Below are positions 1-64,000 of a stretch of 64,000 nt of DNA, in pieces. The position numbers were made by a program, and so were the translations under genes. Source of the stretch: Microthyrium microscopicum. Its lineage: Eukaryota; Ascomycota; Dothideomycetes; Microthyriales; Microthyriaceae. A model generated the notes under the pieces. The model was not told the DNA's origin. It saw only the letters and a program-made list of their open reading frames with translations, and made no database searches. The stretch spans positions 496,001 through 560,000 of the forward strand of contig MU004241.1 of NCBI GenBank assembly GCA_010405405.1, in the 5' to 3' direction. Numbering within the stretch: position 1 is the stretch's first letter; each line of letters begins with the position of its first letter.

Positions 1-859
1 TAGAGTGATTTTCGCAGTACGTTGAGGCAGTGTAGATCGTGGAAGACGGTGAGCTGGGTCACGTATAGATCGCTGTTTGGCAACTGGACAGTGTCCAAGG
101 TGAGTTGGCGCGCATCGTCTTTGGTAACCCAGCTGTTCCCAACTATTTCAGTGTCAGTGATGACAACTCGAGGAAAAGATGGTTCGTCTCACAGTCATAT
201 AGGTCTATCCATTTCTTGTCCGTTGCATTCGTGGGCAATCCGTCAGTGACGTTGCACATATATGGTGTTTTCTGGTAAAAGTTCTCCCCGAAGGTTGTGA
301 TCTCGTAGGATATCGCTGAGGAAGCGGGTGCTGGTTAGTTTGTTAGTCGAAAGCTAAGACTTTCTGCTATCAGATGTACTCAAGTGCTGCGAAGGACTTA
401 CAGAACAATTGCTGAGAGATATCTCCGCACATTGGGCTACCGTTGCGAAGGACATTTGAAAGGAGCATACCACTCAGGCAAATGATAACCGTGTAGAGAA
501 AAGTGAAGTGTAAAAATCTCGACGATGTCCTTGAAATCTGTCAGTATAAGTTAGGATCAATGCCAAGTCTATTTGAATAGACTGAGGTCTTTTCATGGTG
601 AAATTCCGAATGACTTCATGGAGGCCTTCTCTTCTTGCGGGAATTATAGCACTCGGACAGGAACACATGCTATGGGAGCCATGGAAGGTACTGAAACCCT
701 GCACTGGTTTTGCTGTTTGTCATGTCGTCACAACATGAGGTTTACCACAAGGAAAACTTACCATTTTCTCACTTCTTCAATGTGCGCAGAAACGCCTTTC
801 TCAATCCGAACATTGTTGGCTTCTTCATCTGGCAAAGCGGCATAGGTTTTCAAACTCAT
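1..859 (-). CDS. UstYa-family (DUF3328) oxidase, partial at left edge
   Basis: UstYa-type proteins are membrane-anchored copper-dependent oxidases that cyclise or hydroxylate ribosomal peptides such as ustiloxin and cyclochlorotine. I rebuilt this gene from four exons: 859-762, 529-402, 330-193 and 142-1 (open at the edge). The introns have GTAAGT, GTAAGT and GTGAGA donors; the first has a clear CTAAC branch site. The start at 859 gives a short acidic cytosolic head (MSLKTYAALPDEE). One membrane helix follows at about residues 38-57. Next come the family's SYE-x-TF stretch, a KKWIDLYDFG segment matching the usual W-x-DLY-x-G, and the first HxxHC motif (HDLHC, about residues 156-160) followed by LNVLRKSL. 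The second HxxHC motif and the C-terminus lie beyond the window. It is divergent from the peptide precursor at 1477, which strongly suggests that precursor is its substrate. Family assignment is secure; the reaction is inferred. Confidence 0.9.
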
Positions 860-1476
860 CGTTGGACCAATATCAGTTATCCAGACGCCCAATGCAGACA
901 ATTAACCAACAAACAATAGAGATCAGTATATTTTGACTGAACACTGGAAACGTCTGTAGCCTGTAGGCCCAGGGATCTAGAAGCATCCGCCTCGACATAA
1001 TTGGCCTTGAAATAGCTTAGTGACTCTTCGGCGTTTACTTTCTGATCAGTCACCTGCCAATTTAGATTTCTAGGCAGTTCCACGAGCTCTAATTTCACAT
1101 TAGTGTTCACAATCTCAGCCTAATGCTTCAAAAAGACCTAGCTCTTTCCCAGATAATGCTTTCGCCACTCCAAGCCAGGCTGCTTTGAGTATCGCCTTGC
1201 CGCAAAGGAATCCTCAGAGCCTCACAACACGCGCTAAATGTCACAATGGTGAGCCTCATGGCAGGCACGCTTTGAATGAATCACACGGTGACCACGTTCA
1301 GTGACAGCACCAAGCTAGTCCAAGAAAGGGAATGTCATCAATTCTAGGCACTACTTAAGCTCTTCTTCCACTCGAATTGTTCTTCATCCTTCATCCTCTT
1401 CCCGCACACTCTCATCCACAACACATCCAACCAATTCATCTGATCACTTATCGCATCTACATCCAAATCCTTCACC
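860..1476. promoter_or_regulatory. Divergent promoter between UstYa-like gene and peptide precursor
   Basis: This 617-bp gap separates the two outward-facing start codons at 859 (minus) and 1477 (plus), so it must hold both promoters. No convincing open frame survives here; the 877-1110 minus frame has no conserved features. The leader before 1477 is rich in C and T, as is usual just upstream of fungal start codons. I see no clear TATA box or known cluster-regulator site. The arrangement implies, but does not prove, co-regulation. Confidence 0.6.
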
Positions 1477-2468
1477 ATGAAGCTCAGCATTGCTGTTGCT
1501 TCTCTCACTCTCCAAGCCCTCGCGGTTTTGGCCGCCCCTGCTGGCACTCCAGCAGTCAAGGGTAAGTTGAAAATTCCATCTCCCTTAAGCATATGCTAAC
1601 TCCTCATTTAGCTATTCGTGCCTCTGTCGACGAGCTCAGCATCGCTGAGTGGAATGGTCTTGCCTTCAAACGCGATGAATTCGAATTGAAGTCCAAGGTT
1701 GGTGACAAGTCCAAGGTCGGCGACAAGTCCAAGGTCGGCGACAAATCCAAGGTTGGCGACAAATCCAAGGTCGGTGACAAGTCCAAGGTCGGCGACAAAT
1801 CCAAGGTCGGCGACAAATCCAAGGTCGGCGACAAATCCAAGGTCGGCGACAAGCGCGGATTCACTCACTACAACGGAGGCTGGGTCGCCAAGCTCAAGCC
1901 AAAAGAGAAGCGCGGATCTGCTCACTACGATGGAGGCTGGGTCGCCAAGCTCAAGGACAAGCGTACGGTCAACTACAACGACTGGAAAGCCAAGCTATTC
2001 ACCGATGAGAAGCGCAACGACTACAACGAGTTTGTGATTCCCATCGCAAAGTCCGGCCTTGCAAAGCGTGCTGACGACTACTACTGGAACATCAAGGTCA
2101 ACGAGCCTGAGGCCGAGAAACGCGACACCGAATCCCCATACATCAAGTGGACTCATGGCTTCAAAGAGAAGCGTGAACCTCGTGATTGGTCCAAGTGGTC
2201 TTTCGAGATTCCAGCTGACAAGAACTCTGAGGTTGAGAAGCGTGAGCCTCGGGATTGGTCCAAGTGGTCTTTCGAGATTCCAGCTGGCAAGGACTCTGAG
2301 GTTGAGAAGCGTGAGCCTCGGGATTGGTCCAAGTGGTCTTTTGAGATTCCAGCTGGCAAGAACTCTGAGGTTGAGAAGCGTGAGCCTCGGGATTGGTCCA
2401 AATGGTCTTTCGAGATTCCAGCCGGCGAGAAGCGCAACAACGAGATTTGCCCCGGTGACTACTGTTAA
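1477..2468 (+). CDS. Secreted multi-core Kex2-processed peptide precursor (candidate RiPP precursor)
   Basis: Two exons, 1477-1561 and 1612-2468, with a 50-nt intron (GTAAGT...TTTAG, CTAAC branch), give 313 residues. Residues 1-20 are a signal peptide (MKLSIAVASLTLQALAVLAA). There are 12 Lys-Arg sites, the recognition pair of the Golgi protease Kex2. After the first KR comes a lysine-rich block of nine SKVGDK hexamers (residues 56-109) without internal KR. Then come six different aromatic peptides of 17-19 residues, with inner parts HYNGGWVAKLK, HYDGGWVAKLK, NYNDWKAKLF, NDYNEFVIPIAK, DDYYWNIKV and PYIKWTHGFK. Four near-identical copies of EPRDWSKWSFEIPA follow (residues 217-303). The tail is NNEICPGDYC. 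This is the architecture of fungal Kex2-processed repeat proteins and dikaritin precursors. The adjacent UstYa gene supports the RiPP reading. Alternatives are an unmodified secreted peptide or repellent-type precursor. I recognise none of the core sequences. Confidence 0.88.
1692..1853 (+). repeat. Nine tandem 18-bp units encoding SKVGDK
   Basis: Nine perfect-length 18-bp units (TCCAAGGTCGGCGACAAG-like) lie in frame inside the precursor. They differ only at synonymous third positions (GTT/GTC, GGT/GGC, AAG/AAA), so the hexapeptide is identical every time. Unlike the downstream repeats they contain no KR pair until the block ends in DKR, so Kex2 should release the whole block as one piece. 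Confidence 0.95.
2175..2435 (+). repeat. Four tandem 69-bp core units (EPRDWSKWSFEIPA), the last shortened
   Basis: Units run 2175-2243, 2244-2312, 2313-2381 and 2382-2435. The first three each encode EPRDWSKWSFEIPA, then D/G-K-N/D-SEVEKR. The last lacks the KNSEV spacer and reads straight into GEKR. Nucleotide identity is very high, indicating recent duplication or homogenisation. The upstream aromatic units share only a pattern. Confidence 0.95.
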
Positions 2469-2471
2469 GCG

Positions 2472-2525
2472 GTAAGTTTTGTCTTCTCCTCAATCCTGGC
2501 TGACACATCGCTAATTGCTTCAAAG
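2472..2525 (+). other. Possible 3' UTR intron of the peptide precursor
   Basis: Four bases after the stop codon there is GTAAGT, then a CTAAT branch-like site and a CAAAG acceptor, spaced like the other introns here. It would be a 54-nt intron in the 3' untranslated region. Confidence 0.4.
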
Positions 2526-2560
2526 GTTTCTCTTGGAATGTCTGGGTTGTTTGGGGGATG

Positions 2561-2604
2561 GTTAGATAAAAGCACTTTGACGGCTAGATAAAAGAAGTTT
2601 GACA
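2561..2604 (+). repeat. Imperfect 22-bp tandem duplication downstream of the precursor
   Basis: GTTAGATAAAAGCACTTTGA and GCTAGATAAAAGAAGTTTGA are adjacent near-copies in the 3' flank of the peptide gene. Each contains a GATAA core, the site type bound by fungal GATA factors. No function is shown. Confidence 0.5.
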
Positions 2605-2971
2605 GCGGGTTGTGCAGTTACGAATAGCGTTGATGCATGACATGTTCCGATCGTCGGACATGGATATCTTCTTCATAGACTGAATGCATCCACACTTGAA
2701 CAAATTACTTTCTTAACTTGTTGTGCCATGAAATTGGTGTTGAGTCGAGGTCATGTTGAATGTTGATGTTCAACTTGGATGGGAAGTTGGAGGTTTGAAT
2801 GACGCTAAGCTCGATATTGTCTAGTGTAGCCTTGTGTATTTCCCAGCCCAGGTAGACTCGATTCATCCAGTTCTTGAACTCAACTCCATGCCTCTTACAA
2901 CATAGACTGAAATATTGCGCCCAATCAATCTGCCACTATGATATGGTTTGCCGTTTGATGCTGCGCTCATA

Positions 2972-5027
2972 ATGGGCCAAACCCATTCCCAGGAGCCCGT
3001 CTCCACAGGTCAGTCACTCCCCTTCCAAACTCCGCTTGCCAGTGTGACATACTAACATACTGGTAGAAGAACTCTCCGCTCGCCTTACCCAATCCTTTGC
3101 TACGAAATGTCTGACTCCGCTAGAGCTGTACATATTCAAAGCTGTCTTCAAAGCGCATGCACACTCCTCCAGCGACCTTGCTCACTGGCCACAACAGACC
3201 TTGACCTCTTTTCTCAATCTACCGACGAATCCCGGTTTACCCATCTCGCATGTTATATTTCAGCTTGCAGCTTATGTCGGAGCCTTCCCGTTTCCAAGCG
3301 GAGCTCCGGCCATCCTCACCAATGAAGCATTGCTAAGAGTCGTGGTGGTGCTTACAGGGCGGCACGCAAAAGTCTTGCGAAGCGATCGGCACATGTGGGA
3401 ACGGGAGATCTGGAGGGGCCTAGCTGTGATGGATCGCGGGCTAGAAGTAGAAAAAAGCAGAAAAGATGAACCCCAAAAGCAAGATGAAAGCTCAAGTGCG
3501 GTTGGGTACGAGATTGATCAACCACTGGACGATGACGAGGAGGAAGACGATGGAGAGGATGAATTGGTTCTTGCCGCCTTCGATGCTATGGATGCGACAG
3601 CTGCATTTGCTCATGGCGAGAGATCAAACGTTCAGCATGCTGTGGTGCCAACTGACAATTTCCTAACCGTTATAATGTTTCTGCTTCTTATCGCACCCCT
3701 TGGAGCCCAAGAGGGATTGAAGAAATACACCGCCGACTTGGACGAAGAGCTTTTGCAAGACCTCAGATATCGCGCGCATGCAATACTGACGTCCTTCGGC
3801 ACAGAAAGTCATGCAGGAATATCATACAAGATCTTTAGGCGAGTCATTGCCTCAACATTGCCAAATCTATTTGATCCGTTAAAGAATCTTTTTGAACATT
3901 TTTTCTACCCTCCAGATTTCGATCTGTCAAAAAAAGCCAAGGAGTTTAAGCCATCGTCAACCGAAGATGAGAAGGATAAGGAGAACAAGGACACCAAGGC
4001 TGCAGAAATCAAGAAATCGAGACCACTACTGCCTGATCCGATAGGCGAGCTGATAACTCACCCAATACTGTCGCAACTGTCATTCGTATTACCATCCTCT
4101 ATTCTTTATCACAACATGTCGCTACTATACTCCGGATCCGAAGACGGATTCAGCATGCCGACTTTCCAAAGCTCTGTTTTTAATTGGCAATCTCCAACCA
4201 TCCTCATAGTCTCCGGCTCCATCCTCACCCAAGCCAACTCATCCACTCAATCACGCCAATTCAGCACATCTCTCCCATATAAACGACTCAAACCTTCAGT
4301 TCCGGAATCAACTCCTGTAACATATGCTGCATACATCCCAGTTCCATGGAAACAAACCCACAAAGCTCCGTTTGGCACTCGCGACATTATTCTCTTCCAG
4401 CTCACCCCACAACACGACGTCTTCCGCACATCCGGCCTAGGCTTATCGTTCGCGTACTTCAACCGCCACCCAGCCGCTTACTCTGGTCTTGGATTCGGCA
4501 GCCCTCTCGCAGAAGAAAGCATATCCAATGCTGCCCGTGCAGCTCGCCGTGGCTCTGGCGATGACACCCTTCCTCTTGGTCCTGTATCGCTGCACATCGA
4601 CGACTCGCTCACATATGCCGTCTTCACACACGACGCCAAGAGTGGCGGCGGCGCATTTGCGCCGTCAATGTTACCTGCTTCCTGCCGCTTAGAACCAAGC
4701 TCCTCTGAGCTAGAAGTCCCCTTGCCCTCAAGCTTGACGTCGCCAGTGACTAGCCCTGGTGCGCCACCGGAACCCAGTAGGACACATCCACGGCGCAGCC
4801 CGCAGACCTCATGGCAGGATATCTTTGCGATTGATGCGTTGGAGGTGTATGGCCTCGGCGGCGTGGAGGTGGCAGCGCAACAGGAGCGCGCGCGTGTATG
4901 GGAGGATCGGGAGGCTGCGAGACGCAGAGGTATTAATTTGAGGACTGGTGATATCGATGCGGATCGCGAGCTCTTGAAGCTTGCCGGCTTGGTAGGTCAG
5001 GGCCAGAGCGGTGGAAGCATGGGTTAG
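2972..5027 (+). CDS. RTC5: Rtc5-like TLD-domain protein
   Basis: Two exons, 2972-3008 and 3067-5027, give 665 residues. The short first exon encodes MGQTHSQEPVST, a good N-myristoylation signal (Gly2, Ser6). Exon 2 opens with the family stretch EELSARLTQSFATKCLTPLELYIFKAVFK (residues about 13-40, shown here only to its key parts: LTPLELY and FKAVFK). An acidic linker follows (DDDEEEDDGEDE), then a charged KDKENKD region. The C-terminal TLD domain carries ILFQLTPQHDVFR, FAYFNRHPAAYSGLGFG and a final IDALEVYGLGGVEVAAQQER. In yeast, Rtc5 is a vacuolar-membrane protein linked to V-ATPase disassembly and telomere capping. The start is chosen because it supplies the conserved N-terminus and splices in frame. 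This is a housekeeping gene and probably marks the right boundary of the peptide locus. Confidence 0.9.
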
Positions 5028-6411
5028 ACGGAGGAACCAGGCCTAGCCTTGAAGATGTAGGATATAATCATTAACGGCGATGAGATCACGATTTTAGGAA
5101 ATAACGAGAACAAAGATGATTAAAGACGCTAGAGGTTTATCACGAACAAGATTTGCTTCATCAAATGGCAACAGGACAAATAGCATCCTCCCAAGTTGCA
5201 AACGAAGCTTGAAACCCACCAAGTAAAGACTAAGCCTTGTATTCAGCTTGTGACAGACTTCGAGTTGGAGGCAGATGTCTTGCACCCACCATCTCCAATC
5301 TTATAGGACAGGTAATCAGATATCCGATTGTCAAAACACACAATTCAATAACAAGACCTTAGAATTGATCGTTCTGGAGATTACCTGAAATATCCTCACT
5401 GCCTCTTAACTTCACTGTCTGCTGTAAACTTCCTCTCCAGGGCTATGATTCAGTACTCCATCCTAATAGTCTGCATGAAGATGGATATTACTGGTCACTA
5501 GTTTCAATCCTTAACAGAAGCTATAATGATGTCTTTGAGCCTCTCACAGCGCCGTAGGGCTTAGCGCTAGAATGGTCTGCTGGAGTCGATATAATCGTAT
5601 ACTACAATGTCAGTATTATATAATATAGCTAAATTTTGGCTCATGGGCGTACGAAATAGATACAGCGCATGATAGAGCTATGTCTCAATGATAGATTATA
5701 TTAGTACTGTTGCGTATGCTCTCTGGGTAGATCACCAGTTGTGCTCCGCCATGATCTTATATGATGCTGTAAACTTAGTGGAACACAGCAATATTCAACA
5801 GAGTGAGAAGCTGCGAGATCTACCTACTTAGGTAATCTTCTTTCTTATAAACTGATACACAGCTAAGAAATATACCTAGCTTTTCGTGGAGCTACATTAT
5901 GTGCAATGTTTGATGAGCGACGACGGATGTTTTGAAGATCTATAAGTACAAAAGAATTACCTACAGCAATACCAACCCTTCAAACGATATTTGTTGTCTT
6001 TATCGAAGCTTCTGCCCACTCGCACGAGCTACTACTTTCCTGGAGTTGTACCTCAACCTGAATCCTCGAAAAGTGACCTTGTATCAACAGTATAGCAATA
6101 GTTGGTTTCGGCCCTAACTGGATAACCCCTTTCATACCTTATAGGTGGATCTCAGAGATGGTTGAAGTTGTATCGATCGAAGATTAGTTATACACTCAAT
6201 CTCATTCTACTGTGGGGTAGGGCCAACCCCTATCGGCAATCCTAAGATTGGGCACAATCTACCACAGATCTTGGGGCACTGGAAATCGGCAGAGATATAA
6301 ATCGGCAGACGCAATCCAAAGTCTTGGTTCATTCCCATTCCAAATCTGCCAAACACAAATACGCACTATTCAAATACCCATCCAAACACAAAAACAATTC
6401 GCTCCGCCAAA
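5028..6411. other. Intergenic, AT-rich, no gene seen
   Basis: No supported coding frame. The stretch 5560-6120 is AT-rich and broken by stops in all frames. It contains the palindrome-like TACCTACTTAGGTA at 5821-5834, which recurs at 16148-16161. A TATAA sits at 6296-6300, about 115 bp before the next start codon, and may be the promoter of the small secreted gene. Confidence 0.5.
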
Positions 6412-6669
6412 ATGAAGTTCATCATGCTATTCGTTGGTCTCGTCGCCGCTGTTCCAGCCATGGTAAGCCCTCAAAGACGCACCTTTTTGACAAACAATGA
6501 GCTGATTGAAAAATAGCTTGCTGAGCGCCAAATTCCCGGCAACAAACCCGATCTACTCTGTCAGCACGATCATCTCCGTCTCAACAAAGACTGCAAAGCT
6601 GGCTCTGGTGGTGGACTTGGAGCCAAGGGTGGAAAAGGGCTTCTTGGAGGAAAGATGGGTGGCTCCTGA
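6412..6669 (+). CDS. Small secreted glycine-rich protein, unknown
   Basis: Two exons, 6412-6462 and 6517-6669, give 67 residues. The first 17 residues (MKFIMLFVGLVAAVPAM) are hydrophobic and form a signal peptide ending near LAERQ. The mature part is about 45 residues with two cysteines (LLCQHDH and KDCKAG) and a glycine/lysine tail, GSGGGLGAKGGKGLLGGK. The intron (GTAAGC...AATAG) falls exactly at the end of the signal-peptide exon, a common layout for secreted fungal peptides. The A/C-rich leader before the ATG is typical of well expressed fungal genes. I do not recognise a family; an effector-like or antimicrobial role would be speculation. Confidence 0.65.
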
Positions 6670-6866
6670 GTTCTGAGAACCCAAAGGAAGTCCAACTTTG
6701 TAAACTCTCACAAGGCAGTAACGATGCAATGAAATACCCAATGTCAAATTAACCCCAAAATTCGTTGCTATATTGATGTCGTCTATGCTTGGGTAGATGC
6801 GGCGAAAAAGCGCGTAAAAGACATCTTTTTAGCTTCATAGTTTGTTGGATCCAACAATTAATGCGC

Positions 6867-7005
6867 ATTAAATTCCCAAAATAGGGGCAATCTGGCGAGA
6901 CAGAAGAAAGCAAGATAGGCGCCAAGCGGCGAGGCTGTGAGCGAGGCTGAGCTCAGAAATGAGAATGTGGGATATATTGCTTTCCTAAGCTTTTGGGAAT
7001 TTAAT
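6867..7005. repeat. Short inverted-repeat element
   Basis: ATTAAATTCCCAAAA at 6867-6881 is the exact reverse complement of 6991-7005. The 139-bp span has no coding potential and could be a decayed MITE. I found no second copy in the window. Confidence 0.4.
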
Positions 7006-7617
7006 TTATGTTAGGTTGATGATCCCGAAATAATGAACGGTCAAAGAGAAAACGTGATATCGGAGTGCCCTGCAAAAGAAGAGACGCGAAGATCAAGAAA
7101 TGAACTTTCTCACTGGATTCTGATAGTGCTTACATTCAGCCTTCTGGAAGCGAGACCCAGAAGCTGAAAAGAGGAAATTGAATATCTAAAAATAACATTT
7201 CTAGCCAAGCAGCCCAACCACGCCAACAGACTGTTCAACCAATCTAAAGCATTCCCGGATATAAGCATCGCGCTAAACTAGCGCGGCTGAGATGCGTTAC
7301 GCTATTCCTGTTTCGAAAACGTGGCTGCAAGGCTGATCCATCCAAGGTCCAGACTCGAGCTTTCCTGTCCAGTCAACGAAACAATGTTTCGAAACACCAA
7401 CGGGAGTCACAATCGACAGACGCAATTCACGCGCGATACGATGAAAAGACTTGGCTTAATGGAATGGTATAACTTGTATAAAACATTAAATAAAACAAAC
7501 AAAAAAAGACTACATGCTAGTGCTAAGAAGGGAATCAATCGTCATGCTCGTGTGAGTCGTGTCAGACTCTGACACATTAAATTACAAAGCGCCACCAAAA
7601 TAATGTACAATTTTTTT

Positions 7618-8807
7618 CTAGTTGACTTCGATGAGACCTGGGCCAAAGAGGGTCGCGTCGGCGACTGAGGAGGCGTTGGGGAATGGGCCGGCTGTATGTG
7701 TCAATGCTGCGAGGGTGAGACCGTTCATGAGATTGGTGTTTTGGGGGAAGTTGGCGGAGAAAGAAATCACTGTTCCAGCGACCTTTACGTTTGTTGGCTT
7801 GACGACGACGGGGAGGTTTTGCGAGTTGATGTACACGATGGAAGTCTGGCTCCAGTCATATGCAGCATTGAAAGTCTTGCCATAAGCTGACCAGCTACCT
7901 GAAGCCGGCTTGAAGACGTTGCTGGTAGCGATGGTGTTGATGTCTATGCTGAAGTTCAAGGTCTGGTCAGCGGCGGGAATGTTGGTGGTGAGAACATTGA
8001 GTGGCGCATAAAGCTTGAGCTTATTCTTTAGGATGCTGTCGTTAGGACAGCTGACGATTACGTTTTGCTGCAATGCGCTGAAGGCAAAGTCGCGAGTTGA
8101 TGTGGTGAGGAAGGGTTGTTCGCTTGGAATCTTATTGCGGTTCTCGACTAAGCGGAAAAACCCAGATTGCTGACCTTCCTGGCCGAGTGAGGCAGCGACT
8201 CCACGAGTAAGACCGACATCCTTGCTGATTGCCAAGAGCTGGATTACATCCTGGAGTGTTCCTAGGACAACATCGGTGAAGAGGGCTGCGAAAGTAATTG
8301 CGTCGACGAAAGATGTGGTTCCGTATTTGTATGTGCAAGGTTGGATCGTGGGTGCAAGCTGGCTCCTTAGAGCATTGTCGGCGTTGATGGCATGGAGTTC
8401 TTCTTGCTACGAGATGTTAGTAAGCGGTGAAGAGGGTTGGATATGGTAATACATACAGCAACAATTGCAGTTATTGAGTCAATCACGTAGTTGCGCTCAT
8501 CTTGGTCGTTTATTTGAAATCCTGGAACGTTGTTTGTGACGTTTGCGAGAAGTGAAAGGAAAAATGCAGACTCGAAGAGCTCGTTGAACTCAATGAATTG
8601 AAGACTGGTAATAGCATCTGCACTGAGTGCACCTTGTGGTGGAGGAGGAGCATTTGAAAGAGAACCACGAGCGAGCTTGAAGACTGCAGGTAATTGACTC
8701 TTGTCTGTGAGAGCTGGATATACTGATGGGCTTCCAAGAGCGGCAGGAATTGCTGCAGCAAAAGCGCTGCCGAAAATCGACGCGCCTACGAGAATTGCTG
8801 AACGCAT
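7618..8807 (-). CDS. Ferritin-like late sexual development protein (LsdA type)
   Basis: Two exons, 8807-8457 and 8406-7618, give 379 residues. The N-terminus (MRSAILVGASIFGSAFAAAIP) is a signal peptide. A ferritin-like helical domain follows: FIEFNELFESAFFLSLL, then after the intron QEELHAINADNAL, the Glu/Glu-x-x-His pattern kept in this family, and later EGQQSGFFRLVENRNKIPSEQPF. The C-terminal part is beta-rich with Asn/Thr-rich loops. Related Aspergillus proteins accumulate late in sexual development or under stress; the biochemical role is not established. The joined intron has a GTATGT donor, a CTAAC branch and a GTAG acceptor, and keeps the frame. The start is the Met directly before the hydrophobic stretch, although the open frame extends upstream. 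Confidence 0.82.
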
Positions 8808-10340
8808 AATTGTGAATATGAGCGAGGGATGGTTGGGAGGGAAAGAAACAACAAGTCTGCCAAGATATATGTATGATAGACGGGAATGAGTGTTAAAGTA
8901 CGGAGTAAGAGGTTCAAACACTAGTGCGGGTAATTCTTCTAATTGGTGATGCAGAACATGGAACAAGAGCGGCTGGCATACTTATATTCTAATCGGTACT
9001 TGGACGCTTGTCGTCGCTTGTGTAAGATCCAACTTGACTTTCTCACCGTGCGTTGGCACAGAAATCACCGCATTTCCAACAATACAACACAGACACCACC
9101 AGGGGAAACCAGGAATGGCGGGGAAGGCTGAGTGCGCGTGGGCGCAAGTGGCTAATCATCTCACTCTCCTTCGGAGTCCTGCTGCAACTCAAAGATTAGT
9201 GGCTTTTGCAGTTCCAATTTGGAACGGTTAACTCCAATCCGGCGTTGCGAGGCGGAGCATCAGAGGCACAAACCCGTCCGAAAATTCAGCCAACATGGCC
9301 CCAGGCAAAAGCTGAAAGCACCGTTCTAATCCGTCTGCAGTGCTGCACAACTCAACGTTAATTTATGCAGCCTTACAGCCCCCATGAGTCCATGACCCTG
9401 TACTACTTGCAAGTATTTCGATCTGAACGTGAGGGCTAGAGCTACATTGGAAAGTAATTCTCGTTCTAAGCTGGCTTACTCACTAATTTGCATCGCGGGT
9501 GTCTTCATTCGTGTATATCTCGGCAATAATGGCTCGAAATTGTTGAGATTCGGTCTCATTCTCTCAAAATTCAAAGATGTATGAATTGGGGGCTATTTCG
9601 GTCTTATGGCGCCACTGTCAGAGTTGAAGCTTGTGGCGTATAAGCTGTCAGATTATCAGATAATCAAAATATGGTAAAGTCATGATTACTTTGTCAAAAG
9701 TCAAGCTTGATCAACCTATAATTCCGAGATAACTACTCCGTACAATGGTTGGTTTGTATGACTCCGGAGACAACACTATCCAAATCGAATACTGTTCCAA
9801 CCTATAACGGATACTGGACCCTCCGACGGCAACGAATAATGATTTAGCCATCCATGTATCACGGTGTGAGAATGCTCAGCAATGCTCTGCCGCAACAGGG
9901 ATTGGCATCAAAGCTCGCAGGATGCCAGGGTGCCAGCGGACAAGCATTTTTTGGCGTTTCTTAGCGCTGCCAGCTTCGAGACCCTTTCTAAGTTTTCCCA
10001 CGCTGTTCTAAGCATTGGCACTTTTGGGCTTTGGCTGCGCATTTGTGCTCAAACTGGTCGCAGCCGTCAGCAATGCCTGGCGTCGCGAGATAAAACATCC
10101 GGTTAATTATTGGGGCGCTTTTGCTGACCTTTATTTATCACTCTTCATGTCCTGTCTCTCCCGTTGTTGATAGCTAACTGTGCCCCTCCATCTTTCTCTC
10201 GCCGATTGACTTCTCTATCGTGATATTACATTGCGCACGATATTTGGTGTTGAACGCTCACTATCATCACCTACGAATATACCTCCCACGTTCCCTACCA
10301 ATACCAGTCTCACTTCCCCTCCCTCTACAAAACCGCAATC
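8808..10340. other. Intergenic, no gene seen
   Basis: About 1.5 kb between divergently oriented genes, with only short unsupported frames. It contains TACGGAGTA at 8899-8907 and its complement TACTCCGTA at 9734-9742. The last 150 bp (CT-rich, ending in AACCGCAATC) is likely the 5' leader of the SUR7-like gene. Confidence 0.5.
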
Positions 10341-11393
10341 ATGGGCAAACTCGCGAGGTTTGCGTGTATCTTTACACCAATGGTGTTGAGTCTTCTCACA
10401 CTTATCTGTCTTTTGATAGTGTTTACGGGCGGCATAGAAACCAAAGACACGCAATTTCAGTCATTATACCACTACCAGATTGATCTGTCCGAATTCAAAG
10501 GAAAAGTCCAGAACAACACCTACATGGTCCAGGGAGCAAAGCTCGTCGACAACTTTTTATATCCACTCAAGATGTCCGCCAAAAACGGCGACCTGAAAGA
10601 TTTCTACAACGTTTATCTATGGGATTACTGCTCTGGCAATGACGGTAAACTCGACCATTGCTCTCCACGACAGGCGAAATACTTCTTCAACCCAATTGTA
10701 GAATGGAACCTGAACAATACTTTGGCCCAAGAGAAATACGTCCCAGAAGCCATCAACAAGCCAATGCAAGCTTTCCAGAAGGGAACACAGTGGCTGTTTG
10801 TGGTTTATGTAATTGCCTTTATCTCCAATGCCGCTGCCATTGTTATAGGCATGTTCGCCATATGTTCCCGCCTCGGATCTTGTATTACGACCATTGTTGC
10901 ATGTGTAAGTCTTTGTATATCAGTTACTACAAATCAGATACTAATCCTGTAGGTCTCAACATTCTTCACTCTTGCTGCTGCCATCAGCTCCACCGTCCTA
11001 TTCGGAACCCTCGTCGGCGCTTGGAAAGCTGCCCTCACACCATATGAGATCCAGGTACATCTTGGCCCAAGAGTGTTTGCTCTCGACTGGCTTGCAGTTG
11101 CCTTTTCTCTAGTCGCAACTCTATTCTGGTCCTTCTCAACATGCTGCGTTTCCGGAAAGTCCAACAAGAAGTCGATGCCAAGCGGAGAGAAGGGTTTCCC
11201 AGCCAGCAACATTATCTCGACAGGCGTTGGCAAGCACAGCTATCAACAACTTGATGACCAGGAGCAACTTCTTGCCCATCAACAACAACATGCTCACCGG
11301 GACATTGAGATGCAAGACACTGCATATGCTGGAGGCTCAGGACCATACAAGGGTCGCGAATCGGCGTATGAGCCAATGCGACATCAAGCTTAA
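10341..11393 (+). CDS. SUR7/PalI family plasma-membrane protein
   Basis: Two exons, 10341-10904 and 10953-11393, give 334 residues. The topology is that of the SUR7/PalI family: an N-terminal helix (residues about 8-30, FTPMVLSLLTLICLLIVFTG), a long extracytosolic loop with DYCSG..DHCSP cysteines, then three helices near residues 150-175, 186-215 and 232-255. The tail is hydrophilic and Gln/His-rich (DDQEQLLAHQQQHAH). Such proteins sit in eisosomes or act in ambient-pH signalling. I cannot tell Sur7-like from PalI/Pun1-like here. The start MGKLARFACIFTP is the family's usual beginning. Confidence 0.82.
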
Positions 11394-12084
11394 TAGACGA
11401 GTGTCAGTAATGAGTTGTGGTTGAGAGAGGTGGAGGAGAGATCATGACAATTTTTCTTTCTTTGTCTATATCTAATGAGCATGTTTTGAAGCGATTGTTT
11501 GGGCTCGGGTGTATGAATTACTAGCACTTGAGGCTTATGGGCATCGACTTTGCGTGGAGTATTCGATTGATTGTAGAATCAATGTATTTGATAAATATAA
11601 TTTTAGCGATGTACTTCATATGGTTCTTTATCAAAACATCACAATCATCATCTCTTGCAAGAACATTGCCTTTCCTTGGTACTTTCACGCTTCATCGATG
11701 GTAATGCGGTATGTTAACAACGGGGCAAAGAAACACCGACGATATCATGCGTGCCTGGGACTATGAAGACTTCTGTAATAGACCTTTCGATCTTTTTCGC
11801 CCCAACAGACTTTGAACCAAAGGTTACAGAGAAGAATCGAGGCTTCTAGATACTATGCGTGGCGGTTTGGCCCCCAACTAAATCTGTTATGAGGAGCAGC
11901 TGTGATCACGTTCAGGTGATGTTCTGATCACGAACTCTCAATTACTCTGACTCCTTTTGCACAGCAGGTTCTGGTAGATTGTGAGCTGTCAATTGTTTTA
12001 CTAAAGACATAAATGAAAATGAGACCAGCTTTCAATTTGAGGTTACAAACCTCCCACACAAACAGCGTCTTACACTCTCACGAT
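11394..12084. other. Intergenic between convergent genes
   Basis: Holds the two 3' flanks of convergently transcribed genes. It is AT-rich with no supported frame. I see no RNA gene or repeat. Confidence 0.5.
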
Positions 12085-13130
12085 TTACCTCTCATCATCG
12101 TAAAAGACAAGAGCCCTAACTTCAATACTTTCTCTTGCATCTTTATGTTCCTCGCCAGGATTGGTAAACGCAGTGTGTGGCACACGTCTCGCCCGACCAT
12201 CTGTCTTTGTATCAAAACACTTGATGAGCGTGACTTCGTCTGGTCGCTGTGCATACTTGAAGTACCAGCGGTGCTCTGGGTTGGGTTTGACAGCGAAAGT
12301 CTCGCCTTTACGGGTCGGATAGATCAATGCTGCTCCAACGAGATCACTTTCAGGCACGCTGTGGGCATCGGCGACACCAAGTGGATCTTTGTATATCGTC
12401 TTGATCGGGCGCCAGACCTAAGGTACAGTTATTTATAGGTATAGCGTTTGCTATTTACTACACTCACGTTGATGATTTGGAATCGCTTCTTGAGTAGCTC
12501 ATCTGCCTCGTCGGGGAGATGATGCGGCACTCGAGACTCCGAAGCAGTGTAAGATTGGTCTATGTGTACGCGACGAACTGGACCGCGTAGGGCATTGGCT
12601 GGAGCATCTTTTTGTGGACGACGGATCGTGTGGTCGAAGATGAAGATTCGGACTGCTCCGGTGCTGTCAAGAGGTCAGTTGCTAGCTTTTATTTCTGTGA
12701 AATCGTATTTCCTACGCGTCCTTGAGTAGCTGCTCAGTCTCTGGATAATACTCCGCCTTGATCTTCTCATCATCGAGGAAGTCGATCTCCTTGCTTTGGT
12801 GGTTGTAGATCTGGAAACCATGGCTATCGAGAGTGTATTTTTCTTCCTCGCCTGTAATGTCGTGAACTATGCTATTTTGAGTAGCGAATGGGCGCTCAGG
12901 ATTTGTCTTTCTATTGGAAAAACTATCAGAAGAAACGATCTTCATGCAATAGGTGTTACCCCTTACCCGACATATGTAGGTGTTGGTGGACTGCCATCTT
13001 CATTCTCCTTGTAGTAATACAGCTCGGTTGAAACATCGTGCTTCTTGACTCTGGTACTTTCTTGGATCACAGGCTCGACATATTGCCCAACAGAATTTCC
13101 TGGAGCATGTTGTACTGCCGCGGTAGCCAT
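12085..13130 (-). CDS. CmcJ/AsaB-like hydroxylase/methyltransferase family protein
   Basis: Four exons, 13130-12967, 12910-12716, 12663-12468 and 12417-12085, give 295 residues. Conserved landmarks are YYKENEDGSPPTPTYVG, RIFIFDHTIRR, GPVRRVHIDQSYT, FQIINVWRPIKTIYKDPL, HRWYFKYAQRPDEVTLIKC and RESIEVRALVFYDD. This set belongs to the fungal family annotated as CmcJ-like, AsaB or GA4 desaturase. Members often lie in secondary-metabolite clusters, but few have a tested reaction. The H-x-D in RVHID and a later Arg-rich segment fit a 2-oxoglutarate/iron fold, though I cannot confirm iron binding. All three introns join in frame. Neighbours are an amino acid permease and, further on, an acyltransferase and an MFS carrier. 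Confidence 0.85.
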
Positions 13131-13592
13131 GGCGAATACGGGTCTAGTTTGATTGCGTCGATGTGATTGTTATAAGTAGGAGCTAAGGTTCTATAAGATG
13201 GACGTTCAAGTACACTATGCTTCCAAGCTCGTATTCATAGTTATATACTAAGAATCTTCGGATTACAAAGCTTGTTGATTTGTCAAATTCACTGGTTACA
13301 AGCACGCAATGCCGAGGGGAAAGCATGTAACACGATATAGCGAGGGTGATCTTTTCTAATCAACGACAATTCCGGGGACGAGCCCCGCTTGCATCATACA
13401 AGTCAGAATGCGGGATTCGATGAAGGTTGGAGAATGCTTTGTGGCACTGAAGCATGTCAAAGGCAAATGCGGTCTGATATGGTATTATCTCTAGCGTAGG
13501 CATAACTCGTGTTATCTCTGGATATACAGCTCTATACAAAGGAACGAACAGTGATCTAATTCATTCATCAAGCTCGTTCATTATCATGATAT

Positions 13593-15417
13593 TCATGACT
13601 CTGTCGTTGAGACTCTTTCTGATCCAATTGGCACTTTTGCTAGTTTTGTAATTGAAGTGCCGTCGTCAAGAATCTCTACGAATTCCTCCAGAGTGTACGA
13701 TTTCCACCTCGGTAGGAGAATGGTCCAAATATACCAATACAAAACACCGGCCAACATACTTCTCCAAGTTAGCATTGGCCCAGACACGCTCAGCATTTAC
13801 CTACATGCTAGTTCCCACAAAAGAGTAACTGACAGCCCCGAGATGTTCTCGCCAGTTGAGCCCATCTCGCGGTACAAAAGGTGCAGTGATAAGTGCCAAA
13901 GATAAGACAATACGTGCCCAAACTGCGGGTAAAAATGCTTTATAAGGTCTGTGTAGATCGGGTCGCTTGAACCGTAGCCATATCAAGCCAATGGCACCAG
14001 CAAGTGCGAAGAATTGACCCGGAAATCCTTCGACATCCAATATAAAAGAGTAGATGTTCCCAGTGGGAATGGTGATTACAAGAAGGGACGGGATATAGTG
14101 GGTAACAAGAGCACCCATGGGTGCATTGAAAGGTCTCGAAGAAGAAATGAAATGAGGTAAAGGTAAAACCCCCTGACGGGCGATTTCTTGGATGACGCGA
14201 GCCTTTGAAGAATAAGCATTCTCTCAAACGATCTTAGTGGTGACTTACGTGGCTGAAAGTTACAACCATGACATTGCCAACAGCACTTGTTGCTACACAC
14301 AGAGGAAGCAGAACTCTTCCGATGTTCGTACCAAAGATGCGCTCAAAGAACAACGCTGCAATGAGCTCTCCTGAGTTCTTGATGTCCTCGATCGGAACGA
14401 CCAGGAAATACGCAATGTTAACTAAAAGATACAGTATGCAAGCTGTGAGCAGCGCAGTAGAAGCTGCAGATTTCAGTGTTTTGACTGGGTTTTTGACCTC
14501 ATTGAGCACATTGTTGACGTTTTGAAGGCCTGCGTAGGAGTAGAACACCTTGAAAAGTGCGGTAGATGTAACTCCCCAGTTCCAGACGGAGCCTTCGAAT
14601 AGATAATCAACACTCAGCTTCCTGGATATCGTACTGAGGGACCTATCGTTGGATATCTCGTTAGAGCGTAGAAATACAACAAATAGGCTGGTCAGGACCA
14701 TGAAGATGACCAGTGCAATTTTCACCCAGCCAAGTACGTTTTGAATGAAAATACCTGCCTTGAGGAAGCAACTGTGGATAATAATGATACTGGTGAGCAA
14801 TCCGACCGCCAGGACTTTTTGTTCCCAAGGAGAAGGCTCGCGATCAAGCGCGAAGAGAACATATTCGCCAAATACGATGCAGTTTGAAGCAGTGAATCCA
14901 AGGAATATCGACTGGACCGCTATGAGTACAGAAGCGAGGAAGCGCGGATGACGGTATGTGAATTCCAAATAGACTTTGTCACCTTCCAAGAAGTCAGCTT
15001 TGTGCCAAAGCAGAATTGAGATCATTTACCGCCGGATCTAGGCAACATGCAACCATACTCCAGGCTAATGGCGAGCCCAAACCAGGACACGAGTGCTCCA
15101 ACTACCCACAAGATTAAAGTGATGCCGATGCTGCCCACTGAGCGCACGATAGCGCCTGGCGTTGCGAATATTCCGCTTCCAATGACTCGGGAGATGATTA
15201 GAATGTACGCGCTGCTCCATCCCAAAGTGCGACCTAAGACAGCTGTTTCTGGTATTACATCATTCTCGACCGATCGATCGAATGCGACAGCAATATTCTC
15301 TACCGTCTCTTCGTCATTCAAAGAGAGAACTGATTTTGCTATGCTGCTATAGCCACTGCTCGAAGTTGGTGAAGACGCCCATTCCAGCAACGGCTGTTGG
15401 TCAGGGGTTAATGACAT
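13593..15417 (-). CDS. APC-type amino acid permease (methionine-permease-like)
   Basis: Four exons, 15417-15030, 14982-14249, 14202-13805 and 13758-13593, give 561 residues. After a serine-rich cytosolic head, the first helix carries the APC glycine motif SRVIGSGIFATPGAI. The chain continues with about twelve hydrophobic helices, including YLEFTYRHPRFLASVL, FKVFYSYAGLQNVNNVLNEV and LLPLCVATSAVGNVMVV. The Y-x-YAG-x-x-NVN segment is typical of fungal high-affinity methionine/L-type permeases, so methionine or a bulky neutral amino acid is my guess for substrate. The tail EEFVEILDDGTS is cytosolic. The last donor is GTAGGT, followed by a CTAAC branch and a GAGAAG acceptor; reading through instead would hit a stop. 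Confidence 0.85.
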
Positions 15418-16821
15418 TGCGACGCTGTCGGCTTGAGGTACGGCTTGTAGCTCGATGGCGTTGAGATGCTCGCTCGTCCGAGAACTTGATAAAAGAAATC
15501 AGACGAAATCAGGGACAAAAGATGATGCGCTCAAGCACCTCGTATGGGAAGCCATCACGCCGTCCCTTCGAGTCCAAGACTCAGGAGTATGTCGCAGCCA
15601 ACCTGGCAGGTGAGGCAATATGAAACAAGTAATCGAACAAAGGCTGATGCCGGGAAATACATTACTAATGCTGTTCCATTAAGAAAGGATCTGCTTGAGT
15701 GTAGGCATTTGTCGAGTTTGTGTGAAACGTTGAGCTTGCTTGCTTATCGCACCTCATCTTGCGGACTTTAGACGTAGGATTGCGTGCGATCATTGGAGCT
15801 CGTTACTCTACAAACCCAGCCAATAATTTGTGAAATGCCGTAGAATCCGCCAGATCACCAATTATCTTAGAAACAAGTTATGCAACTCTCTTCGCTTTCG
15901 TAGAACAAAATTGAATTCGTCAGAAAATTGAATATGGTTCAGATCCTGTTTTGTTTAAGCTGGAGATCGACAATTACAAGTACAAGTAAGCTCACAAGGC
16001 TCTGTTTATCTTCTACAGACATTGGCCCAAGTAGGTTTTTTTCAACGAAGGTTCCTATGATAATTCAAATTTGTGTCCATCGAAGAAGTGCTCATCATCT
16101 CTGAAAGCCAGAAGTGCCCAATTGCCAAAACTAGGTACCTAAGTACCTACCTACTTAGGTATGCACAGCGGCATAGAGACTGACCTCTACACAGTCATAC
16201 TCATATCCTGTCTCCTTGAATCATCGTCTATTCAAGTCTAGCTATCTTCTAGCGGTGTCTTTTCAAGGCATGGCCTGTTGGAAGGACGCTCTGGCCGGAG
16301 TGATTACCTGTTTGTTGACATTTCAGGGGCTATCAAATCAGTCCACCCACCCACGTAGCAACTTCTTGGGAAGGAATCAACCAGTTGTCGTCAGTATCGA
16401 AGGTCCGATTATTAAAGTAGCGAAATTCTCAACATTTATAGCAAAAGAAAGTCCTTGTAGCACTCTGTAACGTATTGTCATCAGGGCGTGTTGACATCAA
16501 TTTCGATGTTGTGAGCTAGGGTAGCTCCAACAACTACGATTAACCTCATCAATGGTGATCTGGAATCCAAATTTCTATTTGCGAAAGAGCGCCTTAGAAA
16601 AGATCCAGGGGATCAAAGGAAGTGACATTGACCTCAATATTACAAGAGCTACGAAGAGATGGTCACACGAGCATCAGCTCCAGCATTCCGACACGACACT
16701 TTGGACGCGTATGTGCGCACTTCATTTTCCAATCTTTCGCGGAGTCTGTGGAGTTTAATGGTATCGAAGCTTTTTCTTAAGCCTCTGTTTGTGACTTGTC
16801 TTGTTCTACAGCATATTCACT
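15418..16821. other. Intergenic, divergent promoters
   Basis: 1.4 kb between the permease and the acyltransferase starts. No conserved frame. It contains TACCTACTTAGGTA at 16148-16161, directly preceded by related GGTACCTAAGTACC sequence, forming a local run of palindromic hexamers. Confidence 0.5.
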
Positions 16822-18324
16822 ATGACGCCTTCATCAGAAGAGCAGCATTTGCTCACTGAAGAATACCTCCAACTGGACGAAGAAAGCAGAGTACCTGATA
16901 ACGTTCTTCGATTATACCACAACGAAAAGCCAAATCAAGAGTCCTACGCAGGAGCACTTCTTCGACTATCATCCAAATGTCCCAATATTCACTGGACACT
17001 TCGCGCCATCGGACTCACACTTCTCCCAACATTCCTACACCCTACCTCAAAGGATGAAGAGGTCAAGCCGCTGCGAAGAACTGCTTGTTTAGACGGACTG
17101 AGAGGCGTAGCAGCTTTTTTTGTTCTCAACTTTCATTTCTATGGAGCCTTCTTGAATGCGAACGGAGGCTACGTCGTGGGCGACCCTAGCCTTGCAAGAT
17201 TTTGGAATCTGCCAATCGTCAAAGTCGTATCAAATGGCACAGCAATGGTCCACATATTCTTTGTCATATCAGGCTATATCTTGAGTCTACGTAGTCTGCA
17301 ACAGATACGTAAACGCAACCTTGAAGGCGTTCTCGTAACACTTTCCTCAAGCACACTACGCCGTGGAATCCGACTTTTTGGCCCAACTACTCTGGCTTTG
17401 TCTATAGAAGCCTTTGCTTTATGGATGGGGCTTTTCGAGTTCTCCCGACCGAACATGGATCTCATACCGTGGGAGCAATCTCATTTTCCCCCGAGACTTG
17501 AATCTGCTGGAGAGCACTTGAGCCTTCTTCGAAGAGTAGTATGGGCACTGTCAAACTTCTTCGACTGGAATCCATATTATCCAATTGAGCTCGACGGCAA
17601 TCTTTGGACCATCGGCATTGAATACCGCTGCAGCGTGGCACTCTTCGTCACCTTGCTTGCGTTTGCACGAATCCACAATCCACGTATGCGAAGACCGATA
17701 CTCGCGTTTCTGACCGCAATGTGTATCAGCTACCAACGCTGGGATTTCGTACTATTTCTAGCTGGAATGATGCTAGCGGACTTTGATACTTGGGCGGACG
17801 ACCAGGATATCAAGACTACAACCAGCCATAAGATGTTTTGGGGAATAGTAACGCTCATTGGCCTCTTCTTCGCCTCGTCACCATTCGGGTATGCGGAGAG
17901 AGCTTGGGGATTCGGGGCCATCACACAGTTCGGTGCCAAGGTTTACTATTTAGAGCCTTATCACTTTGCAGAGTCGATTGGAGCCATCATACTCGTGCTG
18001 GCTGCCATGCATGCGTACCATTTGAACTGGGTACTCACCACTTCTGTTGTCCAATATCTTGGTCGCATCAGCTATCAGCTCTACATCGTTCATGGACCAC
18101 TGATACGCGCTTGGGGGTTCACTATTGTTCCATTATTTTGGCGTGCGCTCAGCGATTCGACTCCTCAGCGTGGAGAAACACCTTACGTAGTGGGAGTGGT
18201 GCTTGGTTATTTGGCATACTTGCCTGTTGCGATATGTCTCGCCGATATCTACATGCGACTGCTTGACGATAACTGCGTTAGGCTGGCAAGATGGCTGGAG
18301 AAGAAGCTGACCACCGAGAGTTGA
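16822..18324 (+). CDS. Acyltransferase family 3 membrane protein
   Basis: Single exon, 500 residues. The signature LDGLRGVAAFFVLNFHFYGAF sits at about residues 92-112; its key parts are LDGLRG and the His after the first helix. About ten hydrophobic helices follow, with HIFFVISGYILSLRS, LDGNLWTIGIEYRCSVALF and YLGRISYQLYIVHGP, all matching acyltransferase-3 proteins. These move acyl groups to sugars, sterols or metabolites at membranes; many fungal copies are tied to secondary metabolites. The start is the first ATG after an upstream CAG-like splice acceptor, so a short extra 5' exon is possible. It could serve the neighbouring CmcJ-like or SDR genes, but that is inference. Confidence 0.87.
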   Translation: MTPSSEEQHLLTEEYLQLDEESRVPDNVLRLYHNEKPNQESYAGALLRLSSKCPNIHWTLRAIGLTLLPTFLHPTSKDEEVKPLRRTACLDGLRGVAAFFVLNFHFYGAFLNANGGYVVGDPSLARFWNLPIVKVVSNGTAMVHIFFVISGYILSLRSLQQIRKRNLEGVLVTLSSSTLRRGIRLFGPTTLALSIEAFALWMGLFEFSRPNMDLIPWEQSHFPPRLESAGEHLSLLRRVVWALSNFFDWNPYYPIELDGNLWTIGIEYRCSVALFVTLLAFARIHNPRMRRPILAFLTAMCISYQRWDFVLFLAGMMLADFDTWADDQDIKTTTSHKMFWGIVTLIGLFFASSPFGYAERAWGFGAITQFGAKVYYLEPYHFAESIGAIILVLAAMHAYHLNWVLTTSVVQYLGRISYQLYIVHGPLIRAWGFTIVPLFWRALSDSTPQRGETPYVVGVVLGYLAYLPVAICLADIYMRLLDDNCVRLARWLEKKLTTES

Positions 18325-18498
18325 ACGATTTGTGTATGGTTCTTCATGTTGAAGAAGCGACTTAGTGCTATCAATTAGAAAATCAAGACCAGAAGCAAGC
18401 GTCGGAGATTGTAACACTAATCCTATGACGAATGTCGAAGCTGATGACAACAGTAAGAGGCCTCATAGCTTAACGAAGAGTGAAGTTGGTTGTAGTGT

Positions 18499-18786
18499 TC
18501 ATGATGAGTACATTGCAAGGACTTTGAGCTTAGGGTTTATCTCGCGTAGCTCATCAGCCAATTTGTCGAGTTCAGGTTGGGTTAATGAGGAAATGGATAT
18601 GCCACTCGCTTGAGCTTTGGCAAAAGATAGTGCCATAGTGATTCCTTGGCCAGCTCCAGTGATGACAGCAACGAAGCCCGGTGGTAGCTGATTGTTTGAT
18701 GGGTCAGTCCTTCTCTCCGTCCTACGGTGAAGTGTAGGAGTTAGTGACAGCCCATAACGGTCAGGCATTCCAAGATTTTCTGCCAT
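18499..18786 (-). pseudogene. Truncated short-chain dehydrogenase fragment
   Basis: The frame begins MAENLGMPDRYGLSLTPTLH and holds only the first Rossmann part of an SDR: FVAVITGAGQGITMALSFAKA (TGxxxGxG present) followed by SGISISSLTQPELDKLADEL and INPKLKVLA. It then stops after MYSS at about 95 residues. Full SDRs have about 250-300 residues with an NNAG strand and the Ser-Tyr-Lys triad; nothing like that follows in any minus-strand frame down to 18330. I read it as a 3'-truncated relic. A short expressed protein is less likely. Confidence 0.7.
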
Positions 18787-19670
18787 TGTGTTAACAGAAG
18801 TGAAGACAAGGAGTAGAAGTAACGTTGATTGGAACTCTAACAGAAATCACATAGGAAATCAGACTCTTTATACTTGTCAATCGAATCACCGAGATAACCA
18901 AAGCATATCATACCCTGAGATTTTCGCTAGTGAGCTTTCCAACTGCATTGAAACTTACCAGTTCTATGTCTCGATCCTTGTCAACGTCCTGATGTATGTC
19001 AAGTTTGCAACGATCGACAGTAAGCGAACTTGGCAGAGTCAGCAATTAGGATTTGGGATCATAAGCAATGTTAGCAACTTAGTCTTGACCAAGAACTTGG
19101 TACTTCAAATTTTGCGTTATTTTCCCCAAAATGTCCAAGTATACTCATGGTAATGCTATTCAAAAGTTAATATCAATCCACTTGGGCTCGGATTTTAGGT
19201 TGAACTTTGAGATATGGCTCTCTAGATAAGTGGTCCAGTCCAGATTTCGAACTTTGTGTAAGGAATTCGACTTCTTTGCACCAGCTTGCTATTCCATTGT
19301 GCATTTAGACAGTGTAATTGTTACTAAGCTGAAAGTTTTAACAACGGTGCTCGACCATAAATACAGTCAGCAAGTTGCTTTATGGGTCGCTTAATTGAAG
19401 ATATAGCTTATGCCAGGTTGAGCCAAGTACTTCGATTTATGTAACTACATTGCCCTTGTAACCCAACAGGTACTACCTGATACAACCTCGGAATCTATGC
19501 TCTGTTCAGCTGAGTCAGTCGAGAAGAGATTGAAGCTCTTCTTGTTCAATGAATAAGTGTTTTTGTCAGGCAGGGAGCAAACGACAAGTTGACAACTCAT
19601 GTAGAGTCCTTGATCCTATTTTGATCTTCTCTAACGCAATCTAGAATGATTCTGACTTTCAATATCGAAG
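18787..19670. other. Intergenic, no gene seen
   Basis: AT-rich, between the SDR relic and the 3' end of the MFS gene. A 121-codon plus-strand frame at 18788-19153 has no conserved features or plausible composition and is not called. Confidence 0.5.
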
Positions 19671-21177
19671 CTAAAATACTGCCGAGCTGAACCCAGCTTT
19701 ATACCATCTAGCCCAGATAAAAGCTAGGAAGCTGACCACATAACATAAGCCAGTAAACAAAGCCATCCCCCAATATCTCCCACCGGCTGCCTCCAAAAGC
19801 GCACCCGCAATTGGGATTCCTGTCAGAGAGCCCAATGCAACTACCGTATAACATGTTGCATAGTAGCGTCCATATTCCTCTGTCTCACATAACTGTCCAA
19901 TACACACTGGCGTTAGGCTAATGTTACTTCCAGACGCAAAGCCAAATAGAGCCGCATATGCTACTGCCAACGGTTTGACGGCCGCTGAACTTGAAGGCAG
20001 AATTGCGTCGGGCAGCCATAGTCCTAGTGTTGTGGCCATGCAGAGCGATAACATGATTATCATGGAGTTGAAGCGGCCTAGTTTGTCGGCCATTATACCA
20101 GGAAGGCAGCGGCCGAATGTACTCCCGGCGTTGAGTGCGGCGATCAGTGTGAATGGGAAGCTGGAGCTGGCGGATGTGGTGCCTGTTGCGATGATGAAAG
20201 AAGAGATGTATGTAATTGGGATGAAGAGGCCCCATTCATGCATGAATACCCCAAGGGTCGCGAGGGCAAAGGCGGGCTTCCGGTAGATCATCAAGTCTGG
20301 CATGATGGACTGCCCAGGTCTTGGTGGTAGGCGGGAGCTGACAAGAACAACGGCGATGGCGGTGAGGACGGCAAAGATAAGTGCTAGCACACGAGTTGCC
20401 CACGCAAAGCCAAGCATTGGAAATAGCTTTTGCAGCATGAGTGGAAAGATTACACCGCCGACTGAACCGCCTGTGGCTGCTATACCGGTGGCAGCTCCAC
20501 GTTTGGCATGGAAGTAGTGGCCAACTGCTGCGACTGATGGCGTAAAAATGAGAGAGCTGCCAGCGCCAGCTATGATGCCAATAATGAGCATAAATTGCCA
20601 GTATGTAGAAGCGATACCGATGAGCAGCATTGCAGTGACCAGACAGATGCTTCCAGAGAGTAGAAGGAGCCGGGGACCTTTGGCATCGAAAACGGGGCCA
20701 ATTATAAGACCACCACCGAAAGCGATGAAGATGTACATGCTGAAAATCCATCCGATTGTGGAATCACTGTAGGTGGACAGTTGATTTCGACTAATGTATT
20801 CTTGAAAAACGCCGACTGACTTGTATTAGATTTCAATCCATATCCAGACCAGATCAGGAATCAAATTGTACGGTTTTCGCAAACTTACTTGTATTCATGA
20901 ATCCAAAAGAAGCCAGCATTCCACTGAACGAACCTAATACAACTAGCCATGCTCGAAGTCCGCCTTCAGGGTAAATTGCCGCATCATTGGGAGAACCAGA
21001 AAAGGTTGGTAAAGAATGATCTTCATTGCTCTCCGAGTCCTTCTCCTTCACTACACTTGGCTCCATATCAACCTCATCAGAAGATTCTATCACATCTTTG
21101 CCAATCAGTTTAGTTTCTTTTGGAGAAGATCTAGCAGCATCTACCTCTGGTACATGCTGCTTGATACCAACCCCCAT
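19671..21177 (-). CDS. MFS transporter, monocarboxylate-porter (MCT) type
   Basis: Two exons, 21177-20889 and 20815-19671, give 477 residues from the chosen start MGVGIKQHVPEVDAARSS. A charged cytosolic head leads to YPEGGLRAWLVVLGSFSGML, the standard first helix of fungal MCT-like carriers (usually DGGxGWxVV). Exon 2 continues with GVFQEYISRNQLS and GWIFSMYIFIAFGGGLIIGPVFDAKGPR (the G-x-x-x-D-x-x-G-x-R loop), then helices to WARWYKAGF. The intron is placed at GTAAGT...GTCAG to keep the frame. The open frame extends upstream to 21345 with another hydrophobic stretch, so the N-terminus is uncertain. Substrate unknown; homologues carry small acids or are exporters beside metabolite clusters. 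Confidence 0.83.
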
Positions 21178-21703
21178 TGAAAATAGCAAGAAGTAAAGAC
21201 CAAACACAACGACCAATAAAAGAGTGCCAACTCCAACAGGTAAAAAGGAAAGAATACCGGTTATTGGCGGAGTCATAAAAAAATTCCGACTTGACATAGG
21301 GCGGAGAAAGCGGCATGGTCCGTTAGTTTGCGGTGTCGGATGCAATGCAGAGAGGAAAAGATTTGTAAAAGAATCCTGTTGCTATCGATATCCAAGTCAT
21401 GAGTTTAGAAAAGTGGCAACAAGCACTAAAAGTTGATCAAACTGACTAGTGCGGCTCATGGAAGTCTCTTCCTTCTGGAATAAAATCTAATGCCGTTACA
21501 TCCAACCACAATATGGTGGATTCACCATGCGACCTCATGGGAGGCAAGACTTGATAACAGGCTACAACCGTTTATTTAGTAGCGGTGACTACTGGTCAAA
21601 AATAGTGTTGTTTACTGCCTAAGATTGCTATCATCTCCAACCATTACCTGATATTCAGAGCCCATTGTTGCTACCATATCCAAACCTCTATTCCCACCGT
21701 CAT

Positions 21704-23552
21704 TTACGCTTTATACAGGACATCCAAGAACGATCTCGCCAACTCCTCAACCACCGTCTTCGTAGGTAACGACCCAGCAACTCCATATAAAGCAGAAGCA
21801 TCGCCCTTAGCAATACCCTTCTTCGACTTGCCTTCTGCAACCGCCTTGCGTTCCTTCTCATTAACATCCTCGACCACCGTCTTCAAGTCCTCGATCAATT
21901 GCTTCCGTGCACTGACTATGGGTAGTGTTACTGCAACGTGAATTGCTGGTGGACTTTGTAGAGCATTTAGATGCCATCCTTTGCCAGACATGCCGTCTGC
22001 TACGGCATAAATGTCGATGGTGTTTGAGGTGAATGCAACTACTGATAGGAGAGGCCGCCCTATGATTCGTAGATCTACGTTGAGTTCGGGTTCTTCGCGA
22101 ATTGCGGTTTCTATGTCTTTGGCTGCACCGACGATTTTGTGACAGGCTGTGATGTAGCCATTCTCTCCGGTAGCCATCATGCTTGCCCAGCATCCTGCAA
22201 TCAGAGCACCAGGTCTTGATCCCGCTATTGAAGGTGAAGCATAGACTCCGCCCGGCCAATTGGGCGTTATAAAATATTGATAGCTGCGAAGCTTCTCGTC
22301 ACGGTAGAGGACTGTAGAGCTTCCTTTAGGCGCGAAGCCATATTTGTGTGTATCGCAGCTGATACTGGTAACTCCAGGTACTCGAAAGTCAAACGGCTCT
22401 GTAGCGTATCCAGCCTTTTCCAAAAATGGTATTATAAACGAGCCAAGGCAACAATCCACATGGAGTGGTATGCGACGTTTGAGGGCTAGTCTTGATAGAG
22501 CTGTAATATCGTCGATAATGCCATGTGGATAATTTGGCGCCGAGCCTACCAAGAGAACTGTGTTTGAGTTGATGAGACGAGAAATTGATGGAATATGGAC
22601 CTTATATGAGGGCGATTTGCAGGCCACCAGGTGGACTTTGATTTTGAAGTACTCTCCAGCTTTCAGAAATGCTGCATGAGCGGTATCAGGAATAATCCTA
22701 CCAATTGTTAGATCTTCTCGACAATTTGGAAATCAGCTTACATCTCAGGCTCAGTAACTCCCCGTTCCTGATATGCTTTATTTCTTGCGCTCAAACAAGC
22801 CATCAGAATCGATTCCGTGCCACCACTCGTCGTCACACCCGCCCCATCCTCCGGCGCATTAAAAAGTGACAAAACCTACACCCATCAGCAATCATCCCCT
22901 ATTCTCCACGCGATTCAACATACCATAGCCACAACCTCCGCCTCCATCTTCCTCACCCCCGGAAACACATCCGGATGAATCGGATTCGCCACCGTAAATA
23001 GTCCAAACGCCTCCGTCTGCAGCGCACAAAGCTCCTTACCACCATGATACACCGCCCCACTCACGCGTCCATCTTCCCATCTCGTATGCTTCATGTCCGC
23101 CAGTGCCGCCAACTCCGACCTGACCTTGTCGTTTGCCCAGCCATCCGCAGGTAGCCGAAGATGCCGTTCGACACCAGGGCCACTGGGGACAAGTTTCTTT
23201 TCAAGCCCGATTTTGGCTTCTGCGATTTGGAGTTGTACTTGTTCGCGGACACCGGGTGCGTGGAGGAGGATGTTGTAGAGGGTGCGGTAGGTGGAGGTGT
23301 AGATGGAGACGAGGGTGCCGATTAGACCGCGGCCGCGGAGTTGGCGGATGGCTTTGCGGGACCAGCGGAGGAGGAAGAGGAAGAATACGATGTTGCGGAT
23401 ACTAAAGAATAAAGTTAGTGAGTTGATTATAAGAGATTATTAAAGGTACTATGTACTTACACATCGATATTCAGAATTATGAGCTGCCGGCGAACGCTGC
23501 CTTTGGCGCCAACATCTCGTAGACTGACTGGCAGTCTACTTGAGCCAGGCAT
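21704..23552 (-). CDS. DPL1: Sphingosine-1-phosphate lyase (dihydrosphingosine phosphate lyase)
   Basis: Four exons, 23552-23461, 23401-22924, 22875-22742 and 22697-21704, give 565 residues. The protein cleaves phosphorylated sphingoid bases in the ER, the exit step of sphingolipid breakdown. It has an N-terminal anchor ([18 protein letters not shown]), then the PLP fold: [64 protein letters not shown] and [18 protein letters not shown]. The PLP-binding lysine lies in [15 protein letters not shown]. All landmarks match the family and length is normal. Splices join in phase. The start [11 protein letters not shown] gives a short hydrophilic head as in homologues. Confidence 0.92.
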
Positions 23553-24060
23553 GTCTGAAAATACCTAATTGAGTAGCTTGGCGGGCGAAACAATTGTCTT
23601 GGAGCTATGTTGGCGAGAATGAGAAATGTTCGAAATGTATGATGTCGATCTGAAGCTCCGGATGCCGAAAGTGACTTTTGAGGGGTTGCCATGTGACAAT
23701 AACAATCAAAGGACTGAGTTTGGGCCCACCCTCGTCAGTGGCGATCGACACCTACAAACACTATTTAGTACAATTGTAAGTCTTATAAATTAAGATGTTT
23801 GAACAAACTGTGATCTGAATCGACTTGGATATGAATACTTTTATTGCTGTACAGGTTGCCAATTTTTCCTGTCAATGTCTACTAGGTTGATTCTGGGAAT
23901 CAATTTGAAGGCTCGCTTCACGCTTCTGAGCAAGTTCAGTAGAGTAATGCGGATGGTATAGTGCATAGCTTCAAAAACCACCGTTCTATGCTCCTGATCT
24001 GTCCCAAATGCCGCTCCATGCGGTTCGCGAGAATGCTAATGCTAAAATCGATGAAATGTT

Positions 24061-24849
24061 CTATTGCTCCATCAATTCGACAGGAGGTCTAGAGGTGTGA
24101 AGAATTGGTCCCTTGACATCTTCCATCGGGCTCGGTTCTTCCACAGGACTGAGTTCGCTGTCTGAAGTATCCTCAACAGAGATGACTGGAAGCGAAGGAT
24201 GGCTGCCATGTTGATCAGGATGATAGACCAGTGTAGTGCTTCCACTTCGCATTCGCTGCTTAAGCTCTGTTTCTTCTGGAGTTCTCGGCTCAAACTCTAC
24301 TGGGTCTGGTGCTGTCGCATGTAATCGGGAGAGCGCATGGGCCAAATCCTCAGCATGAACGTCCTTGTTTGGTGGGTCTTCGTTTCGGATTTCCCAATCA
24401 TGCGGCGGCGATGGAGGAGGAGAAATGAAGAAGAGCTTGTCTACTTTGGGTAATTCTAGAAGCTTGCGCGTTTGTTCCATATCGGTTGTTGCGCCAAAGA
24501 ATATGCGTACCCTGCAATCCATGATAACTTCTCCATCAAGTGTTTGTTTGATAAACGTCGCAGAAGGAACGTCGAAGAAAGATACGATGATTCTACGAAA
24601 TAACTTTAGAGGCGCCCAAATATGTACCGGAACATGCTGGTTGATGGTTTCTCGTATGGTGATCAGATTCGCCGGTTCGAAGATGGCTGGGTCATCGAGC
24701 TCTGTGATTAAGAGGGTGTTTGTTGGAGGCGTGGGTTGGACGAGAGGCGGTACATTTGACAGATCGAGGGATAACTTGGATCTGGAAGAGGACCGGCTGC
24801 TCTTGGTAGATGGTTGGGATGAGGGTGGTGGGGTTTTTGTTCTTGCCAT
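24061..24849 (-). CDS. RCN1: Calcipressin (RCAN/Rcn1), calcineurin regulator
   Basis: Single exon, 262 residues. Calcipressins bind and modulate calcineurin. An N-terminal Ser/Pro-rich stretch is followed by an RRM-like fold: TNTLLITELDDPAIF, RIIVSFFDVPSA and CRVRIFFG. The family hallmark FFISPPPSPPHDWE lies at about residues 137-150 (FLISPPxSPP type), followed by NEDPPNK. The C-terminal GPILHTSRPPVELMEQ matches the position of the conserved calcineurin-binding tail. Length is normal for fungi. Confidence 0.92.
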   Translation of the reverse strand: MARTKTPPPSSQPSTKSSRSSSRSKLSLDLSNVPPLVQPTPPTNTLLITELDDPAIFEPANLITIRETINQHVPVHIWAPLKLFRRIIVSFFDVPSATFIKQTLDGEVIMDCRVRIFFGATTDMEQTRKLLELPKVDKLFFISPPPSPPHDWEIRNEDPPNKDVHAEDLAHALSRLHATAPDPVEFEPRTPEETELKQRMRSGSTTLVYHPDQHGSHPSLPVISVEDTSDSELSPVEEPSPMEDVKGPILHTSRPPVELMEQ

Positions 24850-26953
24850 GTTGACTGTGAAAGAAGAGGTTGGCGTGTATAGTAGGGTATGGATGAGAGG
24901 AAAGTGAGCAGAGGAGAGGAGAGAGAGTTGTTAGGTAGAAATGCAAAGGATTGGAGGCCGGTTTATGGGTTTATGTAGCAGCTTGGAGATGAAGTGGATG
25001 GATGTTGGTGGATTTGAAGGCGCTGCAAGTTTAGCGTTGACGGGAGGACGCGAGTGGTCCAGTGGTCGCGAGCAAAAGACCAGACCACAAGTGGCAATAA
25101 GAACCAAGCACTTGAGTGACGTTTCTTGCACTGCCTCGTTTTTAACTCTACCTTAACAGGTACTATCTGCAAAACCAGTAAAGGAACCGGGCCTTATTGG
25201 ACAATCAGGGGCTCCCTCATAACTGGAATCTGGAACTCATTCCATAATCATTCCTTGAGCCGTTTTGGATCCCAACATTACCAAGGGAAGAGGTCTTGGA
25301 CCTTCAGTATTGAGTCTGGCTATAACACAGCCTCATAGCGTTCGAGTAAGGAACTTCTCAGACACTCGGCAAGTAGCAACTCAACATTTGAAGCTGGCAG
25401 GGAATTCCTTCCTCCTGCCATAAGGCCGAATTACTCCCTTAGTTTCCAATGTTTGAGCCCTCTATCAAAGCTACCTGGGTACAACCGCGCTCTTGCCCAT
25501 CGAATGTGATAAAAGTTTGATAATTCATCAAATGCGTTCAACCGTCGCCAGTATGTTAGTCATTTTACAAAAGATATCAGATATCTAATTGATACCTGCC
25601 ATTCTTTGCCAATCCTTCAGTCGATCACCAGCACACTGACACTGCTATCAACACTCTCTCAAAACGGCAGCTACCGATGCGCTTGGCCTCACAACTCCTC
25701 CACAGATTAATTCAACCTCCCGTAATTCGCATTTTGGCTTAGACCAAAGGCTTTGCAAGGCTTGAAAGCTGTGTTTTCCCTTGTAATCATTTCCAAGTCA
25801 TTCGTCGTGTGCCTCGTCATTTAACCGACCGCAGCTTCTTGGAGGCGCAATATTGGATGGATTCGCGGACCACAGCGATAAACAACCAACCCCCTTTGAA
25901 TTCTACAGTAAAATCAAATTATTTGAGAAGCAAGGTCAACAGCAGCTGATCTGATGTTCTCCGCAATTCGCCCTTTCCAACAACTTGTATTTGTGCATCA
26001 CTTCCGCAGCGAACTGCAAGCATGAGAATTACTAGTAGGTACTAGTACTATTAATACTTACCATCAATCCTATGCTCATCATGTCTTGACTGGAGAACAT
26101 CCCAAATGTGACTTCCAATGACAAATGTGCTTGTAGGCGAAAAATTTGTAGTCGCTGAATGAGGAAGCCTCAGCATTGAGCATCCTTCAACCCCTTTAAA
26201 TTTCTGCTCTACTGTATGGTAACTTGAGAAGCTGAGGTCGGGAAAGTTTTAAACTTTAGAGAAAGGGACCAGACTTGAGTGAGACCAAGATGACCTCAGT
26301 GTTGCGTTCTCGTCGTCAAAAGCAGTGGCTACCATTCCGTCCTATCCAGAGTGCAATCTCCCAGCGGGTTGCATAATCAATCCCCTACATGTAATATTCA
26401 ATGGAGAAAAAAGCGCAATCATTGGTTTCTTGGTAGAAAATGCAGGAGGTTCTGTAACTTCACCTCTCGAGGGACAAAATAAGTGAGCCGTCTGGACAAC
26501 TACTCCCATCGATTGCGATGACTGCCATAACACTTCCTAAAGAGTGAGTACTTTGATTGCCGTCGTACTTGATAAGTTAAGATGAGTTTGACGACGCTGG
26601 TGGGAACCAGAGCAATCGCTCTTTGAGAAGTGTTATGGCAGCCATCGTAATCGATGGGAGTAGTGGTCGAAACGGCTCATGTATTTTGTCCCTCGAGAGT
26701 TCACTTCAACAATGTCGAAGTGAAAGCAGAACCCCTGCATCTCTCAGATGGAATGCAAAATGCACGTGCACAACCTTACCTCCAGTCTAGTCCAGTCTAG
26801 CCAGAAGCTGTTGATTATCAACTCTTGCCTCAGACTTCAATACTTCAAACCATCACACCACAAACACCACATCCATTAACTTGGAACATCCTTCAAAAGC
26901 TACTCAAATCCATTCCATTACTTCACGCGCCTGGTTGCGCCTTACCGCTCACG
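24850..26953. other. Intergenic, contains a MITE-like element
   Basis: About 2.1 kb upstream of both calcipressin and RPB3. No supported frame. A GGTACTAGTACTATTAATACT palindrome-rich patch lies near 26037-26057, described here by position only. The 236-bp inverted-repeat element at 26464-26699 is entered separately. Confidence 0.5.
26464..26699. mobile_element. MITE-like element, copy 1 (236 bp, long terminal inverted repeats)
   Basis: The left end CTCTCGAGGGACAAAATAAG is answered at the right end by its reverse complement with few mismatches. The similarity extends through GTGAGCCG and ACTCCCATCGATT to CTGCCATAACACTT, about 80 bp per arm. TTCAC stands immediately outside both ends (26459-26463 and 26700-26704), a likely 5-bp target-site duplication. 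No coding capacity. A second copy lies at 48562-48793. Confidence 0.8.
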
Positions 26954-28058
26954 ATGGATTACATGGATATGGACACCGGCGACAACGAACCAGCCATCAA
27001 CGTTCGCGATGTACTACAGCTCCAAACCTGAGCGCATCGCATCAAAGCTAACTCTCCGTAGTCAAACGACCTTAACGTAAACTTCATTCTCCGAAATGTC
27101 GACCTCTCCCTCGCCAACTCCCTACGACGCGTCGTTCAATCCGAAGTCCCCACCATGGCCATAGATCTCGTCGAAATCGAATCAAACACCTCTGTCCTCC
27201 CCGACGAATTCATAGCACATCGCTTAGGTCTCATACCACTGACGTCCGGTAATATCGAGAAAGTACAGTACTCGCGAGATTGCGACTGCGACGATTATTG
27301 CGAAAAATGTAGCGTCACTCTGTCGCTGGATGCGCGCTGCACGGATGAACGTTCAAATATGCACCTCTATTCGCGCGATTTCATGGTTAGCAACCGCGCG
27401 GACTTGAGTGTGGGAAATCCGGTCATTCGCGACCCACAAGGCAAAGGTATTCTCATCGCCAAGTTGCGCAAAGGACAGGAGATCAAGATGAAGTGTATTG
27501 CAAAGAAGGGTATTGCAAAGGAGCATGCCAAATGGATGCCTACAGCAGCAGTTGGCTTCGAATATGATCCCAACAACTTATTAAGACATCTGGACTTATG
27601 GTACGAGGAGAATGCGAAAGAAGAATGGTAAGTTTTCATGTTGAGAACTAATAACACCTCAGCTAATCAATTCTCTCCCCAGGCCAGTCAGCGAGAACGG
27701 TAAACTCGAGCCGACTCAAGAAGAGCAAGAAGTATTCGATTTCGATGCCACACCAAACCGCTTCTACGTAAATCTCGAGACCGTCGGGGGCGTCGAAGCT
27801 GACCGCTGCTTCCAACAAGGCATCACGGTGCTACAAAACAAACTCGCTGATATCATCTCCGCCCTATCTCCCGAACTAGCCAACAACAACCCAGTCGACG
27901 ACTATCAACCGCGCTCACCAGGTGCCGGAGGAGACGATTACGGTAACGGCACATCCTATGGAGGAGGCTTCTCGACTCACGGACCTGGTGCGCAGAGTTC
28001 ATACGGAGGACAGCGTACAGAGTATGCCGGTATGACCTCGTATGGTGGGAACTACTGA
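26954..28058 (+). CDS. RPB3: RNA polymerase II subunit RPB3
   Basis: Three exons, 26954-27010, 27062-27627 and 27683-28058, give 332 residues. RPB3 pairs with RPB11 to seed polymerase II assembly. Seen: the alpha-like domain start [47 protein letters not shown] and the zinc-binding cysteines in [12 protein letters not shown]. The insert domain is followed by [18 protein letters not shown]. The C-terminus is a Gly/Tyr-rich tail ([19 protein letters not shown]), common in filamentous fungi. The first exon, [13 protein letters not shown], is short and acidic as in homologues. Confidence 0.93.
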
Positions 28059-28582
28059 AGCACAGAAAGCGGCGGATTTGTATTCTATCACACCGGATAC
28101 TGGCCTCCAGCAAGGAGATTGTTTGCATCAGCAAGGCGTTGGGATTAAGGCATAATCACTAGGTATTTAAGCGAACAAAGCCACCGGCTATCGTCTCGCC
28201 GCATGGATGCATGGATGAGCTTACTTAAGAAAAGAACCTTTGAAAAAACTTACTGTAACTATAGACAATTTCAGAGGAATTTGCATGACCATCAAACCTG
28301 GCCCGTTCTGTATGAACTTTTGATTCTAAAGTGCTATGTTACATTATATTTTGACATTTCTGCGATTTCTCCCAACATCCGTTGGCCCGCATACTAGCCA
28401 TCTCACACCGGAAAGGAGATTGTGCCTAAACTATATACACTGGAATATATGCTGCTAAACGCCCCAAGACAGCGATGAATCCACCAACCGTTCGCGAATG
28501 CCAGTGTATAAGCAAAAGATCGTAGAGCCTTTATATCAACATCCACCTGCGCCTATTACTTCCCATTCCCCTCCTTGCCATG

Positions 28583-29373
28583 CTACGAGTTCTTGACCAC
28601 ACCAACCTGCGCAGCCCGCAACACGCGCCCATTAAGCGTATAACCCTTCTGCTGTGTATGGAATACTACGCCGTCCGTCTTATCCGGCTGCGGCGCCATA
28701 AAAACAGCCTCGTGCTTATTTGGGTCAAACTTTTCTTCCTCCACAGCAGGATCGAAGCGCACTACGCCATGTCTCTTCAGCGTTTGTAGCATCACATTGT
28801 CTATCATTTGCAATCCTTGGTGTAGGTTCACTAGATCTTTGTGGCCTTCGACTGGATCGCTGGGTGGCGAAGCGACGCGTTCGGCGGGGACGGCGCGGAG
28901 GGCATGTTCGAGGTTGTCGAGAGAGGAGAGGAGATCTTTGGTGAACTTTTGGAGGGCGAAATCGCGAGCGTCTTGAACTTCGCGCTTGGTGCGTTCTTGG
29001 AGGTTGCGGTAGTCGGCTACGGAGCGGAGGAGTTTGTCCTAAAGCATTTTAGCATATTCTAGGGGGAAAAGAGTGTAGAGCGTACTTTAAGGTCGACGAC
29101 TTCTTTATTTTTGGCTTCAACGTCTTTCTTTAATGTGTCAATTTCGGATGGTTGAGCAGTTTCGCCTTCAGGTTGAGCTTCGCTCGAGGGCTTTGTTTCG
29201 GGGGCATCGGAGTACCATCTTAATGATTGCGGTAGCCTTGATGCTGCTATCCGCGCTGTGGAAGGGAAGGCTCTTGATGGTATTGAGGCTTGTGATAGGA
29301 GTTGAGATCTGGGGGATAGATGGGCAATTGAGCCGGTGGTTCTTGCGGCTCGCAGCATGCCTCGTGATAACAT
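28583..29373 (-). CDS. MGE1: Mitochondrial GrpE homologue, Hsp70 nucleotide exchange factor
   Basis: Two exons, 29373-29086 and 29038-28583, give 247 residues. It exchanges nucleotide on mitochondrial Hsp70 in the import motor and folding machine. The Arg/Ser-rich start (MLSRGMLRAARTTGSIAHLS) is a presequence, with RWYSDAP marking a likely cleavage region. A long coiled coil follows (TLKKDVEAKNKEVVDLKVDK, then LLRSVADYRNLQERTKRE). The beta-wing ends with FDPNKHEAVFMAPQP and VLRAAQVGVVKNS. The intron has a GTACGC donor. Start chosen at the Met of the presequence; the open frame extends further upstream without family support. Confidence 0.92.
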
Positions 29374-29884
29374 AGTGTATGAATAGATATGAAGAAGGCT
29401 GTGTAAAAGGGAAGATGAGTGGTGGCGGATGAAAGTTGGATTGAAGATGGTTGTCGTGTGCCTGTTGAATGGTGTCTGGAGTCGCAAAGCCTTTCAGAAA
29501 ATGTTCTTTCAAGAGCTATGACCACCGCTTCCAGCCGCCTCTCAAAGTTGCAGGGGTTCACAAGTATGAGCTCGTGATCCTGCCTCAAGTGCTTGTATCT
29601 TCAAACCGACATCATGAAGGAACACTCCGCCTTCTTACAATTCTCTCGAGCTTTCTCCGGTACCGATACCTGAGTCTGCTCACATCTGACGAGCGTATCC
29701 TCTGATCGGAAGTGTCTCGAGTTCCCTTGAACTGTCAAGGTCGTCACTTTGAACATCCGAGTCAACAGCCAGGGTCCAACGGCTATCTCCTCAACTTCCT
29801 GCCTCTCGTTTACCATTACGATCTTTACAACATACCTCAAGTTATTTTCACCATAATCAACAACTTTGCAGAATACGATTTATC
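29374..29884. promoter_or_regulatory. Shared promoter region of MGE1 and the SLC35F6-like gene
   Basis: A 511-bp gap between two outward-facing start codons. It holds the two 5' flanks, with CT-rich leaders and no distinct motif that I can name. Confidence 0.5.
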
Positions 29885-31241
29885 ATGCCGGCAAAAGCAG
29901 TAGTCCCCTTCTTGGTGGCTATGATGCTGTTGACTGGCGTCTGCAACACATTGCTCACCAAGTATCAAGTCAGTCTAATCCAAACCTCATTTATACAAAT
30001 GCTAATCTTTAGGTAGGACATGCAATGTGTAAGAAACTGCGATGTCAAAAGTCACAAGAAGCCAGTCTTCTTCGAACAACCCGTCATACAAACGCTTCAG
30101 ATGTTCATTGGTGAAATGGGATGTTGGCTCGTCATTGCTGTCTACCAGCTACATCTCTGGGTGCAGAAGAAACGAGGTGTACACCCTGAGGCCTCCGAGG
30201 CAGAACCACTTCTGGCCGATAGCGACGATACACTTCAAGACGAAGACCCACTATCCTCGTCCCTTGTACTTCCTCATGATGGCCGCGAACATCTCGAAGG
30301 TTGGAGGGTACTGCTCCTTGCTCTACCTGCATGCTGCGATATCACTGGCACTACATTGATGAACGTCGGTCTACTGTTTGTGGCAGCAAGCATATATCAA
30401 ATGACTAGGGGAGCATTGGTTCTCTTTGTCGGACTCTTCAGTGTCATATTCTTGAAACGTCGCCTCGGACTGTACAAGTGGTTCGCTCTGTTTGTCGTCG
30501 TTTCTGGTGTCGCTGTTGTGGGACTCGCTGGCGTGATTACCAAAGACGATAAAGCTACTCCGTCTGCGATGGCCGCCATCATGAACGAGATCAAGTCAAC
30601 TCTTGCCGATGAGGTACCGGAAGCAGGACCGAATCTGGCATTACGCACTCTTCTTGGAGTGTTCCTGATTGCTATCGCTCAGATTTTCACTGCGACCCAG
30701 TTCGTGATAGAGGAGAGCATCATGGAGAAGTACTCACTTGAGCCACTGAAGGCAGTCGGCTGGGAAGGAATCTGGGGCTTTGTTGTCACATCCATCGGCA
30801 TGGTTATTCTCCATTTCGCCTATGGACAGACTGATGCTGGCCGATATGGCTACTTTGATGCGAAGGAAGGTCTGCGAGAAGTGTTCCACCACCGAGCAAT
30901 TGCTGTGAGCAGTGTCCTCATCATGATCAGCATTGGGTAAGTCACACTCTGAAAACTTTGAGCAAAGAGAAACTAACAATCCTGATAGTGGTTTCAACTT
31001 CTTCGGCCTCTCAGTCACACGAACAGTGTCTGCCACTTCAAGATCAACAATCGACACTTGCCGGACGCTCTTCATCTGGGTTGTATCTCTAGGCCTTGGC
31101 TGGGAAACATTCAAGTGGCTCCAGGTAGTCGGCTTTGCGCTACTAGTATACGGCACGTTCTTGTTCAACGATCTTGTGCGCCCGCCCATGGCTGCTTGTC
31201 TTCCCAAAGATGACGAGACCGGCGAAGACATGTTAGATTGA
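29885..31241 (+). CDS. SLC35F6/TANGO9-like solute carrier
   Basis: Three exons, 29885-29968, 30017-30936 and 30989-31241, give 418 residues. It is a multi-span drug/metabolite-transporter-superfamily carrier. Exon 1 is the first helix (MPAKAVVPFLVAMMLLTGVC) ending NTLLTKYQ. Exon 2 opens DMQCVRNCDVKS and runs FFEQPVIQTLQMFIGE, GTTLMNVGLLFVAASIYQM and MTRGALVLFVGLFSVIFLKR. Exon 3 holds GFNFFGLSVTRTVSATSRST. This pattern is that of SLC35F6 (C2orf18) proteins of endomembranes; the substrate is unknown. The exon-2 acceptor is the second AG (30015-30016), because the first would shift the frame. Confidence 0.85.
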
Positions 31242-31340
31242 TTCACCCGCTGCCATAACATACACAAGTGTACAATAATATTATATTTCATTTAGGAGGC
31301 AGATTCATTAGGTGATTCGTTTTGTTTTGTTTTCCACTTC

Positions 31341-34300
31341 TCAAGGTAGTGTAAAGTCCCAAATACTTTGCACTGTAACATTATCCGCCCATCCCCAGGG
31401 GATCTTTCCATTGTCTTCATGGACTTCATACTTGACAATCATCGGAAGATCTGGCGACACCCAGAACCCATTGTTGTCAAAGGTAACCAAGACATCGGCA
31501 GGATAGTCCAACCAAACCCACGCAGCAACACCACTGGTTGCTTTGATAACAAACTTTAGCTCCTTGGGAACATGTGTAAGTTTCAAACCCGGATCAACGA
31601 TCTTAGCACTTGAAAGGAATGTTGGCGTAAACCAATTGCGGTGCCTATAAAACTTCGTCGGCGCAGTATTCGGTGGTAGTTCCGCCAGCCACATGTAAGT
31701 TTCCATCATTAGCACTGCATTCTTGAGATCAATGCCGTTGAGCGTGTCGCTGAGATTCCAGCTGCCGATCCTGGTGCTGTTGATGGCGCCGACGGTGACG
31801 TTTACATCCTTAGGAAAGTTTTGTGTTAGGTTCAGGGGCTTGCCTTTCCAGTCGTACCACTCCATGTGCAACTTTCCTGCGACTGGAACGAAGAGGTCGG
31901 ATGTGACATAGACCTCAAGCTTTTGATCTTCGAGATTGTAGAATGGTGATACGATGACGTTTTGATACAGATCTTTTGCTCGGTAGTGCAGCACTTTCCA
32001 GCGTCCACCGTATTCGATTCCAGCCCACGTGGGCGCTTGCCAGATGTCTTCAAGTTGCCAGTAAAGAGAACCGAGTTGGCGTTCGGGCATGCCGCTGCCT
32101 CGGCGGTAGAATTGGATTTGCGAGCCATAGTAGTCGGCCTGGAAGATCTGGCTTGCGAGACACAATGCTGCAAATTGCGCTGCTGGATCTGTCTTGTTTG
32201 GTATTGGGTAGTAGGTACTGTGAGCTTGTGTCATTTCAAGCATGCCACCACGCGCTGCGTTGAGATTCTTTTCAGGACCACCAGGTGGAGGGTGGTGATT
32301 TCTGAGAATGACGACCTCGGATTCCCAGCTCAAGTCTTTCTCATCCACAGCTTGTCGCCAGGTGTGTATAGATGGCATAGAGTGAAAGCCAAACTCATTA
32401 GAGAATCGTCCAACAGGGTACCTGGTAAAGTCAAATGCCACTGTAGAATCGTAGTTGTAGTAATCTATTGTTGTAAGTATGGGCAGCTCTTCTGTACCAA
32501 GCCTTGTACTCACCTGTATCCCCATATATTTCTCCGGCGGTGGTATTGTAATACCTTTGGGTGATAGGTTGTGGGCGACTGAAATCTAGCTTGGACCAAC
32601 CGTTTGACGTGCTGCTTGGTGTGTATGAGATACTTCGTGAGTTTTCGAAGACTGTTACTCCGAGTATGTCCAAGAACAAGGTTTCGTACTCTGCGAAGTA
32701 TCTTGTACTATTCTCCGAACCTTGGACTTGTCTCACTAGCGTTTGTTAGTTCTGTTGTGCATGGAGTACACTTGATAGTCTAGGTGAACACTTGGTACAG
32801 TGCTCGCTCAAATCATCAAACAATGGGCCATAGACCATTTTTACTTACGTTCCAAGTTTTCAAGCTCGTTCCCACCAGCCCAAAGAGCAAGAGATGCTGA
32901 TCAAGGTTAGATTGGGACCATTTTATGTCGAGCCAAACTCACGATGATGGTTTATTCTTCGAACTTGATAAACTGCTTCTTCTTTGCAATTGTTGAGGAA
33001 TTCCTTGTCGACCGGGTACAGCGCATCGCCAAAGTTGAACTCTGACCAAAGTAGAACACCAAGTTCTATTGATTGTTTAGTACATGTCTTCTGAAGAAGA
33101 GTGTGAACTTACCATCAGCGATATCATAGATGAAATCGGGCAAATATGCACCAGAGGCCCACACTCGCAGCATGTTCTGATTGCCTTTGACTACAGCATC
33201 AAAGAGTAGTTCCATCTTGTCTCGGGTAACTCGAGTCCAAAATGCGTCTGGAGGTATAAAATTGGAACCTTTCGCATAGAACTCTTTGCCATTGATCTCG
33301 AAATGCCAATTGGCTCCTGGGGCAACTCCTTTGGCCAATTGATCAGGCCGGATTGGTTCTTGATTTAGCAATATGGTGCGGAATCCGATTTTCCTTGTTA
33401 CCGAGGAAATAGACTTCTTTCCCTCTTGAGCAATAGTGAGACGTAAAGAATATAGAGTTTGATTGCCTAGACCAGTGGGCCACCATAGATTGACAAAGTC
33501 CTTTGCAATTACTGTTGAGCCCGTGATAGTATTGGACGCCTGAATCACGTTCGTCAATTTGCCTTCCGTGACCAGTTGCTTTTTCTGATCAAAGAGTGCA
33601 AATTCGAGATGAGCGTCTTTTGGAAGTGATCCCAGGTAATCAAGACTAGCATTGACGACCCAATTCTTCGATTGATCGGGTACCAAGAGAGGTACTTGGT
33701 TCTCTCGATAGACATCGACCAGTACATTGCGGATGTGAACATCGAACGGCGGAATCTCGACAAGATACGCGGGCTGCCATGTTCCAGTTGGAGAGAAAGC
33801 CGGCCCCCAATCCCAGCCAAAATCGTTTTGTTCTTTGCGAATAAATTGACGATGTTCGAATTCGAAAAGTCCTTCGACTCCTGGCGGCCAAGTTTCTTGA
33901 CCGGGTATCTTTGATATCTTCTCGGAAATCTCAACCGCATTGCCAAAGTTTATGCTTAGCGTTGGTTTGCCAGAGCAATTCTTGAATATGTTGGTGACAT
34001 CAAACCAGTATTGCCTGAACTGGTTATTGGTAGCTGCCACATGCTTTCCACAAAGCTCAATACTGGTGAAGGTATCGAGTCCATTGAACAAGAGCCAAGC
34101 TGACGCCCCTGATGCGGGTTTGGATATTTCTGCTGAATAAGTCCAGTTTGGTTTGATGACCCAGCGTAAATCGTAGTCGTTCAGACCATGGTATGGATCA
34201 CCAATGATCCCGGCTGCTTGAAGGTCAAGATGGACGGCCCCGGGTATCTTTGCTGGCACGGATATATTGGCTGGAGTGCTCGCCAGATTCCATTTGAAGG

Positions 34301-34385
34301 TCGAAAGATCAGTGACCTTTGTGGAGGCCTTGACTGGTAGAATCAGAGCTACCAGAGCCGATATCCAGGCCTTGAGGTTCGCCAT
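31341..34385 (-). CDS. mndA: Secreted beta-mannosidase, GH2 family
   Basis: Five exons, 34385-33113, 33065-32943, 32896-32849, 32735-32514 and 32464-31341, give 929 residues. It hydrolyses terminal beta-mannose from manno-oligosaccharides and N-glycan cores outside the cell. The chosen start [21 protein letters not shown] is a signal peptide. The sugar-binding and sandwich domains contain [21 protein letters not shown]. The acid/base glutamate is in [12 protein letters not shown] and the nucleophile in [13 protein letters not shown]. Many N-glycosylation sites are present. The 48-nt third exon is unusually short but encodes the invariant GGNE motif. The frame also extends 55 codons upstream to 34550 with a second hydrophobic stretch, an alternative start. 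Confidence 0.92.
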
Positions 34386-37338
34386 GGTGAACAGCGCTCG
34401 TCGTAGAAGGCATGACATGAAGCTCTGCTCAGACAAGTAGAGGACTATAACAAATGAAATTCCAATCAATGCCGCCAGGGCAGGCGTGGCTCGCCATTGG
34501 CGGGTGCTCCTGGGAGCAAGCACATGTGGATGGCCATTCTTGTATCCCATGAATGCCAGTCAGGAAAGTGCAGTACTAACATATACACACTGCTGTGATA
34601 TGCTAGAGTAAGTACTCTGTACAAGACCATTCAATACGTGAACTTAGCTCGCGAAGCTACAAGGAAGTTGGAGCAAGTTGCATGAAGACCAGCCCTTATC
34701 GGGAAAGTACATGCGAAGCTCGTGTCAACCGCGTGCTCCAAAGATCTGATGTGCCTGCCATTTCTTCTGTCCTCACCCCTCAAGTCTCCTTACGTGTTTA
34801 CATGTCCTTTTCTTACAATTGCAAATTGTATCATGCATGTATAGTCGAGATCTCAAGAAGGAACAGAAGCAAAGAGCTTGCTTGAATGAGCGAGGTACAC
34901 CTGCAAGCGCCATCAACATCGAACCTACCCGAAAGCATTGCACCCTCTTGATTGGGCTTTAACCTTGGCCCCCAAAGTCAAAATCGACGACCTTCAACGT
35001 GGGCTTGATCCTCATACTCAATTATCAGGACGAACAAATGACCAATGTCATGCTTCGGGGTCCGCCGCGGACCTGGTATGCCTCTCACCGTGTTCAGTCT
35101 GACAACCCTATTCTGTCCATCTATGATGTAGGGTTTCAAGATTTCAATATTCTCACTTTACTGATCACCTTATATGCTGTGGTCAATGCCATCGACAGGC
35201 TCTGCGGAGACTGTACCCTGTACGAACGTTGATAGACTCCTGAGGCTAAGTTCCGTCGCTAAAATTAGACTGACACGATGAGTTTATATGAACTCTGTCG
35301 CACCCAGATAACAGGTCCTATGTGGCACATCAATCAAATCTTCCAGAATAATCTTACAGTTCTCGAACGATGGCACAGTTGTGATATTGAGCTAATTGAC
35401 TTTCCCTGCTACCATCAGTTAAGTCATTCGTCTGTTGTTAAGTCCCCCATGTTCACAGGGCATGCTTGACATCTGAAGGACCAACTCTCATCCCCACCCG
35501 GCATCAGGTGCTTCTTCCCTATGGATTGCGATACCCAAGGGTGTTGAGTGAGAGAATAGGTTTATTCCCAAATCAAATCGTTATATGCGCAGTTGAAATC
35601 GAACTCTGCGCTGTATACCTTCTCACTAGAATGCTAGTGTCCACGGAGTAATATGTAAAGACTCCAACTAACCAAATTGCAGTTTTTTTGCATCAGATCC
35701 TACTCTTATCATGGGCCATAGTGCATTTCAATAATGAGCTGACAAATCCTAGAAATGAGGGTGATTGATTTGCGACTTGCTGATTCGTGAAGGAAGGAAT
35801 GCACCCTTTTCTTAAAATGATGCAAGGTCTACAGCCATTGTGGGGATATCAAACATTCTCAACGCTTGCTCAAAGATACCATGTCTTGAAATGAACGAAG
35901 GAATGACTCGATGACTCGGAATAGACATTTCATGTCAAGGATCAGAGGGCATTATTTTTTGTGAAGAGGAACAAAGTGTACAATGACGAATGCTACTGCT
36001 GGGACCACCATTTGACCCGGTTGGGAATTATGAGAGAAATCTAGCGAGTTAAATCGAGTTTAGGAAGACTTGATTGGTTTTTAACCATAGTGTATACTGC
36101 GTTTATAGTAGACTATATTGCTAAACTCCTATTTTAAGCTCATGAAGTGTGCTAGGTAAACACACCATTCCTATAACGCGGAGACATGTCCTTAAACATG
36201 CAAATGCCCAAAATCACATTAGCATACTAGCAGTTTAGGTTGAGCGCATTGTGTTGTCGAACCTGGACCGGACCGTGGTGATAGCAGCCCGATGGTCGAG
36301 TGCTCTATCTCTTGCCAACAGATCTGATGCATCGATATGATCTAGTGATTTGTATTCTGCCACTGACTGTTACTCTTGATTGATTGACCAGGCAAGCACT
36401 TGAGCCAAGTTCCAAGGTTGATAACGAGATTTCCAGAGGTCATATCCGACCTGCTTGGAACTTGAACCGCGAACCATCAGCCTTGTCACAATCCACGTCT
36501 TTTTTTCTCTCTTCCTTGAGTATCCGTAGTGTTACTTGCTGGGTACTTTCTTTTCCAGGAGCCGGTCACCACTGCGCCAGTACGGAGTAAAGATGCTAGA
36601 GCTCTCCTAAGGCGTTGTCAACATTTTTTCTCTCGCGTCCACAAGCCTCCTTTGTCGGCGCCAAACCATTTTCGACCCACCAACAGCACCCACACAAGGT
36701 GGAGACGTTTAGATCCCAAAAGTTCTCGCGTCGCCCCGCGTTCTGGCAGACTGGCAGCGTGTTTTACGAATCATCAGGCAGCGCCTGAACGTCTTCGCAG
36801 CGCCGCTGAGCGCCATCGCAACGCCAGATCCAAAAGGTACGGCCTTGCCTCGGGTCTCTGTCACTGTAATTCGTCCCCTTCCTATTGACCTTGACAAAGA
36901 CTTGACAATTTCCTGTGCCAATTCTTGAAAAGATACCAAGATTGAAAAGGCCAAGATTGAGAGAAGGCGTCGCCGTATCCGGACTTTAGAGCTGTTCCCG
37001 AAAGAGTAATTCCGCGCTCCTTATCCGTATTGGAAATCGCCGACAGTTTTGTTGTTCATTGTTCAAGGCAAACCTGGTCCATTTCTGGCTGCAGCTGTAC
37101 ATCTTTCTGTGTCCACCTGAGCACATTTGGAGTCTTGCGCAACTTGATCCGCCTTCCAACTTCCGTGACCCCACCCGATCCTACGACATACTTCCTCAAA
37201 CACCGCACGACATACTAGGACCGCCCCTTTGGATCCTAGGATACAATCAGCTGCTGTGCGAACTACCTGGCTGTCGCTGTTTTGCTCACTGGATCCACAC
37301 TGACTTCAGGGCGACTGGCAGAGTTGACACCCGGAACC
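34386..37338. other. Long intergenic region upstream of a transcription factor
   Basis: Nearly 3 kb with no supported gene. 35640-36300 is AT-rich and stop-riddled. 36540-37330 is richer in C and CT runs and is probably the promoter and long 5' leader of the regulator at 37339. TACGGAGTA occurs at 36581-36589. Confidence 0.5.
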
Positions 37339-40300
37339 ATGGGGCCAGGAGTGGAGGATAGCACAGAAGCGGATGTGGGGGGTACAATAATCAACAAAGA
37401 GCAATTAGATGTCAAGATGCCAGCAAATGACCAACATACAGCACAAGACAGCGCCGATGCATCACCGCATGGATCTCCGTTGTTGTCGCCTACCGATGGA
37501 GACAACGAGGATGACTCCTCAAGGCCAATCGCGCCACTACAAAAACGACGTCGAGTTACGCGCGCTTGCGATGAATGCAGAAGGAAAAAGATCAAATGCG
37601 ATGGAAAACAACCTTGTACTCATTGTACAGTTTACAGCTATGGTAAGTCAGCCCTATCGTCTGGCGACAGCGAAGCTAGAGAAAATCATGACGCCGTCAG
37701 CAAATAGTCTGACTGTGTATAGAATGTACCTATGATCAACCCTCGAATCGACGTCGAAACGCGCCTCCCCAGTATGTCGAGAACCTTGAGAACCAGCTCA
37801 AGCGAGCCAATGCGATACTGCGCCTTATAGTTCCCAATGCAGACTTGAATGACCCTGACCTGGAAAATAAGCTTCGCCAGATTACCTTTTCACCCTCACC
37901 CATGCAAGCGACTCCATCGACAGTCAATGGCACACTTCCAGAAGAACCGGAGAGCACACAAGATGACAAACTTGAATCCATGGTTCAAGCAACTGGGCAA
38001 TTGGATCTGGACGAACAAGGCAACTTCGAATATCATGGCCATTCATCTGGTCTTCATTTTGTTAGGAGAATGCGCGAATCTCTTGGGGACGTGATGGGAC
38101 CTGAGCCAAGAAGTACTCCATTCATCAAATCTCGTCCCATGTCACAGGTATTTGACTCGCCTCGCTCAACAAGCGCATCTCCAAGAGATTCACAAGGAAA
38201 CTCGGATCTTCCACCCCTGGAAATGGCTCGAGAGATGTGCGATACAACTATCAATGACGCCGGCGCACTTCTTCGCTTTGTACACTATCCTAGTTTTGTG
38301 AAGCGTATGGAACGCCTCTATGAGACACCTCCAGAGCAATATGGTAACGATGAAAACTCATTTTTACCCTTGTTCTATGCAGTATTATCTGTTGCGACGC
38401 TATTTGCCAAAGATGATGGTAGCGGGCTTGAGCAGACTGGGTATGAAAATGCTATCGCAGAAGGGTATGAATTCCAAAACAAACGCAATAGTCGAAAACA
38501 ACTAACAAGTTTTAGCTTTGTGTATTTTAAACAATCTCGGCAGCTCATGGATATTGCTGATTGTCGCGATCTCACTCAACTACAGGCTGTTGTGTTTATG
38601 ATTTTATTCCTTCAATCATCTGCAAAACTCTCCGTTTGCTATGCATATATTGGAGTAGCTCTGCGATCGGCACTTCGAATGGGTCTACACAGGTCTTTCA
38701 CCGATAACTTTAATCCTATCGAATCAGAGACGAGGAAGAGATTGTTTTGGGTCATTCGCAAAATGGACACCTATGTTGGTGCGCTTCTGGGACTTCCACA
38801 CTCCTTGAACGACGACGAGATCGATCAGGATTATCCGCTCGAGGTTGATGATGAATACATCACCGAAACCAGAATTCTACCTATGCCTGAGGGTAGCATT
38901 TCCCTTCTGACCGCTTCTAATCATCACACAAAACTCGTCCAAATACTCGCAAAGGTTGTCAAGGTCATTTACCCTTCTCATGCATCAATCAAGCGCCATA
39001 TGCTTGGAAAGAATCTCAATACATATAGTGTTAGCTATGCCAAAATTGTCGAGATAGAACAAGATCTCCAGAATTGGCAAGATTCATTACCTCTAGCACT
39101 GCGACCAGGTGGAGAGGCAACAAGGGTAATGCAAAGGTACGTTAGGATTTCTAGAATCAAGTATGCAAGACTGACTGCTGCCTTAGGTGTCAGCACTTGT
39201 TGCGAATGGCATATGCTCACGCTCAGATGATGCTTTATCGGCCATTCCTTCACTACGTATCTCAGACAAGAGACTCGAAAAACGTGGACAAAAGGTCATA
39301 CGCTTGTGCGGCAGCTTGTGTAAGCGTGTCAAGAAATATTGTCAACATTGCAGTGGAGATGCAGAAAAGAGGTCTCCTTGGAGGCGCATATTGGTTTACC
39401 ATGTACACTACATTCTTTGCAATTCTCTCGTTGGTTTTTTACGCCCTGGAAAATCCCGAGGACAACTCCAGCCAAGATGTTCTCAAAGTCGCTAGAGAAG
39501 CCAAGGAGACCTTGGAGTCGCTCGCAAGGAGGAGCATGGCAGCTGATAGATGCGCTGCCACACTCAAAGTATAACTTCCCATTTACTTGACCCTGATAAG
39601 TACTGACTTTGAAAGGCTCTATTCCAACAACTACCCGACCACAAATTCAAGCGAACGCCTTCTGTTCGAAATACACATAAACGACGATCTTCTCCATCGC
39701 CATCACGAGAGCTGAAGCAAGAATCGCAAACTCATACACCAAACCTCTCTTCCGTTCCAAATCCCATGCAACCACAAAATTTCGACCTCGCCGACCTCCA
39801 GTACGCCAATGCCCACGGCTTCTACGAACCTATGGCCACATTCTCTCCCAGCAGCCAAGGTCCTAACACCTTCACCAACTCCCCTACAGTTCCCGAAAAC
39901 TACCAACCTGGCCTCGCCGACTTATCCGCAATGATGTTCCCCAATCCCGACCCCTTTGCTTATCCCACAAACCAACCAGCTGGCAGTGATGCCTCTTTCC
40001 CCGCCTACAAAGCACTCGACAGCTCCTCTTACGTTCCTTACTCACCCTCCACAGCACCGAATATGCGCCTGCACAATCTAGCTGGACCTCACCTCAATGG
40101 CTCTTCTTCCAATTCTTTCGTTCCACCTTCTTCTACCTTCATGATGCACTCTGGCGGTCCAGACTCTCGCTCCATGGATAACGAGGGCGACGTTGCCCTT
40201 CTGGGTCCTATGCCCATGTATCTCATGCAAGGTGATAGCTACATCAACGGGACCAATACCGCGCGACCAACCACAACCACCACAAACGGTACGCCCATCA

Positions 40301-40665
40301 CAACGACTGCGCAACCTGTCAACGGCTCGGGAGCAACGGTCATACCTATAACGACAGGAGGCGCACAGCATGAGGCACATGTCGCCATGCGCAACAAGTA
40401 TTTTCCCACTGGCGCACCCGGTCCAATGGACCTAGACGCGCTTCTTGGTAATGAGGAGTGGGCTGGGCTGCCAGCAGACCGAGCGCCGATGTATGTGAGC
40501 CCTGCAGTAGGTGCGCCCGAGGGAGCGTTTCGGCGGAAACAAATACTACATGCACAGAATGGATCACCAAGTGCATTACCAGTTGGTCAGAACGGCCAAG
40601 GAATGGGCTTGCAATATGATGACCTGACGCCTGGTATGCTAGGCTGGGGATTGGAAGGCTTCTAA
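37339..40665 (+). CDS. Large Zn2Cys6 transcription factor with fungal_trans domain
   Basis: Four exons, 37339-37642, 37723-39136, 39187-39568 and 39616-40665, give 1049 residues. The binuclear zinc cluster [20 protein letters not shown] sits at residues about 78-97 with the sixth Cys after the first intron ([15 protein letters not shown]). A leucine-containing linker follows ([20 protein letters not shown]). The middle homology region has [19 protein letters not shown] and [20 protein letters not shown]. The C-terminal 350 residues are Pro/Ser/Thr/Asn-rich, with [13 protein letters not shown], a likely activation domain. The [17 protein letters not shown] cluster resembles the Hal9/Tbs1 group; that sub-family call is weak. 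The third donor (GTATAA) is poor, but joining it keeps the frame and avoids an early stop. The frame extends upstream of 37339 to 37282. Confidence 0.85.
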
Positions 40666-40841
40666 AAGCAAAGATTGGTAATCACTTGAAGGGAGTTCAA
40701 TTGCATTTGTAGGCATTGGGGAGGTCTTTTATGTTTTGATAGAACTTATGATGATGATGCATTATGGGCGTAGATTGATTGCATTGAATTGAAACAGAAT
40801 AATACTTGAACTCAGTTCTAGTAGCTACAGCAATGAACTAG

Positions 40842-41272
40842 CTACTGCCAACAATTGCTCGATGGTAATGGTTTGTTCCACACCTCTTGCTCAAGCATTC
40901 TCATTAAAGCTCTCAACGCTTCCTTATGTAACGCCTCGTCGTATGCCTCATTGCAGCCTTCACCCACACGCTCGTCAGTTTTCCACAACCGCGTCACGCT
41001 CAGTTTGCCTTGCTCATTTGTGTATTTCCATAGAAGAATAGCGACGAGGGTAGGCTTTTTGTAATTCTTTTCCGACGGCTTTCGTGCAAAGACGACATCA
41101 AGTTGGTACTCAGGGTAGCCCGTCAAGAACGATGCGGTATCTTGAATTTGTTAGCGTAGATATTGCAGGTGAAAGATACGTACTAATAATGCTTTTGATG
41201 TCACTGAACGTGTTTCTGACTGGATTTACTTGTTCGGTCTTCTTGTCGGCCTTTGGGAAGCCCGGAAGGTCT
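40842..41272 (-). CDS. Hypothetical protein, 5' end unresolved
   Basis: Two joined segments, 41272-41184 and 41140-40842, read in frame across a 43-nt intron (GTACGT...CAAG with CTAAC). The product reads DLPGFPKADKKTEQVNP, then FLTGYPEYQLDVVFARKPS, LVAILLWKYTNEQGKLSV and EALRALMRMLEQEVWN. It is hydrophilic and mixed alpha/beta, with no signal peptide. I recognise no family and find no convincing start codon; an upstream exon may end at a GTATGT near 41349. It could be a small real gene or the 3' remnant of a larger one. Confidence 0.4.
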
Positions 41273-41784
41273 CTAGCTCACTTTAGGATAACAGCAGAGT
41301 CGATTTCTTGTCAAGATGAAGATTATTATGGCTGTATTCGAACATACGTGGTCCACGTCGCCCAATGCTGCGCAACCTTACTATGCGCTTAAGCCTGGCC
41401 ACCCGAATGAGGCTGTAACGGCGTACAATGTTTTACAGCCATAGGTACTTTTCAGCCATTATGACCGAGCAGCTGAAGATATGGAAGACGGAACGTACGA
41501 TGATCTGGGCTGAGTGACTGCAGTCAGTGATCGCCAACCGCCAACCTATGCCTATCACCGAGCCACCCATACTTGTTGCGGTACTCACGGTATAAAGGAC
41601 CGCGAAGTTCTACGAAATAGCATCAGCTACTAATCGCTCTAGAGGGCGCAATAATGGAGGATGAGATTTCAGAGGATCCAACTAGGTTAAGCTATACAAT
41701 TGTCCATCGACAATAATATGACACCAGGAATATTCACAAGCCTCCGCCAAATCGCATGGAGGGTATATCCTCACGCAGTCGCCA

Positions 41785-44448
41785 CTATGGACAGGCGCGA
41801 TCAAGAGCCAATATCGCAAAATGCCCACCGACCACTGGCCGCGCCATGAAATATGGACCCGGGAACCCACCAGTCCCCTCCGTCTCGTACAAGTCTGTCA
41901 ACGGACGATCTGTATCCGTCTCGTTGATCCAGCGTGCTACGCGATCAACAATCAGCTTGCGCACGCGCGGCTCTGACACGGCCGCGGCCTCAAATTCCCA
42001 GTCTGATTTGGTGTACAGGTGGCGCGAGTCGAGAGGTAGACCGTAGCGCTGCATGACGAGAGCGTACCAGTCGGATTGGTTCTTGTATACGCCATGTGGA
42101 ATGAAATTCTTGCGCGAATACGACGCAGCTTTGGCGGAGCGTGGCGAGTGGGGGGTGTTTGGCGGCGTTTTGAGAAGCTGTTGGTCAGTGGGTGGTTGGT
42201 AGAAGTCGGAGTCGGAGAGCACATCTGGCGTGTTGGGTTTGAGGTCAAAGAAGTAGTGTACATCTGTTATTTGCGGGTGGAAGCAGAGAAGTGCGTCGGC
42301 GTAGAGGCTGTATAGAGTGGTCCAGCTGCCGTACCAGTTGTATGCGAGTTTGGCATGGCTGCCGTCGCGGGACATGGCAAAGTCTTGCCATTTCTTGATA
42401 TAGCTTTCCGCAATGGACTGGGGGAATTGTTAGCACAATATCTTTGAGAAGACTGCAGAATGGTTTACCTTATATTCGTCTGCGTCCTTCTTGTGGCCTA
42501 GATAACCTGCTATTTCACTCATTGCATTGATTCCAACAATGCCTTTGAGAGCAAGGTTTGTCTGTAGAGCCAACCATCCTGCAAAGTCGTCTGTGGACAG
42601 CTGATTGTGTGGTTCGAGACTGAACTCCACAAGATAGCCTGTCCATTGCTTCAAGAGTCCATAGGATCTATCCAGCCATTGTAGAGCTTGCGAGCTTCCC
42701 TTGTGCGAGCCGCCCCAGCCAGCGTCTATATAATCAACGTTGGATAATGACAATGGAAATACGCTATTCTCGTCAATGTAATCTTTGCTGTGCTTGTCAA
42801 TGTAATCTTGGCCTCCCGCGCGGAACGCCTCGTATCCGTCAAGATCATTATTTTGCAGTGAATTAGCCAGCGCCAGGGCCATTATCAGCATGTTGCCACA
42901 CTCTTCCACGGGCATGTACTCATCATTGCCGTCCGCATGGCCAGTTTGATTGGGGAAATGAGTCCCCATGTCGTGCATAGAGTATTTGTTCGGATATTGG
43001 CCGCTCAGTTGATGCTCTAACAAAGGCTCCAGAAGATAGGCAAGCCATCGAGGGTTGGTATAAAGAAAGAATGGCATTGAAGGGAAAATGACATCGACGG
43101 TTTGAGAGTTACCATTCGAACTGATTTCTTTCAGGAAAAGAATGGGGTTGTCTGGAGTTCCAGCAAAGCTAGTGGCTCCCATTACTTGTCGTGCTGACAG
43201 AGCAACGATATCTCCATAATCTGTATTTAATGGTCCAGACACTTTAGCGTGGAGAGCTAAATAATAATCGTAATCTGCGGCCAATTTTGAAGCCTTTTGG
43301 AAGTCATTGTAGTGGAAGTTGATCATTTCAGGATCGCTGAAGAACCAAGACATCCATAGCGGTCGCATCAAAGTAAGACCTCTTGCCGATGCGTACTGAA
43401 CTACAGGGTCCTGAACATGAGCAAGAGTAAATAGGGCTGTATTGTTCTTCGAGCTCGAATGGGTGCTGTTGGAGAGCTTAAATGTCTTTGAAAAAGCGAA
43501 GACGGGCTCTTCTTCCATAATACCGCGAAAGTCCTCATCGACCTGATTCTTCAGCGTACCTTGAGTTGCGAATGCTTGTCTTAAAATCGCCGAGGTACCG
43601 CTCTCATGGTCAGAATCCTGAGTGTGTTAGTCTCGACTTGCGAATTAAAAGGATGCCACTTACCGCTGGTCCAGAAAAGTACAATGTTCCCCACTCAGCG
43701 CGGTCAGCCGTTTCACTGAAAACAGCCTCCTGTTGCTTCTTTACTTTCCACGTCTTGAGGCCTTCTGCAGTACCGTCACCGTGAATGTATTCCCACTCAA
43801 TTTGTGCATTACGGTCTCCACTGACCCATTGTCCATTCACATCAACATAAATGCTGACATCAAATGAACCCTCAGCCAAAACTGACATATAACACGCAGG
43901 CAATGCTTGTCTTAAGGTTGATGAAGGAGTAATAGGACATAAAAATGAAAGTGTGATTTCGACTGGGGACTTTTTCGATGCGGCGCTCAGCGGAGGAGGG
44001 ATATGATAGGTGAGGTTGGTCGTTGACGCATCGTAGCTGGAGCCCATGTACTCAGGGAAGGAAATGTTATATCTTCACATTGATCAGTTCTTCGTTCAAC
44101 CTCAAAATGACAACGCATGATCACATACGATACACCCTTGTTCTTCAATGAATCCTGCGGTCTCCCAAGAAGTGGGTACACCGTGCCATTCGAGTCCGAT
44201 GCCAGCACGCCGAATCCAATCTACAAATCTCAATTAGCTTTATCTCCATTGAACCAGATTCGCACACTAACGTATTCACCGGTGTAAAACATGGGCCACT
44301 TCTCCCATGGCGCATGCCGCGCGCTCGGTAGCCACGCATTGAGGTATGGGTTTCGGACGAACAGAGGTAGGACTGGAGGCGTGAGGACTGAAGCGCACGC
44401 AACGGAGCAAAGAATGCCCAGCAGCAGGCTCATCAAGGTCGGTTTCAT
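41785..44448 (-). CDS. gtaA: Secreted GtaA-type glutaminase
   Basis: Five exons, 44448-44272, 44220-44129, 44072-43664, 43617-42469 and 42417-41785, give 819 residues. Family members hydrolyse glutamine to glutamate outside the cell (Aspergillus GtaA). The signal peptide is MKPTLMSLLLGILCSVACAS. The N-terminal PVLPLFVRNPYLNAWLPS and PWEKWPMFYTGE stretch is the family opening. The middle contains ADYDYYLALHAKVSG and MHDMGTHFPNQTGHADGNDE, and the C-terminal six-hairpin-like part has EECGNMLIMALALA, YNWYGSWTTLYSLYAD, SDWYALVMQRYGLPLDSRH and GGFPGPYFMARPVVGGHFA. All joins keep the frame; the second donor is GTATGT. Confidence 0.9.
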
Positions 44449-45144
44449 GGCTGCGAGTCGCACAAACCGGCAATGGAAAAACTGTTGGCAAGTAGAGGGG
44501 CGGAAGACGTGACTTCGAAGCTAGCAATGCGAGAGGTGGGAAGGATATTGAAGACGCCAAACGAAATGAGTGAGCTGGAGAGAATGAAGAGAGAGACTGC
44601 CAGCGGCGTGAGTAGTAGAGTATGGTGTTTAGTCGGTCTGTTACGCAGCAAGTGCGACACATGATGCATTAGATCCCATGCATGCGACTCGCGAGGGCCC
44701 ATGTCGGCGGCGTTGTGCCGCGTTTGTGGGGTAGGTAGCGCCCATCTCCACGAGGCCCAACTTCCAACGTTGAATTGAAGCGACAACCTCAATTTCAATA
44801 TATTGACTTTACAAATCGGAGATGAGAAATCGATCATGTAGCTAGATGGAAATGGCTATTTTTCTCCCAAGTCTGCAATACCGTTGGTGGTTATGCATAC
44901 CGTATTCTTGGAGAGATTTCACGAAAACTTCACTGTGAACTGCGAATGAGGAGAGAACAAATTGTAACATCAACACCTTTTTCCATTAGGGAGTCTATGA
45001 GCCTATGAACGGAATCAACCCAGTAAAGCCTCGATTCCAAGCCAAAGAAACCCGAACAAACCTCATCATACAATTCTCATGAAAGGCGCAACCCCGACAA
45101 CAATAATGCGCAAAGACAACATCAACAAGTGTACTATGAAGTGT

Positions 45145-47038
45145 CTATTTCTTGCCAGCCTTTTGGGCAGCCTTGGTGACCTTGCCAGCCTTGTCTTGCT
45201 TCTCGACGGACTTGATGACACCGACAGCAACGGTTTGACGCATGTCACGGACGGCGAAACGTCCTAGAGGTGGGTAGGCGGTGAAAGCTTCAACGCACAT
45301 GGGCTTGGATGGAACCATCTTGACGATGGCGGCATCACCAGACTTGATGAACTTGGGAGAATCTTCGACGGACTTTCCAGTACGACGATCGATCTTCTCA
45401 AGAAGCTCAGCGAACTTGCAAGCAATGTGGGCGGTATGGCAATCGAGAACTGGAGCGTAACCGGCACCAACCTGACCAGGATGGTTGAGAACGATGACCT
45501 GAGCATTGAAGGACTCGGCGCCCTTTGGAGGATCGTTCTTGGAGTCACCAGCAACGTTGCCACGACGAATCTCCTTGACGGAAACGTTCTTGACATTGAA
45601 GCCGACGTTGTCACCTGGGAGACCCTCAACAAGCTGTTCGTGATGCATCTCAACGGACTTGACTTCAGTGGTGACGCCAGCTGGGGCGAAGGTAACGATC
45701 ATGCCGGCTAGAGATTGTTAGAAAATGGTTCCAAAGTATGGTTAGAATGACTCACCCTTGATGACACCGGTTTCGACACGACCGACTGGCACCGTGCCAA
45801 TACCACCGATCTTGTAGACATCCTGAAGAGGAAGACGGAGTGGCTTGTCGGTAGGACGGGAAGGTGGCTCAATGGCATCGATGGCCTCGAGAAGGGTCTT
45901 GCCGGAGGCCTTGACCTTGATTTCCTTCTCCCAACCCTTGTACCATGGGCAGTTGGGGGAGACGTCAATCATGTTGTCACCGTTGAAACCAGAGATTGGC
46001 ACGAAAGCAACATGCTTGGGGTTGTATCCGACCTTCTTGATGAAGGAGGAGGTCTCCTTGATAATTTCGTTGAAACGATCCTCGGACCATTTGGTGGTGT
46101 CCATCTTGTTGATGGCGACGATGAGCTGCTTGACTCCGAGAGTGTAGGCAAGAAGAGCGTGCTCACGAGTCTGGCCATCCTTGGAGATACCAGCTTCGAA
46201 CTCACCAGTACCAGCGGCAATGATGAGAATGGCGCAATCAGCCTGGGAGGTTCCAGTAATCATGTTCTTGATGAAATCACGATGACCAGGAGCGTCGATG
46301 ACGGTGACATAGTATCTGAGACAGTTAGCATAGCTCAATCATCGCCGTCCCCCCAATACATGCCTGGGGGTCTCGAATTTCCAGAGAGCAATGTCGATAG
46401 TGATACCACGCTCGCGTTCGGCCTTTAGTTTGTCGAGCACCCTTGGAGGTTATTAGTGAAGACTCAAAATGAGAGTGGCGCGGAAAACTCACCATGCGTA
46501 TTTGAAGGAGCCTTTTCCGAGCTCAGCAGCTTCCTATTGAAAGTTAGTAAATGAAAAGAGAATATATCAGACCAATGGTGATGATGATGTTGGTGGTGAG
46601 CTGTGTGGCGCTGCCGTACTGCAATGGCTTGCGAGGCTTGCAGAATTTCTTGCAGTGGTGGGGCAACGCCACCAACACGCGGGGAAAAATGTGCGAAAAT
46701 TCAACACAGTTCTCTATCAGGCGAACGACAGCAGATATCAGCACGAAGTGAGCAACTTTCCTTTTCAAATTTCTCGTGAGGGTTGTTAGCAATGAGCATC
46801 ATGAAGAGGAGGACAATAGCTACCGATAGTACGCTTGTCGATACCACCGCATTTGTAGATGAGATGACCGGTGGTGGTGGATTTGCCGGAGTCGACGTGG
46901 CCGATAACGACGACGTTGATGTGAAGCTTTTCTTTACTGTGAGCGATAGCAGTTAGCCAAAGAGTTCTGATGAGAGTGGTGCCGCGGTGCGCAAAAAGTG
47001 CGTTGGGCAGCAGGCTCGTAGAGTCAGACTCACCCCAT
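45145..47038 (-). CDS. TEF1: Translation elongation factor 1-alpha
   Basis: Exons 47038-47034, 46936-46824, 46774-46761, 46533-46493, 46441-46364, 46315-45756 and 45707-45145 give 457 residues. The GTPase delivers aminoacyl-tRNA to the ribosome. Motifs are [48 protein letters not shown] and NKMDTTKW, then domains 2-3 ending [14 protein letters not shown]. The first coding exon is only ATGGG, as in other fungi. Three splice features are odd. The tiny exon encoding EKFEK lacks an AG acceptor on its left (CTAACAACCCTCACG|AG) and has GAAAGT in place of a GT donor on its right. The intron before [11 protein letters not shown] has a GC donor (AG|GCATGT). Every GT-AG alternative I tried around EKFEK breaks the frame or loses invariant residues. 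Confidence 0.93.
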
Positions 47039-48908
47039 GATAGCGGTTGGGCGTGCGGATTGATGTGTGTGTGGTGTAGAGGATGTGTGATTTTGCTGTA
47101 GAGAATCAGTACGGTGATAGAGGACAATGATCGATGGATATTACCCAGATATCAACGCTCTTTGGTTGAAGGTATAGCTTGACGAAAAAAAGAGAATCAA
47201 AATTGAAAGGCGGATGGTGGGGAGGAGGTTTTAAGGATACAGAATTTTGCCGTAGCGTGTGCCAAGACTGCCCTAACGTTGACTGGACAGTGACATCGAT
47301 GTTAACAGCCTGCCCCTCCTTCCAGATATGGTGGTAACTAGGGATACCGGTGACGGCTATTCGAGACCTTGATTTATGACTGGGTCGTAACTGCTGTTTT
47401 GCCTCTTGGAAATTACACAGTGCACCTCGCTGAGCTAATTTCAACTTCAGGTGGAATATCGAATTTGAATGATATGAAGAAACAAGAATATTCTCCTCAA
47501 TTCTTGTGTCCACCATGACATTCCAAGGCACGGCGAAAACAGCCAGGACTCCCATCGAGTACGTATTCTCCCATATGCCACCATTTCTTATCGAGTGCTA
47601 TGTCTCCCATAGGATTCGCTAAGAATGAGTCAACGTAACGACTCTTATGGGAATTTCAATATGTTCTAATTATGGAAGGCTTATGGGTACCATCGCGCTT
47701 CATGGGAATGCGCTACTCAATTTAGTCACTCTTTGAGTTCCTTATATATCGCTTTTCCCTCGCACGGTAACGATGTCTCAAATTCATTATCAGTGATAGA
47801 GCATCTTATGGGAAACATCGCACTTCATCTGAAAACGCACTCCATGGGAAACTTCGTAATCGATGGAAATTACGAAATTATATCAATGTAATCTTTGATC
47901 TCTTTTGTTCACCATTATCAAAATATACTACAACTTTATACTGCTGGGTACCAACTACCAAGACCATAAGAGGAAGAGTCTGCATGCATAGCGCCTGCAC
48001 ATAAATGTAGTTTGAGGTACTTCTCAACTACCGAATCAAGAAACGCTGCAGTAATCTGTATCGTTCCTTTTTCAGACCCCCTTCCACTTCAGGTAGAATC
48101 TGCTCGACGTAGCCATAGTAGCGCAAATCACTAACTGCAATTCCGCGGTCGCCGGTGGAGAAAAAAACTTCTATAGAACAGGTGCGATGTTGGCCATGTT
48201 GAGGTTGCCTCTCGCTCTAATGCACATGCCGGCCTAGTACTAGTCGCAGAAGGGATAATCCAGCCCAATCATTGCCACCCACATTTCTTGGGAAGTTGGG
48301 CTCCAAGTTTCATCGGCGGCAAGCTGTTTTAAGACACCTGAAAATATCTGACAGTTATAGTGGAAAATTGGGCTCGTCTAGCTTGCCATTTGAGCAAGGT
48401 TGACATTTTGTAAGGTTAACATTGCTTGGAAGTTGCTTGGGAGGCTGGTAATGTTCGGTATTATAAGGCTGAGATTTCAGGTAGCTGATTGGCTGAAGTA
48501 ATCAAGCAACTTCAATAATTTTGGCATTGTCGATCAGCAGTTCCTAGGGATTGAAACCGGGCTCTGAGGGACAGATAAGTGAGCCGTTTCGACAACTACT
48601 CCCATCGATTACAATGGCTGCCATAACATTCTAAAGAGGGACTGCTTAAATGCCCATCAGCGTCATAAAAGTTACACCAGATTATCATACGATAGTAAGT
48701 AAAGTACCTAGTCACTCATTAAGTAGTGTTGAGGCAGCCATCGCAATCGATGAGAGTAGCCGTTGAAACGGCTCACTTATTTTGTCCACCAAGATTCTGG
48801 CTCAAAATGATATTGTTCAGTTATCTAAATATTCAGTCTAACGATTTCACGATCTCCCGCCTTCCACATTCTATGAACTAGACGCTCATCAGGCCGACAT
48901 CCATCATT
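47039..48908. other. Intergenic with degenerate repeats and a MITE copy
   Basis: Upstream region of TEF1 and the 3' flank of the CYP505 gene. 47550-47900 carries imperfect direct repeats built on CTTATGGG...CATCGC(G/A)CTTCAT, for example 47680-47718 against 47808-47846, and several ATGGGAA motifs. The MITE copy at 48562-48793 is entered separately. No coding frame is supported. Confidence 0.5.
48562..48793. mobile_element. MITE-like element, copy 2 (about 232 bp)
   Basis: Left arm CTCTGAGGGACAGATAAGTG continues through AGCCG, CTACTCCCATCGATT and GGCTGCCATAAC. The right arm is its imperfect reverse complement, ending CACTTATTTTGTCCACCAAG. Both arms align with the copy at 26464-26699 (ends CTCTCGAGGGAC, inner CTCCCATCGATT), and the length is nearly identical. 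The centre is unrelated between copies. The target duplication is no longer clear. Confidence 0.75.
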
Positions 48909-51900
48909 TCAAGCAAACACATCGCTTACTATCCTGTCATTCTTCCTGGCTTTCACCCAGTCATCAAGCTCTTCTTGCGTCATATCCTTTCCTGCTTCTT
49001 TTGCCGACTCTTCCACTAATATTCTTGCGGCTTTGCCTACTGTTTGGGCGACATTCTTGCTTCCACAAATGTAGACCTTGGCCCCATCTTTCCAAAGCTC
49101 GATGATATCCTTTTTATTTGACAACATACGATCTTGAACATATCTGCAGCCTTGACTGCGTTCTGGAGCTCTGCTAAATGCATATCGGATATCCACAGCT
49201 CCAATGCGAGACCATTCTGCAAATTCGTCGAGATACAGTCCGTCGCCCGTAGGTGTTCGACATCCCACAAACAATAGTGCTGGTGCCAACTTTCTTTGAC
49301 CTTCCTTGATCATGACAGCTCTTTCTTGGATGAAGCCACGGAATGGAGCCAGTCCTGAGCCGGCGCAGAACATGATCAATGGAGTTTGCTCTGGAGTGGA
49401 GGGCAGACGAAAAACCTTGTTTGTTGACCTTACCGACACTAGTAATTGGTCTCCAGGTTTCAAGGAGCGAAGATACGTGCCAGTAACACCTTGGAACTTC
49501 TTCCCAGTGTTGGAGAGCGCAAGGGCGTCGATGACAGTGTAAGTTAACGTACAACATGTTGGATCGACGAGTGGAGATGATGAAATGGAATAATGGCGCG
49601 GCCTGAGTGGTGAAAGCAGGCTCAAGTATTTTGAGAAATCGGTAGCAAGCGTCGGATTCTGCTCGAGAAATTCCAGTATTGACGTGCGACGATCAAGCAT
49701 CTCCTGGAGAGACTTCTCGTCACCGAGCACCAAATTCAGTTCCTCCTTTTCAGATGCGTTGGTAGCATCTTCTATCAAAGCTTCGATGACCTTTTTGAAG
49801 ACGGTGATTAGAAACTTTTCTATAACGACAACAAAGAGGCATACTTACTCGTCGAGTGACTGGATCAGATAATTCGACATATCCCTTAAGCAACTCAGAA
49901 ACTGGTAATGGAGAATCAGTCGGCAGAGTTGTTGTTCCAGAGTCCTTGATCGTGATGATAGCATCCCACGGCAAATTAAACCTTTGGATAACTCTTTTAA
50001 CAATCCCCTCAGGGTTCATCGGAAGAACGGCCAAATAATCACCAACTTGATAGGTCATACCAGTCGCAAGTTTGATCATCGTATGCCATTTCTCCGGTTG
50101 ACCTGCAGAGGTAAGTCGACGTGCTTCGACGACTTGGCCCCATTTGAGATTCTGCTGTAAGTGTGTATCTCTGCCCTGGTGAGAAATCTGTATATCGAGA
50201 GTGGGAACCTTCATCTTCTGTGGAATAGGATTGCTTTGCCTGGGTGATATAGACAGCAAAGCCGGCCACATTATCTTTTCAGTCCACGATGCAAAATCAC
50301 CGAACATGTCACCAGACGCTGCATCAGAAGACCCTCGCTCGCAAATTCGAGATGCTCCGAGTTTGAGCAGCGCTTCATCAATCAAAGTTGGGATCCTTTG
50401 ATAGGTGGCACTCCAATCATGATGACCACATCCGAAGACAGCGAAGTTGACACCATTAAAGATATCTGGATCCTTGAGATGTTCCATATATGCTACAAAA
50501 CGAGCTGCATTGTCCGGTGGCTGGCCCTCATACGACGCAGTGATGATGATGACAGGTTCGTCCGTGGGTAGATTGCCAGTCATGGCATCCAAATCTACAA
50601 CTGAGGACTGGTAGCCTTGTTGGCGTGCTTGCGATGCTACCTTTTGAGCTAGAGCTTGACAAGTTCCTGTGTTTGATCCAAAAGCTACCGTAATGCTAAG
50701 TTTATTGGTGCTTTCGTCGGATTGGTTCTCTTGAGGGATGGAAAGGCTTTTGTATATTGACGATGCGGCCGTTCCAACTACCAGTCTGGGAATTGTTAGC
50801 ATAGAATAATTGACACGATGTTTGCGTCAGATCAAGAACAAGGTAGCCAGCTCATCGACAAAATAAACAACGCACTCCCATCAACCACGGTGTCTCGCAT
50901 CGCACCTCATGGCAAGAAGATGCTTTGAATCCCAGCGCACTCGATGGGAGCGTGTCACTGATTTGTTAACTGGTTGATAGCCATGTTTTGACGTAAAGCG
51001 CTCGGCAAACATGAAAAGATTTTGAAAAAGTGACTTCCTTACCTTTCTTGAAGAGAATTCACAGTAACACCTTTCCTAAGAGTTGGACGAATGTAGAAGT
51101 CTTTTGGCTTGATCGTCAGTGTTTGGACTATTTTCATCTCGTAGCTGGGATCGTCCATCGCAACGTCGAAGTTCTGTAAGATCAGAGCAACGGCCAGGAC
51201 AGCTTCCTGAATTGCAAATGAACGGCCAATGCAACCTCGCAGGCCAGTGCCAAATGGCTAGTATACATCAGCAACATGATTCAATAATAAATTGGACTCG
51301 AGCTTACCTTCCAGGCATTTCTTGGAATTTTTTCCATGTGCTCGTCCAGCATTCGCTCTGGCTTGAATTCTTCCACATCCACTCCCCAGACTTCAGGATC
51401 TCGTTGTATCTTAGTTAATAGACACACTATTCCTGAGCCTTCCCGTGGTAGCTCGTATTTTCGATCTAGTCTTGGAGGATCTTCTTTGTTCTCTGGCCTC
51501 GGTCCTCTAGTGATAGCAGGAGCGGTCGGAGTGAGTCTCAACGTCTCCTTCAGCAACGCGTGCACGTATATCAGCTCACTGAGGTGTTTCGATGTGATCT
51601 TCTCCTTTCCGACTACCCGATCGACTTCTTGTCGAGCAGCGAACAGCGTTGAAGGATTTTTGAGCATATTTAGCAACGCGAAGGACAAGAGGCCGGAAGT
51701 AGTCTCGTGGCCTACAAAGAGTGTTAGCCTCACACATATCTCAGAATGCAAGTTTGTACGATACTGACCTGCGACCAGAAAAGTTATCATGTTTGCAGCC
51801 ACAAGCTCATCTCTCATCGTTTCTCCCGTTGTTGGATCTTTGCCATATATCATAGCATTAAGCAAGTCTTTTTTGTCTGTGGGATTATCTTTGCGATGCT

Positions 51901-52629
51901 TAACCAGCTGCTCTGATAAGTTTTTCTGATATTGGGCATCTTTTCTCAACTGCTCGTTTGTGGACGGCAACAGCTTTTTCAACATAGATGAAAGCTGTTG
52001 AGAATTGCTCCGGTTCAAAAGCAAGTTTGACATGGCGGTGACAAATGGGTGAGCCTGACCTTGCCCTTGATAGAAAGAGTTGAATCGAAAGTCCATTGCA
52101 CACAGCGCAATAGTGTCAAAAGTAAGGTTGCTCATTTCCTTGCTGACCAGGACTCGATTCGCACCGCTATCTTTCCGAGCCCATAGCATCACCATTTGAC
52201 TTGCTATGTCATACATCTCTGTCACGAAAGCTTAGTAGGGTACTGGATAAGTTCAAAGTGATGTAACCTACCATCGAACATCTCTTCAATAGCTAATGGA
52301 CCGAAAGCTGGCATCAGTATCTTATGAGCTTGAATCCAATCTGGGCTTTGTGAACTTCTCGCGCTGAACAGGCCCTCTGCTGGCGGAGTTGGTCCAGAAA
52401 CGAGTGCTGCTGGAGGTACTTTCCAGAACCGATTCTCGTCACACAGCTCATCAAAGAGTTTGAAGCTTGTGACAATGATTCTTTCCTTTCCACGCATGGT
52501 GATTTTATAAATCGGACCGTAAATGTCTGCAAGACGTTCTAAGGCATGTATCGGTACATCATCCTGGAGATCAAGAAGATTGCCTATCAAAGGTAGTGGC
52601 TGTGGCCTAGAATACGTTAGTCTAACCAT
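48909..52629 (-). CDS. Self-sufficient cytochrome P450-reductase fusion, CYP505 family
   Basis: Six exons, 52629-52272, 52218-51769, 51711-51308, 51257-51043, 50785-49849 and 49790-48909, give 1081 residues. It is a soluble fusion that hydroxylates fatty acids near the omega end or modifies pathway intermediates. P450 part: PLPLIGNLLDL start, AGHETTSGLLSFAL (oxygen-binding helix), KETLRLTP (ExxR) and the haem loop PFGTGLRGCIGRSFAIQE. Reductase part: FMN domain with FGSNTGTCQALAQK, ASYEGQPPDNAARF and FGCGHHDWSATYQ. The FAD/NADPH domain has RHYSISSSPLVDP, CAGSGLAPFRGFIQERA, GCRYVQDRM and VYICGSKNVA. Length and order match CYP505. The 257-nt fourth intron is long for this genome because of an inverted-repeat insertion. 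A Zn2Cys6 regulator faces it upstream. Confidence 0.93.
50866..50965. repeat. Inverted-repeat insertion inside CYP505 intron 4
   Basis: Within the intron 51042-50786, ACAACGCACTCCCATCAACC and the downstream reverse complement ACACGCTCCCATCGAGTGCG form imperfect arms around a roughly 35-bp loop. Limits are approximate. The shared CTCCCATC core matches the arms of the other hairpin elements listed here. Confidence 0.5.
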
Positions 52630-53548
52630 ACGACTAATGATGAAGTGCTTCCAGAAGACCGTCTGATTATTTCAGATCAACTTATACAACATCGTATCTT
52701 CCATCGTATTCGATGGCATCCATGGCGCTCGATCAGAAACGCCTTCTGTGGAAGTCATCGAATATGATGGGAGATACGATAATTTTGGGTTCATCAGATG
52801 TGGTCAAGACACGGAACTTAACACGGTCGGATCTCACCCAGGTATCATCGCCATCGTTGAATTATCGAAAACGAATCGATTTGGTGTTATAAATCCAAAG
52901 TAAGGGGTGAAGCAAAAGACTCGCGAAAGGTTGGTATGAAAGGTGTGAAATAAGGAGTGTACACAGATCCGTCTTATGGCTTTGCATAGTCATTTTCAAG
53001 GCGGATCAGGCATTACTCTACCCGTATGCAGTAACTCACTGCGATATACAAACACGAAGGACGCCCCGATGATGGCTCCGGCATGAGCCTACGGCTTGTA
53101 AGCGTGTAAGCGTGCTGTGTGGGTTACATGGATCTTCCATCCTAATCCTTCCTGTAAATGATAGTGGTGCATGCAAGAAAATATACTCAATTGCGGGTAA
53201 AGCATTTCTATAGCCTCATCCTACCTCTTAGCCAATTGAGGCTATCGACACGAAACGGATGAGGTACCCGGGCATTATTTAATGGCAGTTCGTCATAGGA
53301 GGCTTTGGAAGATGAGAGAGCTCTCGGGGAAACCGATGCAATAACAATCGCAAAATGCATAGCCTACATCAATTGATAGAAAAGAGAAGAATGGCACATG
53401 TACAAAAATAAATGAAGATGAGAGACAAAGGGTCAGTAACCCCTGCGTGCAAAACATCATCATCACCTGCAGCTCGCTCGGATCTCCCCAATTGGAACGA
53501 ACACCACTCAGCCTCCTTCAACTTCGAGGTTAATTGCCCCTTTTTGAT
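52630..53548. promoter_or_regulatory. Divergent promoter between CYP505 and the Zn2Cys6 regulator
   Basis: 919 bp between two outward start codons. It contains the 90-bp hairpin at 52691-52780. No coding frame is supported. I see no obvious inverted CGG triplet of the kind bound by Zn2Cys6 proteins that I would commit to. Confidence 0.5.
52691..52780. repeat. 90-bp near-perfect hairpin in the CYP505 promoter
   Basis: ATCGTATCTTCCATCGTATT opens the element; its right end reads as the reverse complement of ATCGTATCTCCCATCATATT. Arms extend over about 30 bp with few mismatches. It begins 62 bp upstream of the CYP505 start codon. Confidence 0.7.
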
Positions 53549-55621
53549 ATGCAGTCTGTCAACGGCCAACGCAGTAAAGGGTGTGCCAAGTGTAGATCTC
53601 GGAAAATTAAGGTACGTAACCGTTGACGGCACCGATGCCATCAACCTCAGTGAATCTGAAGTGTCACAGTCTACGAGATTGATGACAGTCGTTCTGTGTT
53701 GATATGACACTAATGGCTGCTGCAAGTCGAATCCATTTCCAAGACTAACTTCTCAACTACAGTGTGACCTTGTTAGACCGGTTTGCTCAAGATGCACGAA
53801 AATTGGCAACCAGGATTGCGTTTATCAGGATCAATTCGAGATTATACTTCGCGATGAGACATCCCGTGCGGGGGAACGAGCTCGCACGAAATGGAGAAGT
53901 AGAGCAAAACAACCCAATCCGACAGAGCCATCATTGTCTCCTGAGATGGATATTCCCGAAGAGAAAATTAGTGAACGATTTCTTTATGACTGGGTACTAG
54001 TAAAGACAGGCCCAACTGCCACTTATGGCCATTTCTTTCTGGATTATCTTCCCGATATGCTGGAAAGGTCACCCAAGAACTCAATTCTTCGAACAGCAAT
54101 TGATGCTTTGAGTTATGTCAATTACGCACAAAGGTGTAATGCCCCGGAGCTGCTGCCATATTCGTTCGAGAAATGCACGAGAGCATTGAAGATGTTGAAA
54201 GCAATGATGGAGAAACCAGACGAAGCATGTTCGGATGAGACTTTGACCGCTATCACCCTCCTGGGACTGTATGAGGTAGCCTGAACTCTTCGGTTCTTAA
54301 GAATGTGTTGCTGACGCAATTTACCTAGGCCATGTCATCAGCCAATATCACTGCAAACTCTAGCTGGGCTGCTCATGTCAACGGCTCGATGATACTACTT
54401 CATCTCCGAGTGCTTAGAGAGTCTCAACCTGCGATATGGCAATCACTTTCAGCTATGATATACAAACAGATGGTGAGTAACCTAGGAATCATTATGCTCA
54501 AGCTAATAAGGACAGATCATACATAGTATCACTCGAGGGGCTCCACCAGGTCTACCACTATCTATGCACACTCTATTCACCAGTGGCCGGGCCATTATCA
54601 TTGAACAATGGGAATTGCTCCATAAGACAGCGGAACTCTGCGGTTCTTGGAATACTCTTCTAGGCACCACGCCAGACAAAGGTAAGCACCTCAAGTTGGA
54701 GTTGCTTCATCTTGAATGCTCAGGAACTTCACACGGTGCATTCAGCCTAATAGATGAGCTAACCCCATGTGATAGGCCAGATATGGGAACACATCAAGCA
54801 AGGCATGGCTCTTGATCAAGGGCTCGAGCAATGGGCTACCAGATTAACCCCAGAATGGAACATCACACGACTGCCTCTTGATCGAAATTCGATACCATCC
54901 TGGCTATGGCCACTATTCGAAGAGGGGCATTGGGCTCCTAAATTCCTGCAACAAAATCAGAGCCTTATACAAGAAACTAAATGGCGAGACTGGCTAATGG
55001 CAAGACTCGTACTCAACGAAGCAGTTCTGCAATCTATCGATCTCCTGAAAGAGTCAACAGACATCAATAGCTCAGAAGCCTGGAGTTTTGAATTGGAACA
55101 AATAAACAGGAATGCGGTGGAGAACAGACTTATTTCTGTGATTGACAGCACTCTTGAGTCGTGGTAAGTCATTTATATTCTCTGAGCCTTTATAACTTTA
55201 TCCAAAGGTCGAACTCGCGGTTTAATTTCTGGGCTAATAATGTTCTAGTATATGGACTCTTATCAGGCAAATGAGTGACAGACCAGAAGCTTCGACGATA
55301 GAACAAGTGTGTACAGTGAGAGGATTTATGACCATGAGTGGTTTCTCAGGTTCGTTCCTCTGCCTCAAACAAGTGTCTTTTGAAAGAACAGACGTCACTG
55401 GCAGGACAGAATGGTGCCTCAAGGCTCTCCAATTTCTTGAGAATTATTTAGGATTTCGCAAGGCTGGGGCATTCGCTCTCGCGGAGGAGGTTCTCCATAC
55501 AAAATCTGCTGTTCAATTTTGGGCATTGGTACATAAAGACCCGTCTTGGAGCAGTGATGATTTGATACATCACCAATCTGAAAACGAGGTCAACTTGGAA
55601 GGCTTGAAGTTAAATTCATAG
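53549..55621 (+). CDS. Zn2Cys6 transcription factor
   Basis: Six exons, 53549-53611, 53763-54275, 54329-54472, 54516-54681, 54776-55163 and 55249-55621, give 548 residues. The zinc cluster is split by the first intron: SKGCAKCRSRKIK then CDLVRPVCSRCTKIGNQDC, with all six cysteines. The remainder is the helical fungal-specific TF body: FLYDWVLVKTGPTATYGHF, ILRTAIDALSYVNYA and LTAITLLGLYE, then MILLHLRVLRESQPA. Introns are 40-150 nt and all splice in phase. It is head-to-head with the CYP505 gene (about 920 bp apart), so it may regulate it; that is inference. The closest pathway is unknown. Confidence 0.85.
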
Positions 55622-56828
55622 GCTGTTGCGAACTGTTTAGAATCAATCATGCTAGATGCGACTTTTGCTCTCGGTGCTCGTCCCTTGAAATCCAATAGTA
55701 GTGTTTTTAATGGGTCGATAATATAAACAAAAACAGTCCCATCAAGTGCGATATCTGCCTCGCAGCTTATACAGAGAATGCTCTCCAATACTCATCTTAT
55801 TCGATATTCTACAACCTTCTCTAAGCCGATAATGATATGGCGTAATCAATAATAGATGCTAGTGCACAGGAAGCAACAAAACTTCTGGTAGCATGCCACC
55901 TATTTTGTTCTTCACTTGGTCGTTAGGAAGATATCAATTAGAGCCAATTACAAGACTACTTCACATCAACACATTCTGGAGCGCGATTGGTCTCGTGGTC
56001 TCATTATATCGAGTCCGATATAAGATCAATCAGCTCGGCGTTGTTACCTCATATTGCCTAGCGCGAGGTATCTTTGAGCGACCAGTTATCTCTCCTCAAA
56101 GTCAAGCCGCACTGATCTACACCAGGAATAATGCTGTCATCAGGTAGGTTCTGGGATTTTAACATCCTTCGCTTCGAGAGCCACAAATGATCAAAAACAA
56201 GGAGTATCTTGTCCTTTACCTAGTGCCGTCTATCATTCAACTTTAGGTTTCACACTTGAGGCCTATGCAAGATGACACGGTAGAGCTCAATCATGGACTT
56301 TCCAGTCCAACTGTCTCATTGGAGGCTCTTCAATTAAGAGAGTTCCGTAGACCCCGAGAAAGCATTTAAGGCTGACAGGGTAAAGCATCAAGCTTCACCA
56401 GCAGCCGCTGAATCATTCTAACAACCCATTAGTGTCAAAGCCATGAGCTTATTTCTGCCAGTACCTTGCGTGCTGTAGGTTCCTGATCCGACTGCGCCTG
56501 TTCAATCAGTCAGATTTACCGGATGCTCCATGTCAACCTGCAGACATGGCAGTGAACAATACCCCAAATGGACGTTAGGCTAGAGCTCGCCGACAACACC
56601 ACAATTGGAAGTCGAGATACTGTACTCAGTCACAGAGAAATTGTAGACAACATTTGCGATGAACTTTTTATAAATATCATTCTTCCATTCACTGCTCTGC
56701 TTATTTTAATCATCAGCAAGAAAACATTCTACAACTCCAATACTGATAATTTACACAACTACATCTTCTTTCTCATATTCATCTTGCGTTGAAAACTCCT
56801 GTTCACGTACATTCTGCACTGTCACGCA
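55622..56828. other. Intergenic, no gene seen
   Basis: 1.2 kb between two plus-strand genes. Only short frames without conserved features. AT-rich near 56640-56780, probably promoter and leader of the next gene. Confidence 0.5.
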
Positions 56829-58510
56829 ATGAGTTTACATCGCATCCTAGGAGATTCTTCTTCGAACTCTTCCTCCTCTGTCTGTATTCCCGAGCCGCAA
56901 TCAGACTGTAAGTTTTCTCGAATTTCACTTCAATTGACCTGTGGACTAACAAATAACCTTAGTCACCGCTGTCGCGATCGCTGGAACATGGACCCTTCAC
57001 CATATTTTCACCGCGATATCGATAATAATAGCAGTCATTACAATAATTGTTTCATTCGGCACTGGCTTTTTACATTGCATCAACTTTTCAAACCCGGCCG
57101 AACAGAGACAGTGAGCAAAATCCTTCTGCTAATACAATCAGCGGATCAACAAAATGAGAAGGCACTCTCCCATCTAGGGCGATGTCTACCACCGCTTCAT
57201 ATCATATACTTATTTCTCCATCTCAGTCGATGATATAAGCGACAATCAGCACACTCAATGGGAAATCAGATATTCTACCAGGAAGCGTAGTATGTGGTAG
57301 ACATGGTACTAGATGGGAGCGCGCCGTTGATTCTGTCGACCCATTGGCACAATGCCACTCAAGTTATCAAACCATGGACTAACAAATGATCTAGAATTGT
57401 ACGAATTGTCAACGTACCTGCAATCTTCGCCATTTGCGCCGCCCTTAGTATCTCCGTGAACCACTATCAAGACTCCTTCTACTTCACCCCCCTCGGCGAC
57501 TTCTACGAATGTTTCGGTCTAGTCGCAATCTGGTACTACATGCTCGCCGTCCTCTCACGGCACGGAAGCCTTGAAATCCCTGGCGGAGACAGAGCTGCCT
57601 TCTCTGTACGTTCAAACCTCACCAAACACATCGAAACAGTCACTGACCAAAATTTCCAGAAACGCTGGTTCCTAGTCCTCCAAATCATCCCCGAACGCAT
57701 AATCACCACAATAGCAAGCTGGATCATCGCCGGAACATTTTGCCGCACCGACAAGAAATTCACCACCGCCTTCACCGTCATAAACGTAATCAACGGCATC
57801 TCCACCGCTGTGTGCGCTATATCGATCCTACGAGTCTACAAGCAGACAAAAGCTCAACTAACAGGCAACAAATTTGTCAGCAAACTCGTAGTTCTCAAGA
57901 CGGCAGTTATACTCCAATTCATCCAACGAATCGTCTTCTCAATCCTCATCAAAACCAATGCTTTAAAGGCCACCAGCACCATGTCTGCGGCAGACGCGAA
58001 GATTGGTATTCCAAATATCTTGATTTCAGGAGAGATGTTCATCTACTGCTTCCTGTTTATCGGGCCTTATAGTTGGACACCGTACACACGCAAGAACGCA
58101 CCGAGTGGTGTTCCATACAAGAAGATGAGCTTTGCACGGGCCGTGCTTACAGCGTGGAATCTTTCTGATATTGTGCTTGGCATATTCGACGTCTTCAAGG
58201 GACGAGTTGGAAAGGGTGAAAATCAGCAGCAGGTAAGATTCCCTTATTCCAAATGATATTGCTCGAACACATCCGATCTACCTGGAAGCATCATATCTGC
58301 CATCGAATGCGGTCGGTGTTTCAAGTGTCCACGACGAAATGACCGAATGGTCTTCCCAAGGCTTGTTAAATTCGATCGTAATCTTATACTAACAAACTCT
58401 AGGAGTTCCATCCTGTTGCTCAACAAGCTCCGGCTATGGATCAAAACACGGCGTATCAAGGTTATGCTCAGACATACACACGGGTTGATTCGTTCGGGAG
58501 ACGGTACTGA
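56829..58510 (+). CDS. OSTalpha/TMEM184-like membrane protein (DUF300)
   Basis: Five exons, 56829-56907, 56963-57110, 57395-57605, 57660-58232 and 58403-58510, give 372 residues. Seven hydrophobic helices include HIFTAISIIIAVITIIVSFG, VPAIFAICAALSISVN, DFYECFGLVAIWYYMLAVL and RWFLVLQIIPERIITTIAS. Further landmarks are ILQFIQRIVFSILI and FIGPYSWTPY. The order of VRIVNVPAIFAI, then DFYECFGLVAIW, then KRWFLVLQ is that of the organic-solute-transporter-alpha/TMEM184 family. Its role in fungi is poorly known. The 54-nt segment 57606-57659 (GTACGT...TTTCCAG, CTGAC branch) is read as an intron, although it is in frame without stops. The 284-nt second intron is long because it holds an inverted-repeat element. 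Confidence 0.85.
57143..57342. repeat. 200-bp inverted-repeat element inside an intron
   Basis: The left arm GGATCAACAAAATGAGAAGG runs through CACTCTCCCATCTAG to GATGTCTACCAC. The right arm read backwards is GGGTCGACAGAATCAACGGC, then GCGCTCCCATCTAG and ATGTCTACCAC. The arms are about 50 bp. The element lies wholly within the 57111-57394 intron. Confidence 0.65.
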
Positions 58511-58817
58511 TTGATGACCCATGCGTTGTCCAGAAATCTGGAAAAATTCGATGGTGGTTGGGAGCTTGGTTGTCCAGTCCGGGTATTCGAGGATTTTATT
58601 TTCAGCTGGCTTGTTTTTCTAGAGTTTCGTTTTCTTCTTCGCTTTAGCGGTACTTTACCTCCTTTTGTTTAAATATAGAACTTTCCTTTCACTGCCCGAT
58701 GTCCAGTAAGCCGGGCTAATCTATAAAAAGTTTCATACATCTATATGATTTGCGCTGATTGCGCGAACACTAATTCCTACATTTATCAAAACAGCATCTT
58801 AGCGCTATGCAAACAGA

Positions 58818-60121
58818 TCACTTCTCTTTCTTCTCTGCCTCCCCCTTCTTTCTCTCCTTCTGCAACTTCTCTCTTCTTCCCATCCCAGCCTCACCACCAA
58901 TACCACCAAAGACGAGTCCAACACCCAGCCACTGCATTGGCGTAATCTTGTGTCCAAAGTACACCACGCTTAGCACCATCGTCAGCATCTTGCGCGTCAC
59001 ATTCACAGTAACCAACACCAGTGACGAAAACGTTGCTAGCGTGTGAAACACGAACACTTGCCCAAACGCACCACATGCGCTGAACGCCAACACATCGTAG
59101 CCGACTTGTGGATGTCGGCCGATGAATGCCAGCGCTTCACGTAGTTCGTCGCCAATAGGCAGCGAGAGGTATTGGCCGATGGCGGTGGGTGCTAGGAAGG
59201 GCACGAGGAGTAGATATGAGGAAGTCAAGGCGGTTGCGAGGATGTTTTGAGCGCACATCATTTGCGGTCCTGAGTAGGGTTTGAAGGTTGTGAAAATATA
59301 ATCCTGCGTGGTATTGAAGAGGCCATCAAAGAGCAAGTTGATGCCAAGCAAGAAGAGACCCCAGGAGGCATTGGTGCCAGCCTTGCTCTTGTGTTTTGCA
59401 GCCTTGGAAGCGGCGGATGGGTGGTGGATTGTGAAGATTGCAACGCCGAGGGTTACAAGCGCTACGACGAGATATTTGTAGAGGGGGTAGCGTTTGCGGA
59501 AGATGGTGAGGTGGAGGAACATGACGGGGAGGAGTTTGCATGATTTGGCGAGAAGGAAGGTTATATAGTCGATGTAGTTTAGGGCGGCGTAGCCGAATGG
59601 AGAGGCGAGGGAGCTTGTTATCGAGACGAGGAGGAGTGGAGGGAGGATTTTGGCGGTTGGAAATATAGGTGCTGGTCTGCCTGGTTTATGTGGATGTGAT
59701 GTCGCTGCGTACAGGTATACGAGACCGCTCAGAGCCGCGAATATGGAGTATACGGTGTTGAGGAAGATTGGATACTTGAACTTCTCCGACTTCCATGCTG
59801 GGCCGTATGTTGTGGTTGTAATGCGCTCTTGAAGGATACCCCAGGTCAAGCTTGAAAAGACGAAAGGTCAGTGTACGTATGGGGCGCTCAACTTTGGGGA
59901 ACAAACAAAGAAGCATATATTCCTCCCACGCAAATCAACAGGCTTCCGACACCAGGTTGACTTTCAGCATTTGGTGTCGCAATAACTTGTATAGAAGCCT
60001 TTTCTGATTTGGAGGACGCCTCGTCGATTAAGATCCCATCGACTGCTTGATGAAGACTTCCATTAGCCATGACAGTCTCAGAAGGTTCACGGCGCACCGC
60101 TGGCTTCTTTTCTCTGGCCAT
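58818..60121 (-). CDS. HUT1: HUT1-like nucleotide-sugar transporter (UAA family)
   Basis: Two exons, 60121-59907 and 59850-58818, give 415 residues. HUT1 proteins are ER carriers linked to UDP-galactose/UDP-glucose transport and ER folding. A hydrophilic head is followed by LLICVGGIYASFLTWGILQE (joined across the intron; the GTTTGT donor restores this exact family motif) and RITTTTYG. Then come LNYIDYITFLLAKSCKLLPVM, MCAQNILATALTSSYLLLV, FGQVFVFHTLATFSSLVLVTV and NVTRKMLTMVLSVVYFGH. The C-terminus is Lys/Glu-rich and ends KKEK, an ER-retrieval-type dilysine signal. Confidence 0.9.
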
Positions 60122-62349
60122 GGTGCATGTATCTTGAGTTTGTGTACCGGGTTCGGGCAACGAGTTTGAGTAATGAAGGCGTGGGCGCGTTGGTAGTTGA
60201 CGGCGGATTGTTGCAGTGAGGGCTTAGAAAAAGTCCCAATTGTAATGACAGGATTTTAATGATAGAAGTACCACAGTGTTTGAGAAGACAGAATGAAGGA
60301 AATGTTTGGATGTGTTATGTTCTGGCGCATTCAATTTGTTGAAGTTGACAACGTAGCCAGAACTGTATTGATAAGTACTAGGCCGCTTCGAGTCTAGCGT
60401 ATATTGCTCAAATAATTCATGGGTCGATCTACCACGACGCCTAATAAAGAGCATATTCTTTGATTTCCATCATATTTGATTATTTTCTAAGAATTTTTGC
60501 GTACTCGCTGGAAAATAACGTACCTAGGCATGACCGAATGTAGGACAGGAGCCAACGAAGCTGATGGGAGCGCGCCATCGATCAAGTCGACCCGTCCACA
60601 ATAGTTCATCAGCTCTATATTTGGAAATTTGTTCCATGAACTTGTTGTTACAGAACCTGGCTGTTTGAGTACTTCAGCCTTTGCATGCTAATTCAACGAA
60701 AGAATACAACTTTCCGACTGTAGTAATGTAAGCCTGGGCCTTGGCTCCCAGAACCAGCAGATGTACTTGGCGCCTCCGCCTCACTCGGTTTACTATATGG
60801 TAAGAACAAGGCATTTGAAAACCTTAGTTTAGTCTTTGAAGCACTAAATAATATATACAGATGTGAAAAGTCCAGAGGAAGAGAACCACTGGTCATTTTG
60901 CGTCGCAACAGCGAGTTGCATTGATTTTTTGAATACTGGATAAGCCTGGGAGAAATGTCACGATAGGACAATATGTGCCGTGTGTGTCAAAGAAGAGTTA
61001 GAATTGAAAATGGGTGTGATTGGCTCTTGATCAAATTCAACGGCGGCAATGACGGGCAGTGGGCCCAATAAAAGGTCGTAGTCAGGTTCGCGCCTGCCAA
61101 GCCAAGACCGCGACCACGTGGAATTGAAGTTTAGACCTGCACTGTCAGAATTAGCTCCTTGTTGAGTGCAAGTGCAACACCATCATCACTCATTGTAGAA
61201 TCTCGCGATAGATTGCTCCTGCATTTGCACCGTAGTAGTTCTACAACATGTTCGCCACCAATAAAGTGTTCTACAGACCTTGTTTTCGTGAGGTTGGAAA
61301 AGAGTTCAAAGGGCTCCATTGATGACGTCTAAAGGCTTTAGCGAGCCAATTAAACCGCCCGAAAGTAACAGGCAGGAAAACAAGTTGGCTGTCATGCATA
61401 ACATCCCAGTCCCCGCAAAACTAATAAAACCACGGCCTTGCCTCTTCGCGTGGTCAAAAAAACCTCGTGGACAGCTCGCCTCTTTGACAGCTGTCCTGCG
61501 ACCTCAACTCCCTTCGACTGCGCGCTGCGCACGTCGTAGTCGGGGAGTCTGGATACTCTAGGCTCCTTGGCTCTCGGTCGCAGCTCGACGATGTTACTTA
61601 CTACGTCGGACGTTCTAGGTCCGCGTGGCTAGGTTCTGTCGCGCGTACAGAAATGAGTCTTCAGTCGTCGGGTAGTTTTCTTTGAATACAAGATCTACTG
61701 GCGCCTGTCTACTCCCGCTGCCTCTTGCTGGCGCTTCCGGTTTCCGGAAGTTCAACTCCACGCAAGCTCAAAATAGAGCCTGCCCGTGATTGATGAGTGG
61801 TTGGTAGCAGACACGCTTGGGTAACGACCATGGTGTTGAGAGCTGTTTCAGGAGCTTTACGCCCGCTCCAGTCACAATGCTCTCAGCTCTGTGAGCCGCC
61901 TTGACTGGTCCTACCGCTTTGTCTGGTATGTCTAGTTTTCTTTAATGTTCCTAATTTTGTCTTTCACCTATTTCTTTTACTGCCAACAATGACCATTGTC
62001 TGTGGCTCTCGCTGTGGCTCAGGCGCTTTGTTCCGCCTGATCGTTGGCATATCATTTTCGTTTGTTGATACATCAATCAACTCCCTCTCCCACCACTTTT
62101 TTGCTCCCACATCAATACCATGGATGCTATTCAGGATCAATAGCCTTCCTTTATTTCCTTTTTTGCGCTTGTAAATCTTCACTTTTACATTCTTACCACT
62201 TGCTGGTCAAGTTATTTGTGCCTTTATCACTTCATAATATTCCTCTCCTCCTTATATTTCTGTTCCTTTATGCTGCCGGCAAGCACAAATCATAATACTA
62301 ATTCTCACCACCTATAGCCCTTTCGTGTCTGTTCCCACTTTCTCCAGGC
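60122..62349. other. Long divergent intergenic region upstream of PRM1
   Basis: 2.2 kb without a supported gene. Small minus-strand frames at 60693-60971 and 61131-61319 show no conserved features. 61900-62345 is very CT-rich and probably forms the PRM1 promoter and 5' leader. Confidence 0.5.
60421..60593. repeat. Possible further hairpin element of the CTCCCATC group
   Basis: GATGGGAGCGCGCC at 60563-60576 and the following TCGATCAAGTCGACCC match 57312-57342 at most positions. The candidate left end GGGTCGA at 60421 mirrors the right-end TCGACCC. The rest of the left arm is weak, so the limits are tentative. Confidence 0.4.
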
Positions 62350-64000
62350 ATGGCTTTCCAAGAGAATCAGCAGCAAACCTTTCCGGCCGTACCTCCTTCT
62401 TTCTCCGCTGGCGGTCATGAGATGCGAGACTACTACGCAGACTCCGCTGCACCACGACCGATTACGAATGAGGATCCGTACCTCACCCCATACCTCGGCC
62501 TTCGAGCTAGATTATCCCAGACTTGGATAAATCAATGGACCCTCCTTCTCCTTCTGGTTCTTGCCAGAGTTATTCTCGCGCTTATTAGCGCAAACGACCT
62601 CATCGAAGACGCTCATGATGAGGCTCTCTCAGCATGCTCCGTGGTAGAAAAGGCTGGTAGCACCCTTGCTTCAGTCCCTCACTATGCGGCACAAGGCTTC
62701 AATTCAATGGCTGGCACAGGTGTAACCAAAGCAGTCGCTGGGTTAGAATCCATGGTTACATTAATGTTGACTGGCGTAGAGCAAATGGTTGTGTTTTATA
62801 TTGGAATGCTCACAAATACCTATCTCTGCCTGATCACTTTGGCAGTAGGTGGAAGTTTGCATGCTGTTCTTGACGTTCTTAGTAGCGTGGAAGCCTCACT
62901 CAACAAAACTTTGGGTACAATTGGCGATGACGTTGGCAATATCGCTGGTGGTCTACAAAAGAGCATTCAAGCTCTAGTCTCTGGAATCAACACTGTCTTT
63001 GGAAACAACAATCCTCCAAAGATCGACTTTAGTGGACCCATTGGAGAGCTCAAAAACTTCAAGCTTCCTTCAGGATTCAGTGATGATTTGCAAAAGCTCA
63101 ACAGCTCTATTCCCACCTTTGCCGATGTTCAAAACGCCACCAATTCTGTTATCGAGTTGCCTTTTGAGGAAGTCAAGAAACTGATCACAGCTGCCTGGGG
63201 AAACTATACTTTCAATCATTCGATTCTGCCGGTTCCCCAGAAAGAGACTGTGACTTTTTGCTCCGACAATCAGCACCTCAACAACTTTTTCAACGATTTG
63301 AGAAATATTGCAAAGTACGCCAAGATGATATTTCTTTCAGTACTTCTCATTTGTGCGATTGCGGCATGCATTCCTATGGCTATGCTTGAGTACCGACGCT
63401 ACTTCAAAATGCGCATCAGATCAAAGATCATCAGCAAGATGACTAGAAGTCCAATGGATCAAGCATACCTGTTTTCTAGGCCATACTCTTCCGATTTTGG
63501 CTGGGTATTGGCCAGAAGATTCAAGAATCCCAGGACTCAAGTTTTAGTGCGCTGGTGCTGGGCTTACTGCACAACACTTCCAGCTCTACTCCTTCTTTCG
63601 CTCGCTCTTGCAGGATTCTTTGCTTGTCTTTGTCAATTCATATTTCTCAAAGTTGTTGAAAAGACAGTTCCTGAATTGACCGCCGAAGTTGCTGGAATGG
63701 TTGGTGATGTAGTCAACAAGCTCAACAATGCATCAGAATCGTGGGCAAATCAAACCAACGCGGTCATACTCAAAGAAAGCGACACCCTCAATCATGACCT
63801 TCTAGGTTGGGTTGGAACAAGTACCACTGCAGTCAACAGCACTTTGAACAAGTTTGTTGATGAGACAGTCGGAGTTCTCAACAAGACTTTTGGTGGAACT
63901 CCGCTTCAACAGCCAATTCTAGAGGTTTTCAATTGCCTCATCGGACTCAAAATCGCTGGAATTGAAAAGGGCTTGACCTGGGTGCATGACAATGCCCATA
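62350..64000 (+). CDS. PRM1: Plasma membrane fusion protein Prm1, partial at right edge
   Basis: An open frame of 550 codons runs from the ATG at 62350 to the window edge without a stop or obvious intron. Prm1 promotes membrane merger during mating-cell and hyphal fusion. Seen in order: PYLTPYLGLRARLSQTWINQ (the usual start), WTLLLLLVLARVILAL as helix 1, then an extracytosolic Asn-glycosylated region with SACSVVEKAGSTLASVPHYA. Helix 2 is near residues 138-165 (MVVFYIGMLTNTYLCLIT), and a second ectodomain follows with TFCSDNQHLNNFF. Helix 3 is MIFLSVLLICAIAACIPMAM and helix 4 ALLLLSLALAGFFACLCQF. The last helix and tail lie beyond 64000. Confidence 0.9.
   Translation, partial: MAFQENQQQTFPAVPPSFSAGGHEMRDYYADSAAPRPITNEDPYLTPYLGLRARLSQTWINQWTLLLLLVLARVILALISANDLIEDAHDEALSACSVVEKAGSTLASVPHYAAQGFNSMAGTGVTKAVAGLESMVTLMLTGVEQMVVFYIGMLTNTYLCLITLAVGGSLHAVLDVLSSVEASLNKTLGTIGDDVGNIAGGLQKSIQALVSGINTVFGNNNPPKIDFSGPIGELKNFKLPSGFSDDLQKLNSSIPTFADVQNATNSVIELPFEEVKKLITAAWGNYTFNHSILPVPQKETVTFCSDNQHLNNFFNDLRNIAKYAKMIFLSVLLICAIAACIPMAMLEYRRYFKMRIRSKIISKMTRSPMDQAYLFSRPYSSDFGWVLARRFKNPRTQVLVRWCWAYCTTLPALLLLSLALAGFFACLCQFIFLKVVEKTVPELTAEVAGMVGDVVNKLNNASESWANQTNAVILKESDTLNHDLLGWVGTSTTAVNSTLNKFVDETVGVLNKTFGGTPLQQPILEVFNCLIGLKIAGIEKGLTWVHDNAH

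Follow-up and report, generated by a model that had tools for sequence, protein, structure and literature searches.

A precursor gene and an oxidase gene arranged head to head

The window analysed here, a stretch of 64,000 nucleotides (C12:496001-560000) from a genome of 36.9 Mb in 20 contigs, carries at its left edge two divergent genes, one for a KEP-type precursor and one for a UstYa/DUF3328 protein. The features of the locus are listed in window coordinates, with negative positions lying to the left of position 1.

about -1411 to -1073: 113-aa frame with no Pfam match, the nearest frame on the left
-207 to -436 (C12:495564), minus strand: exon 5 of the UstYa gene, left of the window
1 to 859, minus strand: 5′ part of the UstYa/DUF3328 gene (exons 859-762, 529-402, 330-193 and 142 to -85)
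860 to 1476, no strand: divergent intergenic stretch of 617 bases between the two start codons
1477 to 2468, plus strand: KEP-type precursor gene (exon 1, 1477-1561; intron, 1562-1611; exon 2, 1612-2468 including the stop)
1477 to 1536, plus strand: signal-peptide-like N-terminus MKLSIAVASLTLQALAVLAA (Kyte-Doolittle mean 1.96, residues 4-19)
1692 to 1853, plus strand: nine tandem SKVGDK hexapeptides between the first and second KR, a candidate spacer or leader
1857 to 2168, plus strand: six core units of five kinds, HY(N/D)GGWVAKLK (twice), NYNDWKAKLF, NDYNEFVIPIAKSGLA, DDYYWNIKV and SPYIKWTHGF
2175 to 2429, plus strand: four copies of the 14-residue core EPRDWSKWSFEIPA, with variable tails
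2544 to 2557, plus strand: 3′ string GGGTTGTTTGGGGG, 76 bases past the precursor stop codon (94 past that of the C9 relative described below)

The precursor is 313 aa long and its gene has a single GT-AG intron of 50 nt. Its hydrophobic N-terminus, with an Ala-rich end, is followed by a short pro-region, the SKVGDK array, ten KR-separated units and, after the last KR, a tail of ten residues (NNEICPGDYC). The ten units lie between the KR at residues 109-110 and the KR at residues 302-303, and every one of them contains aromatic residues. The four EPRDWSKWSFEIPA units, in tandem between KR sites, supply the repeat element of a KEP in the sense of Umemura, for which three or more repeats of 8 aa or longer must be flanked by dibasic sites. 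The 12 KR sites exceed the count in every one of 20,000 random permutations of the 294 residues that follow residue 19 (mean 2.8, maximum 10). All nine SKVGDK copies are the same in protein, their codon differences being synonymous only, and the final K of the array is the K of the second KR. As the array lacks an internal dibasic site, kexin would release it as a single long repeat peptide.

The UstYa gene is complete in five exons, and extends 436 bases beyond the left edge of the window. The final 273-aa model agrees in every letter with the database protein P0001; the Pfam match to PF11807 (145.3 bits against a cut-off of 25, E=3.1e-42) was scored on an earlier 267-aa model whose exon ends differ slightly. 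The HxxHC(x)nHxxHC signature is intact in both halves, with HDLHC at residue 156, inside the window, and HYDHC at residue 196, left of position 1 and near the junction of exons 4 and 5. In the family member CctR, a DUF3328 hydroxylase, this pair of motifs forms a two-copper site, and motif mutants are dead; purified, copper-loaded protein has been described for CctR and for a truncated AprY (PMC12435403). Six of 400 candidate homologues fell at E<=0.001, namely P0001 itself and five proteins from other fungi (Xylariales sp. PMI_506, Rhizodiscina lignyota and Coleophoma cylindrospora among them), and the motifs are kept in all rows of the six-protein alignment except P0005, in which the first motif reads HQLRC. 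An AlphaFold model built from these six sequences placed the motifs in helices, at a mean pLDDT of 46.6 that is too low to judge the site, and solved structures yielded just two carboxypeptidase sequences (E=0.33 and 0.41). The 617 bases between the two start codons presumably serve as a shared promoter region.

A first-pass annotation of the window had described 12 KR sites and ten aromatic units beside a DUF3328 protein with an HxxHC motif. Its counts were reproduced and its coordinates are correct for what the window contains, the remainder of the oxidase gene and the second motif lying outside. The SKVGDK array is an addition to that description. The signal peptide and membrane anchor that it also named are retained here as hydropathy features: a signal-like hydrophobic N-terminus on the precursor, and one anchor-like hydrophobic stretch at about residues 38-61 of UstYa.

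Core peptides of the precursor

In order, the units of the precursor are GFTHYNGGWVAKLKPKE, GSAHYDGGWVAKLKD, TVNYNDWKAKLFTDE, NDYNEFVIPIAKSGLA, ADDYYWNIKVNEPEAE and DTESPYIKWTHGFKE, and then four EPRDWSKWSFEIPA. Ten core peptides of six kinds are therefore encoded; the calculated [M+H]+ of a linear unit is, for TVNYNDWKAKLFTDE, 1843.886. The first-pass annotation had regarded several different peptides from one precursor as unusual, whereas multi-core precursors with differing cores are normal for the class (PMC7317419, PMC9233826). Compared pair by pair, the four 14-residue EPRDWSKWSFEIPA cores differ by 15 synonymous codon changes and 0 non-synonymous ones, while their tails vary; the cores are under protein-level constraint.

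The aromatic residues are concentrated in the core part of the precursor (28 of 173 residues, vs 3 of 109 ahead of the cores), and of the six core kinds five contain Tyr. A survey covering 1,461 strains recorded Tyr-bearing repeats in 65.6% of the KEPs linked to a DUF3328 gene and in 38.2% of the others (PMC7329392). An aromatic-x-x-aromatic spacing was present in six of eight core kinds drawn from this precursor and its C9 relative, against a shuffle mean of 1.9, and was reached by a fraction of 0.0022 of shuffles in a post hoc test, the pattern having been picked after viewing the sequences and each of the eight kinds being represented by one hand-chosen example. The spacing is exemplified by YNDW, YNEF, YIKW, WSKW, FVTW and FTHY, the last of which is found in just one of two copies. 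The same shuffles of these eight kinds gave no enrichment for the spacings i+1, i+2, i+4 and i+5. Counted over all units, which are not independent of each other, the i+3 spacing was found in 8 of 10 in the window (mean 2.5) and in 10 of 12 at C9 (mean 1.6). The spacing may mark a pair of modified residues. Because it was tested after being noticed, and because DUF3328-linked KEPs contain Trp no more often than other KEPs do (20.5% vs 24.5%; PMC7329392), we treat it only as a lead to the oxidase target.

Ten strings, nine from the cores of three precursors and one from the SKVGDK array, were absent from the literature texts searched, figures and supplements lying outside that search. In the protein collection, none of 8,000 candidates scored with the full precursor sequence, a list that the SKVGDK array may have crowded, reached E<=0.01, and with the repeats collapsed none of 597 candidates reached E<=10. 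This is weak evidence that the precursor may lack homologues elsewhere, and it fits the survey, in which 2,560 of 7,878 KEPs were without a homologue (PMC7329392).

Further precursor genes in the genome

A search of the genome with the repeat-collapsed precursor found one other place, C9:1650719-1650955 (E=7.2e-5, 45% identity). The KEP gene there encodes 222 aa, has two introns, and carries FVTWSSL-type cores, two copies of DYSPNEWLTAV and one INYNDWKAKLF. The core NYNDWKAKLF is thus common to both precursors, with codons that differ at four of ten positions by synonymous changes only, and the other cores are unlike. At the DNA level, the two loci have just one match with E under 0.01, a 47-base stretch around the shared core (83%, E=6e-9). 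Past the stop codons, the 14-mer GGGTTGTTTGGGGG has two exact copies in the 36.9-Mb genome, one at each locus, against 0 for its reversed control. A local alignment of the 3′ regions scored 31, a value that 29 random stretches in 20,000 also reach (a first control of 2,000 peaked at 32), and when the C12 3′ region was searched as DNA against the whole genome it recovered itself alone and not C9. The 3′ similarity appears supportive of kinship and is not decisive; with the shared core, we consider it probable that the two precursors are paralogues.

The C9 precursor lies head to head (locus C9:1648444-1650973) with a protein bearing HIAHC and HAGHC motifs and one hydrophobic stretch. As this locus was found by precursor sequence and not by way of the oxidases, it offers independent support for the pairing of KEPs with HxxHC proteins. 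The C9 partner resembles UstYa in motif and layout and lies outside the Pfam model of the family: no match to PF11807 was listed up to E=10, and a profile comparison of this protein and two C15 relatives with a UstYa alignment was not significant (probability 1%, E=0.055). Four other relatives of the C9 partner were found in the genome at E<=1e-8, two of them in a cluster on C15; against PF11807, one C15 relative gave a match below the cut-off (E=0.13) and one gave none.

A third KEP, with five EGVVTWADVSKR repeats, is found at C15:636552-636945 in the midst of four genes that have two HxxHC motifs each. The region C15:633353-641113 thus has the appearance of a larger dikaritin-like cluster.

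Among 11 UstYa places scanned with a filter of our own over about 10 kb to either side, and further around the window (one of 12, at C7:755 kb, was left out), a KEP lay close by at two, C12 and C15, so that a UstYa gene alone says little. Three other KEP-like frames near UstYa genes were discarded on inspection: at C8:834 kb a pair of Lys-rich frames that overlap, and a single frame at window positions 39187-39492.

Gene neighbourhood

The first-pass annotation had expected the rest of a cluster (a second UstYa, a methyltransferase, a peptidase and a transporter) to the left of position 1, and proposed leftward extension and annotation of the neighbours. No further cluster genes emerged from the open frames of 30 kb of left flank, 11 of which were compared with Pfam. 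The order on the left is instead the 113-aa frame, an N-myristoyltransferase, which is the nearest recognised gene, and an epimerase-type gene. A piece of an OPT transporter, the sole transporter among the scanned left frames, lies some 20-21 kb away, with MED6 between it and the pair. On the right, the nearest recognised gene encodes a TLDc protein, and the scanned frames further on include SUR7, an amino-acid permease, an acyltransferase, an MFS protein, a decarboxylase and an RNA-polymerase subunit. The permease at 14237-15025 and the MFS protein at 19674-20825, the transporter-type matches closest to the pair on that side, are taken to be unrelated to it.

Pfam coverage comprised the 11 left-flank frames, in which the OPT and GH127 genes are represented in part, and 20 of 29 large non-overlapping frames of the window. 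Within the scanned frames, no methyltransferase, peptidase or transporter stands beside the pair. No tyrosinase match was found on contig C12 (16 matching pieces genome-wide), and the one kexin-type match in the genome is on C1. As far as scanned, therefore, this is a two-gene locus.

Two features of the surrounding DNA are recorded in their own right. Some 20-24 kb to the left of position 1, an arabinofuranosidase-type gene of family GH127 lies near the OPT oligopeptide transporter, and frames for P450, flavodoxin, FAD-binding and NAD-binding domains follow one another in the order of a P450-reductase fusion at window positions 48912-52231 on the minus strand.

Proposed function and alternative explanations

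Our data are best explained by a two-gene dikaritin-type RiPP locus, in which a KEP precursor and a UstYa oxidase probably work with the cell's own kexin. The pairing of a RiPP-type precursor with UstYa, already proposed in the first-pass annotation, gains support from the KR array, the PF11807 match and the divergent adjacency of the genes. Under this model, the putative signal peptide would carry the precursor into the secretory pathway, where general kexin would cut after KR and the basic or acidic tails would be trimmed to give the ten cores; alternatively, the cores might be modified while still joined, before their release. A membrane-anchored UstYa with a binuclear-copper HxxHC...HxxHC site would oxidise core aromatics in the secretory pathway, most likely by cross-linking aromatic residues of the cores, and the modified peptides would then be secreted. 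A precursor and a DUF3328 protein with two HxxHC motifs place the locus inside the newer definition of dikaritins, in which DUF3328 defines the class, and outside the older five-gene definition of Ding, which asks for a tyrosinase, a methyltransferase, several DUF3328 proteins and a transporter or peptidase (PMC12048977); the neighbours here are N-myristoyltransferase, TLDc, epimerase-type and small unmatched frames.

The cores could instead be secreted as linear, unmodified peptides with a signal, pheromone-like or surface-active role, the UstYa neighbour acting elsewhere. We consider this unlikely, even though many KEP-derived peptides are linear (PMC9769878), the four EPRDW units start with X-Pro of the dipeptidyl-aminopeptidase type (a rule from PMC9769878, matched by eye), and 6,120 of the 7,878 KEPs in the survey have no DUF3328 gene nearby (PMC7329392). 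In that survey the 22% of KEPs with such a gene nearby mostly have it adjacent, and pheromone-type KEPs are almost never accompanied by one (PMC7329392). Here a UstYa gene is divergent from the precursor, an HxxHC protein is likewise placed beside the C9 precursor, and the aromatic residues are gathered in the cores, all of which argues against linear end products.

Should the oxidase act on the cores, it might hydroxylate or singly oxidise residues with no ring closure. CctR, the DUF3328 hydroxylase, is a precedent for such a reaction (PMC12435403), and the two reactions look alike in sequence. CctR also shows the family at work in non-ribosomal pathways, a point against the RiPP reading itself. 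The DUF3328 proteins of the ustiloxin, phomopsin and asperipin pathways are known for, and required for, cyclisation (PMC7329392, PMC9233826), and single-residue oxidation consequently seems to us rather improbable. It is very improbable that the pair is what remains of a once larger cluster, now silent or in decay, as might be supposed from the lack of visible tailoring genes and from its position between housekeeping-type genes: both genes are open, their introns are regular, and the repeated cores and the core shared with C9 have diverged by synonymous changes only.

As a two-gene dikaritin-type locus, the pair would be a near-minimal system of one precursor and one oxidase, with kexin supplied by the host cell's general machinery, and its small size would make it a clean test of a lone UstYa acting on Trp/Tyr-rich cores. 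The C9 relative, with its shared core and different HxxHC partner, would allow the joint evolution of core sequence and oxidase specificity to be asked about. Less expected was the finding of two probably related precursors with one conserved core, otherwise unlike cores, and partners from two apparently different HxxHC families. We offer, as a doubtful proposal, that the two loci are paralogues whose cores were almost all replaced, NYNDWKAKLF alone being kept, under partners from two HxxHC families (UstYa proper and one outside Pfam), and that the shared aromatic spacing could be the recognition and cross-linking unit of a Trp-type class of dikaritins. If this were true, the two loci would show precursors diversifying in nature under two oxidases.

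Comparison with known systems

The asperipin core is a hexapeptide, and an FxIP string that we take to occur in an epichloecyclin core is also present in a core here. The epichloecyclin system of Epichloe (gigA) likewise combines a multi-core precursor that gives several peptides with one DUF3328 gene in a small cluster; that cluster has four genes including its own kexB, whereas there are two here and the sole kexin-type match lies on another contig, C1 (PMC7317419). The asperipin-2a pathway resembles this locus in using a single DUF3328 protein (PMC7329392). Asperipin is one bicyclic product with two Tyr linkages, in contrast to the six Trp-rich core kinds encoded here (PMC9233826).

The phomopsin and ustiloxin systems share KR-separated cores and DUF3328 proteins with this locus, and their signal peptide has a putative counterpart in the precursor here, but they differ from it in that here no tyrosinase, methyltransferase or peptidase was seen beside the genes and the DUF3328 gene is single. 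FVIPI, in one of the cores, is similar to the phomopsin query YVIPID (PMC7099791), a likeness of five residues that is weak evidence. The broader architecture of KEPs, an N-terminal signal followed by repeats between dibasic sites (PMC7329392), is matched by the precursor described here, in which the signal is a putative one.
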